This document shows positions 1 through 64,000 of a stretch of DNA of 64,000 bases, in pieces. Below the pieces are notes generated by a model, which saw only the letters and a program-made list of their open reading frames with translations, was not told the origin of the DNA and searched no databases. This stretch comes from Chloroherpeton thalassium ATCC 35110 (GTDB taxonomy: Bacteria > Bacteroidota > Chlorobiia > Chlorobiales > Chloroherpetonaceae), in the NCBI RefSeq assembly GCF_000020525.1, contig NC_011026.1, positions 2,834,001 to 2,898,000 on the forward strand, read 5' to 3'. Both the position numbers and the translations under genes were made by a program. How positions within the stretch are numbered: the first letter of the stretch is position 1; each line of letters begins with the position of its first letter.

Positions 1-1
1 T

Positions 2-2890
2 AGCGCATCCAGTAAGTCTCGTTTTGAACCTGATGAAATTCAACAGGCATTTTTGGAAGAAGCCGAAGAATATTTAGAAAACCTTAACATCGACCTGCTT
101 CAATTAGATAAACTTTTCGGAACTGAGCAGCCTGAGATTATTCATCGCGTGCTTAGAAGCGCCCATACGATCAAAGGCTCAGCTGCGATGGTTCAGCTTC
201 GCAACATCAGCGAGCTTGCCCACAAAATGGAAGACTCGCTACAAATCGTCAGGGACAAAAATCTTAAAGTGCCGCGCTTGTTGGTTGATACCTTATTCCA
301 GTCGGTGGATGCCATCACGGAAATGACCAACCACTTCAAGAAAACAGGCGAGGATAGCAATGAGCACACAAAAGAGCTCATCGACACATTAGCGGAATAC
401 GAAAAGCAATTAGCAGACACGGGTGAGATAAAAGCGATTGCCAAAAAAGGCCTGTTTAAGCCAAATGAAATTCAGCAGGTTTTCTTAGAAGAAGCTTCCG
501 AATTTATTGACAAGCTCAATGTTGATTTGCTCGATCTCGATAAGGCTGCTGGCACAATTCAACCCGACTTGGTGAATCGCGTCATGCGTGAAGCTCATAC
601 CCTGAAGGGCTCGGCGGCAATGGTTCAGCTTCACAACATCAGCGAACTTGCCCACAAAATGGAAGACTCGCTGCAATTTGTTCGCGACAATAACATCAGC
701 ATTCCTCGCCCATTGGTTGATGTGCTCTTCCAATCGGTTGATGTGATCAATGAGATGATTAATCATTTCAAAAAAACAGGAACTGATAACTCGTCTAATC
801 AACCGGAATTAGTTGCGCTTCTTCAGTCGTATTTCCAACAGTTGGAAGAAAAAGGCGACATTGTTGAAGTTGGCAAATCGCAACAATTGATTCACGCCGC
901 AGAACCGAACGAAGCGCTATCAAAAGCTTCTGCGACACCGAAAGCCGCGCCAACTTTGGTAGCGGAACAAACCGTTAGAATCGATATCACGGCTCTCAAT
1001 AACCTCGTTAATCTTTCAGCCGAGCTTGTCATTGCCAGAAACCGACTCAACAACGAACTTTCCTCGATTTATGGCATTATTAATCAATTCCTAAAAGAGC
1101 GGAATGCACTTGGGCAAATCAGCAAAAAAATTACGGTTAGTATCCAAAAAGGTGCAAAAGGCAAAGCGGCAAAAGAAGAAGAAATTGATGAAGACGCACA
1201 AGACTTGATACAAGCGATTCCTGTTGCGAGCGCAGCCGTTACATTTAGTGATGTTTTAAAAGAGTTTTCCGAAAGCGAATTTGATCGTTTCAGTGATTTG
1301 GATATCATTTCACGTGATGTAAAATCCAGCATTTTAAACTTTGACGATTCGATTAAGGAACTTCGCGATCTCACCACATTTATCAACCAGAACATCGTCA
1401 AAGTTTCCAACATTGCCAACGACTTGAACCGCGTGATTGTCGGCATGAGAATGGTTCCAGTCAAGCAAATGTTTATTCGCTTCAGCCGGTCTGTTCGCGA
1501 CATTGCCAAAAATGAAGAAAAGAAAATCAACCTGCTCACAGAAGGCGATGATACGAAGCTTGACAAAATGGTGATGGAAGACGTGATCGAGCCGATGATG
1601 CATATTGTTCGCAACGCTATCGGTCACGGTCTTGAAAAGCCAGAAGAACGGCGCAAAAACGGGAAAAATGAAACCGGCCAATTGATTTTGCGGGCTTATC
1701 AAAAAGGCAACCGCGTGATTCTGGAAGTTGAAGATGATGGCAAGGGAATTTCGGTTGAAAAAGTCAAGCGCAAAGCGATAGAAAAAGGCATTATCACCGA
1801 AAGCGAAGCGACCACCATTACACCGGAAGCAACCACAGAACTTATCTTCCGCCCTGGTTTCAGCACAGCGGAAAAGGTAACGGAACTTCACGGCAGAGGC
1901 GTCGGCTTGGATGTTGTTTATACGACCATTCGCAATCTGAAAGGGTTTGTGAACATTGAGACCAAAGAAGGCCAAGGCACAAAGTTTATCATTTCGCTTC
2001 CGCTAACACTCGCCATCAGCGATGCTTTGCTTATTGAAGCGGCTGGCAACACTTACGCGATTCCGCTGGACATGGTGTTTGAGACGGTCAATATCCCGGA
2101 TTACGCCATCGAGCACGAGGACAATAAAATGTTTGTCAACATTCGCAATGAGCGCATCGAACTGGCATATCTGAATGCTCTGCTTAACTATAACTCTGAT
2201 ATTCTGAAATTCAAGGCGATGCTGCCCGTTGTGGTTATTGAGCTTGAAGATAGAAAAGTGGCTGTTGGAATCGAAAAGCTGATCAATAAAGAAGAAATCG
2301 TTGTAAAAACACTCGGTTCTCATCTTAGAAACGTTCGCGGCGTCATTGGCGCTACCATCATGGGCGATGGCCAAGTGGTTATCATTTTGGATATGAACTA
2401 TCTGCTTCGCGCACCAGAAGCAAAAGGCCGCGATGTTTATATTACCTTTGAATCTCAACCGACCCAAAAGGAAGTCGCAAAAGAGATAGAAGAACCGAAA
2501 CGCCAAAAACGCAAGAGAAAAGGCGAGAAAATTACCGTGCTTGCGGCTGACGACTCGCCGAGCGTTAGAAAATATATTCAATCCGTTTTGCACCAGGCCG
2601 ATATTGATGTGGTCAGCGTGGACGACGGCCTTAACGCCCTGAATAAACTACCGACTGCAAACTGTGACCTTATTATTACGGACTTGGAAATGCCTCGCAT
2701 GAACGGCTTCGAATTGGTATCTGAAGTTCGGAAGCTTTCTCAATACAAAGATATTCCAATTATCGTGGTGACCGCCCGCGCTGGAGATAAACACAGACGC
2801 AAAGGAATTGAGCTTGGCGCAAATGCTTTCTTAAACAAGCCTTTTGACCCTGTTCAACTCATAGAAACAATTGAAAGCTTTGTCTCATAA
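2..2890 (+). CDS. cheA: Multi-HPt CheA-type hybrid histidine kinase (5' end outside window)
   Basis: Central kinase of a chemosensory array, passing phosphate from ATP to HPt histidines and then to receivers. The frame is open to the window edge, so the N-terminus is missing. Counting from the in-frame TTG at 53: HPt with His38, second HPt with His182 (both in AHT-KGSA), dimerisation region with a charged insertion (about 360-420), HATPase domain with N-box (about 517) and G2 box GRGVGLDVV (about 613), CheW-like domain (650-795) and a C-terminal receiver (826-945) with phosphoacceptor Asp877, conserved Thr and Lys. The N-box reads RNAIGHG, with Gly where CheA usually has Asp. Multiple HPts plus a fused receiver resemble ChpA/PilL-type kinases of surface motility more than flagellar CheA. 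First visible gene of the operon ending with mglA at 6301. Confidence 0.93.
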   Translation, partial: SASSKSRFEPDEIQQAFLEEAEEYLENLNIDLLQLDKLFGTEQPEIIHRVLRSAHTIKGSAAMVQLRNISELAHKMEDSLQIVRDKNLKVPRLLVDTLFQSVDAITEMTNHFKKTGEDSNEHTKELIDTLAEYEKQLADTGEIKAIAKKGLFKPNEIQQVFLEEASEFIDKLNVDLLDLDKAAGTIQPDLVNRVMREAHTLKGSAAMVQLHNISELAHKMEDSLQFVRDNNISIPRPLVDVLFQSVDVINEMINHFKKTGTDNSSNQPELVALLQSYFQQLEEKGDIVEVGKSQQLIHAAEPNEALSKASATPKAAPTLVAEQTVRIDITALNNLVNLSAELVIARNRLNNELSSIYGIINQFLKERNALGQISKKITVSIQKGAKGKAAKEEEIDEDAQDLIQAIPVASAAVTFSDVLKEFSESEFDRFSDLDIISRDVKSSILNFDDSIKELRDLTTFINQNIVKVSNIANDLNRVIVGMRMVPVKQMFIRFSRSVRDIAKNEEKKINLLTEGDDTKLDKMVMEDVIEPMMHIVRNAIGHGLEKPEERRKNGKNETGQLILRAYQKGNRVILEVEDDGKGISVEKVKRKAIEKGIITESEATTITPEATTELIFRPGFSTAEKVTELHGRGVGLDVVYTTIRNLKGFVNIETKEGQGTKFIISLPLTLAISDALLIEAAGNTYAIPLDMVFETVNIPDYAIEHEDNKMFVNIRNERIELAYLNALLNYNSDILKFKAMLPVVVIELEDRKVAVGIEKLINKEEIVVKTLGSHLRNVRGVIGATIMGDGQVVIILDMNYLLRAPEAKGRDVYITFESQPTQKEVAKEIEEPKRQKRKRKGEKITVLAADDSPSVRKYIQSVLHQADIDVVSVDDGLNALNKLPTANCDLIITDLEMPRMNGFELVSEVRKLSQYKDIPIIVVTARAGDKHRRKGIELGANAFLNKPFDPVQLIETIESFVS
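20..869 (+). repeat. 432-bp in-frame tandem duplication encoding the two HPt domains
   Basis: Copy 1 starts near 20 and copy 2 near 452, an offset of 432 bp (144 codons). Identity is highest around 188-241 versus 620-673, where only a couple of bases differ over about 53 nt. The phosphorylatable His and the flanking helices are kept in both copies. More copies may lie upstream of the window. Confidence 0.85.
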
Positions 2891-2976
2891 CCAAGCCTTT
2901 ATTTGGAAAGATACTTTGCTTATATTCATTTTATCTATAAAAAAGTGAAGGACTTTAAAAGGCAAAGCCTGTTTCA

Positions 2977-3462
2977 ATGAAAAAAAGCTCAGCACCAAAA
3001 AGCACCAAAACGCAGGAACGGACAACAGACATCTTGATATGTGAAATCGGGAAGGAATTGTTTGGCATTGAAGCCAGCTTGGTTAAAATTGTGACTGAAT
3101 TTTCTGAGCTCGACCCCGGCGTGATTATCGAACCTTATATTGGCTCCATTGCTTTGTCCGATACAAAGATTCCCTTGATTAACCTGGCACAGTTTTTTCA
3201 GCTCAATAGCACTGACCACCAAAACAAACACACCGCAGTAATTGTGTCTTTCAATGATAAAGATTTTTACTCCGTTGTTATTTCAAATATCATTGGAATT
3301 ACTCAGGTAAAGGTTTTTCACAAAATTCCTGAGCAAGGGCTTTTGTATAAAAACGTATATAAATCACTATTTTCTTATCAAGAAACATTTTTACTATTGC
3401 TTGACTTGCAAACGTTGTTCGATAAGATTGTTGAACAGGAACAGCTCAAAGGCCACCTATAA
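2977..3462 (+). CDS. CheW-like scaffold protein
   Basis: 161 residues. A polar, basic N-terminal tail (1-17) is followed by a single CheW-like beta domain: LICEIGKELFGIEASLV at the start, an IPLINLAQFF strand near 70, and a C-terminal LLLLDLQTLFDKI helix. CheW proteins couple receptors to the CheA P5 domain. It lies 86 bp behind the cheA-like gene on the same strand and is followed after 17 bp by a second CheW-like gene. Sequence is divergent from enteric CheW, so the family call rests on length, pattern and context. Confidence 0.8.
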   Translation: MKKSSAPKSTKTQERTTDILICEIGKELFGIEASLVKIVTEFSELDPGVIIEPYIGSIALSDTKIPLINLAQFFQLNSTDHQNKHTAVIVSFNDKDFYSVVISNIIGITQVKVFHKIPEQGLLYKNVYKSLFSYQETFLLLLDLQTLFDKIVEQEQLKGHL

Positions 3463-3479
3463 AGTTTTTAATTCGATTT

Positions 3480-3950
3480 ATGCACCAATATTTGATTTGT
3501 AGAATTGGAAGGCACCTTTTCGCATTGCCGTCTCGCCATGTCAAAAAAGCAACTTCGGTGCTCCCCCATTTAAAAATACCCTTGCTAAAACCATTTATTT
3601 TAGGGTTGGTTTTCTACAATAAGCAATTCATTTATAAAATCGCCTTAGATAGCCTTTTAGATCTTGGCTTATATAAAAGTTTCTCCGAGGTCACATCCGA
3701 TGCAACCTTGGTTCTTGAAATCAATGAAACCATGTTTTGCGCGACTGTTAATGATGTGAATACCATTGCGACCATTGAACACACCAAGATTAAAGCACTC
3801 TCCGGCTTGCCAGAAAATTCAAACGAGTTTTTCCCTAATAAAAAATATCTTAGCGGATATTTTGAGCAGGGGAAAAATGATATATATATCATAAACTTAT
3901 CTGAAGTACATCATTCATGTTTTCAGAATAATTTAGAAACGGGAATTTAA
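3480..3950 (+). CDS. Second, divergent CheW-like protein
   Basis: 156 residues with the CheW pattern: MHQYLICRIGRHLFALPSRH at the N-terminus, a strand pair near 45-60 and a C-terminal DIYIINLSEV strand. Less conserved than its upstream neighbour, so it may serve a separate receptor set or act as a coupling-protein variant. It sits 17 bp after the first cheW-like gene and 16 bp before the receiver gene, consistent with one transcript. Two CheW-like proteins in one operon is usual for Chp/Frz-type systems. Confidence 0.72.
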   Translation: MHQYLICRIGRHLFALPSRHVKKATSVLPHLKIPLLKPFILGLVFYNKQFIYKIALDSLLDLGLYKSFSEVTSDATLVLEINETMFCATVNDVNTIATIEHTKIKALSGLPENSNEFFPNKKYLSGYFEQGKNDIYIINLSEVHHSCFQNNLETGI

Positions 3951-3966
3951 CCCAAACTTATTTCCT

Positions 3967-5154
3967 ATGTCACCTTCCGCAGCAGAATCTGAAGAGGCCA
4001 AACGCCGCGTCTTAGTTGTTGATGATGAACAAAGCATTGCGATGGGCATTTTGAAAATGCTTCATCAAAATAATTTGTATTCTGCCAGTCATGCGCCCAA
4101 TGGAGAAAAAGCACTGGAATTTTTATCAAATGCCCCTTATGACTTGGTTATTACGGATATTCGTATGCCGGGCATGAATGGAATTGATCTCCTCAAGCAT
4201 GTTCGCAGTCACTACCCCAATATTGGGGTCATCATTATGACGGCCTATGGCTCTCCCGAAGTTCAAGATGAAGCTTCACGAAGAGGTTCTTTGTCTTACA
4301 TCGAAAAACCGTTTGATTTATCTAAACTTCAGTCAATTATCGAAGACTTCTTCAGCAAGAAAAATATCAAGCACGATGCGGCTGATGACCCCCAACCTGA
4401 AGAAAGTGTGCAAGGAATTATTCCTGGACTGCAGCTCATGGATGTGGTTCAAATGAACTGCCTGTCGCGCATGACCTGCACCCTGCTTATTAAAAGCAGT
4501 GGCGAAGTAAAGCAAGGCATTATCTGTTTCAAGAAAGGGAACATCACACACGCAGAAACACACTCGGCTTCCGGCACACGCTCTGGAAAAGATGCTTTTT
4601 TTGAATTGGCATCGTGGCAAGGCGGCAGTTTTGATACGATTCAAGAAGTGCCCGACACGGTAACCATCGTAGATAGCTGGGAACAGCTTTTAATTGAATC
4701 CATGCAATATGTCAGCGATGTGACGGAAGATACGGACGCGAAAACGCCAAAGGTCCGCCCAAAAGTTAAAGAGGAAATTCACAGCGAGGCTGAAAGTGGC
4801 GATACATCGAAAATGCTCGATCGAATTATGGACGGCGCAGAAGCGCATGCTGTTTATATGATTACCAGCGACGGCTTTGTGATCGATAAGCGCTTAAAAG
4901 AAGAACAGCTCGACCTGGTAAAATCCAGCGATGAAATTGCCAAAATTTTGCCAAATATTCTTTCTGTGAGCCAAGCCATCAACGCAGGAAAATTGCATGA
5001 AATTAACTTTCGATTTGCTAACAGCATTATGATGATTCGCAATGTTGAGGATAGCGATCTCCTGATCATTGTTATTTCACCATCCAGCGTACCATCAGGA
5101 AATATGTACAAGTCCATCTTAAAAGAATCCGAAAATCTGAAGAAAATCATTTGA
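3967..5154 (+). CDS. Response regulator: receiver + DUF4388 + C-terminal roadblock-like domain
   Basis: 395 residues. The N-terminal receiver (about 12-135) has the acidic pair in VVDDEQS, phosphoacceptor Asp in VITDIRMPGMNG, Thr in MTAYG and Lys in EKPF. A DUF4388/PATAN-type region follows (about 150-255; GQGI-like signature QGIICFKKGNITHAE). After a charged linker, residues 275-395 (DRIMDGAEAHAVYMITSDGFVI through ILKESENLKKII) resemble a roadblock/LC7 fold. DUF4388 occurs in regulators of surface motility, and roadblock proteins are GTPase partners, so this may link CheA phosphorylation to the downstream MglA GTPase. The last assignment is inference from pattern and context. Confidence 0.85.
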   Translation: MSPSAAESEEAKRRVLVVDDEQSIAMGILKMLHQNNLYSASHAPNGEKALEFLSNAPYDLVITDIRMPGMNGIDLLKHVRSHYPNIGVIIMTAYGSPEVQDEASRRGSLSYIEKPFDLSKLQSIIEDFFSKKNIKHDAADDPQPEESVQGIIPGLQLMDVVQMNCLSRMTCTLLIKSSGEVKQGIICFKKGNITHAETHSASGTRSGKDAFFELASWQGGSFDTIQEVPDTVTIVDSWEQLLIESMQYVSDVTEDTDAKTPKVRPKVKEEIHSEAESGDTSKMLDRIMDGAEAHAVYMITSDGFVIDKRLKEEQLDLVKSSDEIAKILPNILSVSQAINAGKLHEINFRFANSIMMIRNVEDSDLLIIVISPSSVPSGNMYKSILKESENLKKII

Positions 5155-5197
5155 TGAGTTTCAAAATTGACGGCGTTTTTTTTACTTTTCCAGAAGC

Positions 5198-5578
5198 TTG
5201 GACATTATTACGCAACTTATGTTAAAAAATTTTAGTGAGGCGATTGCGCTACTTGATGCACATCCATCGGTAACAGGAGTATTACTTCTCGATACGGAGG
5301 GCTTGATACTTGGAAGTTCGCTTTCTAATCAAGAACGCTCTGAACTTCTCGCACCCACTTATCTATCTTTGATGATAGATATTTACAAGCACATGAATGC
5401 ACTTGATGAAATTGCAAATCAGGTTTGTTTGGTTCAGAGTAAACAGTTAGTATTGATTCAACCGATTTATGATATTATTTTGGTTGTCTATACCGAAAAA
5501 AAAGAACTTGACGAGCTACAATCCAAAATTAAAGCTGCGGTATCGATTTTAAAAGCCATAGCTCAACCGGAATTCTAA
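5198..5578 (+). CDS. mglB: Roadblock/LC7 domain protein, MglB-like
   Basis: 126 residues from TTG 5198, or 119 from the in-frame ATG at 5219, which I find equally plausible. One roadblock/LC7 domain: SVTGVLLLDTEGLILGSSLS, then a long amphipathic helix and QPIYDIILVVYTE. Stand-alone roadblock proteins beside a Ras-like GTPase act as MglB-type GTPase-activating proteins. The gene lies 43 bp after the receiver gene and 21 bp before mglA, the usual mglB-mglA arrangement. The intervening 43 bp contain an ATG at 5154 (overlapping the upstream TGA) opening a 23-codon frame through an 8-T run; I do not call it a gene. Confidence 0.82.
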   Translation: MDIITQLMLKNFSEAIALLDAHPSVTGVLLLDTEGLILGSSLSNQERSELLAPTYLSLMIDIYKHMNALDEIANQVCLVQSKQLVLIQPIYDIILVVYTEKKELDELQSKIKAAVSILKAIAQPEF

Positions 5579-5599
5579 ACATCAAAATACAGTAAAACA

Positions 5600-6301
5600 A
5601 TGGCAAATATTAATTATGCTAACAAAGAAATCATTATAAAGATTGTTTACTATGGCCCTGGAATGAGTGGAAAAACCACGAATTTGCAGGTCATTCACCA
5701 GATGGTTCCGCAAAATGCTGCTAGCAAAATGATTTCATTAGCAACAGAACAAGACCGCACGCTTTTTTTTGATTTGCTACCGCTTTCACTTGGTTCAGTT
5801 AAAGGCTTCAACACAAAATTTCAGCTTTACACCGTACCTGGTCAGGTTTATTATAATACCACCAGAAAGCTTGTTTTGAATGGTGTAGATGGAGTCGTCT
5901 TTGTAGCTGATTCGCAAAAAGACAAGATGGATGAGAACAAGGAGAGCATCAACAACCTTAAGGAAAACCTCTCCGAATATGGCATTGACATGAACAACTT
6001 CGCCGTGGTCATGCAATACAATAAGCGCGACATGGACAACCTTTCTTCCATTGAGGAACTTCAAAAAGAGCTCAATCCTTATGGATTCCCTTACACGGAA
6101 GCCGTTGCTGTTAAAGGCACTGGCTTGATGGAAACGCTGAAATTAATCAGCAAAATTACGCTTGCACGCATTGGCCAGAAATCGCCATCTTCTTCCACAC
6201 CTGCGCCTCAGCCACAAGCAAACGAAGGAGCACAGGGCGGCCAAGATGCACAAAAAAGCAGTGAGTTCTTCAAAAACTTGATGAACAAAATGAACAAATA
6301 G
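5600..6301 (+). CDS. mglA: MglA-family Ras-like GTPase (gliding/polarity switch)
   Basis: 233 residues. Small GTPase with P-loop GPGMSGKTT (19-27), switch region ATEQDRTLFFDLLP, PGQ in place of the Ras DTAGQ (TVPGQVYY), and QYNKRD for guanine recognition. These are MglA hallmarks. The core ends near 195; a Gln/Pro/Gly-rich linker and an FFKNLMNKMNK tail follow. MglA-GTP marks the leading pole in Myxococcus and recruits the motility machinery. As the last gene of a CheA-CheW-regulator-MglB operon it would be the output of this pathway. The role in gliding of this organism is inferred. Confidence 0.93.
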   Translation: MANINYANKEIIIKIVYYGPGMSGKTTNLQVIHQMVPQNAASKMISLATEQDRTLFFDLLPLSLGSVKGFNTKFQLYTVPGQVYYNTTRKLVLNGVDGVVFVADSQKDKMDENKESINNLKENLSEYGIDMNNFAVVMQYNKRDMDNLSSIEELQKELNPYGFPYTEAVAVKGTGLMETLKLISKITLARIGQKSPSSSTPAPQPQANEGAQGGQDAQKSSEFFKNLMNKMNK

Positions 6302-6324
6302 TTTCTCGTTTTTCAGTTAAAAAT

Positions 6325-6360
6325 CAAAAAAGCGAAACACGTTAATGTGTTTCGCTTTTC
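6325..6360. terminator. Bidirectional intrinsic terminator after mglA
   Basis: Perfect 10-bp stem AGCGAAACAC (6331-6340) with GTGTTTCGCT (6347-6356), 6-nt loop, A-tract on the left and T-tract on the right, between convergent genes. Confidence 0.9.
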
Positions 6361-6388
6361 GTCTTTAAGACCCCAAATCTATTTTTCT

Positions 6389-7456
6389 CTATTGCTTCTG
6401 CAGATAAAACTGAACGATTTCTACATTCTTCGATGTGTCGACAATCAATTCAAAAATAGCCTCGTTTTGATTCAATATCCTCGATATTTTGTTAGACTTC
6501 TCTGAGATTTCCGGCAGGCATTTAGCTAATGACGGCAACAAATAGGCATGGGAATTTTGTGCGTAGTGATTTGTGCGCAGGTGCATTTTTTCTGCCTCGT
6601 CAGCCAACTTGCGAGAAAGTTTTGCAATCCACTTTCCTTCCTCAATCAGCTCTTTAATTGCAGCATAAGCCGCTTCATTGGTACCATAATTTAAAATAGA
6701 AATGAGATCGGAAAGCTTTTGAGCAGAGGCATCGTAATCATCGATCATGTTTTCAAAAAGGAGCAATTGCACACGACTATCGTCATAGAGAAGACGCGAC
6801 ATGGCGACCTGCACACTCAGATCATTTATCTTTTTTGCATACTCCCCCACCCCAATCAGTTTACCAGATTCATCTCTCTCGACATCCACAGCATTCACCT
6901 GCAAGTTTTTATCATAGCCAGGCAGCTCTGTAATAAAATCGACCAAATTGGCACCAGCGACCGCGCCCGATGTTAAAGCGATGTTGTCGCTTGCCGCACC
7001 ACCAACCGCCGCGCCAGCGGCCAGCACATCGGTGATACCTCTTAACACACTGTATTCCGGTTCTTTTCCACTTGGAACAAGCCAAATTGTGCTATCCACT
7101 TCAAGAGACTTAGAAATTTCTATCTGTTTTAAATCTGCTACTAAGTGAATTAAAAATTTTGAGGCAACCGATGAATACTGCGTGAGCGCATCGTAATAAG
7201 AGGCCGCAATATCATTAATCACCTTCTCTTCGGCTTTTGCCGCTGAACGATTTGAATATTCAGGAGCCCTGCCCATCACACGCCCGAGCGATTGGACAAA
7301 TTCAAGGTCTTGTTTAAAAATCTCAATGACACGCGCACTGCTTTTTAGCGCTTGTTTATCTACGTCGTTCCAGTCTTGCATTTCCGTCTCTATCGCCGTA
7401 GCTGAAGGGATAACAAAAGCGAACCACGCCAGAAAAAAAAATAGATGGGATTTCAT
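6389..7456 (-). CDS. Exported helical protein of unknown function
   Basis: I do not recognise this family. The frame is open up to 7525, but the ATG at 7456 gives a clean signal peptide (MKSHLFFFLAWFAFVIPSATA), so I prefer that start (355 residues). The mature protein is mostly helical and charged, with a short Gly/Ala-rich hydrophobic patch near the middle (VLAAGAAVGGAASDNIALTSGAV in two parts), which could be a membrane-inserting segment. Probably periplasmic. It converges on mglA with a shared terminator and diverges from the aldolase gene; no functional link is evident. Confidence 0.75.
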   Translation of the reverse strand: MKSHLFFFLAWFAFVIPSATAIETEMQDWNDVDKQALKSSARVIEIFKQDLEFVQSLGRVMGRAPEYSNRSAAKAEEKVINDIAASYYDALTQYSSVASKFLIHLVADLKQIEISKSLEVDSTIWLVPSGKEPEYSVLRGITDVLAAGAAVGGAASDNIALTSGAVAGANLVDFITELPGYDKNLQVNAVDVERDESGKLIGVGEYAKKINDLSVQVAMSRLLYDDSRVQLLLFENMIDDYDASAQKLSDLISILNYGTNEAAYAAIKELIEEGKWIAKLSRKLADEAEKMHLRTNHYAQNSHAYLLPSLAKCLPEISEKSNKISRILNQNEAIFELIVDTSKNVEIVQFYLQKQ

Positions 7457-7671
7457 AAAGGGTAGATTTATATTTTTTAGCTTTTTGACGAGCGCTATCA
7501 TACAAAAAAGAGTGCCCGAAGTCAAATTTTCATTTGTAAATCAAGGCAATAAGAGATAAGAAAAGGTCTGGATAAACAAAGTTGTTGTATTATATTCGCT
7601 GTGAGTTTTTTCATGAAAAAACACACATCTTAGTAGTCATACTTCTCAAATCATCAAACGAAAAAACCGCT

Positions 7672-8742
7672 ATGAGCGCAGTTGGAACATCACTAACGGT
7701 AGACATTGAACAAATACTTGGCAGCGAAGCAAAAGAGCTTCTTGAGTATTCTGCAAAATTCCCGAAGGAAAGCCTTCACCTCCCAGGGCCGGACTTCATC
7801 GACCGTGTTTGGTCAATTAGCGACCGTCCGGTTAATGTGCTCCGCAACTTGCAAACCATTTACAACACAGGTAGACTTGCTGGAACTGGATATCTTTCCA
7901 TCCTGCCTGTCGACCAAGGCATCGAGCACTCCGCAGGCGCTTCATTTGCACCAAATCCAATTTATTTTGACCCGGAAAACATTGTTAAACTTGCCATTGA
8001 AGGCGGTTGCAATGCGGTTACTTCAACACTTGGTGTTTTAGGTTCAGTTGCCAGAAAATATGCGCACAAAATTCCATTCGTTGTAAAATTGAACCACAAC
8101 GAGCTGCTCACTTATCCAAACAAGTTCGATCAGATCATGTTTGCTGAGGTTGAACAAGCATTTGATATGGGTGCTGTGGGCGTTGGCGCAACTATCTACT
8201 TCGGTTCTGACGAATCAGCTCGCCAAATTATCGAAGTTTCACAAGCGTTCAAACTGGCTCACGAATTGGGCATGACCACCATTCTTTGGTGCTACCTCCG
8301 CAACCCAAGCTTCAAAACCAGCGAGAAAGATTATCATGTCGCTGCGGATATTACCGCTCAGGCCAATCACCTTGGCGTTACCATCGAAGCTGACATTATC
8401 AAACAAAAACTTCCTGAAAACAACGGCGGATTCACTGCTCTCAACTTCAGTAAAACACACAAAAAAGTTTATTCCGAATTGACAACCGAGAATCCTATCG
8501 ACCTTACCCGCTACCAGGTTATGAACTGCTACATGGGACGCGCCGGATTGATTAACTCCGGTGGCGCTTCTGGTTCAAACGATCTTTTTGATGCGGTAAA
8601 AACAGCGGTTATCAACAAACGCGCTGGCGGCATGGGACTCATTTCCGGCAGAAAAGCTTTCCAGAAGGAAATGACCGAAGGCGTGAAGATTTTGAACGCT
8701 ATTCAAGACGTTTATCTTTCACAAGACGTTACGATTGCCTAA
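7672..8742 (+). CDS. fba: Class I fructose-bisphosphate aldolase, DhnA/FbaB type
   Basis: Schiff-base aldolase cleaving or forming fructose 1,6-bisphosphate in glycolysis/gluconeogenesis. The frame extends back to 7582, but ATG 7672 ([14 protein letters not shown]) gives 356 residues, the usual size, and the upstream 30 codons look non-coding. Family signatures: [50 protein letters not shown] and a C-terminal phosphate-binding [13 protein letters not shown] did not assign the Schiff-base lysine. Monocistronic, with a terminator at 8786. In autotrophic green sulfur bacteria it would mainly run toward hexose synthesis (inference). Confidence 0.94.
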
Positions 8743-8785
8743 CTTCTCAGCAGAATGCCATCATTTTTGGGCAAGATTTTCTATC

Positions 8786-8815
8786 AAAAAGGGGCTTGTA
8801 CAAAGCCCCTTTTTC
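8786..8815 (+). terminator. Intrinsic terminator of the aldolase gene
   Basis: GGGGCTT (8791-8797), loop GTACA, AAGCCCC (8803-8809), then TTTTT. Confidence 0.9.
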
Positions 8816-9077
8816 ATTTCACTTTTTTCTAACTCGTGATCATCCGCAAAAAAAGCTTTGCCTGATTACTTCACGCCAAAGCTCTGAACCTCGCTAAAAA
8901 AAGATTTTCGATTTCTTCTATCTTTCTCTGTTTTCCTGATATGTTTCCGTCCAAAAGATTTTTTCTCAAAATTTAAAAGTCCTATCTAAAAGCTGTCATT
9001 CTAATGCTATTTTCAAACGATTTAAGAATAGCGTTCTTATTTACTTTTGCACTCATTTAAAATTATCGCTTAGCGTC
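8816..9077. other. AT-rich intergenic stretch upstream of the BLUF gene
   Basis: With the aldolase terminator this makes a 335-bp gap. No ORF, RNA gene or strong inverted repeat was found. It should hold the BLUF promoter, but I could not assign promoter elements. Confidence 0.5.
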
Positions 9078-9515
9078 ATGAACCTACATCGTGTTGTTTA
9101 TTATAGCATGGCAGCCCCTGGGCTATCTATGAAAGATGTTGATGAAATTCTGAAGAAATCAAATGAAAAAAATAAACGGTTATTTCTTTCCGGCGGGTTG
9201 CTTTATTGCCAAGGCGTGTTCATTCAAGTTTTGGAAGGTGGCCTTACCGAGCTCAACGAGCTTTTAATCAAGCTTTATGCAGATGTCCGCCACCAAACCA
9301 TCACCATTTTGGAATTTGTCCCTATTCAGAAAAGGCAATTTGAAGGCTGGGAAATGTCTATGGTGTTCTTCAATAGTTCTCGTGATTTTCAGGACGAGTA
9401 CATGAAGTACAGCTCGACCAGCGAGTTCCACCCACGATTTTTAAATGCGCCGCAGTGGACGGAACTCATCCAGGATTTGCTCATCCAAAAAAGACTCAAA
9501 TCCAGAAAAGTTTGA
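9078..9515 (+). CDS. Short BLUF-domain blue-light photoreceptor
   Basis: 145 residues: one FAD-binding BLUF domain (1-95) and a short helical C-terminal extension, with no enzymatic output domain. Aligned from memory to AppA, the flavin photocycle residues are present: Tyr8 (YYSMAAP), Asn32 (KNKRLFLSG), Gln50 (FIQVLEG), and Trp91/Met93 (GWEMSM). Short BLUF proteins signal by protein-protein contact. The gene is convergent with the kai operon and shares its terminator region, with only 67 bp between the two stop codons. A role as light input to the clock is speculation from proximity. Confidence 0.93.
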   Translation: MNLHRVVYYSMAAPGLSMKDVDEILKKSNEKNKRLFLSGGLLYCQGVFIQVLEGGLTELNELLIKLYADVRHQTITILEFVPIQKRQFEGWEMSMVFFNSSRDFQDEYMKYSSTSEFHPRFLNAPQWTELIQDLLIQKRLKSRKV

Positions 9516-9522
9516 GTCAACC

Positions 9523-9560
9523 AAAAAAGCCCTGAAGAAAAATCTTCAGGGCTTCTTGAA
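9523..9560. terminator. Terminator between BLUF and kaiC
   Basis: 11-bp stem AGCCCTGAAGA (9528-9538) with TCTTCAGGGCT (9543-9553), loop AAAA. The A-run at 9523-9528 gives the better U-tract for minus-strand transcripts (kaiC). Confidence 0.85.
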
Positions 9561-9582
9561 AAAAAGAAAAAACGCGTCTGGC

Positions 9583-11100
9583 CTAAGGAAGCGTCGCCCC
9601 ACTTGGATCTTGGAACATGCCACCAAGCCGATCTTCCTCGCTTGAAACAAAGTGCTGAGGATTTCCCGACAAAATCCCGATGATATTTCTGAAAGGTTTC
9701 CCTAAATGCAGCCCTTTATCATCGATCATAAATTCACGAATTTCTTTTTCATGAATTGAACCGCGCATTTTTAGCACGGTGAGTCCACGATGCATTTCGC
9801 CAAACATTTCAACATAACGAAGCAAAATAATGGAATCCGTAATGGTTGAAATGTGCGATTCGGTGACAGAAGTGCCGCCCATTAATGATGGCGTTGTTGC
9901 AGTGAAAAGGCCAACCACTTCATGATGCTTAATGTAGGAAGTCAAGCCTATGACAAATTCACGAAAACCTCGAATGGTGGAAACGCGTTCGAGCGCTGAT
10001 AAACTATCCACCGCAACGCGGTTTGGCTTAAACTCTACGATGGCATCTTTCATTCGAATGAGATGATCTTCGAGGCTTGTGACTTCTGGATATTCACACA
10101 TTACCTTGAGCTTTCCTTTTTTCTCAAATTGCTCAAAATCAATTCCCCAGCCAATCGCATTTCGGAACAGCTGTTCGCGGCTTTCTTCAAACGCAAACAG
10201 CAAACAGCGCTCATCGTTGCTAACGCCACCTGCAATAAATTGCGTTGCCAACAGCGTTTTTCCGTTGCCGGTTGGGCCGGAAACCAGAATGATGGAATCT
10301 CGGAAAAATCCACCACCGCACATTTTATCCAGTTCCGCAACGCCCGAAGTAATGCGCGTATCTGAAGACTTCTGCTTGAGTTCAATAGCCGAAATTGGAA
10401 TAACAATGATGCCTTGCTGCGGGTCAATGGTGAAAGGAAATTCACCTTTTTGGTGAGAGGTTCCGCGAAATTTTAATATTTCTACCGTTCTGCGGCGCTT
10501 TTCATGTTCTAAGACGTTTCTGAGAATAATCACGTTATCCGCCACGAACTCTTCTACGCCGTAGCGCGCGATGTCACCATATTCAGCCGTTCTTTCAGCC
10601 GTCATAATAGCGGTCACGCCCATCGTTTTCAGCGCAGAAGAAATGCGGAACAATTCGCGCCGAAAAATCCCCAAATCTTGGAATCGGTTCAGAATCGCAC
10701 CAATGGAATCCAGAGAAACACGCTTTGCCTTTAGATGGGTAACGGCATTTTCAATTCTCGCAAGCAACCCGCCCAGATCGTAATCGCCAGCGATAATCGA
10801 ATCATCGGACGGACGAGGCGCCGCATCAATAAATGCCCATTTTTGCTCTTGCTCCCACTCTTGAATTGACCAGCCAAAACCAAGCATATTTCTGCGAATG
10901 TCATCGGGCAATTCTTCAAAAGTCACAAACACCCCAGCCTCTCCATGCTGACGAATGCCTTCAACTAAAAATTGCGCAGCAAATACCGTTTTGGCACTGC
11001 CGGCAGTTCCCGCAATCAAAGTGGTTCGATTTTTAGGTAATCCACCATTCGAAATATGCTCAAACCCTTCAATCCCGGTCTCTAATTTTTCTATCAACAT
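9583..11100 (-). CDS. kaiC: Circadian clock ATPase/autokinase KaiC
   Basis: 505 residues with two RecA-like domains. CI has Walker A GTAGSAKT (31-38) and Glu62/Glu63; CII has GPTGNGKT (275-282) and Glu305/Glu306. The autophosphorylation pair is conserved as Ser418-Thr419 in SHISTITDS, matching Ser431/Thr432 of Synechococcus KaiC. The C-terminus keeps a short tail after an ISG-P-like turn (ILSGNPQHF), the region that contacts KaiA in cyanobacteria. Length is close to cyanobacterial KaiC (519), so this is a full double-domain protein, not a single-domain RadA-like homologue. Last gene of the operon, 19 bp after kaiB. Confidence 0.95.
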   Translation of the reverse strand: MLIEKLETGIEGFEHISNGGLPKNRTTLIAGTAGSAKTVFAAQFLVEGIRQHGEAGVFVTFEELPDDIRRNMLGFGWSIQEWEQEQKWAFIDAAPRPSDDSIIAGDYDLGGLLARIENAVTHLKAKRVSLDSIGAILNRFQDLGIFRRELFRISSALKTMGVTAIMTAERTAEYGDIARYGVEEFVADNVIILRNVLEHEKRRRTVEILKFRGTSHQKGEFPFTIDPQQGIIVIPISAIELKQKSSDTRITSGVAELDKMCGGGFFRDSIILVSGPTGNGKTLLATQFIAGGVSNDERCLLFAFEESREQLFRNAIGWGIDFEQFEKKGKLKVMCEYPEVTSLEDHLIRMKDAIVEFKPNRVAVDSLSALERVSTIRGFREFVIGLTSYIKHHEVVGLFTATTPSLMGGTSVTESHISTITDSIILLRYVEMFGEMHRGLTVLKMRGSIHEKEIREFMIDDKGLHLGKPFRNIIGILSGNPQHFVSSEEDRLGGMFQDPSGATLP

Positions 11101-11119
11101 GATTTAGTTTTCCATTAAA

Positions 11120-11422
11120 TTATTCTGATTTTTCAGAATAACGATTATTTAGCTTATGTAAGTCAAGACCATTTATGAGTTTTTCATGGTCTGATAAATC
11201 GCCTGTAATTCGACGCGTTGGTGGAGGGGATAATTTCATCAATGTTGGAGTAGCTAATATCCGTTCCTTCTCAGCAATCTCAGGGTTTTCTAAGACATCA
11301 ACAATTTCAAGCTCATACTCGCCAGACAGCTTATTTTCACAAAGATTTCTCAGGTTGAAAATGGCCATTTCCGAACGAGGCGTATGTCCTGTAATGTATA
11401 ATGTCAACTTAAATTTGGCCAT
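11120..11422 (-). CDS. kaiB: Circadian clock protein KaiB
   Basis: 100 residues with the thioredoxin-like KaiB pattern throughout: LYITGHTPRSEMAI, NLCENKLSGEYELEIVDVLE, AEKERILATPTLMKL and SPPPTRRITGDLSD. KaiB binds KaiC CI during the dephosphorylation phase after a fold switch. There is no additional output domain. It begins 2 nt after the stop of the PAS protein, so translation is probably coupled, and precedes kaiC by 19 bp. Confidence 0.95.
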   Translation of the reverse strand: MAKFKLTLYITGHTPRSEMAIFNLRNLCENKLSGEYELEIVDVLENPEIAEKERILATPTLMKLSPPPTRRITGDLSDHEKLINGLDLHKLNNRYSEKSE

Positions 11423-11424
11423 TC

Positions 11425-12381
11425 TTACTGCTTATCGTTATTGGTTTCTGTTTTCTTACGATCTACTGCTCCTGGATAAATAAATCCAAACGAAAAATTT
11501 CTATAATATGAAACAAGATTTCCCATCAGTTCAAGAACAACCAACCTTGCTTCGGTTGTATATGCCTGCATTTGTCGCGGCGTCGCTTTCTTACTTTTGA
11601 GCTTTAGCGCCGACAAATAGATGTCGATTACATCTCGCGGGCTTAAGTTTAAATGGCCAAGCTCATTGGCAAATCCATTCAAATCTTTAGAAAATTCATT
11701 TTCTACCTTAAACATTTGATTTTCCACTGCTTTATCAATAATCGCGTCCATTTTTAGCACGAAATTATTAAAAACGCCCGTATTCGCTTCCTTTAATGGG
11801 CCCAGTCCAAAATATTTTGCTGTAATGGATGTATTCGCTGCGGTTGTATAGCGCTCTAACGATTGAAGCTGATGCGATTCTTCAGAAAGAAGCACGTTTG
11901 CAAGCTCTTGACGAAGTTCATTATCCATTTTCACTCGCAGCGAATCTGTTCTATTCGTAATGTTGGAATGCGTAATTACGGCGCCATCCGAGCTTGGGGT
12001 TGAAAGATTCGCAATTTTTGTAACAAATAAATTCAGTTTGCCATCTATCTTGCAATTATACTCCAGCTCAAAAATCGGAAAATCCCCCTGTATAATTGAG
12101 CGAATCCCAGATTCTATTTCCCTAACGGTTGAATAGTTTACCTCCAATAAGCGCTGAAAAACATATAGGTAATTTTTCCCAATTCCCCCATTCTCTAACT
12201 TGTCGGCGGCACATTTATTGACAAAAATTTTCCACGAACTATTCACCGAGCAGATCAAATAACTTTCATCCACCACGGCAATAAGCTGCGGTAGCGCATT
12301 AAATATATATTGATATTTTTCTATCGAGTCATCTTTCTCTGTGCATTTCGGGACATTCACGCTTGAGCTTTCTTTTTTCAT
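11425..12381 (-). CDS. PAS protein with C-terminal KaiA/RsbU-like helical domain; candidate KaiA counterpart
   Basis: 318 residues. Residues 20-145 form a PAS-like domain (YIFNALPQLIAVVDESYLIC at the start). A linker (LERYTTAANTSITAKYFGLG) leads to a four-helix region (about 200-296) with FSKDLNGFANELGHLNLSP, RDVIDIYLSALK and EARLVVLELMGNLVSYYR. From memory, this resembles the KaiA C-terminal domain and the RsbU N-terminal domain, which belong to one superfamily; in cyanobacterial KaiA this domain binds the KaiC tail. The cyanobacterial kaiA N-terminal pseudo-receiver is absent; a PAS sensor takes its place. Gene order PAS-kaiB-kaiC mirrors kaiABC. Function as a KaiC activator is inference. 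Confidence 0.8.
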   Translation of the reverse strand: MKKESSSVNVPKCTEKDDSIEKYQYIFNALPQLIAVVDESYLICSVNSSWKIFVNKCAADKLENGGIGKNYLYVFQRLLEVNYSTVREIESGIRSIIQGDFPIFELEYNCKIDGKLNLFVTKIANLSTPSSDGAVITHSNITNRTDSLRVKMDNELRQELANVLLSEESHQLQSLERYTTAANTSITAKYFGLGPLKEANTGVFNNFVLKMDAIIDKAVENQMFKVENEFSKDLNGFANELGHLNLSPRDVIDIYLSALKLKSKKATPRQMQAYTTEARLVVLELMGNLVSYYRNFSFGFIYPGAVDRKKTETNNDKQ

Positions 12382-12773
12382 ATTCGCAAATTCTGCCTTT
12401 CAATCAAATGAGCCAACGCCCTTCATCGACGTTTCCTAACCAGCTTCTTAATACACACGGTCCGAAGGAATTTTCCGCTTGCGCCAAACTTGCGTTTCTT
12501 GTGAAATGTAAGATAAAACCAAGCTATTTGCTACCGTTAGTAACTGTTATTTTTTATATTTTTCAGGTTATACCTAACCTTGTTGGTTATATTTTAAATA
12601 GTCTTCTTGTCTACCATTTTCACACTTAAGCATGAAACACTTTTTTCCAATCTCACTTAGAAGCTTATGACCTGCCCGGGGGAATTTGGCTTTATCTCTC
12701 TTGAGACTTTTTAGAAAACGCCCACAGATTTCAGCGATTCACTAAACGGTGAAGCTTGAAATTTTATAAATGA
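12382..12773. other. Intergenic region upstream of the kai operon
   Basis: 392 bp lying upstream of the PAS-kaiBC operon and downstream of the GT-C-like gene. A short plus-strand frame here has no recognisable features and no good ribosome binding site. The kai promoter must lie here if the operon starts at the PAS gene; I could not identify it. Confidence 0.5.
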
Positions 12774-14351
12774 CTATTCTGGAAGTTTCCACAATACAAT
12801 TCTATTGCCACCGTTCCAGCGTGTGGTACACGGGACGCTATATACTTCAGTCAAATGCGCAAAGGATGAAATTCCATAATTCACCTGATTATGAGGTATT
12901 TGATTTTCAAAATCAGCAATGTAAGTGATATGCCGCTTTTTGAAATAGCTATCGTATGCCCGATTTTTATACACTTCCGGGATATCAATATTGTTGAGGC
13001 CATCAAGATTAATTACAGCGTGCTTAGTATAATACTGCAGCATCCCTGAATTAAATGAGCCAATTACAACACTATCAGGTAAATTTGCATCGATATATTC
13101 AGCTATTCTTAAAATTTCCCCATCCTCTTTTGACTCTCGAACCTCATCATAATTTCGAAAGAAAACATTCTTTCCTGCTCCATAAAATATGCTAAAAATA
13201 AGCAGTCCCATCACAAACCATTGGCTTTTAAGAAACAGCTCATCGTGCTTTAAGAGAAAACTTGTAATTAAAATGCCAATAAAAATTACACCGAGAATAG
13301 CATGTCCATAGTACCATTCTGGCGCGACTTTTAACGACCAAAATTTGGTAGCATAGTAGCCACCGGCCAAGATAAAATAGACACTAAGTGAAAAAATGGT
13401 AATCACTAACGGGCGGTAATTGCTGAAAAAATTCGTCATATCAAACGACTTTTTAGCTTTAAAAACTGATATCGATACCAACCCTATTAACAAAAGAAGA
13501 ATGATATTTTGGCCAGAATAATTTTGAAATCCTCGCAGCCAATTCTTTAAGCCGGTCATTGTTTCTGTCAGTTGCGAGACATTCTCAGGTCGCCATAGTT
13601 TTTTCATTTCTCCTGAACTTTGGGTGATTGTCCCATACGCATAGTAGGACAATCCAAACCAAATTGAAGCAAAAAAGATAACTATGAGACCAGGAAGAAG
13701 AAGATTTTTAACAACAGCAAGCAGTTGATTTTCTTTCAAGTAAATACTTATGGCTTCAAAGAAAAACCATCCAATTAAAAAAAATGCAGCGTCTGTTCTT
13801 GCCAGAAAAATCAGTCCAAGTAATGTGCCTAAAACGTAAGGATATATATTTTTCTCACGCCATTTAATTTCAACCCAAAGCAACGCCGTAATTAAAAAAA
13901 TAATCAGTGGCGCTTCTTTACCACTGGTTGAAAGCCCCAATGCCGTACCTGATATAAAAAAAACACTCCACACGATCGCCCATATTGGCGGTAAATACGC
14001 CGCTGCAATTCGATAAAGCAGCGCACCTGCACCCAAACAAAAAAGTGCTCCCAAAACAAGGGATAAATCAAACAGAACATCGGGGTTAAAGCCTGTGACA
14101 AACGCGGTCACCACCAAAATGCCCATCCAAAGGGGATGAAATCCATTGGTTTTGGTAATGCCATCGGCGGTTGGGCCATTGCCTTGCGCAATATTAAGCG
14201 CGGGCCCAAGGTAGTAAAACGAGTCATCAGAAAAAGCTGTTTCTCGTCGATCTTCAGGACTAAGATCTAAAATTGTAATGGTGTGCCAAGAAAGGACAAA
14301 TAAGATGAGAAAAAATGAGATGAAAAATCCTGTTTTATGTGAAATATTCAT
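12774..14351 (-). CDS. Polytopic membrane protein, GT-C glycosyltransferase-like
   Basis: About 525 residues from ATG 14351 (MNISHKTGFF); the frame opens at GTG 14399, and an ATG at 14375 is also possible. About ten to twelve membrane segments fill the first two thirds. After the first segment comes a short extracytoplasmic loop with a DDSFYYLGPALNIAQG motif, resembling the acidic loop of lipid-linked GT-C sugar transferases. The C-terminal third is soluble (IAEYIDANLPDSVVIGSFNSG). Acceptor and sugar cannot be predicted. It stands alone, 205-250 bp from its neighbours. Confidence 0.7.
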   Translation of the reverse strand: MNISHKTGFFISFFLILFVLSWHTITILDLSPEDRRETAFSDDSFYYLGPALNIAQGNGPTADGITKTNGFHPLWMGILVVTAFVTGFNPDVLFDLSLVLGALFCLGAGALLYRIAAAYLPPIWAIVWSVFFISGTALGLSTSGKEAPLIIFLITALLWVEIKWREKNIYPYVLGTLLGLIFLARTDAAFFLIGWFFFEAISIYLKENQLLAVVKNLLLPGLIVIFFASIWFGLSYYAYGTITQSSGEMKKLWRPENVSQLTETMTGLKNWLRGFQNYSGQNIILLLLIGLVSISVFKAKKSFDMTNFFSNYRPLVITIFSLSVYFILAGGYYATKFWSLKVAPEWYYGHAILGVIFIGILITSFLLKHDELFLKSQWFVMGLLIFSIFYGAGKNVFFRNYDEVRESKEDGEILRIAEYIDANLPDSVVIGSFNSGMLQYYTKHAVINLDGLNNIDIPEVYKNRAYDSYFKKRHITYIADFENQIPHNQVNYGISSFAHLTEVYSVPCTTRWNGGNRIVLWKLPE

Positions 14352-14604
14352 TTTTATCAATTTATCTACCTGCATTTTGAAAAGCCACGCTGCCAGCACA
14401 TTGAGCCCAAATTTGTAGATTTCCTGAAAGACGAAGTTTTTACGACAATTTCAAACTCAACGAACTCGCCCGAAGTTACGCTAATTGAGATTGTTTTTCA
14501 AGCTTGCCAAAAAAGAGCGCGATAGATTTTTAGCCACTCCGGCTACTGAAGCATGGGGGAAAACCTCTACACAAAAACACGAAATAGCGTATAAAAAAAA
14601 CGGC

Positions 14605-17013
14605 TTAGTTGAGTAAGGTCATTGCCTCTTGAACCACCTCATCGCTCAACATGGCGGTTGATTGACTATCCACCGTAATGCGCAAAGCATAGAGCCCTTG
14701 CACACCTTGCAAATCCTCGATTTCAAGCTCTTCAACTTTCTCAGTGATGCAGCCTGTAGATTGCAGATAGTTTATATAAGCCCTGTACTCATCTATTTCT
14801 TTTTGCTGAGAATAAACAATTGCAATTTTTCCAGGTTGTGTCACCCGTTCTGATGTTCCTTTTATGAGCGCTTTGTCAATGCGCTTTTTAATAATTTCAT
14901 AGCGAACATTGTAAGTACCATCTACGTCGAACAGTTTTTCGTCGGGGCGAAACCGAATGGACAACGGACTACTTTGCACCAAAATCAAATGTGTGGTTTC
15001 GAGTGGCAACGGCAGGTTATGCTTCATACATTCTGTTTGCCTGGCGATGCCACACATAAGAATTAATTGCCATAACCGCAAATTTTTCAAATAGATCGGG
15101 TCAAACTGGCCGTCGGGAACTAAAGAACCACCAACATAAAGGCCATAATCCACACCATCGGTTTTATGCTTTTCAAAATAATGGGGATACATTCGCTGAG
15201 CTTTTACCTCCTCGATTTCAATATAACTACTAACCGCATCAGCAATTTGCGTAACGCTGTCATCAAACGCTTTTCGTTTTTTATACAACACGCCAACCAT
15301 CGGATCAATTTGCTTCCAATAACGATCAATTGCAGCTTTGACCTCAAGGCTAAAACTACAAAGATGCGCAAACAAGGGCTCAATTTCTCGTCTTAGCAAA
15401 TCAATTGCCAAACTTTCAACTTCGGTGCTGAGGCGTTCTGTAATGAGCGAGATCTTTTTATCAATTCGAAAAATCATCTCTTCCAAAATTGGCAATGGCC
15501 GCGTATGATGCGCACGAACCAAACACGATTTTGCCAATTCAAGCTGATCGATCAAATCAGCCTGGATGGCCTCGTTTCTATTGGTTGAAGATCCCCGAAT
15601 ATCTGAAACACCAAACAACGGAATCACATCCTTGAAGACAATTTCTTCAATCTCAGCGTTGGGATCAAACTGCCGGTTGTCGATCAAGCGTAAAGCGGCT
15701 TCTTGAAAACGCCATTCGACAGATGGATGAATCACCGTAAATTTATCCTTGATTATCGCCTGAACATCGCTATTTAATTCTTGTATGGTGCGGTTTACGG
15801 CCATCGAAAAGAGCGGGAGAACTTCATGCAGCCGAATAGCCACAAGTTCATTTAATGCGTCCGGAACTGAAGAACTAATTTCCAACCCGCCAATCAGCTT
15901 ACCTTGATAATAAAGTGGCGCAATCAACAAACTGCGAATTTGTTTCTCTAATAGAAATTCTTCAAAAATCGTCGGATTGGGATACTCTCTCAAATCGTTA
16001 ATGGTCTTAATTTGATCAGGCTGCCAATCAAAATCGTAAATTGTGCCAAGAATTTCCGATCGGCTATAACGCAGCTTTTCAAAGCGCGAATCGCGAAACT
16101 TATCTTTACAACCGGCATTTAAGACTCGAAACTCATCGTTTTGAAATAAACCCATTGCCATAGAAATATCTGGCAACCGCAGCAATATGCGCAACTTTTG
16201 CTGGAGCGATTGAAACTTCGCGTCTGAAATAATAGATTCCTTCTCTATCAAATCGCGCTTTAAGCCTGAAATCACCTCATGATCGGTTACATCGGTCAGC
16301 TTAATAATGGAAAACCCATGAAACTCAAAGTTTTCTGGCGGAATCACTTTTAACCAAACTTCCAGATCTGACAAATTCGCCATTAGCAGCTTGATATCAG
16401 CTTTGCTCAACTTTTTGAACTTCCCACAGACCTTAATATCAACATATTGAACGTTCAAATCGATTTTGTAGTATCGATCCAGCCCATGCACCGTATCTGG
16501 CAGCACAACCACAATGGGATAATCAAAATCCACATCAAGATTATAAAATCTCTTAGCGATATAGGTGTAGGCACGAAGCGTTTTTCCATAGTGCAAGAGC
16601 ACCTCGTTCAAGTTTAGCAAACGATGCCAAATGCCACCATATTCGCCAAACTGCTTCTTATAGGATGGCGACTCATATATCCAATTTTCCGTGAAAGGAA
16701 CAAAAGCCGCTGTATAGTCGTGCTCGGCAACACCATGAGGAAATGCCAGCAAAAATAAGGCATCAATGAGCTCTCTATGCTTTTCAACAAGACTTAAATC
16801 GTAAATGGGTTGACGCAACTCAGGAGCGAGATCAAGTTCTTGGCGCAAGGCTTCCCCCATCGATCGATTTAACAAATCCGATTTCTGAAATGCCCGATAC
16901 CATTCCTGTATCAATAAATTGAAGTTTAAAACTGTTTTAAATGGAAAATTTGGGAGGAGCTTAATGGACTGCAGCTTTTCTCTAAGAGAAACCGCCATTT
17001 CTTCGGTATTCAT
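14605..17013 (-). CDS. Large GAF-domain protein of unknown function
   Basis: 802 residues, soluble. The middle (about 285-415) fits a GAF domain: LRILLRLPDISMAMGLFQND, then LLIAPLYYQGKLIGGLEISS. The N-terminal 250 and C-terminal 380 residues are helical or mixed and match no domain I recognise; there is no kinase, cyclase or DNA-binding motif. I associate this length and architecture with uncharacterised GAF proteins of Bacteroidetes/Chlorobi. Monocistronic, with the ATG at 17013 preceded by a purine-rich stretch. Confidence 0.75.
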   Translation of the reverse strand: MNTEEMAVSLREKLQSIKLLPNFPFKTVLNFNLLIQEWYRAFQKSDLLNRSMGEALRQELDLAPELRQPIYDLSLVEKHRELIDALFLLAFPHGVAEHDYTAAFVPFTENWIYESPSYKKQFGEYGGIWHRLLNLNEVLLHYGKTLRAYTYIAKRFYNLDVDFDYPIVVVLPDTVHGLDRYYKIDLNVQYVDIKVCGKFKKLSKADIKLLMANLSDLEVWLKVIPPENFEFHGFSIIKLTDVTDHEVISGLKRDLIEKESIISDAKFQSLQQKLRILLRLPDISMAMGLFQNDEFRVLNAGCKDKFRDSRFEKLRYSRSEILGTIYDFDWQPDQIKTINDLREYPNPTIFEEFLLEKQIRSLLIAPLYYQGKLIGGLEISSSVPDALNELVAIRLHEVLPLFSMAVNRTIQELNSDVQAIIKDKFTVIHPSVEWRFQEAALRLIDNRQFDPNAEIEEIVFKDVIPLFGVSDIRGSSTNRNEAIQADLIDQLELAKSCLVRAHHTRPLPILEEMIFRIDKKISLITERLSTEVESLAIDLLRREIEPLFAHLCSFSLEVKAAIDRYWKQIDPMVGVLYKKRKAFDDSVTQIADAVSSYIEIEEVKAQRMYPHYFEKHKTDGVDYGLYVGGSLVPDGQFDPIYLKNLRLWQLILMCGIARQTECMKHNLPLPLETTHLILVQSSPLSIRFRPDEKLFDVDGTYNVRYEIIKKRIDKALIKGTSERVTQPGKIAIVYSQQKEIDEYRAYINYLQSTGCITEKVEELEIEDLQGVQGLYALRITVDSQSTAMLSDEVVQEAMTLLN

Positions 17014-17121
17014 GATAATGAAAAATATCGATCAGGTGATAAGAACTTGACTCGTAATTAATATCAATTACGAAAATATGGCGGCTTAGTTTTTACAGGA
17101 AAGCGCGTGGCAATCATTCGC

Positions 17122-17718
17122 TTATCGCTTTTGGGCGTGAACCGCCGCTTTTAAGTTATCGATCATCACGCCAAACGACTCCATACATTTGGAGCAAATT
17201 CCATGGGAAATTTTTGGTGGAATCGCCACATCGAAATAATCAAGCTCATGAATTGCTTGCTCTATTTGGAGCCATCCCGCAGATGTTTTCACATCTTTGC
17301 ACCATCCACACATAATAATATATTGCGAGCTGCGCTTGAGAGTAGAATCCAATATTGAAAAAGGCTTGCGCTGTTCGGTTCTTACCATTTTTGAACAACA
17401 AAGAATATGACCGTCTTCCAAAGGAAGCAGGTTCATCTCCATAAGGCGGCGCGTATCAGGAGAGTCGCAACGATAGTTAAAATGAACATGTTTGCGCTGC
17501 TCTCTGACAATTTTAAACAGCTCGTGGTAAATTTGGCGCGTCTCGTTGTTTTCGATCTGGAGGAAGATGTTTTTGCCCTGAATACCTGGATGCTTTAAAT
17601 TTTTAGCCTCGTTTTGTTCAGCAAATTGGTCCCAATTCGCACAAACTTTCACTAAGCAGTCATTTCCATCGATTTCATACGTGAAAATATTTTGTAACCC
17701 ATGCTCCTTTTTCGACAT
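17122..17718 (-). CDS. PAS-like sensor fragment with C-terminal Cys4-type zinc-ribbon-like motif
   Basis: 198 residues. The N-terminal 115 residues are PAS-like (NDCLVKVCANWDQFA through LLPLEDGHILCC). The C-terminal part has CGWCKDVKTSAGWLQIEQ and, later, ISHGICSKC, giving two CxxC pairs about 40 residues apart. The same CxWCK...W...SHGxCxxC pattern is often found as an accessory module in histidine kinases, but here no kinase follows. It could be a free sensor or adaptor. Separated by 108 bp from the GAF gene upstream in transcription order; co-transcription is uncertain. Confidence 0.72.
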   Translation of the reverse strand: MSKKEHGLQNIFTYEIDGNDCLVKVCANWDQFAEQNEAKNLKHPGIQGKNIFLQIENNETRQIYHELFKIVREQRKHVHFNYRCDSPDTRRLMEMNLLPLEDGHILCCSKMVRTEQRKPFSILDSTLKRSSQYIIMCGWCKDVKTSAGWLQIEQAIHELDYFDVAIPPKISHGICSKCMESFGVMIDNLKAAVHAQKR

Positions 17719-17870
17719 CTTAATCCCCAGTTATCATTTAGCAATTGCTTGAATGGATGCCAACTAAAAAGGGGGAAAAATCATTTCACTAATAAAAACA
17801 ATTCTCACTAAGAAAGAGCAAGATAAAGAATCTGTTAAGTTTTTAAAATTTTGAAGATGTTTTATTTTTC

Positions 17871-17932
17871 TGATGAAAAAAGTAAAAAAGCATCAAAGTC
17901 TTTTCATGTCGCTTTGATGCTTTTTTACTTGG
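17871..17932. terminator. Long hairpin terminator
   Basis: Perfect 18-bp stem: 17881-17898 pairs with 17912-17929, 13-nt loop, with A/T tracts contained in the stem ends. It lies just 3' of the small SQR-partner gene and 5' of the PAS/zinc-ribbon gene, and can act in both directions. Confidence 0.85.
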
Positions 17933-17941
17933 ACGCTCACA

Positions 17942-18100
17942 TTAAGAATGGCCTCCGACAACAATTCGCACCATTTTGAAATTGATGACAAAAAATCGAA
18001 CTAATTGCCAGAATGGATTCTTTCGCCAAAACAGTGTTGCTTTTGAAGGAACCGGCGGATAGGCTTCCTCAAAATATCCTTTAGCTTTATTTGTTCCCAT
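17942..18100 (-). CDS. Small 52-residue protein downstream of SQR
   Basis: ATG at 18098-18100, TAA at 17942-17944. The product starts MGTNKAKGYFEEAYPPVPSK and continues with a basic, aromatic stretch (ATLFWRKNPFWQLVRFF) and ends VVGGHS. It could form an amphipathic or short membrane helix (about 28-48). It begins 27 bp after the SQR stop on the same strand, and the only terminator lies beyond it, so the two are probably co-transcribed. I know no family name; a membrane-anchoring or accessory role for SQR is a guess. Confidence 0.7.
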   Translation of the reverse strand: MGTNKAKGYFEEAYPPVPSKATLFWRKNPFWQLVRFFVINFKMVRIVVGGHS

Positions 18101-18127
18101 GATCAATTGTTGTTTTAATTAATAGAT

Positions 18128-19582
18128 TTATTCCGGCACTAACCACCAGAATGGATAACCTTTAGCTTTATGTAAAAACATATAGTGCAAGAAAACTTTG
18201 AGCCAGTGACCGGCCAAACCTGCTTCGCCAATAGAATAGTCAATATCGCGTCCCCATTCTGGATACTTTTGCCAGTCTGGAACAACTGGAAACACCGTCA
18301 TCGATGCGCCTAATCCATCAATAGAACCATAACCAGCCGATACAATACACGCTGCACCCATCCGGCTCATAGAAGCGCGGTGGCGATGGGCATGACTTCC
18401 TTTAATACGCTCGACAATGTTCAGAGCCACAATTTTTCCCATAACGCCTGCCGGCATACCCGTTCTTGGCGGAGTTGGAAAAATTGGAGTGCCGTTCGGG
18501 CTTTTCATCGGTTTTGAAATTGGATGCGGTGGCGCAAAGGCGATTCCCGTTGCGTAGATGTTATCGTAAAGCGGGCTTTGGTAGATTTTTGGCCAGTCGT
18601 CGGCGTGCCATTCTTCAAACGGTTTGCCTGAATAATCGGCATCAACTTTCATAAATCCGTTTGGCGCAAACATTTGGCTGGTAATATCTTCGCCTGATTT
18701 GTTAGATGCTTTCAACCCAACGCCGGAGAATGGCGGAATCAGCATGGCAAAATCAAAATCTTGGGTATGTTGCTCGCCATTAAGATTCTCGTAATGAGCT
18801 TTTCCAGGATCAACGGTGTGAATGCCGGCACGCTTTACCCAGTTAATTCCATACTCAGCCAAGATGGACTCGGTAAAAACTTTTGTTGAGGTAATGTAGC
18901 CGCCTCGCTTAATGAAAGCACCACCCATGCCAAAATCACCCAGTTCATACTCGTTGGTAATCCAAGTAATTTGAGCTTTATGGGAAAGCTTCCGCTTTCT
19001 AATTTCGTGAGCCACATTCAAAATATATTCGAACGCTGCACCTTGACACGTTGCCAGGCCATGCCCTGTGCCAATCAAAATGCGCTGTGTCTCACCGGCT
19101 TGCATTCGCTTCATCGTCTCCTGAAGCGTTTCCCATGAAAGCGCCGCGTGACTGTACGTACAAACTGACATGGTATTTTTTTCAGGACCCAAACCTGTCG
19201 TTCCATCAAAATTCAATTTCGGACCCGTTGCATTCACCAGATAGTCATAATCAACATTTTCAGTTTGGCCTTTTTTCGACTCATCAGTGTATTCAATGGA
19301 CACATAGCCTTTTCCATTCTCCATATCACCTTCAGGGTGAATTTCAACCGCCTTTGCCTGCTTCAATACGATGCCCCATCGATCGTAGACCTTCTTTAGC
19401 TTGAAACGCACCTGATCAACGGACATTCTTCCAACCCCAACCCAAATGTTAGAAGGAATCCATTGATAGTACTGGTTAGGCGTGATCACCACCACTTCGT
19501 GCTTTTTACCTAACTTTTGTTTCAAAAACGCGGCGCATGTATGACCAGAAATCCCGGCACCAAGTACGACTACTTTTGCCAT
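18128..19582 (-). CDS. sqr: Sulfide:quinone oxidoreductase family flavoprotein
   Basis: 484 residues. Oxidises sulfide and passes electrons through FAD to membrane quinone, the first step of sulfide-driven phototrophy. The N-terminal dinucleotide fold has GAGISG (8-13); NATGPKLNF and the C-terminal YATGIAFAPPHP follow. Cysteines in SVCTYSHA, LATCQGAAF and GAACIVS are at positions suitable for the redox-active set. The C-terminus (WLKVFLHYMFLHKAKGYPFWW) is aromatic and amphipathic, as expected for monotopic membrane binding. Longer than the approximately 430-residue classic SQR; several SQR types coexist in green sulfur bacteria and I cannot fix the subtype. A 14-bp palindrome lies 36 bp upstream. 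Confidence 0.9.
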   Translation of the reverse strand: MAKVVVLGAGISGHTCAAFLKQKLGKKHEVVVITPNQYYQWIPSNIWVGVGRMSVDQVRFKLKKVYDRWGIVLKQAKAVEIHPEGDMENGKGYVSIEYTDESKKGQTENVDYDYLVNATGPKLNFDGTTGLGPEKNTMSVCTYSHAALSWETLQETMKRMQAGETQRILIGTGHGLATCQGAAFEYILNVAHEIRKRKLSHKAQITWITNEYELGDFGMGGAFIKRGGYITSTKVFTESILAEYGINWVKRAGIHTVDPGKAHYENLNGEQHTQDFDFAMLIPPFSGVGLKASNKSGEDITSQMFAPNGFMKVDADYSGKPFEEWHADDWPKIYQSPLYDNIYATGIAFAPPHPISKPMKSPNGTPIFPTPPRTGMPAGVMGKIVALNIVERIKGSHAHRHRASMSRMGAACIVSAGYGSIDGLGASMTVFPVVPDWQKYPEWGRDIDYSIGEAGLAGHWLKVFLHYMFLHKAKGYPFWWLVPE

Positions 19583-19618
19583 AGTTAATTTGCCTTTTGT
19601 TTTGTTGTTATAGATAGT

Positions 19619-19632
19619 TATATGGCCATATA
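19619..19632. promoter_or_regulatory. 14-bp perfect palindrome upstream of sqr
   Basis: TATATGGCCATATA, centred 43 bp before the sqr start codon. Position and symmetry suit an operator for a dimeric regulator, but no regulator gene is adjacent, and an AT-rich palindrome of this size can arise by chance. Confidence 0.35.
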
Positions 19633-19861
19633 GTAATATACCAAATATAGATATTTTTCCTAACAGCTTCTCAGAATTGGATTTTAATGTTTAATGTTTT
19701 TTGGGGCAAGAACAAAAAGAAAGCATTCAGCCGTGTAGGATGCTAAAAAAGATAGGGATGGCCTGAAAAAAGTCCAAGCGATTTCCAGGCTCATGTATTT
19801 CTAAAAACGATCTTTGCGCCACTATTTAGTTTTTCAACCAAGATAAAGCGATCATCCCGAC

Positions 19862-20989
19862 TTAATGACCGTTTCCTGGTCGCGCGCCGCCACCCATATT
19901 TCCACCACCGCTTCTCTGATTTGAAGGCGCATTATTTCCGCTTCCACCTGGATTTTGAGGTGCTGGCGTTGTCGGATTCACATTTCGCGACTCATGCGAA
20001 TCGTTTTTGACAGGATTCTTTGACTCGGTTTTCTTTACATCGCTATTTGGCTTGTCCACTTTACGAATCTCTTTATTTCCATACGCCCGATTCTCAATGG
20101 GATGATTCATTGGCATTATATTTATAGGCATTAGTTGACTGAAAATGGGAGACATCTTTACGAATACCGTTTGCGACTCCCCCGCCTCAACCGTTATGCT
20201 CATGTCCACTGTTTTGTAATATCTATGCCGAATCGTTAGGTTGTGCTGACCATCAGACACTTCATATAAAGTACATGGAGTGATCATTCCCGTATTGACG
20301 CCATCCAAAAACACCTCTGCGCCATCGATCGGATTTGTATTTACTTTTATATTTGCAAAGTTTGGCTCTAACTCTACTTGTAAGGTCACATTTTCATAGA
20401 TATTTGTCAGATCAAGCACCCCAACTTTAGACTGATAATTTTCCTTGACAAGTTGATATATGTATTTCTGCTTCTTGAATTTCCACTGAACTGCAGTTTT
20501 TCCAATGTAGGTATCGTCAACATAAAATGCCGCATCCGACGGGTCAGTTTGAACCAGCAGCAACACGCCATCATCTTTTAATTCCTCATACAACACCCCT
20601 GCTGAACTTGACACGCTCCCAGTAGAAAGCACCATCTCGTAGACAGCCGCGCTCTGAATAGACTCTGGATATATGTAATTTCTCAAGACACCGTATTTAT
20701 CGTGCTTGATAGTGATTTTTTTCGACCCTTGCGGAACATATACCCAATATTCACCCGTTTCTTTCAAGACATCCGTAATGCCAAGCATTCCGCCTTCAAA
20801 GGCAAAATTACTTTCCGAAGTGACAATTTTAATAAGCGCACATTTCTGTCCATTCATGTCAAAGACAGGAGAAATAATCTGCGCCGTTTCATCTTCGGGC
20901 AAGGCTTTAAATGACGTAACCGAGAGTTGCGCATTCGCCGTTGAAACGGCCAATAACAATAGAACCACCAGGACAAGAATTTTTTTCAT
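19862..20989 (-). CDS. Exported PEGA-domain protein
   Basis: 375 residues from ATG 20989; the frame opens at 21049, but the 20989 start has GGAG eight bases upstream and a clean signal peptide (MKKILVLVVLLLLAVSTANA). Two PEGA-type beta repeats: one with VQTDPSDAAFYVDDTYIGKT and one with VNTNPIDGAEVFLDGVNTG. PEGA repeats occur on surface or periplasmic proteins and may bind carbohydrate or other proteins. The last 80 residues are low-complexity, rich in Asn, Pro, Ser and Gly. Upstream it diverges from the hemolysin III gene. Confidence 0.85.
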   Translation of the reverse strand: MKKILVLVVLLLLAVSTANAQLSVTSFKALPEDETAQIISPVFDMNGQKCALIKIVTSESNFAFEGGMLGITDVLKETGEYWVYVPQGSKKITIKHDKYGVLRNYIYPESIQSAAVYEMVLSTGSVSSSAGVLYEELKDDGVLLLVQTDPSDAAFYVDDTYIGKTAVQWKFKKQKYIYQLVKENYQSKVGVLDLTNIYENVTLQVELEPNFANIKVNTNPIDGAEVFLDGVNTGMITPCTLYEVSDGQHNLTIRHRYYKTVDMSITVEAGESQTVFVKMSPIFSQLMPINIMPMNHPIENRAYGNKEIRKVDKPNSDVKKTESKNPVKNDSHESRNVNPTTPAPQNPGGSGNNAPSNQRSGGGNMGGGARPGNGH

Positions 20990-21164
20990 GGCTTCTGCTC
21001 CTTTTTTTTGGTTCTTTCGAAATTCACAGAGACTCAACCGAGTAGCCAACTATTTTCTTTTGGATCAATTGCCTAAACAACAAAAAGAACTTATAATCGG
21101 AAGAACCTTGTAGTTAATATAGATACTTATTTACACTTTACTCATGAAAGGAGTTTAATCCAAA

Positions 21165-21833
21165 ATGCTATCCTCGGCTCAGAAATCCGACACGGATTTC
21201 CCGCTTAAATCTTACACTATTGGCGAGGAAATCGCCAACGGCATTACCCATGGCGTTGGCACAGTGCTTAGCATTATTGGCTTGATTTTGCTCGTCAGAT
21301 TAGCCAATGAATTTGGCGATGTTTGGTGGATGGTTAGTTTTTGCATCTACGGCGGCAGCATGATCTTGCTCTATCTCACATCTACGCTCTATCACAGCAT
21401 CCAAAATCCGAAGGTGAAATATTTCTTTCGCATTCTCGATCACGCCAATATCTACCTTTTGATTGCAGGAACTTACACGCCGTTGCTTTTGGTCAGCTTA
21501 GGCGGCGCTTGGGGCTGGACCATGCTAATTTTGATTTGGCTTATTGCCATTGCAGGTATGAGCCTAACGTCGCTTTTTATGAAGCGCTTTCAAAAATTTT
21601 CCGTCGCGACTTACATTTTTATGGGCTGGATTGGCATTTTCGTGCTTTATAAATTACCCGAATTTATGCCAATAACTGGACTTTTTTGGATTGGCGCAGG
21701 CGGCTTGTTTTATACAATTGGCGTGATTTTTTATGTCTGGAAAAAACTTCCCTATCATCACGCCATTTGGCATGTGTTCGTGTTAGGCGGAAGCGCGTGC
21801 CACTATATCGCTATTTTCAATTACTTGACTTGA
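21165..21833 (+). CDS. Hemolysin III family membrane protein (PAQR-like)
   Basis: 222 residues with seven predicted membrane helices. HlyIII/PAQR signatures are EEIANGITHGVG near the N-terminus, STLYHS, FRILDHANIYLLIAGTYTP, and HAIWHVFVLGGSACHY at the C-terminus; the histidines are the likely zinc ligands. The start has AAAGGAG 11 bases upstream. Family members affect membrane lipid homeostasis, and the haemolytic role is doubtful. Followed by its own terminator. Confidence 0.92.
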   Translation: MLSSAQKSDTDFPLKSYTIGEEIANGITHGVGTVLSIIGLILLVRLANEFGDVWWMVSFCIYGGSMILLYLTSTLYHSIQNPKVKYFFRILDHANIYLLIAGTYTPLLLVSLGGAWGWTMLILIWLIAIAGMSLTSLFMKRFQKFSVATYIFMGWIGIFVLYKLPEFMPITGLFWIGAGGLFYTIGVIFYVWKKLPYHHAIWHVFVLGGSACHYIAIFNYLT

Positions 21834-21887
21834 TTTTTGGAACAGAAAACTATTTGACAAACATCAGAAATAATATCTAACACAATT

Positions 21888-21930
21888 GCCAGAGGCGGAA
21901 TTTTCCAGAAAATCTGCCTCTGGCTTTTTT
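21888..21930 (+). terminator. Intrinsic terminator after hemolysin III gene
   Basis: GCCAGAGGCGGA (21888-21899) pairs with TCTGCCTCTGGC (21912-21923), one mismatch, followed by TTTTTT. Shared with the convergent T9SS-cargo gene. Confidence 0.85.
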
Positions 21931-21937
21931 GCATCGA

Positions 21938-24529
21938 TTATTTCAAAAGCATCATTTTTTTCGTATCTGAAAAACCGTCTGTTCGAAGCTGATAGAAATA
22001 CACTCCACTTGAAAGTCCCGCCGCATTAAACTGAAATGCGTTTAAACCTTGAACCGCGTTAATTTGTTTTCTAAACACCACGCGCCCTAACAAGTCATAA
22101 ATTTGCAATGTTGCCTGCGAAGCTTTTTTCATCGTGAAAGCAATTGTGGTTGACGGGTTAAATGGATTGGGGTAATTTTGCTGCAATTCATATTGACTTG
22201 GCACAGCGTCCTTTTCTTCAACCGCTTCAAGTTTCGTGACCGCTATTTCAAACGACCTGAGCGCCTCGCCCGAAACATAGCGATAACTATTTTTGGTGGC
22301 CATATCAATTGAACTGCTATCCACTAAATCGCGAAGGATAAATTCATAATCGTCCATACTTATCTCATCCCAAGCCAGCTGAATATCGCCTTCTTGCGCG
22401 ATGCTAAATTGCCAGGTTTTCGTTTCCCCAACGGCGAGCGGCGAGCGAATATCCTTATTATACTTGCTGCCTAAAAGAGAATTCCAATTTTCGTGCGTGA
22501 AATAAAGCGAAATAGCATTTTTGCTGGAAGGCGTTGCTGGGGGCTCGGGCGCATCGTGGCGAGCGTCAAAATCATCGGAAGCATTTGGATGCACACCAAA
22601 AACTGAAATCATATCGGCATCCTCACCAGATTTCACATATAAAGTTTTTTGCCAACCTGATTCAGTTGCTACGGCAAAATTTAACGGCGTTGAACCACTT
22701 TCTTCCTTTGAAGACGCTCTAAAAATGAGCGCCAAATTGGAATCCAACGCAGCACACCAATAACCCAGCCAAGGCGCTAACGTGTCGGGATTGGTATAAC
22801 CCAAGTCGCCTGCCGAAAACGCATAGAAGGAAGCGGAAACCCATCCGCTATCTGCCGCCGCAAGAAAATCATAGATATTTCCGTCGCGTTTTAGATAAAG
22901 CTTTTCTGATGGCACTTCTTCATTTAGGGCATTCCCAATCATGTTCCAACCCAGCGCAAGCGGCACCACCGCCGAATCCACAACCAGCTCGCCATCCATG
23001 CTCACCGTTATTGTATCTGGCGTAAAAAGCCAATATCCTTTTCCGTTATACATGCTTTCAAATGGAATATATCCTTCTGAGCGATCGTAGTCATAAATGT
23101 AGTAATAGTTAGAGGTGTAATTTCCAATAACAGAATTTATTGAATTATCATTCGGCAAATATGGCGCGCTGATAAGCGACCAACCCGCATTGAAAGTATA
23201 TCGACCTTGAATGGCGAAATAATCACTGACGATTTCTTGCTGGTTAAACATGGAGTCCGTTGTGACGAGTTTAATCTGCACCTGCCCCAACAGATATTTT
23301 GGAACTGCCCATTCATAGCTTGAACTGGTGCCGAGCACTTCGTCAATGAACACAAAATTTCCACTATCGGACGCCGTCGCGTAGTAAAGCACATGCGATC
23401 GTAAATCAGAGGCATCGGTTGCCGTCCATGAAATCGAAATTGAGTCGCTGTGATAAAACGTCTCGCCACCAGATGGATAACTCAACGCAACGCTCGGCGG
23501 CGTTAAATCGCCGATGGCAAGCTCGAACCGGCGCAGCGCATCATTTGTGTATTCATAGATTAATGTGTCGCGAAGGTTTACTAAGCTGTCGAGCTCTTTA
23601 TCAATCAAGCGAAGACCATAGCCAGCAGGAATATCGAACTCCTGAAATTGGAGTTGAATGTCGCTTCCCGTGACATTTGTACTGACCTCAAACGCCCAAG
23701 ATTTGGCAACGGAATCTAAACCCGACGCCGAGCGAACATCATAGGTAAAATTCTCTCCTGAAGGATGTGACCATTCTGGATGTAAAAAGTAAAGCTGAAT
23801 ATGCGCTTGTGGCGGCGCGGCAGGCTCGGGCATATCAAAGTCAGGATCAAAACCGTCGGTGGCACTGTCGGAAACGCCCGCGATGTTATGCAAATCGCCA
23901 TATCCGCCAACCGTTGCAAGAATACGCATTTCCATTTCACTGCTGAGCGACGCTTCGCTGCCAGTGATGATTGTATTGCCCGCTGCTCCTGGCGATCCTT
24001 TATCCGAGCCAAATAGCGAATCAGTTGCCGCCACATAATCCGAGTCGTTCGTGACGCCGCTCAAATGGTTTGCCACATGATTCAGTTCATGCGCAACACC
24101 TGATCCGAACTTGTCACCATCCGTGTAATCAATTCGGCAAATTACTTCGCCCGAGCCGTTTTCCAAAACGATTTGGTCAGCTGTATTTCCCAAAGAAAAA
24201 CTGCTCGTCACCTCATAATCGCGGTGATTGTAAAGCGAATCACTTTTTCCTAACACTAAAAATCCACCTGCTGGAACAATCGTAAGACCGTTAGCCGCAT
24301 CGATGGTGTGATTGTTTGAAGAGGTATCTTTAATTGCCCAGCCGGAAATGTCAATGTCTGAGGAAGTGGTGTTATAAAGCTCAACATATTCGCCATCTGT
24401 GTCGCTTGTGCCGGCGGGGTCGGCCATAAATTCGGTGATGATCAAATCACCGGGCGATTGCGCGCGAAGAGCGGCAGAAAAAAGTAAACATGATAATAAT
24501 ACACCGAAGAAAGAAACGAGTTTTTTCAT
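21938..24529 (-). CDS. Secreted lamin-tail-domain protein with T9SS type A sorting signal
   Basis: 863 residues. Signal peptide (1-23), lamin-tail domain (27-140: IITEFMADPAGTSDTDGEYVELYN), an Ig-like segment (about 340-430), and a C-terminal type IX secretion sorting domain (about 780-863: LQQNYPNPFNPSTTIAF to SGVYFYQLRTDG). Two homologous modules of about 115 residues, near 225-340 and 660-770, each begin D-FD---D-PEPPA-P and end ALR-FE-A. The protein should be exported to the surface by the type IX system. Alone between convergent hemolysin III and coaE. Function beyond adhesion or structure is unknown. Confidence 0.9.
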   Translation of the reverse strand: MKKLVSFFGVLLSCLLFSAALRAQSPGDLIITEFMADPAGTSDTDGEYVELYNTTSSDIDISGWAIKDTSSNNHTIDAANGLTIVPAGGFLVLGKSDSLYNHRDYEVTSSFSLGNTADQIVLENGSGEVICRIDYTDGDKFGSGVAHELNHVANHLSGVTNDSDYVAATDSLFGSDKGSPGAAGNTIITGSEASLSSEMEMRILATVGGYGDLHNIAGVSDSATDGFDPDFDMPEPAAPPQAHIQLYFLHPEWSHPSGENFTYDVRSASGLDSVAKSWAFEVSTNVTGSDIQLQFQEFDIPAGYGLRLIDKELDSLVNLRDTLIYEYTNDALRRFELAIGDLTPPSVALSYPSGGETFYHSDSISISWTATDASDLRSHVLYYATASDSGNFVFIDEVLGTSSSYEWAVPKYLLGQVQIKLVTTDSMFNQQEIVSDYFAIQGRYTFNAGWSLISAPYLPNDNSINSVIGNYTSNYYYIYDYDRSEGYIPFESMYNGKGYWLFTPDTITVSMDGELVVDSAVVPLALGWNMIGNALNEEVPSEKLYLKRDGNIYDFLAAADSGWVSASFYAFSAGDLGYTNPDTLAPWLGYWCAALDSNLALIFRASSKEESGSTPLNFAVATESGWQKTLYVKSGEDADMISVFGVHPNASDDFDARHDAPEPPATPSSKNAISLYFTHENWNSLLGSKYNKDIRSPLAVGETKTWQFSIAQEGDIQLAWDEISMDDYEFILRDLVDSSSIDMATKNSYRYVSGEALRSFEIAVTKLEAVEEKDAVPSQYELQQNYPNPFNPSTTIAFTMKKASQATLQIYDLLGRVVFRKQINAVQGLNAFQFNAAGLSSGVYFYQLRTDGFSDTKKMMLLK

Positions 24530-24765
24530 GGGGGAAAACCTCTTTCTTGAAGTTATAGTGAATGTAAATGGAGGTATTTATACAAAAAACATCAGCATTA
24601 GTAAGGTAATGAAACTTAACGATTACTGACAACTCTTTAGGTTTACTTTGTATGGTTTTCTTCTCACACAAACCAAACTTGCCTATCTAACAATCCCAAA
24701 CGGTTGTTTTTCTTGTTCTTCAAAATTCACTTTATCAAGCAAATTAGAACTCAGAATAGAGGACT

Positions 24766-25386
24766 TTACGCCAAAATCTTCTCTAAAACACTTTCTGTTT
24801 GCGCTTTCAAAGATTCCAGAGAGCTGTTGTTGTAAATGACAAAATCCGCTCGTTTTATCAATTCTTCTTGCGACCACTGGCTTTGCATCCGCGACCTAAT
24901 TTGCGATTCTTCCATGCCGGCCTGTTTTAAGCGTTCGAGACGCACATCAAAATCGGCGGCCACAACCACAATTTCATCCAGGCCTTTTGTGCCGCCGGCT
25001 TCAAACAAAATGGCCGCTTCCTTAACCAAAACTTTTTTTTCCGTTTCGCACACGCTTTCTTTTGCGCGCTCAAACGCAGCAAACACTTTTGGGTGAATTA
25101 GATTGTTGAGCGCTTGAAGTTTTTTTTCATCTGAAAAAACAATTTGCGCGATTTTCTTCCTATCTGGCAAAAGCCTTGCCGTACCGTTTTTATGATAAAT
25201 GTCGTCGCCAAACAATTTTTTCATGCCGGCAATGACGTCCGCGTCTTCTTCCTGAATCTGCTTGGCCACGTTATCGGCGTTAAACACCTTGCAGCCTAAC
25301 GATGATAAAATTCTGCAAACCTCACTTTTTCCGCAACCAATTCCGCCGGTTACGCCGACCAAATGTATCGCTTCTCGTAATGTCAT
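24766..25386 (-). CDS. coaE: Dephospho-CoA kinase
   Basis: Final step of coenzyme A synthesis: phosphorylation of the 3'-OH of dephospho-CoA. 206 residues from ATG 25386 (MTLREAIHLVGVTGGIGCGKS), the normal length; the frame runs back to 25464 without a better start. P-loop GGIGCGKS, FNADNVAKQI, the LIHPKVF substrate motif and the LFEAGGTKG lid region are present. It begins 2 bp after the stop of the upstream lipoprotein-like gene, so the two form an operon. Confidence 0.95.
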   Translation of the reverse strand: MTLREAIHLVGVTGGIGCGKSEVCRILSSLGCKVFNADNVAKQIQEEDADVIAGMKKLFGDDIYHKNGTARLLPDRKKIAQIVFSDEKKLQALNNLIHPKVFAAFERAKESVCETEKKVLVKEAAILFEAGGTKGLDEIVVVAADFDVRLERLKQAGMEESQIRSRMQSQWSQEELIKRADFVIYNNSSLESLKAQTESVLEKILA

Positions 25387-25388
25387 TT

Positions 25389-25766
25389 TTATTTTCTTTT
25401 TTCGGACAGTACCCGCCGCTTTGCCTCTATTGCCTCCAATGTATTCTTTAAAACGTCCTTCCAAATTGCCGGTTTGGACTTATAACCTTGCATTTCTTTT
25501 TGAAAATCCACACGCGTTGTATTATGATAGGCAAACACCCTGTCCAAACTATCCGGCTTGCTAAAATTCATTCGTTCCGACGAACTCAGCGACTCATACC
25601 AAGCCTGCACAAGCAAAACATCCACGTAGGTTTTAATAAACGCTTTATCTTTTTCCGTCAACTTTTCATCCGCTTTGGAACAAGCCATACCAGCGCTCAA
25701 AATAGCCACCACACTAACACATTGAAGGCACAACCCAAAAGCCTTTTTTATTTTGAAAAAATTCAT
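25389..25766 (-). CDS. Putative lipoprotein, DUF4296-like
   Basis: 125 residues from ATG 25766 (a TTG start at 25775 is also in frame). An N-terminal hydrophobic segment ends in LSAGMAC, an imperfect lipobox. The mature part is helical (TEKDKAFIKTYVDVLLVQAW, then FAYHNTTRVDFQKEMQGY), matching the pattern I associate with DUF4296 lipoproteins of Bacteroidetes. Function unknown. Operon with coaE. Confidence 0.7.
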   Translation of the reverse strand: MNFFKIKKAFGLCLQCVSVVAILSAGMACSKADEKLTEKDKAFIKTYVDVLLVQAWYESLSSSERMNFSKPDSLDRVFAYHNTTRVDFQKEMQGYKSKPAIWKDVLKNTLEAIEAKRRVLSEKRK

Positions 25767-25942
25767 TCCTAACAAATATTTAGGCCTATATTAAGACAAT
25801 TTTCCTAAAGAAGCCCGTTTTTTTGATTTAAAAATAAGAGAATCTGTTATCAGGAAACTTTACTGCTTGGCAGTTCGTTTAGAGCTATAAGTTAGACAAA
25901 TCCACATTAATCATTAAAAACCTTAATCATCAAAAAAATCTT

Positions 25943-26545
25943 ATGGCATACGAACAACCGAAACTCCCGTATGAGCTAAACGCTCTTGAACCACACATCT
26001 CTGCTAACACGCTTGAATTTCATTATGGCAAACACCATGCGGCTTATGTGACCAAGTACAACGGCTTTGTAAAAGACACGCCGTACGACAAGATGCCGCT
26101 TGAAGATGTGATTAAAGCAACGGCTGGCGATGCCTCAAAAGCCGGAATCTTTAACAACGGCGCCCAAGCATGGAATCACAGTTTTTACTGGAATTGCCTA
26201 TCACCTAACGGCGGCGGCGCACCAACGGGAAAAATTGCCGACAAAATTAACGAGGATTGCGGTAGCTATGAAAATTTTGTAGCCGCATTTAAAGATGCTG
26301 CCGCCACACAGTTTGGAAGCGGCTGGGCTTGGCTTGTTTTGGATGGTGGAAAATTAAAAATCACCAAAACGCTCAACGCCGCAAACCCCATGACTGAAGG
26401 ACAAACCACACTTTTAACTCTTGATGTTTGGGAACACGCTTATTATTTGGATTATCAAAATCGACGTCCTGACTATATTCAAACTTTCCTTGAGAAACTC
26501 GTTAATTGGGATTTTGTCAATCAAAATCTTGAAGCTGCGATGTAA
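25943..26545 (+). CDS. sodB: Superoxide dismutase, iron-type of the Fe/Mn family
   Basis: 200 residues. Converts superoxide to oxygen and hydrogen peroxide. Metal ligands by position: His27 (EFHYGKHH), His79 (AWNHSFYWN), Asp161 and His165 (LDVWEHAYYLDY). The second-sphere Gln in NGAQAWNH is the position typical of Fe-dependent enzymes. No signal peptide, so cytoplasmic. Monocistronic with its own terminator. Suggests oxygen exposure in an otherwise anaerobic phototroph. Confidence 0.96.
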   Translation: MAYEQPKLPYELNALEPHISANTLEFHYGKHHAAYVTKYNGFVKDTPYDKMPLEDVIKATAGDASKAGIFNNGAQAWNHSFYWNCLSPNGGGAPTGKIADKINEDCGSYENFVAAFKDAAATQFGSGWAWLVLDGGKLKITKTLNAANPMTEGQTTLLTLDVWEHAYYLDYQNRRPDYIQTFLEKLVNWDFVNQNLEAAM

Positions 26546-26570
26546 AATCCGCTTTGCATTCAAAGAAAAA

Positions 26571-26595
26571 CGCCGGAAGCTCTCCGGCGTTTTTT
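26571..26595 (+). terminator. Intrinsic terminator of sodB
   Basis: CGCCGGA (26571-26577), 5-nt loop, TCCGGCG (26583-26589), then TTTTTT. Confidence 0.92.
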
Positions 26596-26691
26596 GATTG
26601 GTGCGTCAGTCTTTCAAGCTTCATCCATCGTTTTGAATGCAAGAGAGCGCAACAGAAAATCGCATGCGCATTCAACCAAGCATGATCGAAT

Positions 26692-27561
26692 CTACTTCAC
26701 ATAACGCTTCATATTATCAATATTAATCACAGATGCGCCTTTTGGGACTTTGAAGTCAAAACCGAAGTTTCGACCGTTGATTTCTCGCTCGGCATATGCC
26801 ACCACGATTTCCCTATTTTTCGGCTGATTTGCGGGGACTGGATTTTGGTAAGAAATAAATTCTATCACCTTTGGCAGCGCAACCATTTTTTTCATTACCT
26901 CAAGATTTTCAAAGTTCTTATAGTTCGCGCTCGCAGCTCGTTTTCCATCCTCATTAAACATCTGAATCGACTCAATTCGCTTGTTTGAAGAATCAATCAC
27001 CACGGCTTGAAGCTGCCCGCCATGATTCAGGTAAAGGCCGACTTTTCCCTTTTCAGCCGTCACTTGCTCAATATCGCCCAACGACGCATGATTTAAGCTT
27101 GGAATGCCGATAAACGCATCTGTCATTTGCTCAAAAGTTACGCCCAAACCCATCGCTTTTTTCAAATTTTCAGCGCTGTTTTTGCCGACGAGCAATTGGC
27201 CGCTAAATAAATTATGCACAAAAATGCTGTCCTCGCGAATAAGCGCCTCCAAAACTGTAATGCCAAAAAAAACCGACCCGACAATTTGAATGGCTTCTCC
27301 ACGCTTGACTTTGATATTGCACGATAAACTTTGCTCCATTTCCGGCGTTTTAATCCAAATTTCGGCATTGCCGTCAACTGTTTTAATCTCGTCAACCGGC
27401 GAGGAAATACTGGCAAGCAGTCGCTCAATTGCCGAATCAACCGAAACTTGCGTTCCAGGCAAATCTACATCCGACACCGTTCTGGAGGAACTGCACGCGC
27501 TCATGAGTGTTGCGAAAACAAGCACCACACAAAGCAAGCGAGTAAGTGAATTTCGTAGCAT
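26692..27561 (-). CDS. DUF4292-type lipoprotein
   Basis: 289 residues from ATG 27561 (MLRNSLTRLLCVV); the frame extends to 27597. Lipobox LMSAC at about 20-24. The mature beta-rich chain (DGNAEIWIKTPEMEQSLSCN, then VGSVFFGITVLEALIREDSI) resembles LolA/LolB-like lipoproteins grouped as DUF4292 in Bacteroidetes/Chlorobi. Likely anchored in the outer membrane, perhaps handling lipid or lipoprotein; that is inference. It precedes no obvious operon partner, being 89 bp after the SRPBCC-like gene. Confidence 0.78.
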   Translation of the reverse strand: MLRNSLTRLLCVVLVFATLMSACSSSRTVSDVDLPGTQVSVDSAIERLLASISSPVDEIKTVDGNAEIWIKTPEMEQSLSCNIKVKRGEAIQIVGSVFFGITVLEALIREDSIFVHNLFSGQLLVGKNSAENLKKAMGLGVTFEQMTDAFIGIPSLNHASLGDIEQVTAEKGKVGLYLNHGGQLQAVVIDSSNKRIESIQMFNEDGKRAASANYKNFENLEVMKKMVALPKVIEFISYQNPVPANQPKNREIVVAYAEREINGRNFGFDFKVPKGASVINIDNMKRYVK

Positions 27562-27650
27562 CGTATTAATTTTGAGGTTAAACCAAAAAACGGGCAAATA
27601 TACTGATTTTGCCCGTTTCTTTGTAACCCACCAAAGTGACTAATTTGGAT

Positions 27651-28193
27651 TTAAGCAACTTGCGCGGCGGCGACGTCCATGTCGCAAATGGCCTCCACGC
27701 CGTACCGCAAAAAGCCAATCGCAATATCTTTCATCTTGATTCGCATTTGTTCTTCAAGAAACGCTTTGCCGACAAGAGCCACAATCGGGTTGATGCTCTC
27801 CAAATCGCCACGCTGAAGCACCAGCTGCAAATCCATCGTAATATCCGTACGCTCCTCGCCGGTTTCCTCCAGTTCCAGCCGGCACAGCATTCGATTGTTT
27901 GCTGACTCGTCCGAAGACTCATAGATGATAACCGTTGCAGCTTTTGGCGCATCGTGCCGCGAAAACTCCGTTGGAATTAATAAATCGATTGGCTGGAGCA
28001 ACGGCATTTCAATCTTTAAATTCCACTCATAAAGTAGCTTTCCATTGTTCAACTGCTTTACCAAATTTAAAGATTCAACTGCCGGCATGTATAACTCGTA
28101 GTTGCGAGGGTCAGATAAAAATTGAACCAACCGCTCTTTGCCGATAGGAATTTCAAAAATCGTTCTGACATCAGCGTCTAATTGGAAGCTCAT
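27651..28193 (-). CDS. SRPBCC/START-like protein, DUF1997-like
   Basis: 180 residues, soluble. The pattern of an N-terminal FEIPIGKERLVQFLSDPRNY helix-grip start, central strands (LLYEWNLKIEMPLLQPIDLL) and a long C-terminal helix (EEQMRIKMKDIAIGFL) fits the SRPBCC fold. I associate it with DUF1997, seen in plants, cyanobacteria and green sulfur bacteria. Ligand unknown. The call is by fold pattern only. Confidence 0.6.
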   Translation of the reverse strand: MSFQLDADVRTIFEIPIGKERLVQFLSDPRNYELYMPAVESLNLVKQLNNGKLLYEWNLKIEMPLLQPIDLLIPTEFSRHDAPKAATVIIYESSDESANNRMLCRLELEETGEERTDITMDLQLVLQRGDLESINPIVALVGKAFLEEQMRIKMKDIAIGFLRYGVEAICDMDVAAAQVA

Positions 28194-28481
28194 AATTTAT
28201 GCCTGTTTTTATTAGTATTTATTACTAATAACTTAACGGCGCTGAATTAGGAAGCGTTTCATTCGTAAAAGAAAAAATCTGCTTAAAATGTTGGAATCAC
28301 TTACTTTTGATGTTTTAGCTTGCCGAACAATCTGACGCGACATATTGCAAATGCAAAACACTTGTATTTTTTTTAGAAAAAACTGCAGAAAATGACTGTT
28401 GAAATAACATTTTGAACACAGCTATTTCTTCAAAAAGAATGTGCGTTTATTTCGAAATAAAATCTATTGTTATAAAAGAAG

Positions 28482-29657
28482 ATGGAATCAATTTACTTAA
28501 ATAAAAATGAAGAGCGACGCCTTTTAAATGGCCATCAATGGATATTTAGCAATGAGCTAAAATCTGTTCCTAAAGACATTGAAAAAGGCTCAGTTGTTAA
28601 AGTTTTTTCTGCACAAAATAAATTTCTTGGAATTGGTTTTTACAACCCACATTCATTAATAAGCTTCCGATTTCTCTCAAAAAGAGAAACGCATATAGAT
28701 CAGCTGTTTTTTGAATCCAGAATTCTTCGTGCACGCGATTTTCGGGAAAAAATCTATCCAAAATCCACTACCAATGCGTATCGTTTGGTTCATGCTGAAT
28801 CAGATTTTTTGCCAGGACTGATTATTGATAAATTCGACAATTCGTTCTCGATTCAGACTTTTTCGGCGGGAATGGAAAACCATATTCAAACCATTTGCGA
28901 TGTACTTATAGCGCATTTTTCACCGGAAAACATCGTCCTGAGAAATGAATCCCAGTTGCGGGAATTAGAAAACCTGCCGCAAGAAAAAAAGGTTTTGCTG
29001 GGCAATCCTACCGATTTAATTCGCATCTACGACACAGAAATTCAATACGATATTGACATTTTAAATGGCCATAAAACAGGCTTCTTTTTAGACCAGCGAG
29101 AAAACAGAAAACGCATTCGTCCGTTTGCACAAGATGCTCATGTACTTGATATTTTTACAAGCGATGGCGGCTTTTCTTTAAACGCTGCTTATGGAAAAGC
29201 GAAAGAAATTTTAGCTGTAGATATTTCGGAAGAAGCCCTGAAAAGGGCCCATCATAATGCAGAAATTAATCAGCTTAAAATTGAAAATTTAATCAAAGAA
29301 GATGCGTTTTCTTTTATAGAAAAATTAGAGCATGAAGAAAGAAAATTTGATTTAGTTATTTTAGATCCTCCAAGTTTAACAAAATCAAAAAAAACTGTTT
29401 CTACCGCAATTCATGCTTATAAAAAGCTCAATCGTTCAGCGATTAAATTGGTTAAAAAAGGTGGGTTTTTGGCGACTGCATCGTGCTCTCATCATGTTGG
29501 AGAGGATTTATTTTTAAGCATCGTTCAAAAAGCAGCCAACGACGCACACAGAAAAGTGCAACTCATTGAGCGCGCGGCGCAAGCGCCCGATCATCCGGTG
29601 CTAATTTCCATGCCGGAAACGCAATACCTAAAATTTGCGATTTTTCATGTGAGCTGA
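28482..29657 (+). CDS. rlmI: RlmI-type rRNA cytosine-C5 methyltransferase (PUA + SAM methyltransferase)
   Basis: 391 residues. N-terminal PUA domain (1-75: GHQWIFSNEL and GIGFYNPHSLISFRFLS), an intermediate beta domain (VHAESDFLPGLIIDKF), and a class I methyltransferase domain with NGHKTGFFLDQRENR, VLDIFTSDGGFSLNAA, VDISEEAL and the catalytic-site LDPPSLTKSK; TASCSHH holds the Cys expected in this family. The usual FSYTGGF motif is FTSDGGF here. Likely methylates 23S rRNA m5C; exact target is by homology only. Followed by a terminator at 29719. Confidence 0.9.
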   Translation: MESIYLNKNEERRLLNGHQWIFSNELKSVPKDIEKGSVVKVFSAQNKFLGIGFYNPHSLISFRFLSKRETHIDQLFFESRILRARDFREKIYPKSTTNAYRLVHAESDFLPGLIIDKFDNSFSIQTFSAGMENHIQTICDVLIAHFSPENIVLRNESQLRELENLPQEKKVLLGNPTDLIRIYDTEIQYDIDILNGHKTGFFLDQRENRKRIRPFAQDAHVLDIFTSDGGFSLNAAYGKAKEILAVDISEEALKRAHHNAEINQLKIENLIKEDAFSFIEKLEHEERKFDLVILDPPSLTKSKKTVSTAIHAYKKLNRSAIKLVKKGGFLATASCSHHVGEDLFLSIVQKAANDAHRKVQLIERAAQAPDHPVLISMPETQYLKFAIFHVS

Positions 29658-29718
29658 ACCGCCGCTTTAATAAAAACACAACGACGCGATTTCTTTTATT
29701 GGAAAGTGAGACTTGAAA

Positions 29719-29747
29719 AAAATGCCGCGTGTAAGGCGCGGCATTTT
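29719..29747. terminator. Bidirectional terminator between rlmI and ldh
   Basis: 11-bp stem AAAATGCCGCG (29719-29729) with CGCGGCATTTT (29737-29747), 7-nt loop, between convergent genes. Confidence 0.88.
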
Positions 29748-29809
29748 GAAACATGTGAGAAATTTTTGCAGAAGCGTTTGGCAATCACTAAGACCGAAAA
29801 TCGGCGAGA

Positions 29810-30727
29810 TTAACTAATCGCTGAGAGCGCCTCTCTTAGAACACTGGCACTTCGCTCAAGTGCCGCGCGCTCTTCATCGTTTGTTTGAACACCGATTAAG
29901 CCATCGATGCCTTTGCCACTAACCAACCGCGGCAAAGAAAGCGCAACACCAAATTCAGGAATATTTGCAGAAACCGTCAGGACAGCACGATGATTTCGAA
30001 TGAGCGCTTCGGAAATCCTTGCCAAAACAGCGCCAATTCCATAATACGTCGCGCCTTTTCCTTCAATAATATGATAGGCTGCCTTGCGAACATTATCTGC
30101 AATTTGGCTTTGGATTTCCTCGTTCCACCTAACTTGACGAGCCTTACAAAAACTGGGAATTGATAATCCTGCCACATTTGCACTGCTCCAGGCAAAAACC
30201 TCACTGTCGCCATGCTCACCGATCACATAGGCATGCACATGCTGCGGGTCAACGCCAAGCTCATTTCCGATCAAGGCACGAAACCTTGCGGTGTCGAGCG
30301 TTGTCCCCGAACCCATCACCTGCCCTTCCGGCAAGCCCGCCAACTGTTCGGTTAAAGAGGTTAAAATATCGACCGGGTTTGTGGCGACCACAATCACCGC
30401 ATTCGATTCTATGGCAACCACTTTTGGGACAATGTCACGAAAAATATTTGCGTTTCGCTCGAGCAGTTGGAGTCGTGTTTCTCCAGGTTTTTGATTGACA
30501 CCCGCAGATATAATAATAACTTTAGCCCCCTTCAAATCCTGAAAATCTCCGTCCCTAACGGTCATTGCAAATGAAAATGGAACGGCGTGCTCAATGTCGC
30601 TTGCTTGCGCTTTTGCCTTTGCATTGTCTGCATCGACAATGACAATCTCGCTGCACGATCCCCTCATCGCCATTGCAAAAGCCGCTGTTGCACCAACAAA
30701 TCCAGCGCCGATAATGCCAACTTTCAT
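29810..30727 (-). CDS. ldh: L-lactate dehydrogenase
   Basis: 305 residues of the LDH/MDH family, interconverting pyruvate and lactate with NADH. Rossmann motif GAGFVGAT (7-14). The specificity loop is AGVNQKPGETR; Gln at the position numbered 102 in LDH favours pyruvate (malate dehydrogenases have Arg). GSGTTLDTARFR, the catalytic IGEHGDSEV histidine and KGATYYGIG also match LDH. So I call lactate rather than malate dehydrogenase. A DUF4126 membrane protein lies 37 bp upstream and may share the transcript. Confidence 0.9.
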   Translation of the reverse strand: MKVGIIGAGFVGATAAFAMAMRGSCSEIVIVDADNAKAKAQASDIEHAVPFSFAMTVRDGDFQDLKGAKVIIISAGVNQKPGETRLQLLERNANIFRDIVPKVVAIESNAVIVVATNPVDILTSLTEQLAGLPEGQVMGSGTTLDTARFRALIGNELGVDPQHVHAYVIGEHGDSEVFAWSSANVAGLSIPSFCKARQVRWNEEIQSQIADNVRKAAYHIIEGKGATYYGIGAVLARISEALIRNHRAVLTVSANIPEFGVALSLPRLVSGKGIDGLIGVQTNDEERAALERSASVLREALSAIS

Positions 30728-30764
30728 ACGCCTCCTTTTTTTATGTGAATTTTAAAAATCATTT

Positions 30765-31331
30765 TTAGGACAACATCTCTTTTCGAAGAGATCGAAAAAA
30801 TATTCTTTTTAAAACAAAAAGAATAAAAAATAAAATTACAGCTCCTGAAAAAACAGGAAATAAAATCCCAAATAATGATATAACTAACGAAAAAATAAGC
30901 TCTAATCCAGAAATAAGAATTTGATATATGGCGTTAGAATCTTTTTCCATATCTCGAATTAACGCATTCATACCTTGCAAAATTCCTGCTGCGCCGCCAC
31001 CCAAAAAGATAGCAATTGCCCATCGGAAAACTGGCGCTATTTCAGCGACAACTGCGGCCATGAGAAATGTCCCGATCATGACCGCCAGTGTTACTTTTAC
31101 TACATTGACAAATGCTTTTGTAAAAGCGATATAACTCAAAATCATTTCGCTAACCAACGCAATTGAAAATAAAATGCTGACCGGCCCGTTGCTCAACCAA
31201 GCAAAGCCTTGAGGCGGTTGAAACATACCGATATATGACACGACACTCAAAACTAACAACGGCGTAAAGCCTCGAAATCCCGCTGCCGCACTCAGGCAAA
31301 TGCCAAAACCTAAGCTATTATAAAATTCCAT
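30765..31331 (-). CDS. DUF4126-family membrane protein
   Basis: 188 residues, five to six membrane helices. The N-terminal CLSAAAGFRGFTPLLVLSVV and the small-residue loop FLGGGAAGILQGMNALIRD match DUF4126. No function is known. First gene before ldh on the minus strand; the 216 bp upstream of it separate it from the divergent SirB1-like gene. Confidence 0.78.
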   Translation of the reverse strand: MEFYNSLGFGICLSAAAGFRGFTPLLVLSVVSYIGMFQPPQGFAWLSNGPVSILFSIALVSEMILSYIAFTKAFVNVVKVTLAVMIGTFLMAAVVAEIAPVFRWAIAIFLGGGAAGILQGMNALIRDMEKDSNAIYQILISGLELIFSLVISLFGILFPVFSGAVILFFILFVLKRIFFRSLRKEMLS

Positions 31332-31547
31332 ATCTTTTTACGATTAAATAAGTATCGTCTACAAGAACCGTGAATTCTCTCTTTTTTCTTAGTTTTTATT
31401 TCTTAAAATCTATTTATTCTTAAAATACTTTACTTTCACAGAAAATTTAATCCCCGTTTTCTTGGGATATTTTTTATATAAAAGCCATATTGCTTTTAGC
31501 TTGAATTGTGAATAGAAGAAAGATAAATCATTGTAAAACGACATGTT

Positions 31548-32483
31548 ATGGATACACTCAATTCAGAAGTTAAAGCGATGATATACCTGTTGGATGATGA
31601 CGATGAGACGGTTTTTCAAGCAGTTAGCCAAAAACTTTCTCAAATCGTCAATCCAGAACGTCCTGATAGCGAAGAAATTCTTCAATTGATGCTTGAGAAG
31701 AAAAATAATACGCATGCTGTCATTTCTGAAAAAATAGAATCCCTCATCGATAATATTCAATTTGATTATTTAGCACCACTTTTAAAAAGTTTATTAATTC
31801 ATGATGCACAATTAGAAGATATTATTTTTCTTATTGCGCAAATAGGATATCCTGCATTAGATATTGATAAATATAAAAAGGAGCTAAATAAAATCGAGAA
31901 CGCGTTCCACATTGAATATTATACGTCTTCAATGACTGAGGTTAATAAAGCATTATTACTAAACGTTATTATTTACGATCATGAAGGCTATCGTGGAAAT
32001 TCGAGCAATTACTACGATCCTGACAATAGTTACCTTAACCGGGTAATGGATAGAAAATTGGGCATTCCGATTACTTTAGGTGCATTGTATTTGGTTATTG
32101 CCAAACGGTTAGGACTGCCTATTTATGGAGTGAATATGCCTGCTCATTTTATGTTAAAATATGAGCGAAAAAACTATGAGCTGTTTATTGATCCATTTAA
32201 TCGCGGAAGGATTCTTGAGAAACAAGATTGCATTCGCTTTTTGATGAATGCAGGCTATGGCTATGTAGAACAATATTTGGCGCGTGCAAGCTCGCTGGAT
32301 CTTTGCGAAAGAATGCTCAATAACCTAAAAAATAGCTACCGAGAGCTCAATAACTTGAAAAAGTTTTCTTTGATTGAGCGCTATTTGCAAGTAGTTCGTG
32401 AGGTTAAGGGGAAAGTCCTCTTTCAAATTTTGATGGGAATATTCATATCGACACATCAGACGAAGACCCTGAATTTTAATTAA
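31548..32483 (+). CDS. SirB1-family transglutaminase-like protein, 3' end probably frameshifted
   Basis: 311 residues as read. The core SirB1 pattern is clear: SNYYDPDNSYLNRVMDRK, GIPITLGALYLVIAKRLGLP, then NMPAHFMLKY and FIDPFNRGR. The N-terminal 130 residues are helical repeats. The last approximately 25 residues as read look unnatural. Adding one G to the GGGG run at 32408-32411 yields instead an acidic tail ending TSDEDPEF with a stop at 32479, which also removes the 4-bp overlap with the convergent PASTA gene. I therefore suspect a one-base deletion, either a sequencing error or a real mutation. Function unknown. Confidence 0.82.
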   Translation: MDTLNSEVKAMIYLLDDDDETVFQAVSQKLSQIVNPERPDSEEILQLMLEKKNNTHAVISEKIESLIDNIQFDYLAPLLKSLLIHDAQLEDIIFLIAQIGYPALDIDKYKKELNKIENAFHIEYYTSSMTEVNKALLLNVIIYDHEGYRGNSSNYYDPDNSYLNRVMDRKLGIPITLGALYLVIAKRLGLPIYGVNMPAHFMLKYERKNYELFIDPFNRGRILEKQDCIRFLMNAGYGYVEQYLARASSLDLCERMLNNLKNSYRELNNLKKFSLIERYLQVVREVKGKVLFQILMGIFISTHQTKTLNFN

Positions 32484-33259
32484 TCACTGGCTTTGGATTT
32501 ATCATCTGTTACAACAGAAATGTCAATTGGCTTTCCAAGCGGGGCCACTTCGCCTTGTTTTGGATTTTGCTCGATGATAGTGTTCGGAACTAACGCCACA
32601 GAATAGCGAAAAGATACTTTACCTAAGCTGTATCCTGAAGAAACAATTAATTTTTGCGCTTCCGATAAAGAGCGCCCCGTCACATCAGGAATAAGTGATT
32701 GCTTTTCACCATCTTCCTCAGCCATTTTTCCAATCGAAAAAGAGACTGGTGTCCCAGCTTTGAGCAACGCGTTTGGTGGCACAGACTGCGAGAGCACAAT
32801 GCCGTCTTCATCTTCTTTATAGACCACCGAATACGTTACAGTCCCCACACTCAGCCCTATTCGTTCCAAAGAAAGAGTGGCATCTGCAAGCGTGCGACCT
32901 CTCAAATCGGGCAGAGGCGATGGCGGCTGATTTTTTGTATTCACTGAAAGATACACATGCCGCCCGGCTTTCACTTTTTCTCCGGCTTGCGGATTTTGCG
33001 ACAAAACGGCGTTGAGCTGATAGCGCTCATCGTAACGACTATACCCTAACCTCGGCTCTAAATTCGCTTTTAGCAAAGTGCTTTTCGCTGCCTCAAAGTC
33101 TAAGCCGGCAACCTCAGGGACTTTTACAATATCGCCGCCTTTTACATAAAACGGCATGACAACTTTATCAAACAAAACAGCTAATGTAAAAAGCAAGAAA
33201 ATGGTAACGTAGAATTGAATGGCAACTTTGGAGGTCAAAAAATCACTTTTAAATCCCAT
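32480..33259 (-). CDS. Membrane-anchored triple-PASTA protein
   Basis: 259 residues. One N-terminal membrane helix (about 12-33), then three PASTA domains (about 42-112, 113-183, 190-255), each with a V/LPDV-G-sl--A spacing and an S/Q-x-P-x-x-G turn. PASTA domains bind muropeptides or cell-wall proteins in the periplasm. No kinase or penicillin-binding domain is attached. Convergent with the SirB1-like gene. Confidence 0.9.
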   Translation of the reverse strand: MGFKSDFLTSKVAIQFYVTIFLLFTLAVLFDKVVMPFYVKGGDIVKVPEVAGLDFEAAKSTLLKANLEPRLGYSRYDERYQLNAVLSQNPQAGEKVKAGRHVYLSVNTKNQPPSPLPDLRGRTLADATLSLERIGLSVGTVTYSVVYKEDEDGIVLSQSVPPNALLKAGTPVSFSIGKMAEEDGEKQSLIPDVTGRSLSEAQKLIVSSGYSLGKVSFRYSVALVPNTIIEQNPKQGEVAPLGKPIDISVVTDDKSKASD

Positions 33260-33353
33260 AAATCAATAATAAAACCTCAGGTTTTAATTTTTTCAAATTG
33301 CATCACATTGTAAAAATGCAGTGCAAAATATAACATTTCCGTATAGAAATTGC

Positions 33354-33396
33354 AGAAAAATAAAATGCTTCAGCATTTTGTAGAAAATACTGAAGC
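33354..33396 (-). terminator. Hairpin terminator after the LytTR gene
   Basis: 33367-33379 pairs with 33384-33396 (13 bp, one mismatch, 4-nt loop). On the minus strand it is followed by a T-rich stretch (A-rich 33354-33366 on the plus strand). Confidence 0.75.
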
Positions 33397-33450
33397 AACC
33401 TACTTACATCTTTCTGGGGCACTTTTCTAACGCGTAGAAAATGAGCTTGC

Positions 33451-34140
33451 TTAACATACGAGTAAGTCATTGCGCCGCATGAAATGTTCCAAAGTTCTTT
33501 TGTAAGTCCCGCCAATTGGAATGCTTTTTTGCCCGATTTTGATTTCGAGACTTTTCACTTCGGTAATTTTATCCAATCGGACAATGTAGGAACGATGCAC
33601 GCGTTTGAAATCTTTTATCGGCAAGCGGCGCTCCATCGACTTCATGGTAGAATAAAGTGTGTAGGATCGCTTTTCTGTTTTGACTGTCACGTAGTCTGCG
33701 CATGCTTCTATCCACAAAATTTCATCAAAACTCACGTTAATGTAGTCGCCTCCTTTCTTGACATAAACACAATTTTCGTTTCCATTTTTTTCCAGATGAA
33801 GCGATTGCTTGACGCGTTGAAGTACACGATAAAACCTCATGTAAGAAAACGGCTGCTGAAGAAAATATTTTTTCTCCGCCATTTGATTTACGACTGCATT
33901 TTCTCCTACTGACTGGATTACAATAATTTGCGCACCTTTCAAATCCTTCACCATATCATTTGTCATGAGCGGTTCATCGATCAGCACCAGATCAACTTTG
34001 TGATTGGCATGAACCTCTTCCAATTCATTGATGCTGCCACACGATTTCAGAAGCTTCAAATAATCCGTCTGGCGAACATATTTTGAGATCAATGATTTGG
34101 TGGCTGCATCATTTACAATTAAAACACAATTAATCAACAT
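33451..34140 (-). CDS. LytTR DNA-binding regulator with degenerate receiver
   Basis: 229 residues. The N-terminal half is receiver-like, but key positions are altered: the usual acidic pair is VNDAAT, and the Lys of the K-P motif is replaced (LQQPFS); an Asp remains in VLIDEPLM. The C-terminal half is a LytTR domain (YINVSFDEILWIEACADYV, FKRVHRSYIVRLDKI). It probably binds DNA in a way not controlled by ordinary aspartyl phosphorylation. No histidine kinase is adjacent. Followed by a hairpin terminator. Confidence 0.88.
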   Translation of the reverse strand: MLINCVLIVNDAATKSLISKYVRQTDYLKLLKSCGSINELEEVHANHKVDLVLIDEPLMTNDMVKDLKGAQIIVIQSVGENAVVNQMAEKKYFLQQPFSYMRFYRVLQRVKQSLHLEKNGNENCVYVKKGGDYINVSFDEILWIEACADYVTVKTEKRSYTLYSTMKSMERRLPIKDFKRVHRSYIVRLDKITEVKSLEIKIGQKSIPIGGTYKRTLEHFMRRNDLLVC

Positions 34141-34396
34141 GGCTGTATTAAAATTAAAATTAACAAAACAGCATTAGATATTTTTCTTACTACGCCCCAC
34201 TGTTTTAGTCTTAGGGTTTTACTTCTGCATTATACACCAACTAAAAAGAATTAGATATGACGCAGTCCACAGTCTGTTGTTGAAATCATGCTAAAAAACA
34301 CTTCCGGCAAATCAGCTCGGGATCATGAACTAAAAAGATTTAGGAAAAATGAAACAAGAATGTTGGGGACTGACTAATGAGAAGTTCAGGGGAAAA

Positions 34397-35248
34397 CTAA
34401 CTTTTGATTGGCTCAATTATCAGATCTGAGCTTAATTTCGATTTTGCATTACCTCTAAATATTCCTGTTAAAGGCATGGTCTGCTGAGGAAACGCACTTG
34501 TCGCCACAGGAATGTGCGAGCTGCCAACCACGACACCAGCCGAAGGGTCGAAGCCCACCCAACCGGCACCTGGAAGAAAAGCTTCCACCCAAGCATGCAG
34601 CTCATATTCCGGGGTTTCGCTTTGCACATAATAATATCCACTCACAAATCTGGCCGCTATCTTAAAATGCCTTAAAATATGAATCTGCAACCAAGCCAAA
34701 TCGCGGCACGAGCCTTTTTTTAAGTCGAATGTTTTTTCAGGTTCAAATGGCGGGCCTTCGTGGCGCGGCGACGCCTTGAAATCTTCATGGATCTGCTTTG
34801 TGAGGTCGATGAGAAAAGGCACGGTTTTCTCATCGCAGGAAAGCCTTATAGCTTCGGCGTATTGAACCACGGCTTTGCCGAGCCGGTGCGAGCCCAAAGT
34901 TGGGCTCAGCAACGTTTGCAACGGCTCGGAATATTGGAAGGGAAATACCAAATAGTCGGCAGGATAAACGATAAAATTAAATGGGTTGTGATTTTCTAAC
35001 ACATCTATCAACGATTCCGAACGAATGCTCAAATCTTGATGTGTTCCTTCAAACCAACACAAATGAATGCAGTTCTCTTCAGCATCTGTTTGCTCGGAAA
35101 TGCCTGCGGGTTTAGGCGAAAACTTTAAACGAAAAGTTTCAAGCTTGCTATACGGCGTTGGTTTTGGTTTCAACCTTAGATACTGCGGTTCGAGAAAAAC
35201 TTGAGAACTAAACTGATATGTCGTTTCATGTATGATCTTGAACTTCAT
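34397..35248 (-). CDS. Transglutaminase-like cysteine peptidase of the Anbu cluster
   Basis: 283 residues. Bacterial transglutaminase-like N-terminal domain (1-125), then the catalytic core with Cys in KGSCRDLAWLQ, His in YELHAWVEAFLPGAGW and Asp in GFDPSAG. No signal peptide, so cytoplasmic. Its first codons overlap the 3' end of the Anbu gene by 23 bp, so it is translationally linked. In such clusters it is thought to act on peptides made by the ATP-grasp/alpha-E pair or degraded by Anbu; that is from published genome-context analysis and remains inferred here. Confidence 0.92.
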   Translation of the reverse strand: MKFKIIHETTYQFSSQVFLEPQYLRLKPKPTPYSKLETFRLKFSPKPAGISEQTDAEENCIHLCWFEGTHQDLSIRSESLIDVLENHNPFNFIVYPADYLVFPFQYSEPLQTLLSPTLGSHRLGKAVVQYAEAIRLSCDEKTVPFLIDLTKQIHEDFKASPRHEGPPFEPEKTFDLKKGSCRDLAWLQIHILRHFKIAARFVSGYYYVQSETPEYELHAWVEAFLPGAGWVGFDPSAGVVVGSSHIPVATSAFPQQTMPLTGIFRGNAKSKLSSDLIIEPIKS

Positions 35249-36020
35249 TTCTTAAGCTGCTTTGCGTTATTTTGCCTTCATAAAATGCTTTTTTCTCCTC
35301 TGCATCAGAAAAAAGCTTATCGACCCAATCTTCCGGCATGTTTCGGATCGAGCTGCTAATCATTTCGCTCCATAGCTGCGATAAATCTTGAAGCTCTTCT
35401 TTTTTATATCGTTTTTCAACAATATGAAACGAATTTTTCAGATAATAAATGACATCGATCGGATAGTCGACATCGTTGGCGCTGATTCGCGTTGCATCAA
35501 ATGAAAGAAAACCCGCTTTTAAGGCAAACTTCATCGAGGAATCGTAGTTAATCGCTCGATCCAATATAGTTTTTCCATAGCCGTTGTTTCCAATAATGAC
35601 AAACGGCGACCCTTCAGAAACTTCAATCCAATTGCCTTCAGGATAGAGCAGGTAAATTTTGTGCTCATCATCATCTTGCAATTGGCCACCGACAATGGCG
35701 TGAAGGTTGAAGCTCAACCCGGCTTCTTTTAAATGGGCTTTATCTTCATCGGCGGCGCGGCGCACTTGTTCCGCAAACGCATTGACCGCTTTATAAAGCT
35801 TATTAAACGTCTCGTCGCTTTCCTCAATAATTTCCTTGAAATAGGTTAATGCTTTATCTCTGACCGAACGCAAACCGGAGGTCATAATGAAAAACGAGTG
35901 CTTGCTCCTATTGACCGTGAATAACTTCTTGGCCGTTGTGGTTTGCGTTCCCGAGGTGATTCTCGTATCAGAGATGCCAACAAAGCCGGACTTCACCTTA
36001 ATGCCTAAACAGTAAGTCAT
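35226..36020 (-). CDS. Anbu (bacterial proteasome-like) peptidase
   Basis: 264 residues if started at ATG 36020. The frame reaches ATG 36044, but only the 36020 start places Thr directly after Met (MTYCLGIKVKSG), giving the N-terminal nucleophile needed by Ntn-hydrolases. Other proteasome-fold signs are VGISDTRITSG, the AKKLF lysine region and FFIMTSGL. Anbu forms open helical or ring assemblies in the cytoplasm; its substrate is unknown. It lies between alpha-E (upstream) and transglutaminase (downstream, 23-bp overlap), the recognised Anbu arrangement. Confidence 0.92.
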   Translation of the reverse strand: MTYCLGIKVKSGFVGISDTRITSGTQTTTAKKLFTVNRSKHSFFIMTSGLRSVRDKALTYFKEIIEESDETFNKLYKAVNAFAEQVRRAADEDKAHLKEAGLSFNLHAIVGGQLQDDDEHKIYLLYPEGNWIEVSEGSPFVIIGNNGYGKTILDRAINYDSSMKFALKAGFLSFDATRISANDVDYPIDVIYYLKNSFHIVEKRYKKEELQDLSQLWSEMISSSIRNMPEDWVDKLFSDAEEKKAFYEGKITQSSLRNEVQDHT

Positions 36021-36031
36021 GTTATCATAAT

Positions 36032-36997
36032 TTAATTTCGCCATCGATCTAAAGCATTCAGCGAAAAGAAGGTTTCATAGATAGCTGAAGAAACCCCATT
36101 TAGTTTCGCTTGAAAGTCATCAAGATACTCATGTAGTCCCGCATTAAAAATATCTTTAATATCAGCATACTCAAGCTGTGAAGTTAATATGCCAAGTTTT
36201 TTCTCAGCCGCGTTCGAGTATCCACCATTGCTGCCTGTAATTGTGTGAAGCGATTGCTCCGCCTCCAGCAAACAGCTCAACATGGAACGCGGAAAAGATT
36301 TGTCCAATATGAGAAATTCCGAAATGTTGGCTGGAATGAGTTTTCCATATTCCTTCCGATACATGTCATAGGCGCTCACCGACTTTAGCAAAGCTGCCCA
36401 CTGAATCAGATCAAATGGAGAGCCAACCACATCGGGCGTCGGGAGCAAAATATGATACTTTACATCTAAAACGCGCGATGTTTTATCTGCCCGCTCAATC
36501 AATTGGCCAATTTTTCCAAAATGCAAACCTTCGTTTCGTGAAATTGTAGAGTTGAAAATGCCATAGAGCAATTGACAGCCTTTTTTGACTTCCATGAAAA
36601 ACTTTCTCGGGTCTCGTTTCTGCCATTGCTTTTTCTCGCGCCCTTCTTTAACAAGGTAGTAAATGTGGTTGATCTGCTCCCAAACTTCCCTTGTGATTTC
36701 CGGCCTGACAGCACGCGCATTTTCTCGCGCTTTTAAAATTGAACTATAAATCGAATTTTGATTTTGCGGATCAAACCCAAGAAAATAGATGACGGTGTCT
36801 TTATCGGCTTTTTTATATAATTCTTGATAAAAACTTAAATCACCGGTAACAACCACAAGTGGCATCCATTGCTGAGACGCGTAAGGCGGCAATTCCAACG
36901 AAAGGTTAAAATTTACATCCATAAAACGCGCATAATTTTCAGCCCGTTCTATATATCTACTCATCCAATAGATGGCGTCGGCGACTCTGCTAAGCAT
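36032..36997 (-). CDS. Alpha-E domain protein (DUF403)
   Basis: 321 residues, all helical. Family opening MLSRVADAIYWMSRYIERAENYARFMDVN is present (split here as MLSRVADAIYWMSRYIER plus ENYARFMDV), with LGFDPQNQNSI and an LLEAEQSLHTITG motif later. Alpha-E proteins accompany circularly permuted ATP-grasp enzymes and are thought to act with them in peptide or amide-bond synthesis. It begins 16 bp after the ATP-grasp stop and ends just before Anbu. Confidence 0.93.
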   Translation of the reverse strand: MLSRVADAIYWMSRYIERAENYARFMDVNFNLSLELPPYASQQWMPLVVVTGDLSFYQELYKKADKDTVIYFLGFDPQNQNSIYSSILKARENARAVRPEITREVWEQINHIYYLVKEGREKKQWQKRDPRKFFMEVKKGCQLLYGIFNSTISRNEGLHFGKIGQLIERADKTSRVLDVKYHILLPTPDVVGSPFDLIQWAALLKSVSAYDMYRKEYGKLIPANISEFLILDKSFPRSMLSCLLEAEQSLHTITGSNGGYSNAAEKKLGILTSQLEYADIKDIFNAGLHEYLDDFQAKLNGVSSAIYETFFSLNALDRWRN

Positions 36998-37013
36998 TCT
37001 TTTTTTGTTAAAA

Positions 37014-38447
37014 TTAATCTAATACCCAAGTATCTTTACTTCCACCACCTTGTGATGAATTTACAACCAATGAACCCTTTTTCAGCGCGACTCTCGTTAA
37101 AGCGCCGGGAATGATTTTGATGTCCTTCCCGTACAACACATACGGCCTTAAGTCCACATGCCGGCCTTCAATTGTTTCATTCACTAAGGTGGGCACACGA
37201 GAGAGGTTAATCATTGGCTGAGCAATGTATTTTCTCGGACTGCTTTTGATTTTATCAGCAAAAGCCTCTTGTTCAGCTTTCGTGGATCTTGGCCCGATTA
37301 GCATGCCATAGCCACCTGAGGCATCTGTTTGCTTAATGACCAACTTATCAATGTTTTCCAACACGTAGCTTAAATCATCTTTTTCAGTGCAAATGTAAGT
37401 TTGCACATTTGGAAGCAGCGGCTCTTCGCCCAAATAATATTTAATAATTCGCGGAATGTAGGCATAAACGGCCTTATCATCAGCAACACCGGTTCCCGGC
37501 GCATTGACCAAAACCACATTTCCTTTTCGATAGGCTTCAAACAGTCCGGGCGTGCCTAACATGGAATCAGATCGAAAGACTAATGGATCCAGAAAGTCGT
37601 CATCCACACGCCGATAAATCACATCCACCTTTAGCAAACCTTTTGTGGTTTTCATAAACACATAATCATCCTTAACGACCAGGTCGCGCCCTTCAACCAA
37701 TTCTGAGCCCATTTGTTGCGCAAGGTAAGCGTGCTCAAAGTACGCAGAATTATAGATTCCTGGCGTTAAAACGGCAATAGACGCGGGCGAAACATTTGTT
37801 AGGGATTCGATCATGTCTCGCAAATTGTGCGAATAATTATAAACCGGACGAACATTTAATTTTTCAAACAACTCAGGAAAAGTTCGCTTCAAAATTTCCC
37901 TGTTTTCTAACATGTAAGAAACTCCGGAAGGGCAGCGCAGATTATCTTCCAAAACATAAAAAGCGCCATCCTCACCTCGAATGATATCCGTTCCGGTAAT
38001 ATGACACCACACATTTTGAGGCGGCTTGAGGCCTTCGCATTGTTTTAAGTAAGTCGAACTGGAAAGGACTAACTCCTTCGGGATAATGTTGTCCTTCAGC
38101 ACTTTTTGTTCATTGTAAATATCACCGATAAACAGGTTCAACGCCTCAATGCGCTGCTTGAGCCCTTTTTCCAAAGCATCCCAATCACTTCCGCTAATAA
38201 TTCTTGGAATAATGTCTAATGGCAAAATGCGCTCAATACCTTGGTTGTCATTATAGACATTGAACGTCATTCCTAACGAAAGCTGCGCTCTATCGGTTGA
38301 ATGCTGAAGGAAATTCAGCTTTCGTGCCCCCATTTGGTGTAATCGTTTCTTAAAAAGCGCATAATGAGGACGGACGTTTTTTTCCGCATCAAACATTTCA
38401 TCATAAAAGCCTATCGTTTCGTAGTCGTCAAAATTTATTTTGGACAT
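37014..38447 (-). CDS. Circularly permuted ATP-grasp type 2 protein
   Basis: 477 residues from ATG 38447 (MSKINFDDYETIGFYDEM); the frame opens at 38534 with an unlikely extension. Signatures: RILPLDIIPRIIS, the acidic YVLEDNLRCPSGVSYMLENR, LVKDDYVFMKT-like strands, and IKQTDASGGYGMLIGP. This DUF404/DUF407 family is predicted to ligate peptides or form amide bonds using ATP. First gene of the four-gene cluster with alpha-E, Anbu and transglutaminase. Confidence 0.93.
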   Translation of the reverse strand: MSKINFDDYETIGFYDEMFDAEKNVRPHYALFKKRLHQMGARKLNFLQHSTDRAQLSLGMTFNVYNDNQGIERILPLDIIPRIISGSDWDALEKGLKQRIEALNLFIGDIYNEQKVLKDNIIPKELVLSSSTYLKQCEGLKPPQNVWCHITGTDIIRGEDGAFYVLEDNLRCPSGVSYMLENREILKRTFPELFEKLNVRPVYNYSHNLRDMIESLTNVSPASIAVLTPGIYNSAYFEHAYLAQQMGSELVEGRDLVVKDDYVFMKTTKGLLKVDVIYRRVDDDFLDPLVFRSDSMLGTPGLFEAYRKGNVVLVNAPGTGVADDKAVYAYIPRIIKYYLGEEPLLPNVQTYICTEKDDLSYVLENIDKLVIKQTDASGGYGMLIGPRSTKAEQEAFADKIKSSPRKYIAQPMINLSRVPTLVNETIEGRHVDLRPYVLYGKDIKIIPGALTRVALKKGSLVVNSSQGGGSKDTWVLD

Positions 38448-38617
38448 AGCTGGTTTGATATAAAAACAATTAGATAAATGAACATTTTTTCTACACTTTT
38501 TAAGCAAAAAGTACAAATTTGGTTCACTTTTCAATATACCGCTAAAACAGTGAAAATTGAAGATGTGTCGAATTTCACAGAGCGAAGTTCAGTGAAAATT
38601 CCAGAATAGATTTTTCG

Positions 38618-38650
38618 AAAAAAAAAGATGCTGCTTTTTTTCGCAGCACC
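38618..38650 (-). terminator. Terminator of the 38684-39295 gene
   Basis: GATGCTGC (38627-38634) pairs with GCAGCACC (38643-38650), one GU, loop of T and C; the A-run 38618-38626 becomes a U-tract on minus-strand RNA. Confidence 0.8.
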
Positions 38651-38683
38651 TTTCTTAAAACTGACTATGGAAATACTTGAGCG

Positions 38684-39295
38684 TTAAGGTTTAAACTCGT
38701 CCCGAAAAATTTTCACCGGATCAATTTCAAATTTTGGGTCGAGTTTTTCTCGAATAATCGCATGAAATGCGTGCTTTTGCCTTTTTTGAACCCTAATGAT
38801 AATTTTGCAGCGCCCGGCACAGGCCATTTTTCCTTCGGTAGTCAACTGCTTTTGAAAGAAAAAATGATAATCCAGATGACGCTCTTTCTCCTTAATAAAA
38901 TAGTCCAAAATACGATTCCATCTCAATAAAGAACTTTTTTTGGTGGCGTAAATGCTCAGCAAAATGCCCTCTTCAAGCACCAACTTTTGTTCGGAGACAG
39001 CCGCCGCAATAAACCAAAACATGCTGGCAAGAAAATACATTAAAAACTTCATCACTGGCTGAGAATCGTTCATGCCTAACGCAATCCCCACACATATCAA
39101 CTGAACCACACCATAAACAACCGGCAAAAGCGGATAGCCCCAAAGCAACCCGTGATTAATCGCAATTTTGACATTCTTTACTTTGGAACGCTTATAGAGC
39201 GCAACGAATGCCCAAACAGGCATCACAACCATGACGACATAAAAAAAGTAGGTCTCAAAAACCATCACCCAATCGAGTATCTCATTCATTTTCAC
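38684..39295 (-). CDS. Membrane protein of unknown function
   Basis: 203 residues. Three to four membrane helices in the first 105 residues, then a soluble basic domain beginning EEGILLSIYATKKSSLLRWN and containing a Cys pair (MACAGRC). The soluble part could be PH-like, but I do not recognise the family. Located between the Anbu cluster and the polyprenyl synthase gene, 83 bp from the latter's stop. Confidence 0.65.
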   Translation of the reverse strand: MKMNEILDWVMVFETYFFYVVMVVMPVWAFVALYKRSKVKNVKIAINHGLLWGYPLLPVVYGVVQLICVGIALGMNDSQPVMKFLMYFLASMFWFIAAAVSEQKLVLEEGILLSIYATKKSSLLRWNRILDYFIKEKERHLDYHFFFQKQLTTEGKMACAGRCKIIIRVQKRQKHAFHAIIREKLDPKFEIDPVKIFRDEFKP

Positions 39296-39378
39296 GGTAC
39301 AAACAAAATTAAATTCTGAAAAATGAACCCCGACTGTTTGGCTTACAACACCAATGACGGCTAATTGAATTCAAAACA

Positions 39379-40353
39379 TTATACTTTTCGTTTAATGACG
39401 AATTCAACCAGCAGATCTATGGATTTTTTGCTTTCACAATCAGGAAGGTCTTGAATCGCTTCTAAAGCTTTGTTCGCGTAATCCTTAGCCACTTTATCCG
39501 CATATTCAATTCCGCCATTTTCAACAACAAAATTAATTATATCGTTACTAAAAAGTGCTCTTTTCTTATCACTTTTCAATATAGAAATAATTTCTTTTCG
39601 CTTTTCTTCTCCAACTTTATTGAGCGAGTAAATGAGCGGAAGCGTGATCTTCTTTTCCTTAATATCGCCGCCTATCGGCTTTCCTGTGTTTTTTGTATCT
39701 CCTTGATAATCTAAAATATCATCACGGATTTGAAACGCCAGGCCAAGCGCTTCTCCACAATCTCTGAGGCTTTGCCTAACTTTTTCATCTGTGGAAGCAC
39801 TTGCTGCGCCTAATTCACAAGCCGTTGAAATCAGGGAAGCTGTTTTATCAGAAATGATCTTGAAATACGTTTCCTCGTCGATATCCAAATGCCGGGTCTT
39901 TTCTATTTGCAATAGCTCGCCTTCACTCATTCGCCTAACGGCATCCGAAACGATGTTAAGAAAAAGCGTATCTCCATTTTGCAAGGCTAAAAGCAATCCG
40001 CGCGCCAGCAAATAATCGCCCATCAGCACAGCCACTTTGTTCTTCCATAGCGCATTTACAGCCGGAAGCCCCCTGCGCATATCGGCTGTATCAACCACAT
40101 CATCATGCACTAACGTTGCGGTATGCAACAATTCTACCAAAGCCGCCGCACGATAAGTGCCCTCATTGACGCCGCCGACCAGCTTTGCTGAAAGCAGTAC
40201 GAGCGCCGGTCTGATTTGCTTGCCTTTTTGCTTTAAAATGTAACTGGCAACTTTGTTTAACAACCCAACCTCTGAAGCCATCGCGTCTTTAAACTTCGTT
40301 CTAAAGAGCTCTAACTCCGATTTTACAGGTCTGATTACTTCGTTTATATTCAC
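39379..40353 (-). CDS. ispB: Long-chain all-trans polyprenyl diphosphate synthase
   Basis: 324 residues. Adds isopentenyl diphosphate to an allylic primer to build a quinone side chain. First Asp-rich motif LVHDDVVD (about 82-89) and second QIRDDILD; basic residues in GKQIRPALVLLSA bind diphosphate. The residue five before the first motif is small (Ala in HTATLVHDD), which allows a long product, so menaquinone or chlorobiumquinone side chain is likely; exact length cannot be told. Divergent from the outer-membrane gene at 40617. Confidence 0.9.
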   Translation of the reverse strand: MNINEVIRPVKSELELFRTKFKDAMASEVGLLNKVASYILKQKGKQIRPALVLLSAKLVGGVNEGTYRAAALVELLHTATLVHDDVVDTADMRRGLPAVNALWKNKVAVLMGDYLLARGLLLALQNGDTLFLNIVSDAVRRMSEGELLQIEKTRHLDIDEETYFKIISDKTASLISTACELGAASASTDEKVRQSLRDCGEALGLAFQIRDDILDYQGDTKNTGKPIGGDIKEKKITLPLIYSLNKVGEEKRKEIISILKSDKKRALFSNDIINFVVENGGIEYADKVAKDYANKALEAIQDLPDCESKKSIDLLVEFVIKRKV

Positions 40354-40616
40354 AAAATTAAAATTAAATGCTGAAGGTTATAAAAGCCCGCTCGCTGAGC
40401 CAGCAAGCAAAGGATTCAAAAAAGTCTTTCTTGCCGAAAGCAACCTAACAAAAAAAAGACTTTTCATAACAAAACATTGTGTCTATTACAGGTGGTTTCG
40501 GTCAATTATGAGCGTCATGCGGTTTAAGCTTCGCAAAGAAAGTTTAATATAATTAAGCCTACGTTTCATTAAAAATTGTTTTAAATGCTTTAACCCGCTT
40601 CGTTTTATTTTCGCAA

Positions 40617-41216
40617 TTGATAAACCATATCATAGAATGCCAGTCAAAAAAAAAAGCTGTTCTTATTTTGCTGTTACTTACATGGGCACTTTTTTCGGTT
40701 GATGTTTGCCTTGCTGGAACGCCCTCTCCTTTTGGCCGCAAAGCGCTGGCTGGAAGATTTTCGCTCGGTTTTCACCCGTCGTTCGTGAAGAACAACAACT
40801 TTCTATTTTTCACTCATCTTGGCTATGGGCTGAATTCGTCCATGTCTTTAACCAGCCATTTCAGCTTCCAAAATACCCCTTTCGACGCTTACGCTGGCCT
40901 TGACTTACGAGCGGCGCTGCTTAACCATGACCGCATTAAATTGGACACGTATTTGGGAGCGCATCTTGGCGGCCTTGGCAATGGCTACGATGCCGGTGCC
41001 ATTTGCAATGTTGATTTTTTCTCTTCAGTTGGACTTGTGATGGCTATCGACGCGGATATTCTCTCGGGGAAAAATAGCGCCAACTCGCCGGTTCATTTCA
41101 TTGCTGGACTTGATATTCCGATTACAAGAAACATGGGTTTTATTTTGAACAACGCATTTGCGCTCAATCGTGCCGCGTATAGAGGATTTTCCGGTGGACT
41201 CATTCTTTTCCTTTAA
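40617..41216 (+). CDS. Small outer-membrane beta-barrel-like protein
   Basis: 199 residues. Signal peptide ending near LAG (about 12-34), then alternating amphipathic strands (RFSLGFHPSFVKNNNFLFF, LRAALLNHDRIKLDTYLGAH) and an aromatic C-terminal strand (GFSGGLILFL), typical of an eight-stranded barrel. No family recognised. The downstream molybdenum-carrier-like gene begins 25 bp later and may be co-transcribed. Confidence 0.65.
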   Translation: MINHIIECQSKKKAVLILLLLTWALFSVDVCLAGTPSPFGRKALAGRFSLGFHPSFVKNNNFLFFTHLGYGLNSSMSLTSHFSFQNTPFDAYAGLDLRAALLNHDRIKLDTYLGAHLGGLGNGYDAGAICNVDFFSSVGLVMAIDADILSGKNSANSPVHFIAGLDIPITRNMGFILNNAFALNRAAYRGFSGGLILFL

Positions 41217-41241
41217 CACACTTTGAAAAAAATTTGAGCCT

Positions 41242-41697
41242 GTGCTGATAGAAAAAATCATTTCAGGTGGACAAACGGGCGTTGATAGAGCTGCTTTAGA
41301 TGTGGCGTTTTTGTTAGGAATTTCGTGCGGCGGATGGTGTCCAAAAAAACGATTGGCAGAAGATGGCATCATCGCGGTGCGGTATCCGCTGCAAGAAACA
41401 CCGACTGAAAGCTATGCGCAACGAACTGAATGGAACGTGCTCACCAGCGATGGCACGCTGATTTTAACTTGTGGAAATCTTATCGGCGGAACGGCTTATA
41501 CCGCTCAAATTGCAGAACTTACCGAAAAGCCATTGCTCATACTTGAGCTTTCGCAGAACAAAGAGAAAGCGATTTTTGCAGAATGGATTCGATCAAATAA
41601 AATCAAAACGTTGAACATTGCTGGCGCGCGAGAAAGTCAAGTAAGGGGGATTTACGAGACGGCTAAAAATTATTTGCTGGATTTACTAAACGTGTAA
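41242..41697 (+). CDS. Molybdenum-carrier/LOG-like nucleotide-binding protein
   Basis: 151 residues from a GTG start. The sequence KIISGGQTGVDRAALD, then GGWCPKKRLAEDG, YPLQETPT and the terminal GGTAYT loop match the putative molybdenum carrier family (PF12694-type, LOG/YpsA-like Rossmann fold). It probably binds a nucleotide or cofactor; direct evidence of molybdenum cofactor binding is not visible. Its 3' end overlaps the convergent radical SAM gene by 28 bp. Confidence 0.85.
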   Translation: MLIEKIISGGQTGVDRAALDVAFLLGISCGGWCPKKRLAEDGIIAVRYPLQETPTESYAQRTEWNVLTSDGTLILTCGNLIGGTAYTAQIAELTEKPLLILELSQNKEKAIFAEWIRSNKIKTLNIAGARESQVRGIYETAKNYLLDLLNV

Positions 41698-42701
41698 TGC
41701 GTTGATCTGAAAGACATTACTTTTGTCTTCACAACTTTGAGAAACAGCTTCTGGCGAAACAACTTGTACGAACCATACCGAATTTTAGCTGGAATCGACA
41801 CCATCGTGTAGCGATTCATGGAACGCGCAAAACTTGGCTCAAAGTAGCAATTGACCGTGCAACCGGCACAAAAATCGTAACGGCCTTGCCGTGCAATTTC
41901 CTTTTTCACCAAATCGGAATGGCGAAGTTCATAGAGCTTTCCGTCAATAGGAATTTGTTTTTGCGCAGCGTGATAACATGGAAGAATCATCTCGTTGTAA
42001 GGTGAAATCACGATCACTTCAGAAACAGCCTTGCAAACCGGCGCGGAAATATTATTTCCCCCATCTCTACGAAGTTTAATAAATGCTGAGTTTAAATACG
42101 TCCCGTGATGTCGCCTAGCAAATTTTAGCATGTAACGAAACATCGCATCCGTGCTTTCCGCCGAAAAAAACTCCCCGTATTCAAAAATAGGATTAATAAT
42201 TAAGGCCAGTTTATTCGGACGGCAAATGGTTTCATACACCTCCGGCAATTCCTTGTAATTCGATTCCTGAACCGTAAATAAAATATCGGGTTGCTCGCCC
42301 AGCGATTTTGCAACCGCAATGCTTTCCAAAAGCTTTGAGAAGCAACTCACCCCACGAATTTCATCGTGCTTTTCAGGGACAATTGAATCCAATGAAAAAT
42401 GTAAGAGGTCAACTTTACCCGTCAGCTTTGCGGCTTGTTTTGGATAAAGCAGCGTATTGGTTGTAATACTGGTAAAAAAACCAAGCTGTTTTGCAAAGGA
42501 TAAAATTTCGGGCAGGTCTTTGTGCAAAAGCGGTTCTCCGCCGGTAAAATCGACAAACTGAACCCCAAGACGTTTTAAATCCGTTAGGTTTTGCTGAATA
42601 TCAGGAAGTGATGCATAAATGCTTGGCTTCTTCCATATATCACAAAACTTGCACTCAGCATTACAACGATAGGTCAGATAGTAATTACACAGTAGTGGCA
42701 T
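41670..42701 (-). CDS. Radical SAM protein with C-terminal cysteine cluster
   Basis: 343 residues. The 4Fe-4S/SAM motif is CNAECKFC (13-20), with DFTGGEPLLHKDLP following and HFSLDSI in the barrel. A C-terminal cluster (CAGCTVNC) suggests an auxiliary SPASM/twitch-like iron-sulfur site. The basic tail after 300 might associate with membrane. Substrate is not evident from neighbours. Overlaps the convergent plus-strand gene by 28 bp. Confidence 0.88.
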   Translation of the reverse strand: MPLLCNYYLTYRCNAECKFCDIWKKPSIYASLPDIQQNLTDLKRLGVQFVDFTGGEPLLHKDLPEILSFAKQLGFFTSITTNTLLYPKQAAKLTGKVDLLHFSLDSIVPEKHDEIRGVSCFSKLLESIAVAKSLGEQPDILFTVQESNYKELPEVYETICRPNKLALIINPIFEYGEFFSAESTDAMFRYMLKFARRHHGTYLNSAFIKLRRDGGNNISAPVCKAVSEVIVISPYNEMILPCYHAAQKQIPIDGKLYELRHSDLVKKEIARQGRYDFCAGCTVNCYFEPSFARSMNRYTMVSIPAKIRYGSYKLFRQKLFLKVVKTKVMSFRSTHYTFSKSSK

Positions 42702-42866
42702 ATCCTAACAACACAGTTCATAATTGATTCGCGCCAAAATAGCTATTTTTAGCCATAAAAAACCGGCCTAAGAAATCTTAAAAATTTCTTATCATTGAAT
42801 TAGATTTCAAAATTGATCAGCCCAGTACAAAACCCTGACAACATCTCCTATCACCCTGGCTTTTGA

Positions 42867-43478
42867 ATGTTAAATGAATTTAAAAAAATGCCTAACTCTA
42901 AAACAATTCTTATTATTGACGATGATCCTATTTCCCAACAGCTCTATGTGGCTGCCTTAACTGGGGTCAATTTATCGTTCCATTCTTGTAGCACTGCGGA
43001 TGCTGGCTATCATGAACTTTGCCATGAAAATTACGATGCCGTTTTGCTTGATCTTATTTTACCTGGCGCTAACGGCACAGAACTACTACAAGCATTGAAT
43101 AAAGAAAAAATAAAATATCCGCCGGTTATTCTCATCAGCGGAAATGGCCAAGAACGCTTGATCAAAGAATGTTTATCGCTGGGCGCGGCTGAATACCTGA
43201 GAAAACCGATTAGAACAAGCTTCTTACGGCTGCTTGTAAAAGAGGTGCTGAATATTCAAGACGCTTCCGACAAAACCCTTCCAGAAATCATGAAGCTACT
43301 TGAGAGGGATAAACGCTCGGCGAAAGTTTGGGTTAAAACAGAACTGGGCCAAGGCGTTCTTAGCTATGAAGCTGGACATTTATCTGCTGTGAAATATTTA
43401 GACCTCACCAAATCCGATGCAATGACAAAATTGTCTCAAACCGAGCCATTTAAAATCGAGCTGGAATATAAGTCCTAA
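42867..43478 (+). CDS. Response regulator with short C-terminal DUF4388-like region
   Basis: 203 residues. Receiver (about 13-130) with acidic triad in IIDDDP, Asp in VLLDLILPG, Ser in LISGNG and Lys in RKPI. The C-terminal 70 residues (LLERDKRSAKVWVKTELGQG, VLSYEAGHLSAVKYL) look like a partial DUF4388/PATAN module without DNA-binding motif. Start could also be the ATG at 42888. No kinase adjacent. It may share partners with the larger DUF4388 regulator at 3967. Confidence 0.82.
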   Translation: MLNEFKKMPNSKTILIIDDDPISQQLYVAALTGVNLSFHSCSTADAGYHELCHENYDAVLLDLILPGANGTELLQALNKEKIKYPPVILISGNGQERLIKECLSLGAAEYLRKPIRTSFLRLLVKEVLNIQDASDKTLPEIMKLLERDKRSAKVWVKTELGQGVLSYEAGHLSAVKYLDLTKSDAMTKLSQTEPFKIELEYKS

Positions 43479-43643
43479 AGCACATGAGAATCAATGGGAA
43501 AAATGACACGGAAAAAAATGAATGGCATTTAGGTAATGGCGGATGCTAAAAAGAAAAAAGTAGCGGATTGATTCGAATTATTAAATTTTTCGTATATTTC
43601 TCTTTCTTAAAAATTTACTGGAACTGAAAATTTTTGAAAAAAG

Positions 43644-43826
43644 ATGGCTAAACAGCAAACCTTTGGTGATAAAGCGAAGAAGAAAAAAGAAACTGCAACG
43701 AAAACAATCAAGTTAGTTTATTCAACTCGCTCTGAGAAAACCGGTGGCTGGCGTTTTGCGGAAAAGTATGTGACCCTACCAAAGGATCAAGATGAAAACG
43801 CAGCTCTTGCCGAAGCGATGAAATAA
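43644..43826 (+). CDS. Small basic protein, unknown
   Basis: 60 residues: a Lys-rich N-terminal half (MAKQQTFGDKAKKKKE) followed by a beta-like stretch (IKLVYSTRSEKTGGWRFAEK) and an acidic end. It reads like a small ribosome- or nucleic-acid-associated protein, but I do not recognise a family with certainty. A terminator directly after it and 165 bp of spacer before it suggest its own transcript. Confidence 0.65.
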   Translation: MAKQQTFGDKAKKKKETATKTIKLVYSTRSEKTGGWRFAEKYVTLPKDQDENAALAEAMK

Positions 43827-43835
43827 GTTTTTCCT

Positions 43836-43864
43836 TAAGGCGCATTTTTGTGCCTTATTTTTTG
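43836..43864 (+). terminator. Intrinsic terminator after the 60-residue gene
   Basis: TAAGGCGCA (43836-43844) pairs with TGTGCCTTA (43849-43857), one mismatch, followed by a T-run to 43864. Confidence 0.85.
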
Positions 43865-43915
43865 TATTCTCAGAATTTGCAAATAACTTGCAATAAACCG
43901 TTAGAGTATCGTTTT

Positions 43916-44707
43916 ATGATTTGGCTTTATTCGCTTTCTGGTGCACTGCTTGTTAGCTTAGTCTCGTTGGTTGGACTTGGCGCGCTCCTCATCAAACAGA
44001 AAACCTTAAGCCATATTACCTTTTTTTTATTGAGCTTAGCGGCGGGCGTACTTTTAGGCGATGCGTTTTTCCATTTATTTCCACACGCTCTTGAACATAG
44101 CCATTCGCTTCAAACTTCTGCGATTTTAACTGTTTCTGGCATTCTTCTATTTTTCTTCTTTGAAAAACTAATCCGCCGCTACGCTCACACGCACCATCAA
44201 ACGCACTCATCCGACGATGAACATTTTGGAAACGCCTCAAGCCCCATTGCGCAAATGAGCATCATTGGCGATACGATTCATAATTTTATCGACGGGATGA
44301 TTATCGGGGCAAGCTTTTTGATTTCGCCGGCGGTCGGCTGGGGCACGCTTATCGCCATTCTTGCACATGAACTTCCACAGGAATTTGGTGATATTGGCGC
44401 GCTCGTTTATGGCGGTTATTCCATCAAAAAAGCGGCTTTTATCAATTTTCTTTGCGCGCTCAGTGTTTTTCCAGGCGTCTTGCTCATCTTGGCTTTTGGT
44501 ACATTTATCGAGAGAAGCGCAACCATCTTGCTGCCCTTTTCAGCAGGCAGTTTCATTTACATTGCGACGGGCAATATCATGCCTGAGCTCAACAAGGAAA
44601 CCAGCACGAACAAGCAAATTATCCAGATCATTGGCATCGTGCTCGGACTTTGCTTTATGTATTTTATTGGACTTCTTGAAGAAGTGGAAAAAGTGCATGT
44701 TCATTAA
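43916..44707 (+). CDS. ZIP-family metal transporter
   Basis: 263 residues from ATG 43916 (MIWLYSLSGALLV); the frame opens at 43850 inside the preceding terminator, so the later start is preferred. Eight membrane helices. Metal site motifs of the ZIP family: HNFIDG in helix 4 and HELPQE in helix 5; a His-rich cytoplasmic loop (HTHHQTHSSDDEH) lies before them. Likely imports zinc or another divalent metal across the inner membrane. Convergent with the LPP20-like genes. Confidence 0.93.
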   Translation: MIWLYSLSGALLVSLVSLVGLGALLIKQKTLSHITFFLLSLAAGVLLGDAFFHLFPHALEHSHSLQTSAILTVSGILLFFFFEKLIRRYAHTHHQTHSSDDEHFGNASSPIAQMSIIGDTIHNFIDGMIIGASFLISPAVGWGTLIAILAHELPQEFGDIGALVYGGYSIKKAAFINFLCALSVFPGVLLILAFGTFIERSATILLPFSAGSFIYIATGNIMPELNKETSTNKQIIQIIGIVLGLCFMYFIGLLEEVEKVHVH

Positions 44708-44722
44708 TTTTGCGCAAAACCA

Positions 44723-45487
44723 CTACTGCTTCGGAATTCTGCCCAAAACATAAAAAATGTGATTCTTCGTATCTGGCCAGCGTTTTACAACTTGAAATGC
44801 TTGCAACTTTACCAAAACAGACTCGATTCGCTTTTCTTGACCTTCAAAATCGGTTCTTTTTTGCAATGCTTTTATACGAACCATCTTTGTTCTGGCAAGC
44901 TGCTTCCGCGCTTGAAGAGTTGCATTGTCCCACGAACTTGCTTCATAAAAATATTCCGGCGCCGCGCCAACTGCATAAAAAAAGCGTTCGTCCTTTGGTG
45001 GCGACTCGATCCACGAAGGCAAGCTGTTGCTAACCGTTTGCCTTGTTTTATAGAGTAACTCGTCTGACTTCGAATTTGCGGCCAGAACAGCAACCATTTT
45101 TTGAGAGTAGAATGTATCGATAGGAGAAAACTTGGCCGCATACAGGGAAATTAGAGAGGAGTCAAAGGTTTCACGAAAGTCAGTTGCGACCCAAAAAACG
45201 CCTGCTTCCGTAGCCCAAAAAGCATCATCAGCAACGATCTCCGCTTGATAAAATTTTGCGGCATTTGAAAGTGCTTTTTGAAACGCATGAGAAGCAGAGG
45301 AATTCTGATAAAAACTACAGTTTACATAACCACAAACTATGGCTTCCGAAAAACTTCCCGGATTTAAAAACCATTCTGGATAAATCACCATAGAAGTTTT
45401 TGCTTGATTTTCCGTCAAAGGCGCTTTGCCGCTCGAACAAGCAAAGCAAAGCACACAAAGCATAAGAATTCCCCCGATTCTCATCAC
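44723..45487 (-). CDS. LPP20-like lipoprotein
   Basis: 254 residues. Lipobox LCFAC (13-17) after a short hydrophobic segment. The mature part shares with its upstream neighbour a theme of PEWFLNPG / PSWIESPPKDERFFYAVGAA, typical of LPP20 lipoproteins, and ALSNAAKFYQAEI. Contains two such half-modules. Outer-membrane anchored; function unknown. It follows the second LPP20 gene by 11 bp, so both form an operon. Confidence 0.75.
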   Translation of the reverse strand: MMRIGGILMLCVLCFACSSGKAPLTENQAKTSMVIYPEWFLNPGSFSEAIVCGYVNCSFYQNSSASHAFQKALSNAAKFYQAEIVADDAFWATEAGVFWVATDFRETFDSSLISLYAAKFSPIDTFYSQKMVAVLAANSKSDELLYKTRQTVSNSLPSWIESPPKDERFFYAVGAAPEYFYEASSWDNATLQARKQLARTKMVRIKALQKRTDFEGQEKRIESVLVKLQAFQVVKRWPDTKNHIFYVLGRIPKQ

Positions 45488-45498
45488 AAACAGCGCCG

Positions 45499-46068
45499 TT
45501 AATTGCTCTGCTCTTTCTTAAATTCTTCGTACTGCTTGACTTCCTCTTCCAGCTCTTCAAAAGCTTTTGTCGCTCTGAAGCGTGTATACATTTGGTTGTT
45601 CTTTTTTACCTGCTCCATAAACGCTTCATTGGCCGCTCCGATCGGATATTCAACCAATACGTAAGCACGCCACATATTTCCATCCTTAACGCGCTTGACA
45701 TATTTTACCTTACTGCCAGAAAGCGTTGTAGAAACAACCGTTTTTTCAGCTTGCGAAAACAGCTGCAAAAGCTGAGCGTCGCTGCCTGTTCCGGTTTCCT
45801 CAGTAAACTTCTTTTGAAGCGATTTTAGCTTGACTTCAAGTTGACGCCCAATTTCCGAACGAGCACCAGTCGAGGCTTTATCCACAGCAAGCTGAAAGTC
45901 TTGCGAGACTTGTGTATTCGGGGAATAAAGATAGTTTGGATCGTTTGGAACATTTACGTACCAATCAGGAATATCACCTGTCTCGGCTGATTGCATAGAC
46001 TGATTTGAACCACCGCAGCCCGTTGCAATAAGCGCAATAAACAACAGCATCAAGATGGAATTCCGCAT
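45499..46068 (-). CDS. LPP20-family lipoprotein
   Basis: 189 residues. Lipobox IATGC (14-18). Pattern IPDWYVNVPNDPNYLYSPNT, then DKASTGARSEIGRQLEVKL and YVLVEYPIGAANEAF is characteristic of LPP20 proteins. The C-terminus is a charged coiled-coil-like helix (AFEELEEEVKQYEEFKKE). First gene of a two-gene operon with the related lipoprotein downstream. Confidence 0.85.
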   Translation of the reverse strand: MRNSILMLLFIALIATGCGGSNQSMQSAETGDIPDWYVNVPNDPNYLYSPNTQVSQDFQLAVDKASTGARSEIGRQLEVKLKSLQKKFTEETGTGSDAQLLQLFSQAEKTVVSTTLSGSKVKYVKRVKDGNMWRAYVLVEYPIGAANEAFMEQVKKNNQMYTRFRATKAFEELEEEVKQYEEFKKEQSN

Positions 46069-46385
46069 TTGTCCTCCAATTTTTTAGTTCTGTAAATATT
46101 ACAATGCTTAGATGCTTGGATGATAAAAAAGGCTGAATCGCTTTTTAGAGTTCAAATTTAACGAAAGCCCTAAGATTTGCAAGTGCTTTTTCGTTGCCTA
46201 TTTATAGCGCAGGCGCTTCTTTCAAAGAGAATTACCAATGGTGATTTCCCCTGCCTCGCGCTTTTTCAGAAAAATTTTGTTAAAAAAATTCTCTTCCTTT
46301 TAAACCCGACTTTAACCCATCGTGTCTATTAAAACGAGCATCAGATAAATCAGAAATCGTTTATAAACTAAACTTAGTTATCGTC
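46069..46385. other. Divergent intergenic region
   Basis: 317 bp between the LPP20 gene (minus) and the Spy-like gene (plus). No ORF, RNA gene or convincing inverted repeat seen; it should contain both promoters. Confidence 0.5.
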
Positions 46386-46919
46386 ATGAAACCGAAACAC
46401 TTTTTCTTCGCGCTACTCTCCGCCGCTTTAATTTCAACAAGCGCATTTGCGCAACCAGGCCCTGGAATGGGACGCGGCATGAATATGAAACCCGGCGCAA
46501 CTCAAACAATCAACCAGCAAGCACCACTAACCGATGAGCAAATCGAAGAGCAAATGATTGCCAACATGACACAGCGCCGTGTGGAAATGGTTAAGACAAT
46601 GAAAGAAAGACTCAACCTAACTGACTCTCAAGCGTCAAAGATCGAGAATTTGATGAAGAAGCAAGATGACAAGCGGATTGAGAATTTCAAAAAGATGAAA
46701 GCCCTTCGCGATGAGCAAATGATTCAACGCCAAGAAACAGAATTGAACATTTTAAGCACGCTGAGCGACGAGCAGAAAAAAGGGTATGCCGTTTTGAGAG
46801 GCAGAGGAGGCGTTATGGGTAACATGGGTAGAAGAGGCAATGGCCCATGCGGCAATATGCAAATGCCGCCGATGCCAGCTCCTGATGCACCACAGGAAAA
46901 CCAAGAAGATGGAAACTAA
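46386..46919 (+). CDS. Spy/CpxP-like periplasmic protein
   Basis: 177 residues. Signal peptide (MKPKHFFFALLSAALISTSAFA). The mature helical part carries LTDSQASKIENLM and LSDEQKKGYAVL, two LTxxQ-type motifs, with a long charged helix between. Met-rich low-complexity flanks (GPGMGRGMNM; GNMQMPPMP) could bind copper or other soft metals, as seen in related proteins. Probably a periplasmic chaperone or stress sensor; function inferred from family. Confidence 0.8.
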   Translation: MKPKHFFFALLSAALISTSAFAQPGPGMGRGMNMKPGATQTINQQAPLTDEQIEEQMIANMTQRRVEMVKTMKERLNLTDSQASKIENLMKKQDDKRIENFKKMKALRDEQMIQRQETELNILSTLSDEQKKGYAVLRGRGGVMGNMGRRGNGPCGNMQMPPMPAPDAPQENQEDGN

Positions 46920-46945
46920 TCTTCTCGCAAGTTGCTGATTTTCAA

Positions 46946-46975
46946 AAGGCTGCTCCTCTGAAGCAGCCTTTTTTA
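46946..46975. terminator. Terminator between Spy-like gene and thiC
   Basis: AAGGCTGCT (46946-46954) with AGCAGCCTT (46962-46970), 7-nt loop, T-run after; convergent genes share it. Confidence 0.88.
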
Positions 46976-46978
46976 TTT

Positions 46979-48853
<1,875 letters not shown>

Positions 48854-48960
48854 TCAGTTAAAATTATCTTACAAAGATGTTCTTTTTCGCAGTATAGCAA
48901 AAATGAAAATTATTTATATCTGTCGCCCCGAGCGGAGACGGCAGGCGCATAAATGCAAGG

Positions 48961-49079
48961 CGTCCTTCTTCGCTACCGATGACAAAAACGAACCGCGTCA
49001 TTCTGAGCCTCTTGGCGAAGAACCCAACGCTACCGGACACATGGATGATTCGCCGAAGCCGGCTCAGCATGACAACGCG
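48961..49079. repeat. Palindromic REP-like repeat cluster in the thiC leader
   Basis: Left arm 48994-49022 (CGCGTCATTCTGAGCC... GGCGAAGAA) and right arm 49049-49079 are inverted copies of a unit reading CGCG--GTCAT-CTGAGCC followed by GCGAA. A more degenerate third unit, also inverted, lies at about 48965-48997. The core GTCATTCTGAGC...GAAGAA resembles extragenic repeats scattered in many bacterial genomes (from memory). It lies between the TPP riboswitch and thiC. Confidence 0.7.
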
Positions 49080-49314
49080 CCGATGGCCATTCAAACATTT
49101 AACTTTTTCCGAATCGGAAAAATCACCCGCTCATGACAGCAAGAATTATATACAAATAATGCTGCGATTGGCTATATAACGACTACAAAACAAAAAAAAT
49201 CGCGTGCGAACGATCAGTTTTCGGTTTAAAAATGGTATCAAAAGCGTGGTAGTTCCAGAATTCGCTCGGAAGAGATGCCGGCAGTGTTTTTGTGGGAAAA
49301 AGAAAACAAACGGC

Positions 49315-49408
49315 ATTTCATCGCATCCTTGCGTCAGAATTACCTGCATCAAGTTAAACGGGTCTAATCTCAGCCACGCCAGAGGGGCGCAGCACCCCGG
49401 ATGAAATC
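49315..49408 (-). promoter_or_regulatory. TPP riboswitch (THI element) upstream of thiC
   Basis: On minus-strand RNA: GGGGTGC near the 5' side, then GGCTGAGAT, ACCCGTTTAACTTGAT, GCAGGTAATTCTGACG and AAGGATGCG, the conserved THI-box order. P1 is closed by 49400-49407 pairing with 49315-49322 (GATGAAAT/ATTTCATC). It should reduce thiC expression when thiamine pyrophosphate is abundant. Possible downstream platform: a GCCG/CGGC hairpin and an 8-T run (plus-strand A-run at 49191-49198). Confidence 0.95.
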
Positions 49409-49546
49409 TGTTGAATATAACTTCTTTTCCGGCGCAAAAAAACCGAATGAGAAAATTAATCCGGTAACTCAAATTAGGCATTGAGAAGGCGAATCGATTA
49501 TGTAAATTACGCCGTTTTTTTTAACACAAGGAAATAACTATGGATT

Positions 49547-50908
49547 ATGAAGAAAGCGCTTTATTACGTCAATCTTGTTAGGCTCTCGCTGTTCCAAATG
49601 GGATTTGGTATCATGCTTGGTTTTCTGCATGATACACTCAATCGGGTGATGACTTCCGACCTTGGCATTTCATCGACCATCGTTTTCGGATTAATCAGTT
49701 TAAAAGAACTGCTCGCTGTTTTCGGCGTGAAAGTTTGGGCGGGAAACCTGTCCGATAGAACCAGTATCATGGGATTTCGTCGGACGCCGTTTATTTTGTT
49801 GGGCCTATTTGCCTGCGTCGTTTCTTTCGTTTTGGCGCCGGAAATTGCCTATCAAGTTACGGTCAAAAATGCTGGTTTTCCCGACATTATTTTTAAGGCA
49901 CTCTCCGATTTTGCCTTGCTCAAGCTCGTCCTGATTTTTATGACTTTTGGCTTCGGGTTGCAAGTCGCCACCACCACATACTACGCGCTCATCGCCGATT
50001 ATGTCGGGGATAAAAATATCGGCAAAGTCACCTCGACAAGTTGGACGTTGATGGTGCTTACCACGATTGTTTCGGCAAGGGTTGTCGGCTCTTACCTTGA
50101 CGAATATAGCGTCGATCGCCTCACAAATGTCGCGCAAATCGGCGGGCTCATCGGACTGACCCTTTCGCTGGTTGCCGTCATCGGTGTCGAAAAACGCTTC
50201 TCGGATGCGATGAAAAAAACGGAAGAAGCTGTGCTTTCCTTCAAACAATCGTTGCAGCTTTTAACCACTTCGCCAAACACCTTGCTGTTTGCGTTCTACA
50301 TTTTCCTTTCCATTTTCGCCTTGTTCGCCAACGAAATCGTCATGGAACCGTTCGGCGCAGACGTGTTCGGAATGCCGGTCGGCCAAACCACGAAACTTTT
50401 CCGACCGACGATGGGCGGCATGCAGCTTATTTTTATGCTCATTGTGGGCTTTATGATGAATAAAATCGGCAGCAAACGCGCAATTTACATCGGCAATACA
50501 TTTTGCACGATCGGCTTCGGATTGGTGATTTTCTCCGGCATGATGCTAGACGAAACGATGTTGCGCATTGCGCTTGTGATTGTCGGCATCGGCCTCGGTG
50601 CCTCGAGCATTTCAAACATCACCATGATGATGACCATGACCGCCGGTCGCAGCGGCATCTACATCGGTCTTTGGGGAACAGCGCAAAGTTTGGCCATGTT
50701 TCTGGGGCATTTCGGCGCGGGCATCGTCCGCGATGTCGTCATGAGCTTTACCGGCGAATACATGAGCGCCTACACCGTCATTTTCGGCATGGAAATGCTC
50801 GCCTTCACCACCGCGACGATTGTTTTGCCCAAAATTTCCAAGCAAGATTTTGAATCGGAAAGTAAGGTCAAAATAGAAGAACTGCTGGCAGCCAGCGGAG
50901 TGGATTAA
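49547..50908 (+). CDS. PucC/BCD-family MFS transporter (bacteriochlorophyll delivery)
   Basis: 453 residues, about twelve membrane helices. The BCD-family opening FQMGFGIMLGFLHDTLNRVM, GFRRTPFILLG, and GIGLGASSISNITMMM match PucC/LhaA/Bch2 proteins, which assist light-harvesting complex assembly in phototrophs. The start ATG 49547 is preceded by AAGGA at 49528 (14 bases); another ATG at 49540 is out of frame. Divergent from the thiC riboswitch. In a green sulfur bacterium it may handle bacteriochlorophyll for chlorosome or reaction-centre assembly (inference). Confidence 0.9.
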   Translation: MKKALYYVNLVRLSLFQMGFGIMLGFLHDTLNRVMTSDLGISSTIVFGLISLKELLAVFGVKVWAGNLSDRTSIMGFRRTPFILLGLFACVVSFVLAPEIAYQVTVKNAGFPDIIFKALSDFALLKLVLIFMTFGFGLQVATTTYYALIADYVGDKNIGKVTSTSWTLMVLTTIVSARVVGSYLDEYSVDRLTNVAQIGGLIGLTLSLVAVIGVEKRFSDAMKKTEEAVLSFKQSLQLLTTSPNTLLFAFYIFLSIFALFANEIVMEPFGADVFGMPVGQTTKLFRPTMGGMQLIFMLIVGFMMNKIGSKRAIYIGNTFCTIGFGLVIFSGMMLDETMLRIALVIVGIGLGASSISNITMMMTMTAGRSGIYIGLWGTAQSLAMFLGHFGAGIVRDVVMSFTGEYMSAYTVIFGMEMLAFTTATIVLPKISKQDFESESKVKIEELLAASGVD

Positions 50909-51125
50909 TATTAAGAACAGGGAGTGATTTGATCTCTTTAAGTGTTTTAAATTAAGTAAAAATTGATTTATGCCTTACTATTTTGATACTAAAAAAAAAC
51001 ACATGGTGCTGTTTTTTTATTTATTAACCATATTTTTTCAAATATCATTATAAAAAAATATTTATTTTTTTAGGAGACCTATTTTTAGAAAAAAATTAGA
51101 TTATTATGCCTCATGGCCATTAGAC

Positions 51126-52344
51126 ATGCAGCTCTCTATTCCACTTATCAAACTTCCATTTTCTTCGGACTTAAGCATATACTCAATTTTATTTAGCTTA
51201 ATCATAATATTTTCATTATTTATCTTTATTAAGCGTATTAACTTTACTTCTATAAAGCCAGAAAATGGATTCTATGTGATTTTTGCAATATTATTTTTAT
51301 CTAATTTAATCCATGGTTATAAAAGCGGATTCTTAGATACTCCCATTCGAAATTATGAAGGGTTAAAAGATATCAGTATGATAGATTTCTTATCGTCTTA
51401 TGAAAGATATCAAAATATGGGACTACAAGATAGTGAGAATTATGTTCGATATACACATCCTGTAGGTGAGGTTATTTTAATGTATTCACTTCATTTTATT
51501 CTCCTAAATCATGGATTGATGAGCTTTATTATAGGTTTTTTCTCATCCATCATCACTTATATCACCTTTCTTCATTTATTAGAGCATTTTTGTATCGATA
51601 AAAAAGTCAGCCTATTATTTAGTATATGCCTTATTAGCCTACCCGCAATCCAAATTCATTATATAGCAAGCACTGATGCGATAGTTAGCAGCTTGTTATT
51701 ACTAATATTATATTATTTTACCTCAAAAACCATAATATATTTATAACCTTTTTAATATCTTTATTACTATTCACATCACTAATGCTAAGTTTTGGTGCGA
51801 TTTTTATCATTGCAGTCCTATTCATATTATCATTCTTTAACAAAACACCAAAAACGCTTATAATCATATTTAGCTTAGTTGCAATTTACTTTTTCATATT
51901 TTTTATTTTTTTAAATATAATTATTTACATTCTTTCTTTCTAGCGTCAAAAATAGAGAATCCACACGGATTTCACTTTATATCATCTCCAATCAATTATC
52001 TTTTAACGAGAACAGAAAGCATTTTAACTATTCTACTTTACTTTAGCCCTTTTCTTATTTACCTAGGAGTTAAGGGATTTAGGTATGTCCTAGTAAAGAA
52101 ATATGAAAAATTATACTGGATTACATTATCTGGGGTTTTAGTGCTCATTATAGAGTTAATAGCTGGAACTTACAGAACAGGTGAAACCGCAAGGACATGT
52201 ATGTTCATCTATCCATACTTGATAATTCCTTCAGTTATTTTTGTAAATGAGAACAAGTTTATACTAAAGGAAAATCAATTTTTAGTATTTTCAATCTTAT
52301 TGCAAACAATTATTTTTCAAACATTTGGAATACATAGAGCTTGA
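51126..52344 (+). pseudogene. Broken GT-C-like membrane glycosyltransferase gene
   Basis: Three successive frames together read as one polytopic membrane protein. Frame 1: 51126-51746 (MQLSIPLIKLPFSSDLSIYS onward; open upstream to 51054 with plausible protein sequence). A one-base shift in the A5 run at 51725-51729 continues it to 51943. A second shift in the T-rich 51900-51940 region leads to 51943-52344, ending with IAGTYRTGETARTCMFIYPY. The pattern of loops and helices resembles GT-C transferases. Base composition is much more AT-rich than the neighbours, suggesting acquisition. At least two frameshifts make a pseudogene more likely than errors, but errors cannot be excluded. Confidence 0.78.
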
Positions 52345-52387
52345 TTATCATCTTTCACATATGCGCTTAACTAAAAAAGAAAATTTT

Positions 52388-52828
52388 TCACGCCTTAAAA
52401 TCAGAGTCTTCCAATTCCACATCAAGCGCATGCAACGACAACGAAACATCAATAAAAAGCAAGGCACTTGATATCACAATGCAAAACATGCTGCTAATTA
52501 ACAATGCAATATTTAGCATGTCCAACGCGGTGAAAAGCAAGGATTCTAAAATTTTGATAATGATAATGAGGCTGCTCAGCAAAATGCTCAGCACCACAAA
52601 ACCAATGCTCTTTTTCAAAATCTTGCATCGGCGATAAAGCGAGTCTAATTGCTTTTTTAAATTTTCTTTTCGTTTAGCCGATGGCGCGTTTTTTAGTTCC
52701 GTATTTAGGTTGCGGGTTCTATCCAACGCATGGCTATAACGATTTGTAATGCTGAGAAGAAGAAGTCCAACGCCGGAAATTAAAACCAGCGGCGTTACGG
52801 CTGATTGCAGAATGTGGCTAAAGTCCAT
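52388..52828 (-). CDS. DUF2721-family membrane protein
   Basis: 146 residues. N-terminal helix with ISGVGLLLLSITNRYSHALDR, a charged cytoplasmic helix, then two membrane helices; this is the DUF2721 layout. Function unknown. The 112-bp spacer separates it from the Rieske-like gene upstream. Confidence 0.82.
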   Translation of the reverse strand: MDFSHILQSAVTPLVLISGVGLLLLSITNRYSHALDRTRNLNTELKNAPSAKRKENLKKQLDSLYRRCKILKKSIGFVVLSILLSSLIIIIKILESLLFTALDMLNIALLISSMFCIVISSALLFIDVSLSLHALDVELEDSDFKA

Positions 52829-52940
52829 AAAGAATCAAGGCTGCCTTGAAATTGCACGATGCTTCATGAAACGCCTCTTTCAAGAAAGCCTTGTCCAAAG
52901 ATTTAATTTTTAAAAACTGATCGGATTATCCTTTTGCGAT

Positions 52941-53360
52941 TTACTTGATATGCACGATCAAACGATTGTCTTTGACCATTGTTCCATACGTTTTAATGTC
53001 CGCTTTTGCAGCACCCGCTTTTTTCAATCCACCAAAATCAAATGTCGATTTGCCAACGCTGCAACATTGAACGGTCTCTGTTCCAGGAATGGGGTCTAAG
53101 CGACGACCGGAATGAGTACAATGATTTTTAAATGCGTAGAAAAATCCATCATCTCCTTTAACCACTAAAACTCTTTCCTGCAGACCGTTTTCCTCAAATC
53201 GAAGTGCGCCGAAAGGCTTGGATAGCTCAGGGGCTTTGGCAAGCTCTATGATTAACTTTCCGTTTTCAAATTTCCAACATGAGCCATCTTTCGGCTTTCC
53301 CGTGGCACTTAGCCCCACTAAGCGCTGAAAAATATTCCGATTAAGTGATTTTAATTCCAT
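52941..53360 (-). CDS. Rieske-like protein lacking the second His ligand
   Basis: 139 residues. C-terminal half is Rieske-like: VLVVKGDDGFFYAFKNHCTH, then CCSVGKSTFDFGG. The first ligand pair is Cys-x-His (CTH). In the second box, the normal C-x2-H-G is C-C-S-V-G, with Val where the His ligand belongs. So a normal [2Fe-2S] Rieske centre should not form unless another residue helps; the extra Cys (CC) is notable. No signal peptide. Partner unknown; it stands alone between DUF2721 and PHP genes. Confidence 0.72.
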   Translation of the reverse strand: MELKSLNRNIFQRLVGLSATGKPKDGSCWKFENGKLIIELAKAPELSKPFGALRFEENGLQERVLVVKGDDGFFYAFKNHCTHSGRRLDPIPGTETVQCCSVGKSTFDFGGLKKAGAAKADIKTYGTMVKDNRLIVHIK

Positions 53361-53461
53361 AGTTATATTTTGTCAATTAGTTACGCAATTTTCTAAGTCG
53401 AATATTATCGTAGGAATCTATCTGCGCGCGCAATAGGAAACAGAACGAGCGTTTCAAACGC

Positions 53462-54175
53462 CTACTTTACTCGTTCTTCCTGTCCCCTAAAAAGACAAAT
53501 CGCCACCGAGTGATTTTTTCTCACGGCGGCTTTTATCGCATCAATCTCCTTAGCGCTTTTCAATAAAGTTTTCCATGAATATAAATGCTGAGGGTCATGA
53601 AAATCGGAGCTGGCCACATAGTTTAAATTCTCGCTACCAACCAGATGATATAGCTCATTTCTGTTTCCAATTTCCCACGCATCAATCATGTGCTTGAACT
53701 GCTCGCGATGATTCCACAAGTACATCAGTTCATTTGTGCCTTCTAAATAACCACGAAGCGGATGCGCGGCAACGGCAATGCCACCTTGCTTGTGAATTTC
53801 CGCTGCGAGCACCTCAATCGGCAATCCTGGATTCATGTAAGATTCAACACCAACGCCAAGCAAATGAAAGCCTTGCGTGTTGTTTGTTAGCTCGATGCCA
53901 GGAATCACGATCAGTTCGTGCTTTTCCCAAGCCTTTTTTGCCGCCACTTTGAGAGCCGCAATGTAATCCTCGTAATACGCTTTTAAAAGTACCCCCGGAT
54001 GCTGATCCTGAGGCCATGAGTCCCAAAGCTCAGCTTCATTCAACACATGATCCGTAATGCAAATAACATCAAATCCATTTTCGGCATATAATTCGATGGT
54101 ATCCTCAAGAGAAAGCGCCCCATCGCTAAACGCTGTATGAATATGAAAATCACAGAGCAACCAGTTTTCAGACAT
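53462..54175 (-). CDS. PHP-domain metal-dependent phosphoesterase
   Basis: 237 residues. PHP motifs: DFHIHTAFSDG (8-18), ICITDHV, PGIELTNN, AAHPLRG and SSDFHDP supply the His/Asp/Glu residues that bind two or three metals. Probably hydrolyses a small phosphate ester (histidinol phosphate or nucleotide), but the substrate cannot be told. Monocistronic with a 263-bp divergent gap to the esterase gene. Confidence 0.9.
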   Translation of the reverse strand: MSENWLLCDFHIHTAFSDGALSLEDTIELYAENGFDVICITDHVLNEAELWDSWPQDQHPGVLLKAYYEDYIAALKVAAKKAWEKHELIVIPGIELTNNTQGFHLLGVGVESYMNPGLPIEVLAAEIHKQGGIAVAAHPLRGYLEGTNELMYLWNHREQFKHMIDAWEIGNRNELYHLVGSENLNYVASSDFHDPQHLYSWKTLLKSAKEIDAIKAAVRKNHSVAICLFRGQEERVK

Positions 54176-54438
54176 AAAGACCTATTTAAGTTTTAAAAAT
54201 CGCGCTCTGTGCTGGCAGGCTTTTTGAAATGAAAACGACAAGCGCTTTCGGTCGGCGCAAATATAGAGATAAGCCGTTCATTAATCAATAGCGAATTCCA
54301 GATAATCGGAAATACCTTTTCTACGAAAGCCTCTCTATGTTTTGAGTTTTTTTCAAGCCGAATTTTGCATAGGATTTTGTAACCGCTATTTTAGAAAGTT
54401 GTGTTTGTACCTTATAACATTTAGTCGCAAAGCTTCCT

Positions 54439-55125
54439 ATGTTAATTGAAAATCGTGCGCTTTCGCTTTTTCATGTCCTTCGTGAGCCGCTTCAAAAAAC
54501 AGGCGAAACATCCCCACTTCTTTTGCTTTTACATGGTTATGGCAGCAATGAACAAGATTTGATTCAACTTGCGCCGGATTTGGACGATCGATTTTTGGTC
54601 ATCAGTCCACGCGCGCCAGAAATTTTAGGGCCGGGCATGTTTGGATGGTTTCCGATTGAATTTCACGCTGACGGCATTACCGTCAACCCTGAATTGGCAA
54701 TGCTTGCGCAACAAAAACTGCTGGATTTTTTTGACGAACTTTTGGAAACGTATCCGGTCGATCATTCAAAAATATTTGTCATGGGATTTAGTCAGGGCGC
54801 GGTTATGAGCTATCTTGCCGCTTTTTCACAGCCGGAAAAAGTAGCAGGCATTGTTGCTATGAGCGGACAGATTCCACCGGACGACTTTTTTCAAACGATC
54901 GATACGGCCAAACTCGCTGAACTTCCGGTTCTTACGGTGCACGGACTTTACGACGAAGTGCTACCGATAGAAAAAGGCCGTGAAAGTCGCAAAAAACTGG
55001 AAAGTTTGCCGGTCAGACTCACTTACAAAGAATATCCAATGGGACATCAAGTTTCAGTAGAAAGCCTGAACGACATAGACGCGTGGTTGAAAGCAATTTT
55101 GAAGCGGAGAAAGGCGTGGCTATAA
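54439..55125 (+). CDS. Phospholipase/carboxylesterase-type alpha/beta hydrolase
   Basis: 228 residues, no signal peptide. Oxyanion-hole region LLLLHGYGSNEQDL, nucleophile Ser in GFSQGAVMS, acid Asp in HGLYDEVLP and His in PMGHQVS form the catalytic triad of the carboxylesterase 2 family. Likely a cytoplasmic esterase or thioesterase. Its stop overlaps the stop of the convergent YjbH-like gene by 6 bp. Confidence 0.92.
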   Translation: MLIENRALSLFHVLREPLQKTGETSPLLLLLHGYGSNEQDLIQLAPDLDDRFLVISPRAPEILGPGMFGWFPIEFHADGITVNPELAMLAQQKLLDFFDELLETYPVDHSKIFVMGFSQGAVMSYLAAFSQPEKVAGIVAMSGQIPPDDFFQTIDTAKLAELPVLTVHGLYDEVLPIEKGRESRKKLESLPVRLTYKEYPMGHQVSVESLNDIDAWLKAILKRRKAWL

Positions 55126-55836
55126 AAAAATCTTCAAGGCAAAACTACCCGAGAAGTCTTTCAGATCCTGCAACGCACCGAGAAGCTCTATGTGCTGAAA
55201 AAGGCAAAGCTGCCCACCAAGATTGATGACATTGCTATCATGCTCAAGGATGAGCGCAAGTTCAGGAATATGAGATGGCGCAACAGCTATGCCAGCTAAA
55301 AAGCCGTCAAACTGGTTATGCGGCATGGCATCAAAGGCATACCCAATGGTTAATCCTACATTGTGTTCATTTGTGATGAAATGTTTGGTAGCCACAGCAT
55401 AAAGAGTACCAAAGAACTGGTTGCCTTTACTTACAGATGTTACGATATCGTGTCCGCCAATGACAAAAGCGGGGATTTTTTCCGATTCTTTGAGAAGCCT
55501 CACGCGAGCCGAAACCATCCGGTCAACCTGAAAAGATTGACCGGGACGATTTATAGGGCCGCTGTTTCGAAACCCTAACTCAAGAAAAGGCAAAAAGGTA
55601 AGATTTGCATAATACGCCAATACATCATATCGGTTATATGAGTGCATCACCGCTGCATGATGCTTATCAAGATAGCTAACCCCAAAAATGAGCGTGCCAT
55701 CAGGCTGCATATCAGCAGACGGAATGTTTAGCAATCCCGTCATGCCTGTAAGCGAATGCCCAATACATGTTCCTGAGAATAACAGGGACAGAAATATTAT
55801 GAACGCAAACTGTTTACTCACCGCCACCACCTTCAT
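55120..55836 (-). CDS. YjbH N-terminal-domain outer-membrane protein
   Basis: 238 residues from ATG 55836 (MKVVAVSKQFAFIIFLSLLF). Signal peptide, then the YjbH-family opening GMTGLLNIPSADMQPDGTLIFG and alternating strands of a beta barrel. It matches only the first third or so of a full YjbH (which is about 700 residues). YjbH-type proteins export exopolysaccharide across the outer membrane. The start overlaps the upstream lipoprotein gene by 23 bp. A protein resembling the missing C-terminal part is encoded at 57193, so the family appears split in this operon. Confidence 0.75.
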   Translation of the reverse strand: MKVVAVSKQFAFIIFLSLLFSGTCIGHSLTGMTGLLNIPSADMQPDGTLIFGVSYLDKHHAAVMHSYNRYDVLAYYANLTFLPFLELGFRNSGPINRPGQSFQVDRMVSARVRLLKESEKIPAFVIGGHDIVTSVSKGNQFFGTLYAVATKHFITNEHNVGLTIGYAFDAMPHNQFDGFLAGIAVAPSHIPELALILEHDSNVINLGGQLCLFQHIELLGALQDLKDFSGSFALKIFL

Positions 55837-57196
55837 GACAATCCTTCCAACCAATCTGCTGTTTATAACACCTACGCTCCCATATTACATTAGGAACCCG
55901 CCTACCACTGGGCAAGATAACCCATTCGTTAACCCGTTTGACTTCTACCCATCGTGCATACACAGGTTTACAGCTAGGATCAGGTGCAGGTGATAGATAA
56001 GGGTTGGGGACGGTGGTGCAACCCGGAATAGTAATAACAGGAGCAACTCTAGCAATAGCCGCAGGAGGCCCTTGAATAAACTTAGTTATAGGCTCAAGCA
56101 CAAGTGCAAGCCAATTAACAAAGCGCATATGGCAAATCCATTCTCGAGAATCAATAACTGATTGAGCGTTATCCGCAACATCCTCAGAGAATGAATAGCA
56201 TCTCTTTAAGTCAAAATCAGGTCTCCCTGATAAGAGTGAATTTTGCTCTACCACATTTCTTAGCCATTGATGGTTATAGCCATCGGGAATGCCATCAGGA
56301 TAGACTAATGTGTCACTAATACAAATGTTAGAAGAACTCTGATCAATGTCATCTTTTTCTGAAGAATCGTATTCCTCATCGTAATCACCACTTATGCCTA
56401 CAGAGTATATTCCAAATCTTGTGATATTTGCAGTAGCTGATGTTCCATTTTGCTGAACAATAGCTTCATATCCAGAATCCTCCCACAAGTTATTCTCAGT
56501 ATCAAATCTCAGCAGTTTTAATTTCGTCCCGGGAGACATTTCTAAAGGGAGCGGTTGCGTAAGCTCAACTTCTTCATTTAGTTGTATTTCATAAGGAAGC
56601 AGTGCGACTGTAGAAGTGTTAAGTAATCCTAACGTCTCAGTTGGTGATAGTTCAGGGACATTATTTCCGTAAAGAGGGGTCACTGAAATATTTTCTTCTC
56701 CATCAAGAGCCTCTTTTGGAATAACAAGCTCTATTATGTCAGAAGAATTTAAGGCTTCAGGGTTATCATATGTTTGAATATTCCCACCATTACTACCAAT
56801 AGTCACCGCCGCCGCTGATGGATTTAAAGCAATGTATGAGTAGTTCTCAATCTCATCCTTATCAAATATCTCCATATTTTGTATATATCCACCAGCGGAC
56901 GCCCGTATTTCATTAGCATCGGTTAGCAATTCTTCATCGATGTAAAAAGTATAAGACCCATCGCTACTTGTAACACATGAATCATTTAGTAACAACACTT
57001 TTGCGTAAGGAATCCCTACACTCGTCTCATAATCATATACCTTTCCATTAATTTCAATGGTATTAGCATCACTCGGCGCTACAGTATTTTTTCCATCAGA
57101 GCCGCCGCATCCATGAATTGAGGTAAAGAAACCGGCGAGTACCATAACCATGAGTACCGCAATGATGTTTTTCGGCTTGAAATAGTTTTTTTTCAT
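55814..57196 (-). CDS. Lipoprotein with carboxypeptidase-regulatory-like and ZU5-like domains
   Basis: 460 residues from ATG 57196, whose ATGA overlaps the upstream stop. Signal segment with a lipobox-like IHGCGG (about 30). Residues 45-130 are a carboxypeptidase-regulatory-like beta domain (INGKVYDYETSVGIPYAKVL), followed by a ZU5-like region (IELVIPKEALDGEENISVTP). The C-terminal 190 residues contain six Cys and a Gly-rich end and are unrecognised. Middle gene of the three-gene YjbH-like operon; probably an outer-membrane-anchored partner. Confidence 0.75.
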   Translation of the reverse strand: MKKNYFKPKNIIAVLMVMVLAGFFTSIHGCGGSDGKNTVAPSDANTIEINGKVYDYETSVGIPYAKVLLLNDSCVTSSDGSYTFYIDEELLTDANEIRASAGGYIQNMEIFDKDEIENYSYIALNPSAAAVTIGSNGGNIQTYDNPEALNSSDIIELVIPKEALDGEENISVTPLYGNNVPELSPTETLGLLNTSTVALLPYEIQLNEEVELTQPLPLEMSPGTKLKLLRFDTENNLWEDSGYEAIVQQNGTSATANITRFGIYSVGISGDYDEEYDSSEKDDIDQSSSNICISDTLVYPDGIPDGYNHQWLRNVVEQNSLLSGRPDFDLKRCYSFSEDVADNAQSVIDSREWICHMRFVNWLALVLEPITKFIQGPPAAIARVAPVITIPGCTTVPNPYLSPAPDPSCKPVYARWVEVKRVNEWVILPSGRRVPNVIWERRCYKQQIGWKDCHEGGGGE

Positions 57197-58527
57197 AGTT
57201 CCGATCTTTTGAGTTGGAGAAGTTGATTCTTGATAAATAGAGGATTCCAATAATGTATATAACGATTTTCATTAGGTCTACTTTCGTAGTATTGACCCAG
57301 CGTAAATTCTGTTCCGGCATTGTATTCCCAATCAAAATGTCTGGGCGTTCGAATTCTGAGGAGCGAAGGATACCCGTAACTTGAAATGGGAAGCGGGACC
57401 GCAAAATGAAAACCACCGTTCATCTCACCACCTGAGCGAATCGCGTAAAACCCGATGACCGTTTGATTGAAATATCGTGAAATGTCGGCGCGAACGGCAT
57501 GGTCACCATACAGGAACTGCCCAAACCCAAGTTCAAACCGCAAGTTATAAATAGGTTGAAAATGCCGTGCTTTGAGAAACCATGTTGGCGTACGAATCGC
57601 TGTGGTATGCCATGTTCTTTGGGTAAACCACGAGCGCCCCGTTATACCAGCCTGAAGCTGAATGTCTAACCAGTCGCTGATGATCGGCCAAAGCATTTTA
57701 ACATCGCCACCATAACGATGCGCATTGAAGTTGCCTATCGTCACTTCTGCGAAAAGCGTTTCGAGCAACCGAAAAGATTGGCTAATGGAGACAAACCCGG
57801 GTCGCGCAAGATCGCCTTCTCCATAATAGTCTTCATAGTCATTGACAATGGGAATGATAAACTGGCCAGTGAACATCATTCCTTTCCACAGAGAAAATTC
57901 CCATGCCGGCGCTGCATTGACCTGTACTTCATAAAGCTGGCTTAAACGCACATTACGGGCTTTGAACTGCGGATACAAAACAATATCGGATTTAAAAGTA
58001 TGCGGATTGTGAGAAGCCACATCTCTGAGTTGTTGCCAAGACGGCGAAGCAGAGTAAGAGACCTTGAGCACGGACGCCACCACATTTTCGTTAGAGCCTT
58101 CATGCCTAAACTCATACCAGATATTTCTGGGGACGCACACTCGCGCCTGGGGTATATTTCGCTTAAGTACATACAATTCGATTAAGCTTCCTGATGGACT
58201 CATATTGGCAAGGATATCAAGTGCGTGTGCAATGCCAACGACATGAGACCTATATTGGTTACTTTCGACGCTTGCATAGATATAATCACCTTGGCGGATC
58301 ACACGAACATTTTCAAACCCATGACCCACCAAAGCCATACAAACACGATTGCTTATCTCCTCAGCATGAAGTTTTTGCGTCCCAATAAAAGAAAGCATAA
58401 CAACATGGATACAGGCAAGCAGGACGACAAGAGTCAATTGCCTTGTATAAAAGCGCAGAGGAATCAGCCAAATATGGGAGAAACATCCTTGAGCGATGCC
58501 CTTCTGAAATATCAAATCAAAACTCAT
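57193..58527 (-). CDS. YjbH C-terminal-like outer-membrane protein
   Basis: 444 residues from ATG 58527, with AAAGGAT seven bases upstream. A hydrophobic segment at about 35-55 (signal/anchor, ending near LHAEE), a mixed region, then beta-rich sequence: LRFELGFGQFLYGDHAVRAD, ISRYFNQTVIGFYAI and HFAVPLPISSYGYPSLL, matching from memory the GDW---SR-F-NG--vG and S-PL motifs of the YjbH C-terminal barrel. First gene of the operon; the N-terminal YjbH part is the third gene. Order and split are unusual. Confidence 0.68.
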   Translation of the reverse strand: MSFDLIFQKGIAQGCFSHIWLIPLRFYTRQLTLVVLLACIHVVMLSFIGTQKLHAEEISNRVCMALVGHGFENVRVIRQGDYIYASVESNQYRSHVVGIAHALDILANMSPSGSLIELYVLKRNIPQARVCVPRNIWYEFRHEGSNENVVASVLKVSYSASPSWQQLRDVASHNPHTFKSDIVLYPQFKARNVRLSQLYEVQVNAAPAWEFSLWKGMMFTGQFIIPIVNDYEDYYGEGDLARPGFVSISQSFRLLETLFAEVTIGNFNAHRYGGDVKMLWPIISDWLDIQLQAGITGRSWFTQRTWHTTAIRTPTWFLKARHFQPIYNLRFELGFGQFLYGDHAVRADISRYFNQTVIGFYAIRSGGEMNGGFHFAVPLPISSYGYPSLLRIRTPRHFDWEYNAGTEFTLGQYYESRPNENRYIHYWNPLFIKNQLLQLKRSEL

Positions 58528-58533
58528 GAACAA

Positions 58534-58957
58534 CGATCCTTTACGTCAATGTCTTCGTGATATAATAAAATCATCCTATGTTGGTGAGTCCACAATAGCG
58601 ATAACTCAGCCGCCATAAGAAGGAAGAGACATGTTGCTAAAGAAAAACCATCATGAAATGACGGGGGAACTACTATGATGCGGACTTAAAGCCGCAACTT
58701 TATAAACTTAAATTATTGATAATGTACAAAAATGAGGAAGTAAGAAAAGGCGACTTTCGACTGAGTCATCGAAAATTAACGCAGGAAGAATAGGTATATA
58801 AAAATAGAGATCAACACCTGTTTTTAGCAGCCCATGACAGAAAAATATAAAAGAAAGGTGTAGCTGAAATAACCAGAAAAAATTGAACTCACATACATGC
58901 AAACCAATAAGAATTTGCGCCATCTCGCTCTAATCATACATTTTTTATTTTCAGCAA
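58534..58957. other. Long untranslated region upstream of the YjbH-like operon
   Basis: About 420 bp before the operon (minus strand), ending at a terminator. It has short inverted repeats (a GCGG...CCGC stem at about 58679-58694) but matches no riboswitch class I know. The 71-codon frame at 58708 lacks protein-like features. Confidence 0.4.
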
Positions 58958-58982
58958 AAAAATAGGCCGGAAAACCCGGCCT
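58956..58982 (-). terminator. Intrinsic terminator of the hem oxidase gene
   Basis: AGGCCGG (58964-58970) with CCGGCCT (58976-58982), 5-nt loop; plus-strand A-run 58956-58962 gives the U-tract on minus-strand RNA. Confidence 0.88.
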
Positions 58983-59011
58983 GAATCATTTCTTATGTTT
59001 GGAATTTGATG

Positions 59012-60202
59012 CTACATCATTTTCATACGCTCGAATTCGCTGCGCGAACGCGAAACACAATCTTCGATGGCCATGCCGCCAAAGTAGTTGCCAGTCAAAA
59101 GCAAACGCTTCCCTTTCAACATGCTGTCCATTTTGTCTAACCATTCCTTATGCCCAATGCGCAGCGACGGCACAATGTTTCCGGTGGAAAACTTATAGAG
59201 AATCTTGGATTCATCAACGCCGAGCACTTCGGTGATGCGCTTCATTTTTTTCGCGTCGCTCAGTCCGGTTTGGAAGTGGAAGGTAAATCCGCGATAAGTT
59301 GCATCCGCCACGGTGTCGCGCGAAACCATTGAGAAGAAAATATCACTTGGAGAAATAATCGCCGCAACGGGTTTTATCGGCACATCGCTTTTTTTCAAAA
59401 CGACCGCAACCGAATCGACCTGCGCCGCCAGCAATTTGCCCAAATGCGCGGACATCGCGCCATCTATTGATTGAAGCAAGCGCGAGGATTCAGCAGAAGG
59501 CACAGCTAAGCCAAGTTTTTCCGCCGTGTGGCTCTCGCCGGATTTCGTTGTGACCGTGTACTGTCCGCCGTTCAATGTCACACTTTCGGCTTCCTGCTCA
59601 GAGATGATTTCAATATTTTTCTGCTTCGCAATCGCCTGCGCCACCGATTGCAAGCCGCCTTTGAAAGTATAATCCTTCAAGACGTCTTTGCGTTTCGGCC
59701 TGGATTTGAACATCATTTCAGCCGGAAAATCGTCAGTTGGCTGCGACGGCACCGCATTGAAAAAGTGCCGAACCGTATTTTCATAATTCTTCTTACCGAT
59801 AATCTTCGAATAATATTCGCGAACGCTTAGCCCATCTTTTTTTAGCGAAAAGAGATTTGGAATCGAAATTGCCGCTTCAAGAAAATTGATTCCCGAAACA
59901 ATTGACTTGATTTCGTTATTCTTTAACAGCGTGAAAGGGACTTTTTCGCGCGGAATAATCGTGTTAAAAATGCCGCAATCTTCGGCAATGCCGAGCAGGT
60001 TTTGGTAGGAACTGTAACAGGTGTGAGCGCCTAACTCCGTCCAAAATCCGGCTTGATTTTCTTGATATTGATGAGAATGAAACGAGCCACCGAGTCTGGT
60101 ATTTTTTTCAAGTAAGGTCGTTTTCATACCGGCTTTTGCGCAGTAAAACGCGAGGCTCAGCCCGCTGATACCGCCGCCGACAATGACCGCATCACTTTTC
60201 AT
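59012..60202 (-). CDS. hemG: Protoporphyrinogen/coproporphyrinogen oxidase-like flavoprotein
   Basis: 396 residues from ATG 60202. FAD motif GGGISGLSLAFYCAKAG (9-25), LGGSFHSHQ, an internal FKGGLQSVAQAIA strand-helix and the C-terminal FAD-binding GNYFGGMAIEDCVSRS, as in HemY-type (amine-oxidase fold) oxidases of haem and chlorophyll synthesis. In a green sulfur bacterium a protoporphyrinogen oxidase serves both haem and bacteriochlorophyll. Substrate choice between protoporphyrinogen and coproporphyrinogen cannot be made from sequence. HemY naming may fit better than HemG. Terminator follows. Confidence 0.85.
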   Translation of the reverse strand: MKSDAVIVGGGISGLSLAFYCAKAGMKTTLLEKNTRLGGSFHSHQYQENQAGFWTELGAHTCYSSYQNLLGIAEDCGIFNTIIPREKVPFTLLKNNEIKSIVSGINFLEAAISIPNLFSLKKDGLSVREYYSKIIGKKNYENTVRHFFNAVPSQPTDDFPAEMMFKSRPKRKDVLKDYTFKGGLQSVAQAIAKQKNIEIISEQEAESVTLNGGQYTVTTKSGESHTAEKLGLAVPSAESSRLLQSIDGAMSAHLGKLLAAQVDSVAVVLKKSDVPIKPVAAIISPSDIFFSMVSRDTVADATYRGFTFHFQTGLSDAKKMKRITEVLGVDESKILYKFSTGNIVPSLRIGHKEWLDKMDSMLKGKRLLLTGNYFGGMAIEDCVSRSRSEFERMKMM

Positions 60203-60459
60203 GTATGCAAACAAGTTTGATGGTTTTCGAAAAAGCGCCCTAATTTAATGAAATCACACCATAACACCGCCGTTAGAGCATTTTTTACCCCCGATTTTCT
60301 TGAGATTTACATCGGCAAACATAACGTCTATCTTTAGCTCCGCCCGACAAACCCCAGAGCTCTCACATAAAAATAAAATCACCTTTTAAACCCATTCAAA
60401 AAAACGGCGTCTAATTTTTCGAAACGAATATATTTTATAATGATAATAAGCAAACTAAA

Positions 60460-60964
60460 ATGATGACTGACAATAATTCTTTCCTAAGAAAATGGGCAAC
60501 ACAGATGACAATTGGCACTTTTGTGATTGTTTCCATCACCGGCATTTTGCTGTTTTTCCATCTTGAAATCGGCCTTGTGAAAACGATGCACGAATGGCTG
60601 AGTTGGCTTTTTGTGATCGGCGGATTGGCGCACATAGCCATCAATTGGCGAGCATTTACGAAGTATTTTTCAAAACCGGCCAGTGTGGCAATTATCGCGG
60701 TCACTTTGGCTGTGGGCGCAATGGCGTTTTTACCGGTCGGTGAAGGAGGAGATGGGCGTAAAGCTAAAATCATGAAAGCTGTGGGCGCGCTGGAACAGTC
60801 ACCGCTAACGCTCATCGCGCAAATTGAAAAAACCTCGCCGGAAGCGCTTCTTCAAAAGCTTCAAGCAAATGGCATTCAAGTTGATGACGCCAGCCTAACG
60901 ATTGAAGCAATTGCGCAATCCAATCAAAAAAAAATCGATGGATATTTTGGGGTTACTTTTTTAG
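60460..60964 (+). CDS. DUF4405-type membrane protein, frameshifted at a poly-A run
   Basis: About 167 residues. Two to three membrane helices (IGTFVIVSITGILLFFHLEI, LFVIGGLAHIAINWRAF) with conserved His in MHEWLSWLF and AHIAINW, resembling the DUF4405 cytochrome-b-like fold. As read, the frame continues to 61284 through a strong terminator and into the convergent radical SAM gene, which is implausible. Removing one A from the A9 run at 60926-60934 gives the ending SMDILGLLF and a TAG at 60962-60964, 22 bp before the terminator. I report that end. Confidence 0.75.
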
Positions 60965-60986
60965 AGAATTTTTTTCGCGCAAAACA

Positions 60987-61015
60987 AAAGCCCTTGCCAA
61001 ACAGCAAGGGCTTTT
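60987..61015. terminator. Bidirectional terminator
   Basis: 12-bp stem AAAAGCCCTTGC (60987-60998) with GCAAGGGCTTTT (61004-61015), 5-nt loop, between DUF4405 and the radical SAM gene. Confidence 0.92.
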
Positions 61016-61047
61016 TGCGTCAACTTATTTTTGATACCGAAAAAAAG

Positions 61048-62208
61048 CTAAACTTCTGCAACGTCTTGCGGCTGAGGCACGCTAGCTTTCGACTCACTTT
61101 TTGGCAACGGCACGGTTTTGAGCCGAATTTCCTGATACTCACTCAAACTCAATCCATACAAACTTGCCGCCAGCGCTTTTGTGGTGGCCAAAAAGAGCGA
61201 CTTTGCCCCCAAGCAATTTTGGCAATACGGATGCTTGACTTTGAAATTCTTAAACCCATCAACCAATTCCGCACATTTTTTTGAATTCAGCACTTCCATC
61301 ATAGATGACTTTTGCAACGATCCGATTTTCAAGAAACCGTTGAAATCGGAGCAACAAAATGTGACATCGCCATTCCAAAGAATCATAATGCTCTCAAGCG
61401 TCATGGAGCGGCATCGCGCGTATTTGGTCGGATATTTAATTTGCTCTTTATCCTTCAAGCCATACGCCCAATAATCGTTGCAGAGGTAAGATTCCAGCGT
61501 GATTTTATCGGTCACATGCACCATTGTGGGCTGCAACTTCGCCACTTTGCTCAATGCCGATGTAACCGCCGATCGATCAAACTTGAGCGATGAAATATCA
61601 TAAATAATGCGCACCCACTCTGTAATGCTGGTAATGAGCTCCTCTTTGGTGTTATGCACAGAGACGGTTTCCGGGAACGACATGTATTTTGTGCCCAATG
61701 TATTCAGGAAACGCAGCCGCACGTTGCTCGTGGCGTTGCTTTCGGTGTAAAGCTCAATAAAGCGCTTCAACCGATTGACATACGCCTCGAATTTCATAGA
61801 CGTTTTGCGAATCTTAAAGGACTCGGCGTCCGGCGTTTGCAATGAAATAATGATGTCTTCAGGGTTTAATTCCAGAACTTTCTTGGTGGTGGATTCCGTG
61901 AGCACGATGCCGTTTGTCGTGATGTTTAACTTCAATCCACTATCGACGATGTATTTGCAGATTCTATACCAATCTGGATTCATCAATGGCTCGCCATAAC
62001 CTGTGAGCTCTATGGTTGTTGTGATTTTTTGCGCAACCAAGCCATCTACAATCTTTTTGAGCAACTCAAAATCCAAATAACCTTGTTGCCTCGTTTGGTG
62101 GCTGTACGGGCAAAAGGTGCAGTCCATGTTGCAATGGTTTGTTAGTTCAAGATACGTTCTGTTCAAGGGAAACTGGATCGAGTCAGTAACATTACATTTA
62201 TTAGCCAT
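61048..62208 (-). CDS. Radical SAM/SPASM-domain protein
   Basis: 386 residues. Radical SAM motif CNMDCTFC (26-33), ELTGYGEPLMNPDW, and a SPASM-like auxiliary cluster with C in RCRSMTLESIMILWNGDVTF, CCSDF and CQNCLG. The Pro/Ser-rich C-terminal tail is short. Likely modifies a peptide or small molecule; no precursor peptide gene is visible nearby. Monocistronic, convergent with DUF4405. Confidence 0.9.
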   Translation of the reverse strand: MANKCNVTDSIQFPLNRTYLELTNHCNMDCTFCPYSHQTRQQGYLDFELLKKIVDGLVAQKITTTIELTGYGEPLMNPDWYRICKYIVDSGLKLNITTNGIVLTESTTKKVLELNPEDIIISLQTPDAESFKIRKTSMKFEAYVNRLKRFIELYTESNATSNVRLRFLNTLGTKYMSFPETVSVHNTKEELITSITEWVRIIYDISSLKFDRSAVTSALSKVAKLQPTMVHVTDKITLESYLCNDYWAYGLKDKEQIKYPTKYARCRSMTLESIMILWNGDVTFCCSDFNGFLKIGSLQKSSMMEVLNSKKCAELVDGFKNFKVKHPYCQNCLGAKSLFLATTKALAASLYGLSLSEYQEIRLKTVPLPKSESKASVPQPQDVAEV

Positions 62209-62269
62209 TTACTTTCCTTTACTTGCAAGTTATATGTTCAAAAAAATGATCGAAGCATTTTTGGCAGCC

Positions 62270-62845
62270 CTATCGCGACCAACCCCCATTCAAATGCTGT
62301 TTAACATCCGGGTCATTTGCTGAGGCCTTTTGAATTTCTGCAATTTCTACGCGATACAGGCTCACCACATATCCATCAATTTGCGTGTCGTCTATGCAAA
62401 ATCGTCCGGTAACGCGGATCGGCGTATTGACATATTCGGTTGATTTGCCTTGAGGTAATGATACGAGCACGGTTTCGTTTGGCTCTGGTGGAACTGAGTA
62501 GCAGCAGCCGAAAAATGGATACTGAATCAGCATAAATTCCGTGATGTCAACTGCCTCGTTTAAGGGAATCATGTAGCCAGCAATGTTGATCATTTTTCCA
62601 TCGAGGGCTTTTAGCTTGGGAGGAACTGCGCTGCGCCTGGTTTTTCCAAAACGGTATTCTCGTAGATCGTTGTAGGTCAAGTGTGTAGACGTGTTTTCAT
62701 TCAAACCGCTTGCAGTTCCTACATCCGCAAAGCCAGCTTCCCAAAACTCGGAAGTGCAATCGGATGAAGGATGCCCGCTTTTGAAATGCGACTGAACAAC
62801 CAATAGGCTGACAACTGAAAAGAAAACGTATTGGAGTATTCTCAT
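62270..62845 (-). CDS. Exported DUF3299-family protein
   Basis: 191 residues. N-terminal hydrophobic segment (ILQYVFFSVVSLLVVQS) as signal or anchor. The DUF3299 core is LKALDGKMINIAGYMIPLNE, LIQYPFFGCCYSVPPEPNE and IRVTGRFCIDD; the CC pair and FCI Cys may bind metal. Such proteins often travel with MacB-type ABC transporters; here the permease gene ends 9 bp upstream, so they form an operon. Confidence 0.85.
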   Translation of the reverse strand: MRILQYVFFSVVSLLVVQSHFKSGHPSSDCTSEFWEAGFADVGTASGLNENTSTHLTYNDLREYRFGKTRRSAVPPKLKALDGKMINIAGYMIPLNEAVDITEFMLIQYPFFGCCYSVPPEPNETVLVSLPQGKSTEYVNTPIRVTGRFCIDDTQIDGYVVSLYRVEIAEIQKASANDPDVKQHLNGGWSR

Positions 62846-62854
62846 ATTTCTCAG

Positions 62855-64000
62855 CTAACTAATCGGATTCAAGTTCTTAGCGACATCGGTTCTATACGCA
62901 TTGAGCGCCGGAATTATACCTGCAAACGCACCACAAAGTGGAACGGCCAAAATTAACATGATTTCTACTGGAAATGAAAAGTTTTCTGTTAGTTTCACCG
63001 GATTTAAAAGCGATACCGCGATTTCGACGCCCGTGGTGTGCTCCACATAACCGCCAACTAACCAAATAATCGCCTTGCCCAAGAAAATCCCCACGAGCGT
63101 GCCCGCAAACGAAATAAAACCCGCTTCAAGTGTGATGATGTTGAAGATTCGCAGCTTGTGTGCGCCGAGCGAACGCATAATGGCAATTTCCCGCCGGCGC
63201 TCGTTGAGCGAATTGTAAATTGCAACCATCATGCCGATAAGCGACACGAGAATCACCAACAAGGTGATGGCGAAAAATAGCATATCCACGTTGCTGACAA
63301 TCGCAAACAGATCTTTAATTTCATTCACCGGAATGGAAGCCTGCGCAAGCGTTCCGTCGTTGATGTTTTTGTATAAGTGTAAGGCAAAAAGCGGCGAACG
63401 CACTTTTACAATCACCGCCGTGATGTCCTCTTTCATCGGCTCGTTTTCGTCATGGACATGGTGATGATGTTCATCTTCCGTTTCATGTTCAGCGTGCGCG
63501 TCATGATGTTCATCTTCCGTTTCATGCTCGGCGTGTACCATTTCCGGTTCGGACTCAGACATCGGATGCCCACCAAACGGAAAACTGCTTTGATGGCTAA
63601 GCTCGTGCGAGTGAACTTTCCAAACGGATTTTAACGTGGTGTAAATGATCTTATCGGCGGTGGTACCGGTCGGCTCGAGAATGCCTGCAACGGTAAACGG
63701 CGAGTCTTCATGTTTATGCCCAACACCTTCGGCTGTTTCTTCCTGCAAACCATGCGTGGCAACAAATTTATCGCCGATTTTCAGGCCGGTTTTCTTGGCC
63801 GCCTCGCTGCCCAAAACCGCCAGAAAAGATTCATCGGTTTGAAACGCTCGGCCTTCTTTCAACGCGAACTTTTTTCCTTTTTTGTAATTGAACTCGGAAA
63901 AAATTTCGTCTGTTGTTCCCACAATTTTAAACCCCTGAAAATTATCGCCCAGCGCATAGGGCAAAGCAAGCGCAACGCGCCGATCGTTTTTCAACGATTC
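62855..64000 (-). CDS. FtsX/MacB-type ABC transporter permease with His-rich loop (partial, N-terminus outside window)
   Basis: About 381 residues visible; the frame is open to the window edge (a TTG at 63994 is not a convincing start). Periplasmic MacB-like domain, then three C-terminal membrane helices with NERRREIAIMRSLGAHKLR. Between them lies a His/Glu/Asp-rich insertion (about 63440-63560) containing a 13-residue repeat (HAEHETEDEHH core), encoded by a 39-bp direct repeat starting at 63466 and 63505. The His-rich loop suggests zinc or other divalent metal binding in the periplasm. Operon with DUF3299. Confidence 0.88.
   Translation of the reverse strand, partial: ESLKNDRRVALALPYALGDNFQGFKIVGTTDEIFSEFNYKKGKKFALKEGRAFQTDESFLAVLGSEAAKKTGLKIGDKFVATHGLQEETAEGVGHKHEDSPFTVAGILEPTGTTADKIIYTTLKSVWKVHSHELSHQSSFPFGGHPMSESEPEMVHAEHETEDEHHDAHAEHETEDEHHHHVHDENEPMKEDITAVIVKVRSPLFALHLYKNINDGTLAQASIPVNEIKDLFAIVSNVDMLFFAITLLVILVSLIGMMVAIYNSLNERRREIAIMRSLGAHKLRIFNIITLEAGFISFAGTLVGIFLGKAIIWLVGGYVEHTTGVEIAVSLLNPVKLTENFSFPVEIMLILAVPLCGAFAGIIPALNAYRTDVAKNLNPIS

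Follow-up and report, generated by a model that had tools for sequence, protein, structure and literature searches.

The question of what drives and resets clocks outside cyanobacteria is raised in a concrete form by the kai locus of Chloroherpeton thalassium (CP001100; 3,293,456 bases), an anaerobic, anoxygenic phototroph (PMC2613243): does the protein encoded directly in front of kaiB act as a KaiA, and if so, through which input domain? In the window, that is, the entire stretch of 64,000 nucleotides analyzed here, three open reading frames (12381-11425, 11422-11120 and 11100-9583) form a minus-strand operon that runs from 12381 to 9583 in the order PAS protein, kaiB, kaiC. The stop codon of the first gene, which we denote PAS-KaiA, is separated from the kaiB ATG by 2 nt, and kaiB and kaiC are 19 nt apart. 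The features of the operon are as follows.

11425..12381, minus strand: gene for the 318-aa, KaiA3-type PAS-KaiA protein, at the head of the operon; open reading frame, conserved with kaiBC in L033
11950..12321, minus strand: predicted PAS domain, residues ~21-144; AlphaFold model with Foldseek, and tblastn
11491..11826, minus strand: KaiA-like C-terminal four-helix domain, residues ~186-297; hhalign, PDB profile search and Foldseek
11120..11422, minus strand: kaiB, 100 aa; Pfam KaiB, E 4.9e-27
9583..11100, minus strand: kaiC, 505 aa; TIGR02655 above cut-off
9844..9849, minus strand: codons of Ser418-Thr419, the KaiC phosphosite pair; HIST motif at residue 416
9586..9654, minus strand: short tail at the C-terminus of KaiC, HFVSSEEDRLGGMFQDPSGATLP; seen when six KaiC proteins are aligned

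The KaiC of this operon contains two KaiC domains (Pfam, E 7e-116) and scores 642 bits, above the cut-off, against the NCBIfam circ_KaiC model (TIGR02655). It aligns with the Synechococcus elongatus KaiC at E 1e-173 and with the Rhodobacter KaiC at E 4e-102; on these values, the cyanobacterial KaiC is a nearer relative than KaiC2. In the alignment of six KaiC proteins, the Ser418-Thr419 pair lies within the motif HISTIT, and the Glu-Glu pairs and P-loops are kept in both domains, so that the double KaiC domain, the Ser-Thr pair and the catalytic Glu pairs of a clock kinase are all present. By analogy with cyanobacterial KaiC, the short C-terminal tail is expected to be the KaiA-binding segment. 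In having KaiB and KaiC in an anoxygenic phototroph, Chloroherpeton resembles the bacteria with KaiA-less KaiB-KaiC timers (Rhodobacter KaiC2, Rhodopseudomonas), but its KaiC differs from those in being nearer to the cyanobacterial KaiC and in lacking a long C-terminal extension. The genome contains a second kai locus, at ~87-90 kb (L002 / L042), which consists of kaiB and the gene for a KaiC2-like KaiC of 589 aa, with no KaiA-like gene beside this pair; that KaiC is extended at length at its C-terminus and shows Ser-Ser at the position of the Ser-Thr pair.

The N-terminal part of PAS-KaiA only touches the PAS models by sequence (PAS_8, E 0.033, under the Pfam cut-off). The AlphaFold model of this region matches solved PAS domains with E ~1e-6 in a Foldseek search; the full-length model, built on an alignment of 7 sequences, has a mean pLDDT of 70, with mostly 78-92 in the PAS part. 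The N-terminal half of the protein also aligns with PAS-containing and other sensor proteins in tblastn searches, with E down to 3e-11, and the corresponding domain of an Acidobacteriota relative clears the Pfam cut-off (PAS_4, 2.8e-8). Thus, as judged from the model, the N-terminus of the first protein adopts a PAS fold. We rejected a LOV photoreceptor as the identity of this domain, because the flavin-binding Cys motif (GRNCRF / NCRFLQ) is absent.

For the C-terminal domain, searches of PDB, Pfam and NCBIfam with the single PAS-KaiA sequence produced no KaiA or RsbU match. The Pfam KaiA model (PF07688) matched neither the window protein nor any other protein of the genome even at E 10, the Pfam RsbU_N model (PF08673) did not match the window protein, and a profile of four sequences retrieved neither KaiA nor RsbU from the PDB. 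A profile of seven members of the domain retrieved the solved KaiA C-termini from the PDB with E 4.9e-5. One bridging relative, from a kai locus of Magnetocorallium, reaches 24.7 bits with Pfam KaiA (cut-off 22.2) and also matches RsbU_N weakly. When this bridging second copy of Magnetocorallium was left out, the match of the profile to KaiA in the PDB weakened to E 0.009-0.015 and SHERP, an unrelated helical protein, outscored KaiA, although KaiA chains of three cyanobacteria still filled most of the top places.

Because the match thus fell below a false helical one, we added shuffled controls. Comparison by hhalign of a profile of 23 domains, without the bridging member, to the C-termini of two cyanobacterial KaiA yielded a score of 33.6 (E 2.7e-5) and a colinear alignment over 88-89 columns, whereas 100 column-shuffled KaiA profiles scored 19.0 at most and one reversed profile scored 16.3. 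The AlphaFold model of the C-terminal domain (pLDDT 77) is a four-helix bundle most similar to the KaiA C-terminus: in a Foldseek search of 350,542 PDB chains, KaiA C-termini occupied ranks 1, 2, 3, 5 and 6, with probability 0.96-0.98 and TM (query) 0.44-0.50 but a weak E of 0.19-0.32, the top matches being 5jwr and 1q6a (probability 0.97-0.98). Taken together, the PDB profile search, the hhalign comparison with its controls and the structure search point to a divergent homologue of the KaiA C-terminus as the most likely identity of the domain.

The first-pass annotation of this DNA had described a PAS protein 2 nt before kaiB in the kai operon of an anoxygenic phototroph, with a Ser418-Thr419 pair and a C-terminal tail in KaiC, all of which we found as described. 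It had further proposed that the C-terminal helices of the PAS protein, which we located at residues 245-260 and 277-294, resemble KaiA and RsbU. The profile and structure comparisons that it suggested bear this out for KaiA, at the profile-profile, profile-sequence and structure levels; the likeness to RsbU_N is weak and seen via relatives. The term KaiA 'analogue' was misplaced given that homology is most likely.

The further suggestion of a new KaiA stand-in outside cyanobacteria was in part anticipated. The published text of Kobler et al. 2024 (PMC11372060) lists Chloroherpeton among the carriers of a KaiA3 ortholog in kaiA3B3C3 synteny. Since no other KaiA-like gene turned up in the genome and PAS-KaiA adjoins kaiBC, this ortholog and PAS-KaiA are almost certainly the same. 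KaiA3-type KaiABC systems were already known, and the PAS input appears to be new: KaiA3 is described in that paper as a receiver combined with a KaiA domain, and its main text does not contain the term 'PAS domain'. Nor did we find, in the main texts of the open-access papers searched, a report of the PAS swap or of wide mixing of input domains.

As in the KaiA3-KaiB3-KaiC3 system of Synechocystis sp. PCC 6803, the gene for the protein with the KaiA-like C-terminal domain sits immediately before kaiB, and kaiC comes next. By its published description, however, Synechocystis KaiA3 has an N-terminal NarL-type receiver with a phosphorylatable Asp, whereas the Chloroherpeton protein is predicted to have a PAS fold there. 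Because PAS stands in place of the receiver, we classify the protein as a KaiA3-type variant rather than a typical KaiA3. With the canonical KaiA of Synechococcus elongatus and Thermosynechococcus (PF07688), it shares the four-helix C-terminus, several dimer-interface residues and the A-B-C order, but PAS replaces the N-terminal pseudo-receiver, the sequence falls under Pfam KaiA detection, and some of the KaiC-contact residues differ.

On these grounds, we consider it likely that the three genes specify a phosphorylation timer of the KaiA3-B3-C3 type, in which a KaiA3-type activator of KaiC is equipped with a PAS input. The KaiA-like C-terminal domain would probably dimerize, bind the C-terminal tail of KaiC and stimulate KaiC autophosphorylation on Ser418/Thr419, and KaiB would counteract PAS-KaiA on the CI ring; such a system may be rhythmic, although the sequence would fit an oscillator, a damped timer or a switch. 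The PAS domain appears to occupy the slot of the KaiA3 receiver and of the canonical KaiA pseudo-receiver, and therefore a PAS signal (a ligand, redox or energy state) would most likely tune the activator and reset the timer. Kobler et al. reconstituted the Synechocystis KaiA3 system and, in the published text, report that the receiver-type KaiA3 stimulates KaiC3 and that the rhythms in vitro are damped (PMC11372060).

The residues of the KaiA-like domain bear on whether it activates KaiC at all. We compared them with the conserved KaiA sites tabulated in PMC8113500, using numbering mapped by hand from an alignment with the Thermosynechococcus protein. Four dimer-interface residues are identical (R262=R279, L272=L289, Y276=Y293 and R277=R294, KaiA and PAS-KaiA, respectively), I269 is replaced by M286, an allowed variant, and the other changes at the interface are A270 to Gly, D260 to Glu and E274 to Ser. 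Among the KaiC-contact residues, I266 is replaced by Leu (an allowed variant), M241 by Leu and D242 by Lys260, and F224, a change of which abolishes the Synechococcus rhythm, aligns with Gly242. Thus, as far as the alignment can tell, the dimer interface is mostly kept, and D242 and F224 are not.

The losses at D242 and F224, together with the ability of KaiBC without KaiA to work as hourglass timers (discussed in the published text, PMC11372060), would fit a different role for PAS-KaiA, that of an adaptor or antagonist which binds KaiC (or KaiB) and restrains KaiC or couples it to another output, making the system a PAS-controlled switch. We regard this as unlikely, given that the dimer-interface residues are mostly kept and that in Synechocystis, according to the same text, the KaiA3/KaiC3 contact residues are also less conserved, yet the two proteins interact and KaiA3 stimulates KaiC3 (PMC11372060).

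Relatives of the KaiA-like domain gathered from public genomes place the protein in a wider context. The survey for the three-gene order proposed in the first-pass annotation yielded PAS versions and, in Nitrospirota, receiver versions. The same order, PAS-KaiA, kaiB, kaiC, is present in a Chloroherpetonaceae MAG of another genus (L033), where PAS-KaiA is 31-32% identical to the window protein overall and 48% identical in the C-terminal domain; in an Acidobacteriota MAG (L036), PAS-KaiA precedes kaiC with a KaiB match in between. Next to kaiBC, the module occurs with swapped inputs in Nitrospirota, Acidobacteriota and Chlorobiota.

PAS input: the window; L033, Chloroherpetonaceae; L036, Acidobacteriota; L056 and L057, Nitrospirota set
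Receiver input: L034 (truncated at the contig end), L035, L052-L055, L060 and L072
Weak receiver plus PAS input: L067
Membrane MASE3 plus PAS input: L058, L073 and L075

The module is present in both of the 2 genomes examined from the family of the window, in 4 of 394 genomes from its phylum, in 11 of 246 from the phylum of the Magnetocorallium genome and in 6 of 250 from the class of the Acidobacteriota genome. Further KaiA-like domains, most of them in receiver fusions, lie at L022, L024, L037 (Chlorobiota MAGs), L059, L063 and L074, in genomes where no KaiC was detected (G251, G927 and G1191) or where a KaiC2-like KaiC is the only KaiC and KaiB is absent (G055). Receiver fusions occur in G251, G927 and G1191; hence the module is not strictly bound to clocks, and the fold by itself is no proof that KaiC is the partner.

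These fusions would be expected if the domain were an RsbU_N-like partner-switching module with a target other than KaiC, its adjacency to kaiBC reflecting co-regulation only. The RsbU N-terminal domain (PF08673) shares its fold class with the KaiA C-terminus, according to the published text of PMC11372060, and two of the relatives match Pfam RsbU_N weakly (E 0.003-0.019). The window protein itself, unlike RsbU, has neither a phosphatase domain nor an RsbU_N match, KaiA rather than RsbU heads the list of PDB structures and takes all but one place in the sequence list, and in most of the relatives, from at least three phyla, kaiB and kaiC follow closely downstream. We therefore find this explanation improbable. 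A chance resemblance of short amphipathic helices, to which the weak single-sequence signals and the scores of the unrelated SHERP, as high as those of KaiA in two profile searches, might point, is hardly credible against a colinear 88-column alignment far above the 100 shuffled and one reversed controls, the predominance of KaiA chains from three cyanobacteria in the top places, and the agreement of the structure search and the genomic context.

Beyond the reading of the Chloroherpeton protein as a KaiA3-type activator with a PAS input, the relatives suggest a broader one, for and against which we see about equal chances. The KaiA C-terminal domain may be a plug-in KaiC-activating module that outside cyanobacteria has been joined to PAS, receiver, receiver-PAS and MASE3-PAS inputs, which would make the environmental input an integral part of the timer's core activator, with Chloroherpeton as a PAS-only case in an anaerobic phototroph. 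Such KaiA-like activators, with one output domain and varied sensors, would offer a direct test of phase setting by the input domains, and the same natural set would permit a test for a full KaiABC-type oscillator in an anaerobic phototroph. As to whether PAS was acquired in one event or in several, the best trees, computed for both the KaiA-like domain and KaiC, require three changes, but a single PAS clade was not rejected in the KaiC tree (p-AU 0.17). Searches of plasmids with the C-terminal domains of two relatives gave no match.

Some of the relatives differ in copy number or architecture. The magnetotactic Candidatus Magnetocorallium (G394) carries three receiver-KaiA genes (L035, L062 and L064), each with kaiB and kaiC, and two of the three sets are in tandem. 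The survey of the Acidobacteriota class also revealed short proteins that consist of a bare KaiA-like domain, with no recognizable input domain, and are encoded directly before kaiB and kaiC (L069 and L071).

Two neighbors of the Chloroherpeton operon are of note.

9078..9515, plus strand: gene for a blue-light sensor of the BLUF family, convergent with kaiC; Pfam BLUF, E 3.4e-25
14605-17013, minus strand, in the window, and 2456-4873, plus strand, in L033: 802-aa protein; conserved neighborhood

No other BLUF gene was found in the genome, and 67 nt separate the end of this one from that of kaiC. Its product retains Tyr8, Asn32, Gln50, Trp91 and Met93, which we take to be the positions expected in a working BLUF. 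The gene is tied to the kai operon by position only, and we rejected BLUF as a conserved kai partner, the other Chloroherpetonaceae genome examined having no BLUF. The 802-aa protein has a sub-threshold GAF match only; in each of the two Chloroherpetonaceae genomes, its gene lies upstream of the kai genes. Elsewhere in the window (3967-6301, plus strand), consecutive genes encode a predicted receiver protein, a roadblock-like protein and an MglA-like GTPase, an arrangement that may be compared to gliding-motility switches.

Follow-up and report, generated by a model that had tools for sequence, protein, structure and literature searches.

The closest described relatives of the locus reported here are the GfcD and YjbH proteins of E. 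coli, which have been tied to polysaccharide (PMC8592465, PMC11494523) and which the same two sources place among the most widespread outer-membrane barrel families, with an activity still unproven. GfcD is built from a 12-stranded N-terminal barrel, a periplasmic middle domain and a 13-stranded C-terminal barrel (PMC11494523), and its N-terminal part has been likened to FapF (PMC9603273). The E. coli proteins GfcB, GfcC and GfcD bind one another (PMC8592465), and C-terminal barrels of GfcD or YjbH that stand alone in the neighbourhood of OPX genes have also been counted (2 and 3; PMC9603273).

In the window, by which we mean the whole stretch of 64,000 nucleotides of Chloroherpeton thalassium that was analysed, three ORFs were found on the minus strand in the transcription order C-terminal half of YjbH/GfcD (C-half), lipoprotein, N-terminal half of YjbH/GfcD (N-half), each overlapping its neighbour (Table 1). 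The first-pass annotation had described a YjbH split into two genes in reversed order around a lipoprotein, with overlapping start and stop codons. The overlaps were borne out, and its "first" and "third" genes are correctly named in the order of transcription but not in that of the coordinates. Translation of the C-half and the lipoprotein may be coupled through the ATGA that they share, and the likely start ATG of the N-half is located within the last lipoprotein codons, the overlap at this second junction being 23 bases. As a terminator-like hairpin separates the upstream oxidoreductase gene from the operon, the sequence suggests that the operon is transcribed apart from that gene; terminator-like hairpins numbered 6 in the region vs 3.9 in shuffles, and promoter-like matches were fewer there than in shuffles. 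None of the three proteins matched an NCBIfam family above its cut-off. A second genome of this family (G001/L121) carries the same set, its three proteins showing 54%, 38% and 56% identity to those of the window, and as the set recurs there in identical order, chance similarity was rejected.

Table 1. Features of the split YjbH/GfcD operon, in window coordinates.
Feature	Coordinates	Strand	Remarks
C-half ORF, first gene of the operon	58533..57193	-	446 aa
Lipoprotein ORF, middle gene	57250..55814	-	478 aa; likely ATG start 57196, about 460 aa
N-half ORF, third gene of the operon	55854..55120	-	244 aa; likely ATG start 55836
ATGA overlap of the first gene (stop) with the middle gene (likely start)	57196-57193	-	read from sequence
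Conserved tail codons H-E-G-G-G-G-E plus stop	55814..55837	-	likely N-half start 55836-55834 inside
Terminator-like hairpin separating the operon from the upstream oxidoreductase gene	58964..58982	-	pattern match only

Both halves exceeded the curated cut-off (24 bits) of the Pfam YjbH profile (PF06082), with 52.8 bits for the C-half and 42 bits for the N-half, in agreement with the earlier assignment of the first gene to the YjbH C-terminal barrel and of the third to its N-terminal domain. The outcome named in the first-pass annotation as speaking against it, that neither protein would align to YjbH profiles, was thus not observed. The match of the C-half spans positions 276-594 of the profile (E 7.4e-11), that of the N-half positions 6-132 (E 4.1e-14), and hhalign placed them on residues 313-654 and 29-250 of E. 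coli YjbH with probabilities of 96.9 and 98.7, respectively. The AlphaFold model of the C-half (pLDDT 89.5) comprises a signal peptide, an alpha/beta domain (74-170), a barrel (182-406) made of 13 long strands and one 4-residue strand (392-395), and a C-terminal helix (431-440); beyond the barrel, the first gene is therefore predicted to encode the counterpart of the GfcD periplasmic middle domain too. The N-half model (pLDDT 84.1) consists of a signal peptide and a 12-stranded FapF-like barrel, with helices only at 7-25 (the signal peptide) and 64-68. The predicted folds are those of the corresponding GfcD barrels. GfcD/YjbH is also characterised by a lateral opening between the first and last strands of its C-terminal barrel, and the strand count of the C-half model agrees with that barrel. 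With profile homology to GfcD/YjbH of E. coli and the same three domains in the models, the pair reproduces, as modelled, the architecture published for GfcD, severed where two domains meet; GfcD/YjbH is a single polypeptide, whereas the window holds two proteins, with the C-terminal part first and the lipoprotein gene in between.

Among solved structures, the closest fold to the N-half was FapF, the polypeptide transporter of the Pseudomonas functional amyloid (Z 17.2, rmsd 3.2, 188 aligned, ~13% identity). FapF has a helical N-terminal periplasmic domain, whereas the N-half has none after its signal peptide, and FapF sits in a fap operon, whereas the neighbours of the N-half are the lipoprotein and the C-half, with no amyloid gene recognised nearby. 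For the C-half, a second fold comparison, distinct from the plain Foldseek rows, gave OmpG (Z 13.9), CymA (13.4), PelB (13.0), PgaA (10.9) and BcsC (10.7). Plain Foldseek returned weak rows for this protein (best E 5.6e-04, TM < 0.3), with a tool warning that models of >400 residues may be under-matched. As the top match of the C-half is the plain porin OmpG, no function can be drawn from the fold alone. The exopolysaccharide barrels PelB, PgaA and BcsC are related to the C-half in fold but carry a TPR scaffold, whereas the C-half combines its 13 strands with a small alpha/beta periplasmic domain. The TPR part is named in PMC9603273.

The lipoprotein has the lipobox ...FFTSIHGC, a CarboxypepD_reg-like region and the C-terminal tail CHEGGGGE. 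It had been described as a ZU5-like protein between the two halves; its position was confirmed, but the Pfam search of the window protein itself gave no ZU5 match, weak ZU5 and CarboxypepD_reg matches being obtained with two relatives. Its match to CarbopepD_reg_2 (PF13715) was below the cut-off (E 0.017), and no match was found to YjbF in the Pfam search or to any entry in a sequence search of the PDB. The protein resembles GfcB and YjbF in being an outer-membrane lipoprotein whose gene overlaps that of a barrel, and differs from them in its CarboxypepD/ZU5-like body and in its His-Gly tail, which E. coli YjbF and YjbE do not carry. The end of E. coli YjbE is Gly- and Thr-rich and has no histidine; homology to the tail is not claimed. 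Moreover, the gfcABCD and yjbEFGH operons include GfcC, whereas a GfcC (PF06251) homologue was absent from the C. thalassium genome in a profile search that matched the E. coli control.

The reversed split is real at this locus, but the split as such is not peculiar to it. In a Bacteroidota-wide sample, YjbH was matched in 30 of 296 genomes, and none of these 30 had a frame holding both halves, so a divided YjbH is the rule within the Bacteroidota sampled. The order C-half, lipoprotein, N-half, with or without a further barrel before the N-half, is one of several and was found in 9 of 75 C-half loci, which are not independent genomes (L118 and L119 come from one genome, as do L128 and L132, and L139 and L140 are from two B. 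fragilis strains). These 75 were left from 95 fetched loci after removal of 11 same-contig duplicates and 9 loci without a C-half. In the sample of 296 genomes, an N-half was present in 13 of the 14 genomes with a C-half vs 16 of the 282 others. Fisher values for such counts take no account of shared ancestry, and the one for the tail described below, computed on 62 of the 75 loci, is not relied upon. When one order and the window genome were compared (E<1e-40; a fragment match, G309, was excluded), it was found in 12 of 16 genomes with a C-half vs 0 of 19 without; as 4 of those 16 had no N-half match, the C-half may act alone. The split set is present in gut Bacteroides and Parabacteroides. 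A YjbH broken by mutation and rearrangement, with its pieces decaying, would agree with open frames of half length only. Such an origin is highly improbable and frame decay was rejected, since the orthologous set is intact in the second genome at the identities given above, single halves stand alone in many lineages, and the folds are predicted with confidence.

The first-pass annotation did not mention that the lipoprotein ends in a conserved His-Gly tail. It consists of a His, up to 2 residues, and Gly or Gly-Gly. A lipoprotein adjoins the C-half in 64 of the 75 loci and is tailed in 63, the pattern having been loosened once after misses (strict pattern plus lipobox test, 55/75; loosened, 63/75), and because part of the 64 had been picked by the tail itself, the unbiased figure under the loosened pattern is that of a lipoprotein family assembled by homology only, in which 49 of 51 members are tailed. 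The His of the tail is 98% conserved and its Gly 100%, which equals the conservation of the lipobox Cys. Next to split barrels, lipoproteins whose bodies are unrelated (beta-sandwich, Ala-rich and others) are tailed as well, and at five loci, all from one divergent family (f28), the tail is missing. It could be argued that the final codons are fixed at the nucleotide level by a ribosome-binding site or the next start codon, as the N-half start of the window lies inside the tail codons and a Shine-Dalgarno site can be spelled by Gln-Gly-Gly codons. We give this very little credence, since Shine-Dalgarno-like letters occur in just 21 of 63 tails, the His codons are mixed (CAT 35, CAC 28), all four Gly codons are used, the next same-strand gene is often >80 bases away, and the tail is retained at loci with no N-half downstream. 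Judged on its codons, the tail is under selection as protein and not as a ribosome site. A general C-terminal sorting tag was disfavoured, as only 4 of 1006 frames in the 38% of the genome that was read (1.264 Mb) carry the tail, and the window protein is the sole lipoprotein among them.

The locus had been proposed as a possible new multi-subunit outer-membrane exporter, perhaps for slime or capsule. A strong tie between the N-half and surface-polysaccharide genes was indeed found: of the 12 loci in which the N-half is apart from the C-half, 11 have it surrounded by polysaccharide genes and 6 have it next to a PF02397 sugar transferase. Wza-type genes occur in 9 and Wzc-type genes in 10 of the 75 C-half loci, and in Parabacteroides goldsteinii the order is N-half, C-half, lipoprotein, Wza, Wzc. 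No polysaccharide genes adjoin the operon in the window, and the only OPX gene that the genome has is about 430 kb away. In the Ignavibacteria, the pair of C-half and lipoprotein is flanked by YajQ and pyrimidine genes instead of polysaccharide genes. These housekeeping surroundings, the window operon without polysaccharide genes beside it and the porin OmpG as best fold of the C-half would be expected of a general envelope module, for porin or lipid traffic, recruited to polysaccharide clusters in some lineages. We hold this to be unlikely in view of the polysaccharide genes around the unlinked N-halves, the Wza- and Wzc-type genes at C-half loci, and the tie of YjbH/GfcD to polysaccharide in E. 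coli mentioned at the outset.

The reading towards which we lean, with moderate confidence, is that of a physical three-subunit outer-membrane complex, a GfcD/YjbH double barrel taken apart, which would serve the export or anchoring of surface polysaccharide with the tail docked in a barrel. The C-half, with its 13-stranded barrel and a periplasmic gating domain, would form the path for the polysaccharide or for a lipid anchor, and the N-half would supply the 12-stranded FapF-like barrel. The lipoprotein, with its lipid in the outer membrane and its variable beta-sandwich body facing the periplasm, would tether and gate both barrels, and the docked His-Gly tail may act as a plug or as an assembly key. 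The cargo would most likely be a Wzx/Wzy-type surface polysaccharide, presumably moving in the direction of export.

Alternatively, the lipoprotein may be a client, its tail being threaded through the N-half so that a surface lipoprotein would hold the polysaccharide leaving via the C-half. Such a role would suit the resemblance of the N-half to a polypeptide transporter, the constancy of the tail on varying bodies, as for a transport signal, and the suggestion by the authors of PMC8592465 that GfcD exports protein-joined polysaccharide. It is nonetheless improbable, as there is one tailed lipoprotein per locus and no other in the part of the genome that was read, unlike a sorting tag, and as the tailed lipoprotein of the Ignavibacteria is linked to the C-half and not to the N-half. 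Rather doubtful is a Bacteroidota-wide dual export, in which the N-half would thread the lipoprotein tail outward and the lipoprotein would anchor or accept the polysaccharide of the C-half.

New here is the His-Gly tailed lipoprotein that recurs beside split barrels in many relatives, gut Bacteroides included, and that together with these barrels points to a small export machine. Multi-barrel proteins were reportedly defined by Solan in 2021 (PNAS), work outside the scope of our literature search, within which no description was found of a tailed lipoprotein accompanying split YjbH pairs. Unlike the fused protein, the natural split allows each barrel to be deleted, tagged or purified by itself, and the tail histidine offers a single-residue handle on the putative contact between barrel and lipoprotein. 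Gut Bacteroides and Parabacteroides are genetically tractable, and their polysaccharide coats shape host and phage contacts. In a table of PMC10434189, the B. thetaiotaomicron neighbours BT0292 and BT0293 are both labelled YjbH domain-containing, as would be expected of a split pair that annotation already includes.

The set consists of a lipoprotein and the C- and N-terminal parts of YjbH/GfcD, encoded as separate proteins (C-half and N-half). Against the Pfam YjbH profile (PF06082, 658 positions), the first ORF matched positions 276-594 (E 7.4e-11) and the third positions 6-132 (E 4.1e-14), each scoring over the curated 24-bit cut-off, and therefore the first-pass annotation was right in placing the C-terminal part first and the N-terminal part third in the direction of transcription. 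These two were the only PF06082 matches in the whole genome. The overlapping starts and stops that had been noted were also seen, at the shared ATGA and at the N-half ATG. The lipoprotein has a signal peptide closing with the lipobox ..FFTSIHGC, with an unusual His at -2, and its sole Pfam match, CarbopepD_reg_2 (E 0.017), was sub-threshold. The stops of the N-half gene and of a convergent plus-strand esterase gene (54439-55125) overlap by six bases (55120-55125).

Features of the three-gene set and its upstream flank
Feature	Position	Strand	Remark
C-half gene, first transcribed	within 58533-55120	minus	446-residue ORF
Lipoprotein gene, second transcribed	within 58533-55120	minus	478-residue ORF
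N-half gene, third transcribed	within 58533-55120	minus	244-residue ORF
ATGA shared by C-half stop and likely lipoprotein start	57196-57193	minus	sequence reading
Likely N-half start ATG, after GGAAGG	55836	minus	inside the lipoprotein's final codons
Terminator-like hairpin, between the set and the upstream oxidoreductase gene	58982-58964		pattern match only

Structure prediction of both barrels gave 12 and 13 strands, matching the layout of GfcD. The AlphaFold2 model of the C-half (mean pLDDT 89.5, 48 relatives in the alignment) has an alpha/beta domain (74-170), a barrel of 13 long strands (182-406) and a C-terminal helix, besides two short strands, one of four residues (392-395) and one in a hairpin (307-310); that of the N-half (pLDDT 84.1, 31 relatives) has 12 strands. 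Together the two models contain the three domains described for GfcD (PMC11494523): an N barrel of 12 strands, a middle domain in the periplasm, and a C barrel of 13 strands that has a plug at its C terminus. The split point separates the N barrel from the middle domain. Among solved structures FapF was nearest to the N-half (Z 17.2, rmsd 3.2, 188 aligned), a likeness also reported for the N part of GfcD in a passage of PMC9603273, while the C-half was nearest to OmpG (Z 13.9), CymA (13.4) and PelB (13.0), followed by PgaA (10.9) and BcsC (10.7). Going by the models, then, both barrels are real. In profile comparison with E. coli YjbH, the C-half aligned to residues 313-654 and the N-half to 29-250, so that both proteins align to YjbH here as well as in PF06082.

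The YjbH split is widespread. PF06082 was matched in 3 of 41 relatives, with both halves in two, this genome and G001, the closest genome carrying the same three-gene set. In a phylum-wide sample 30 of 296 genomes matched, none with both halves in one frame (two frames longer than 500 aa are weak hits below the cut-off). The C-half profile found 14 of the 296, and an N-half hit was present in 13 of these 14 versus 16 of the 282 others. Strong N-half hits (E<1e-40), counted in one order plus this genome, occurred in 12 of 16 genomes with a C-half versus 0 of 19 without, one of the 19 having a weak hit (1.8e-4). A named scan of 55 loci included Chloroherpetonaceae, Melioribacter and other Ignavibacteria, Parabacteroides, Prevotella, KSB1, Poribacteria and Bacteroides (B. 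fragilis, clarus, gallinarum, fluxus, rodentium). Two of the 55 showed signs of both parts in one frame: locus L148 (977-2512, Parabacteroides sp. RGIG9024), with both profile matches in a single 511-residue frame, and L167 (Poribacteria, 686 aa), where the sign is length and only the C-half scored. The L148 frame is too short for both halves complete, and seems to be a fusion that lost the middle domain. In Bacteroides sp. MO.1_1 (L137 4297-10097) two N-half copies, the first being two overlapping frames, flank a single C-half and lipoprotein, and at G077:C128:2986-3539 a second C-half and lipoprotein persist as fragments with internal stops, apparently a decaying copy.

Gene order in the split set is fluid. 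Writing C, L, N and b for C-half, lipoprotein, N-half and small barrel, 75 C-half loci (not independent genomes) showed C L (22), N C L (14), L N C (8), C L b N (7), L b N C (4), C L b (4), C alone (4), C with convergent N (3), C L N (2), C N (2) and singletons (5). The reversed order around a lipoprotein therefore exists as first described, and is one of several. The search for it elsewhere recovered C L N in Chloroherpetonaceae and in G185 (L046); the related C L b N order occurs in seven Bacteroidia-type loci.

The lipoproteins share a C-terminal tail of His, up to two residues, and Gly or Gly-Gly. That of the window ends in CHEGGGGE, and relatives end in, for example, PHNQGGITQGPF, SCHNQGNGG, GCHDQGSGGTGG, DCHNSGGS or ASQHSGGKV. 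Scored as His, at most two residues and Gly-Gly, or His-[DNEQ]-[QES]-Gly, close to the end, the tail was found in 49 of 51 members of a BLAST-defined homology family (in one of the other two, Ns cut the sequence) and in 7/7 of a second, Ala-rich family with no detected relation to the first. It occurred in 9 of 607 other genes, eight being further neighbours of split barrels (in L122 on the opposite strand) and one a chance match. Across 47 aligned full-length lipoproteins the tail His is 98%, the tail Gly 100% and the lipobox Cys 100% conserved. The distance of the His from the end ranges from 4 to 15 residues, 7 being the commonest. Because the His codons vary (CAT 35, CAC 28) and SD-like letters appear in only 21 of 63 tails, the tail is, as judged from sequence, under selection as protein. 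Of 1006 frames in a 1.264-Mb portion of this genome, 4 had tail-like ends: the window lipoprotein and three that are not lipoproteins; the lipobox pattern gave 150 lipoprotein-like frames there and misses the window lipoprotein itself. No tailed lipoprotein was found on the operon strand in 12 of the 75 C-half loci (five of the divergent family f28, and L111, L122, L136, L138, L155, L167 and L171).

Mutual binding of E. coli GfcB, GfcC and GfcD is reported in the part of PMC8592465 concerned, and sections of that paper and of PMC11494523 propose, partly from simulation, that a polysaccharide joined to a lipid or protein is exported and leaves the C barrel laterally. We infer a complex, docking and cargo here too: the split pair and lipoprotein would assemble into a counterpart of GfcB/GfcC/GfcD, the lipoprotein taking the place of GfcB/GfcC and its tail docking in a barrel. 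A tail kept constant while bodies vary suits a docking peptide; a bolder alternative is that the tail is a client peptide of the FapF-like barrel. Docking is the preferred reading. In parts the set would work like GfcD. It is not filed as GfcD because a single polypeptide is one defining feature of GfcD/YjbH, and the halves here are separate.

Polysaccharide genes lay in 11 of 12 neighbourhoods of unlinked N-halves, the twelfth (L038) being a 3.9-kb contig with none on it. A PF02397 sugar transferase adjoins the N-half in six (L039, L043, L194, L195, L197, L198); others hold a Wzc-type gene (L047), a UDP-sugar dehydrogenase (L048, L199), a GT4 transferase (L200) or a nucleotidyl transferase (L196). 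The 75 C-half loci include Wzc-type (10), Wza-type (9) and WecG-type (7) genes, typed by Pfam for L128 and L140 and by BLAST cluster for the rest, and in Parabacteroides goldsteinii N, C, lipoprotein, Wza and Wzc are consecutive. Against a polysaccharide link count the Ignavibacterial C-half/lipoprotein pairs, whose neighbours were identified by eye as YajQ and pyrimidine genes, and the operon itself, with no polysaccharide gene beside it in the window; the single OPX gene lies about 430 kb from the operon, and GfcC is absent from the genome. In PMC8143477, a B. uniformis line whose phage tropism had switched is listed with SNPs in a putative porin, YbjH, which would fit a surface role.

Several further genes recur in these neighbourhoods. 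Type 9 secretion is powered by a proton motor made of GldL and GldM. A GldL-type gene (GldL_N, E 1.6e-26) and a GldM-type gene (GldM domains, E 6.4e-32) lie immediately 3' of the split barrels and lipoprotein in Bacteroides fragilis Q1F2 (L140 8240-10081); both types recur in L139, L142 and L143, and GldM only in L141. These Bacteroides genes adjoin polysaccharide genes. A small outer-membrane barrel with an NPSLDYW-like motif, for which no gene was found in the window's operon, is encoded near the lipoprotein in 17 of the 75 loci (L124 7510-8250, L146 7538-8269, L168 7590-8285 and L035 7000-7734, for example). Finally, a barrel of 360 residues that carries an OmpA domain is encoded after the C-half/lipoprotein pair, downstream of the lipoprotein, in 14 of the 75 (L040, L042, L044 and further loci from Ignavibacteria).
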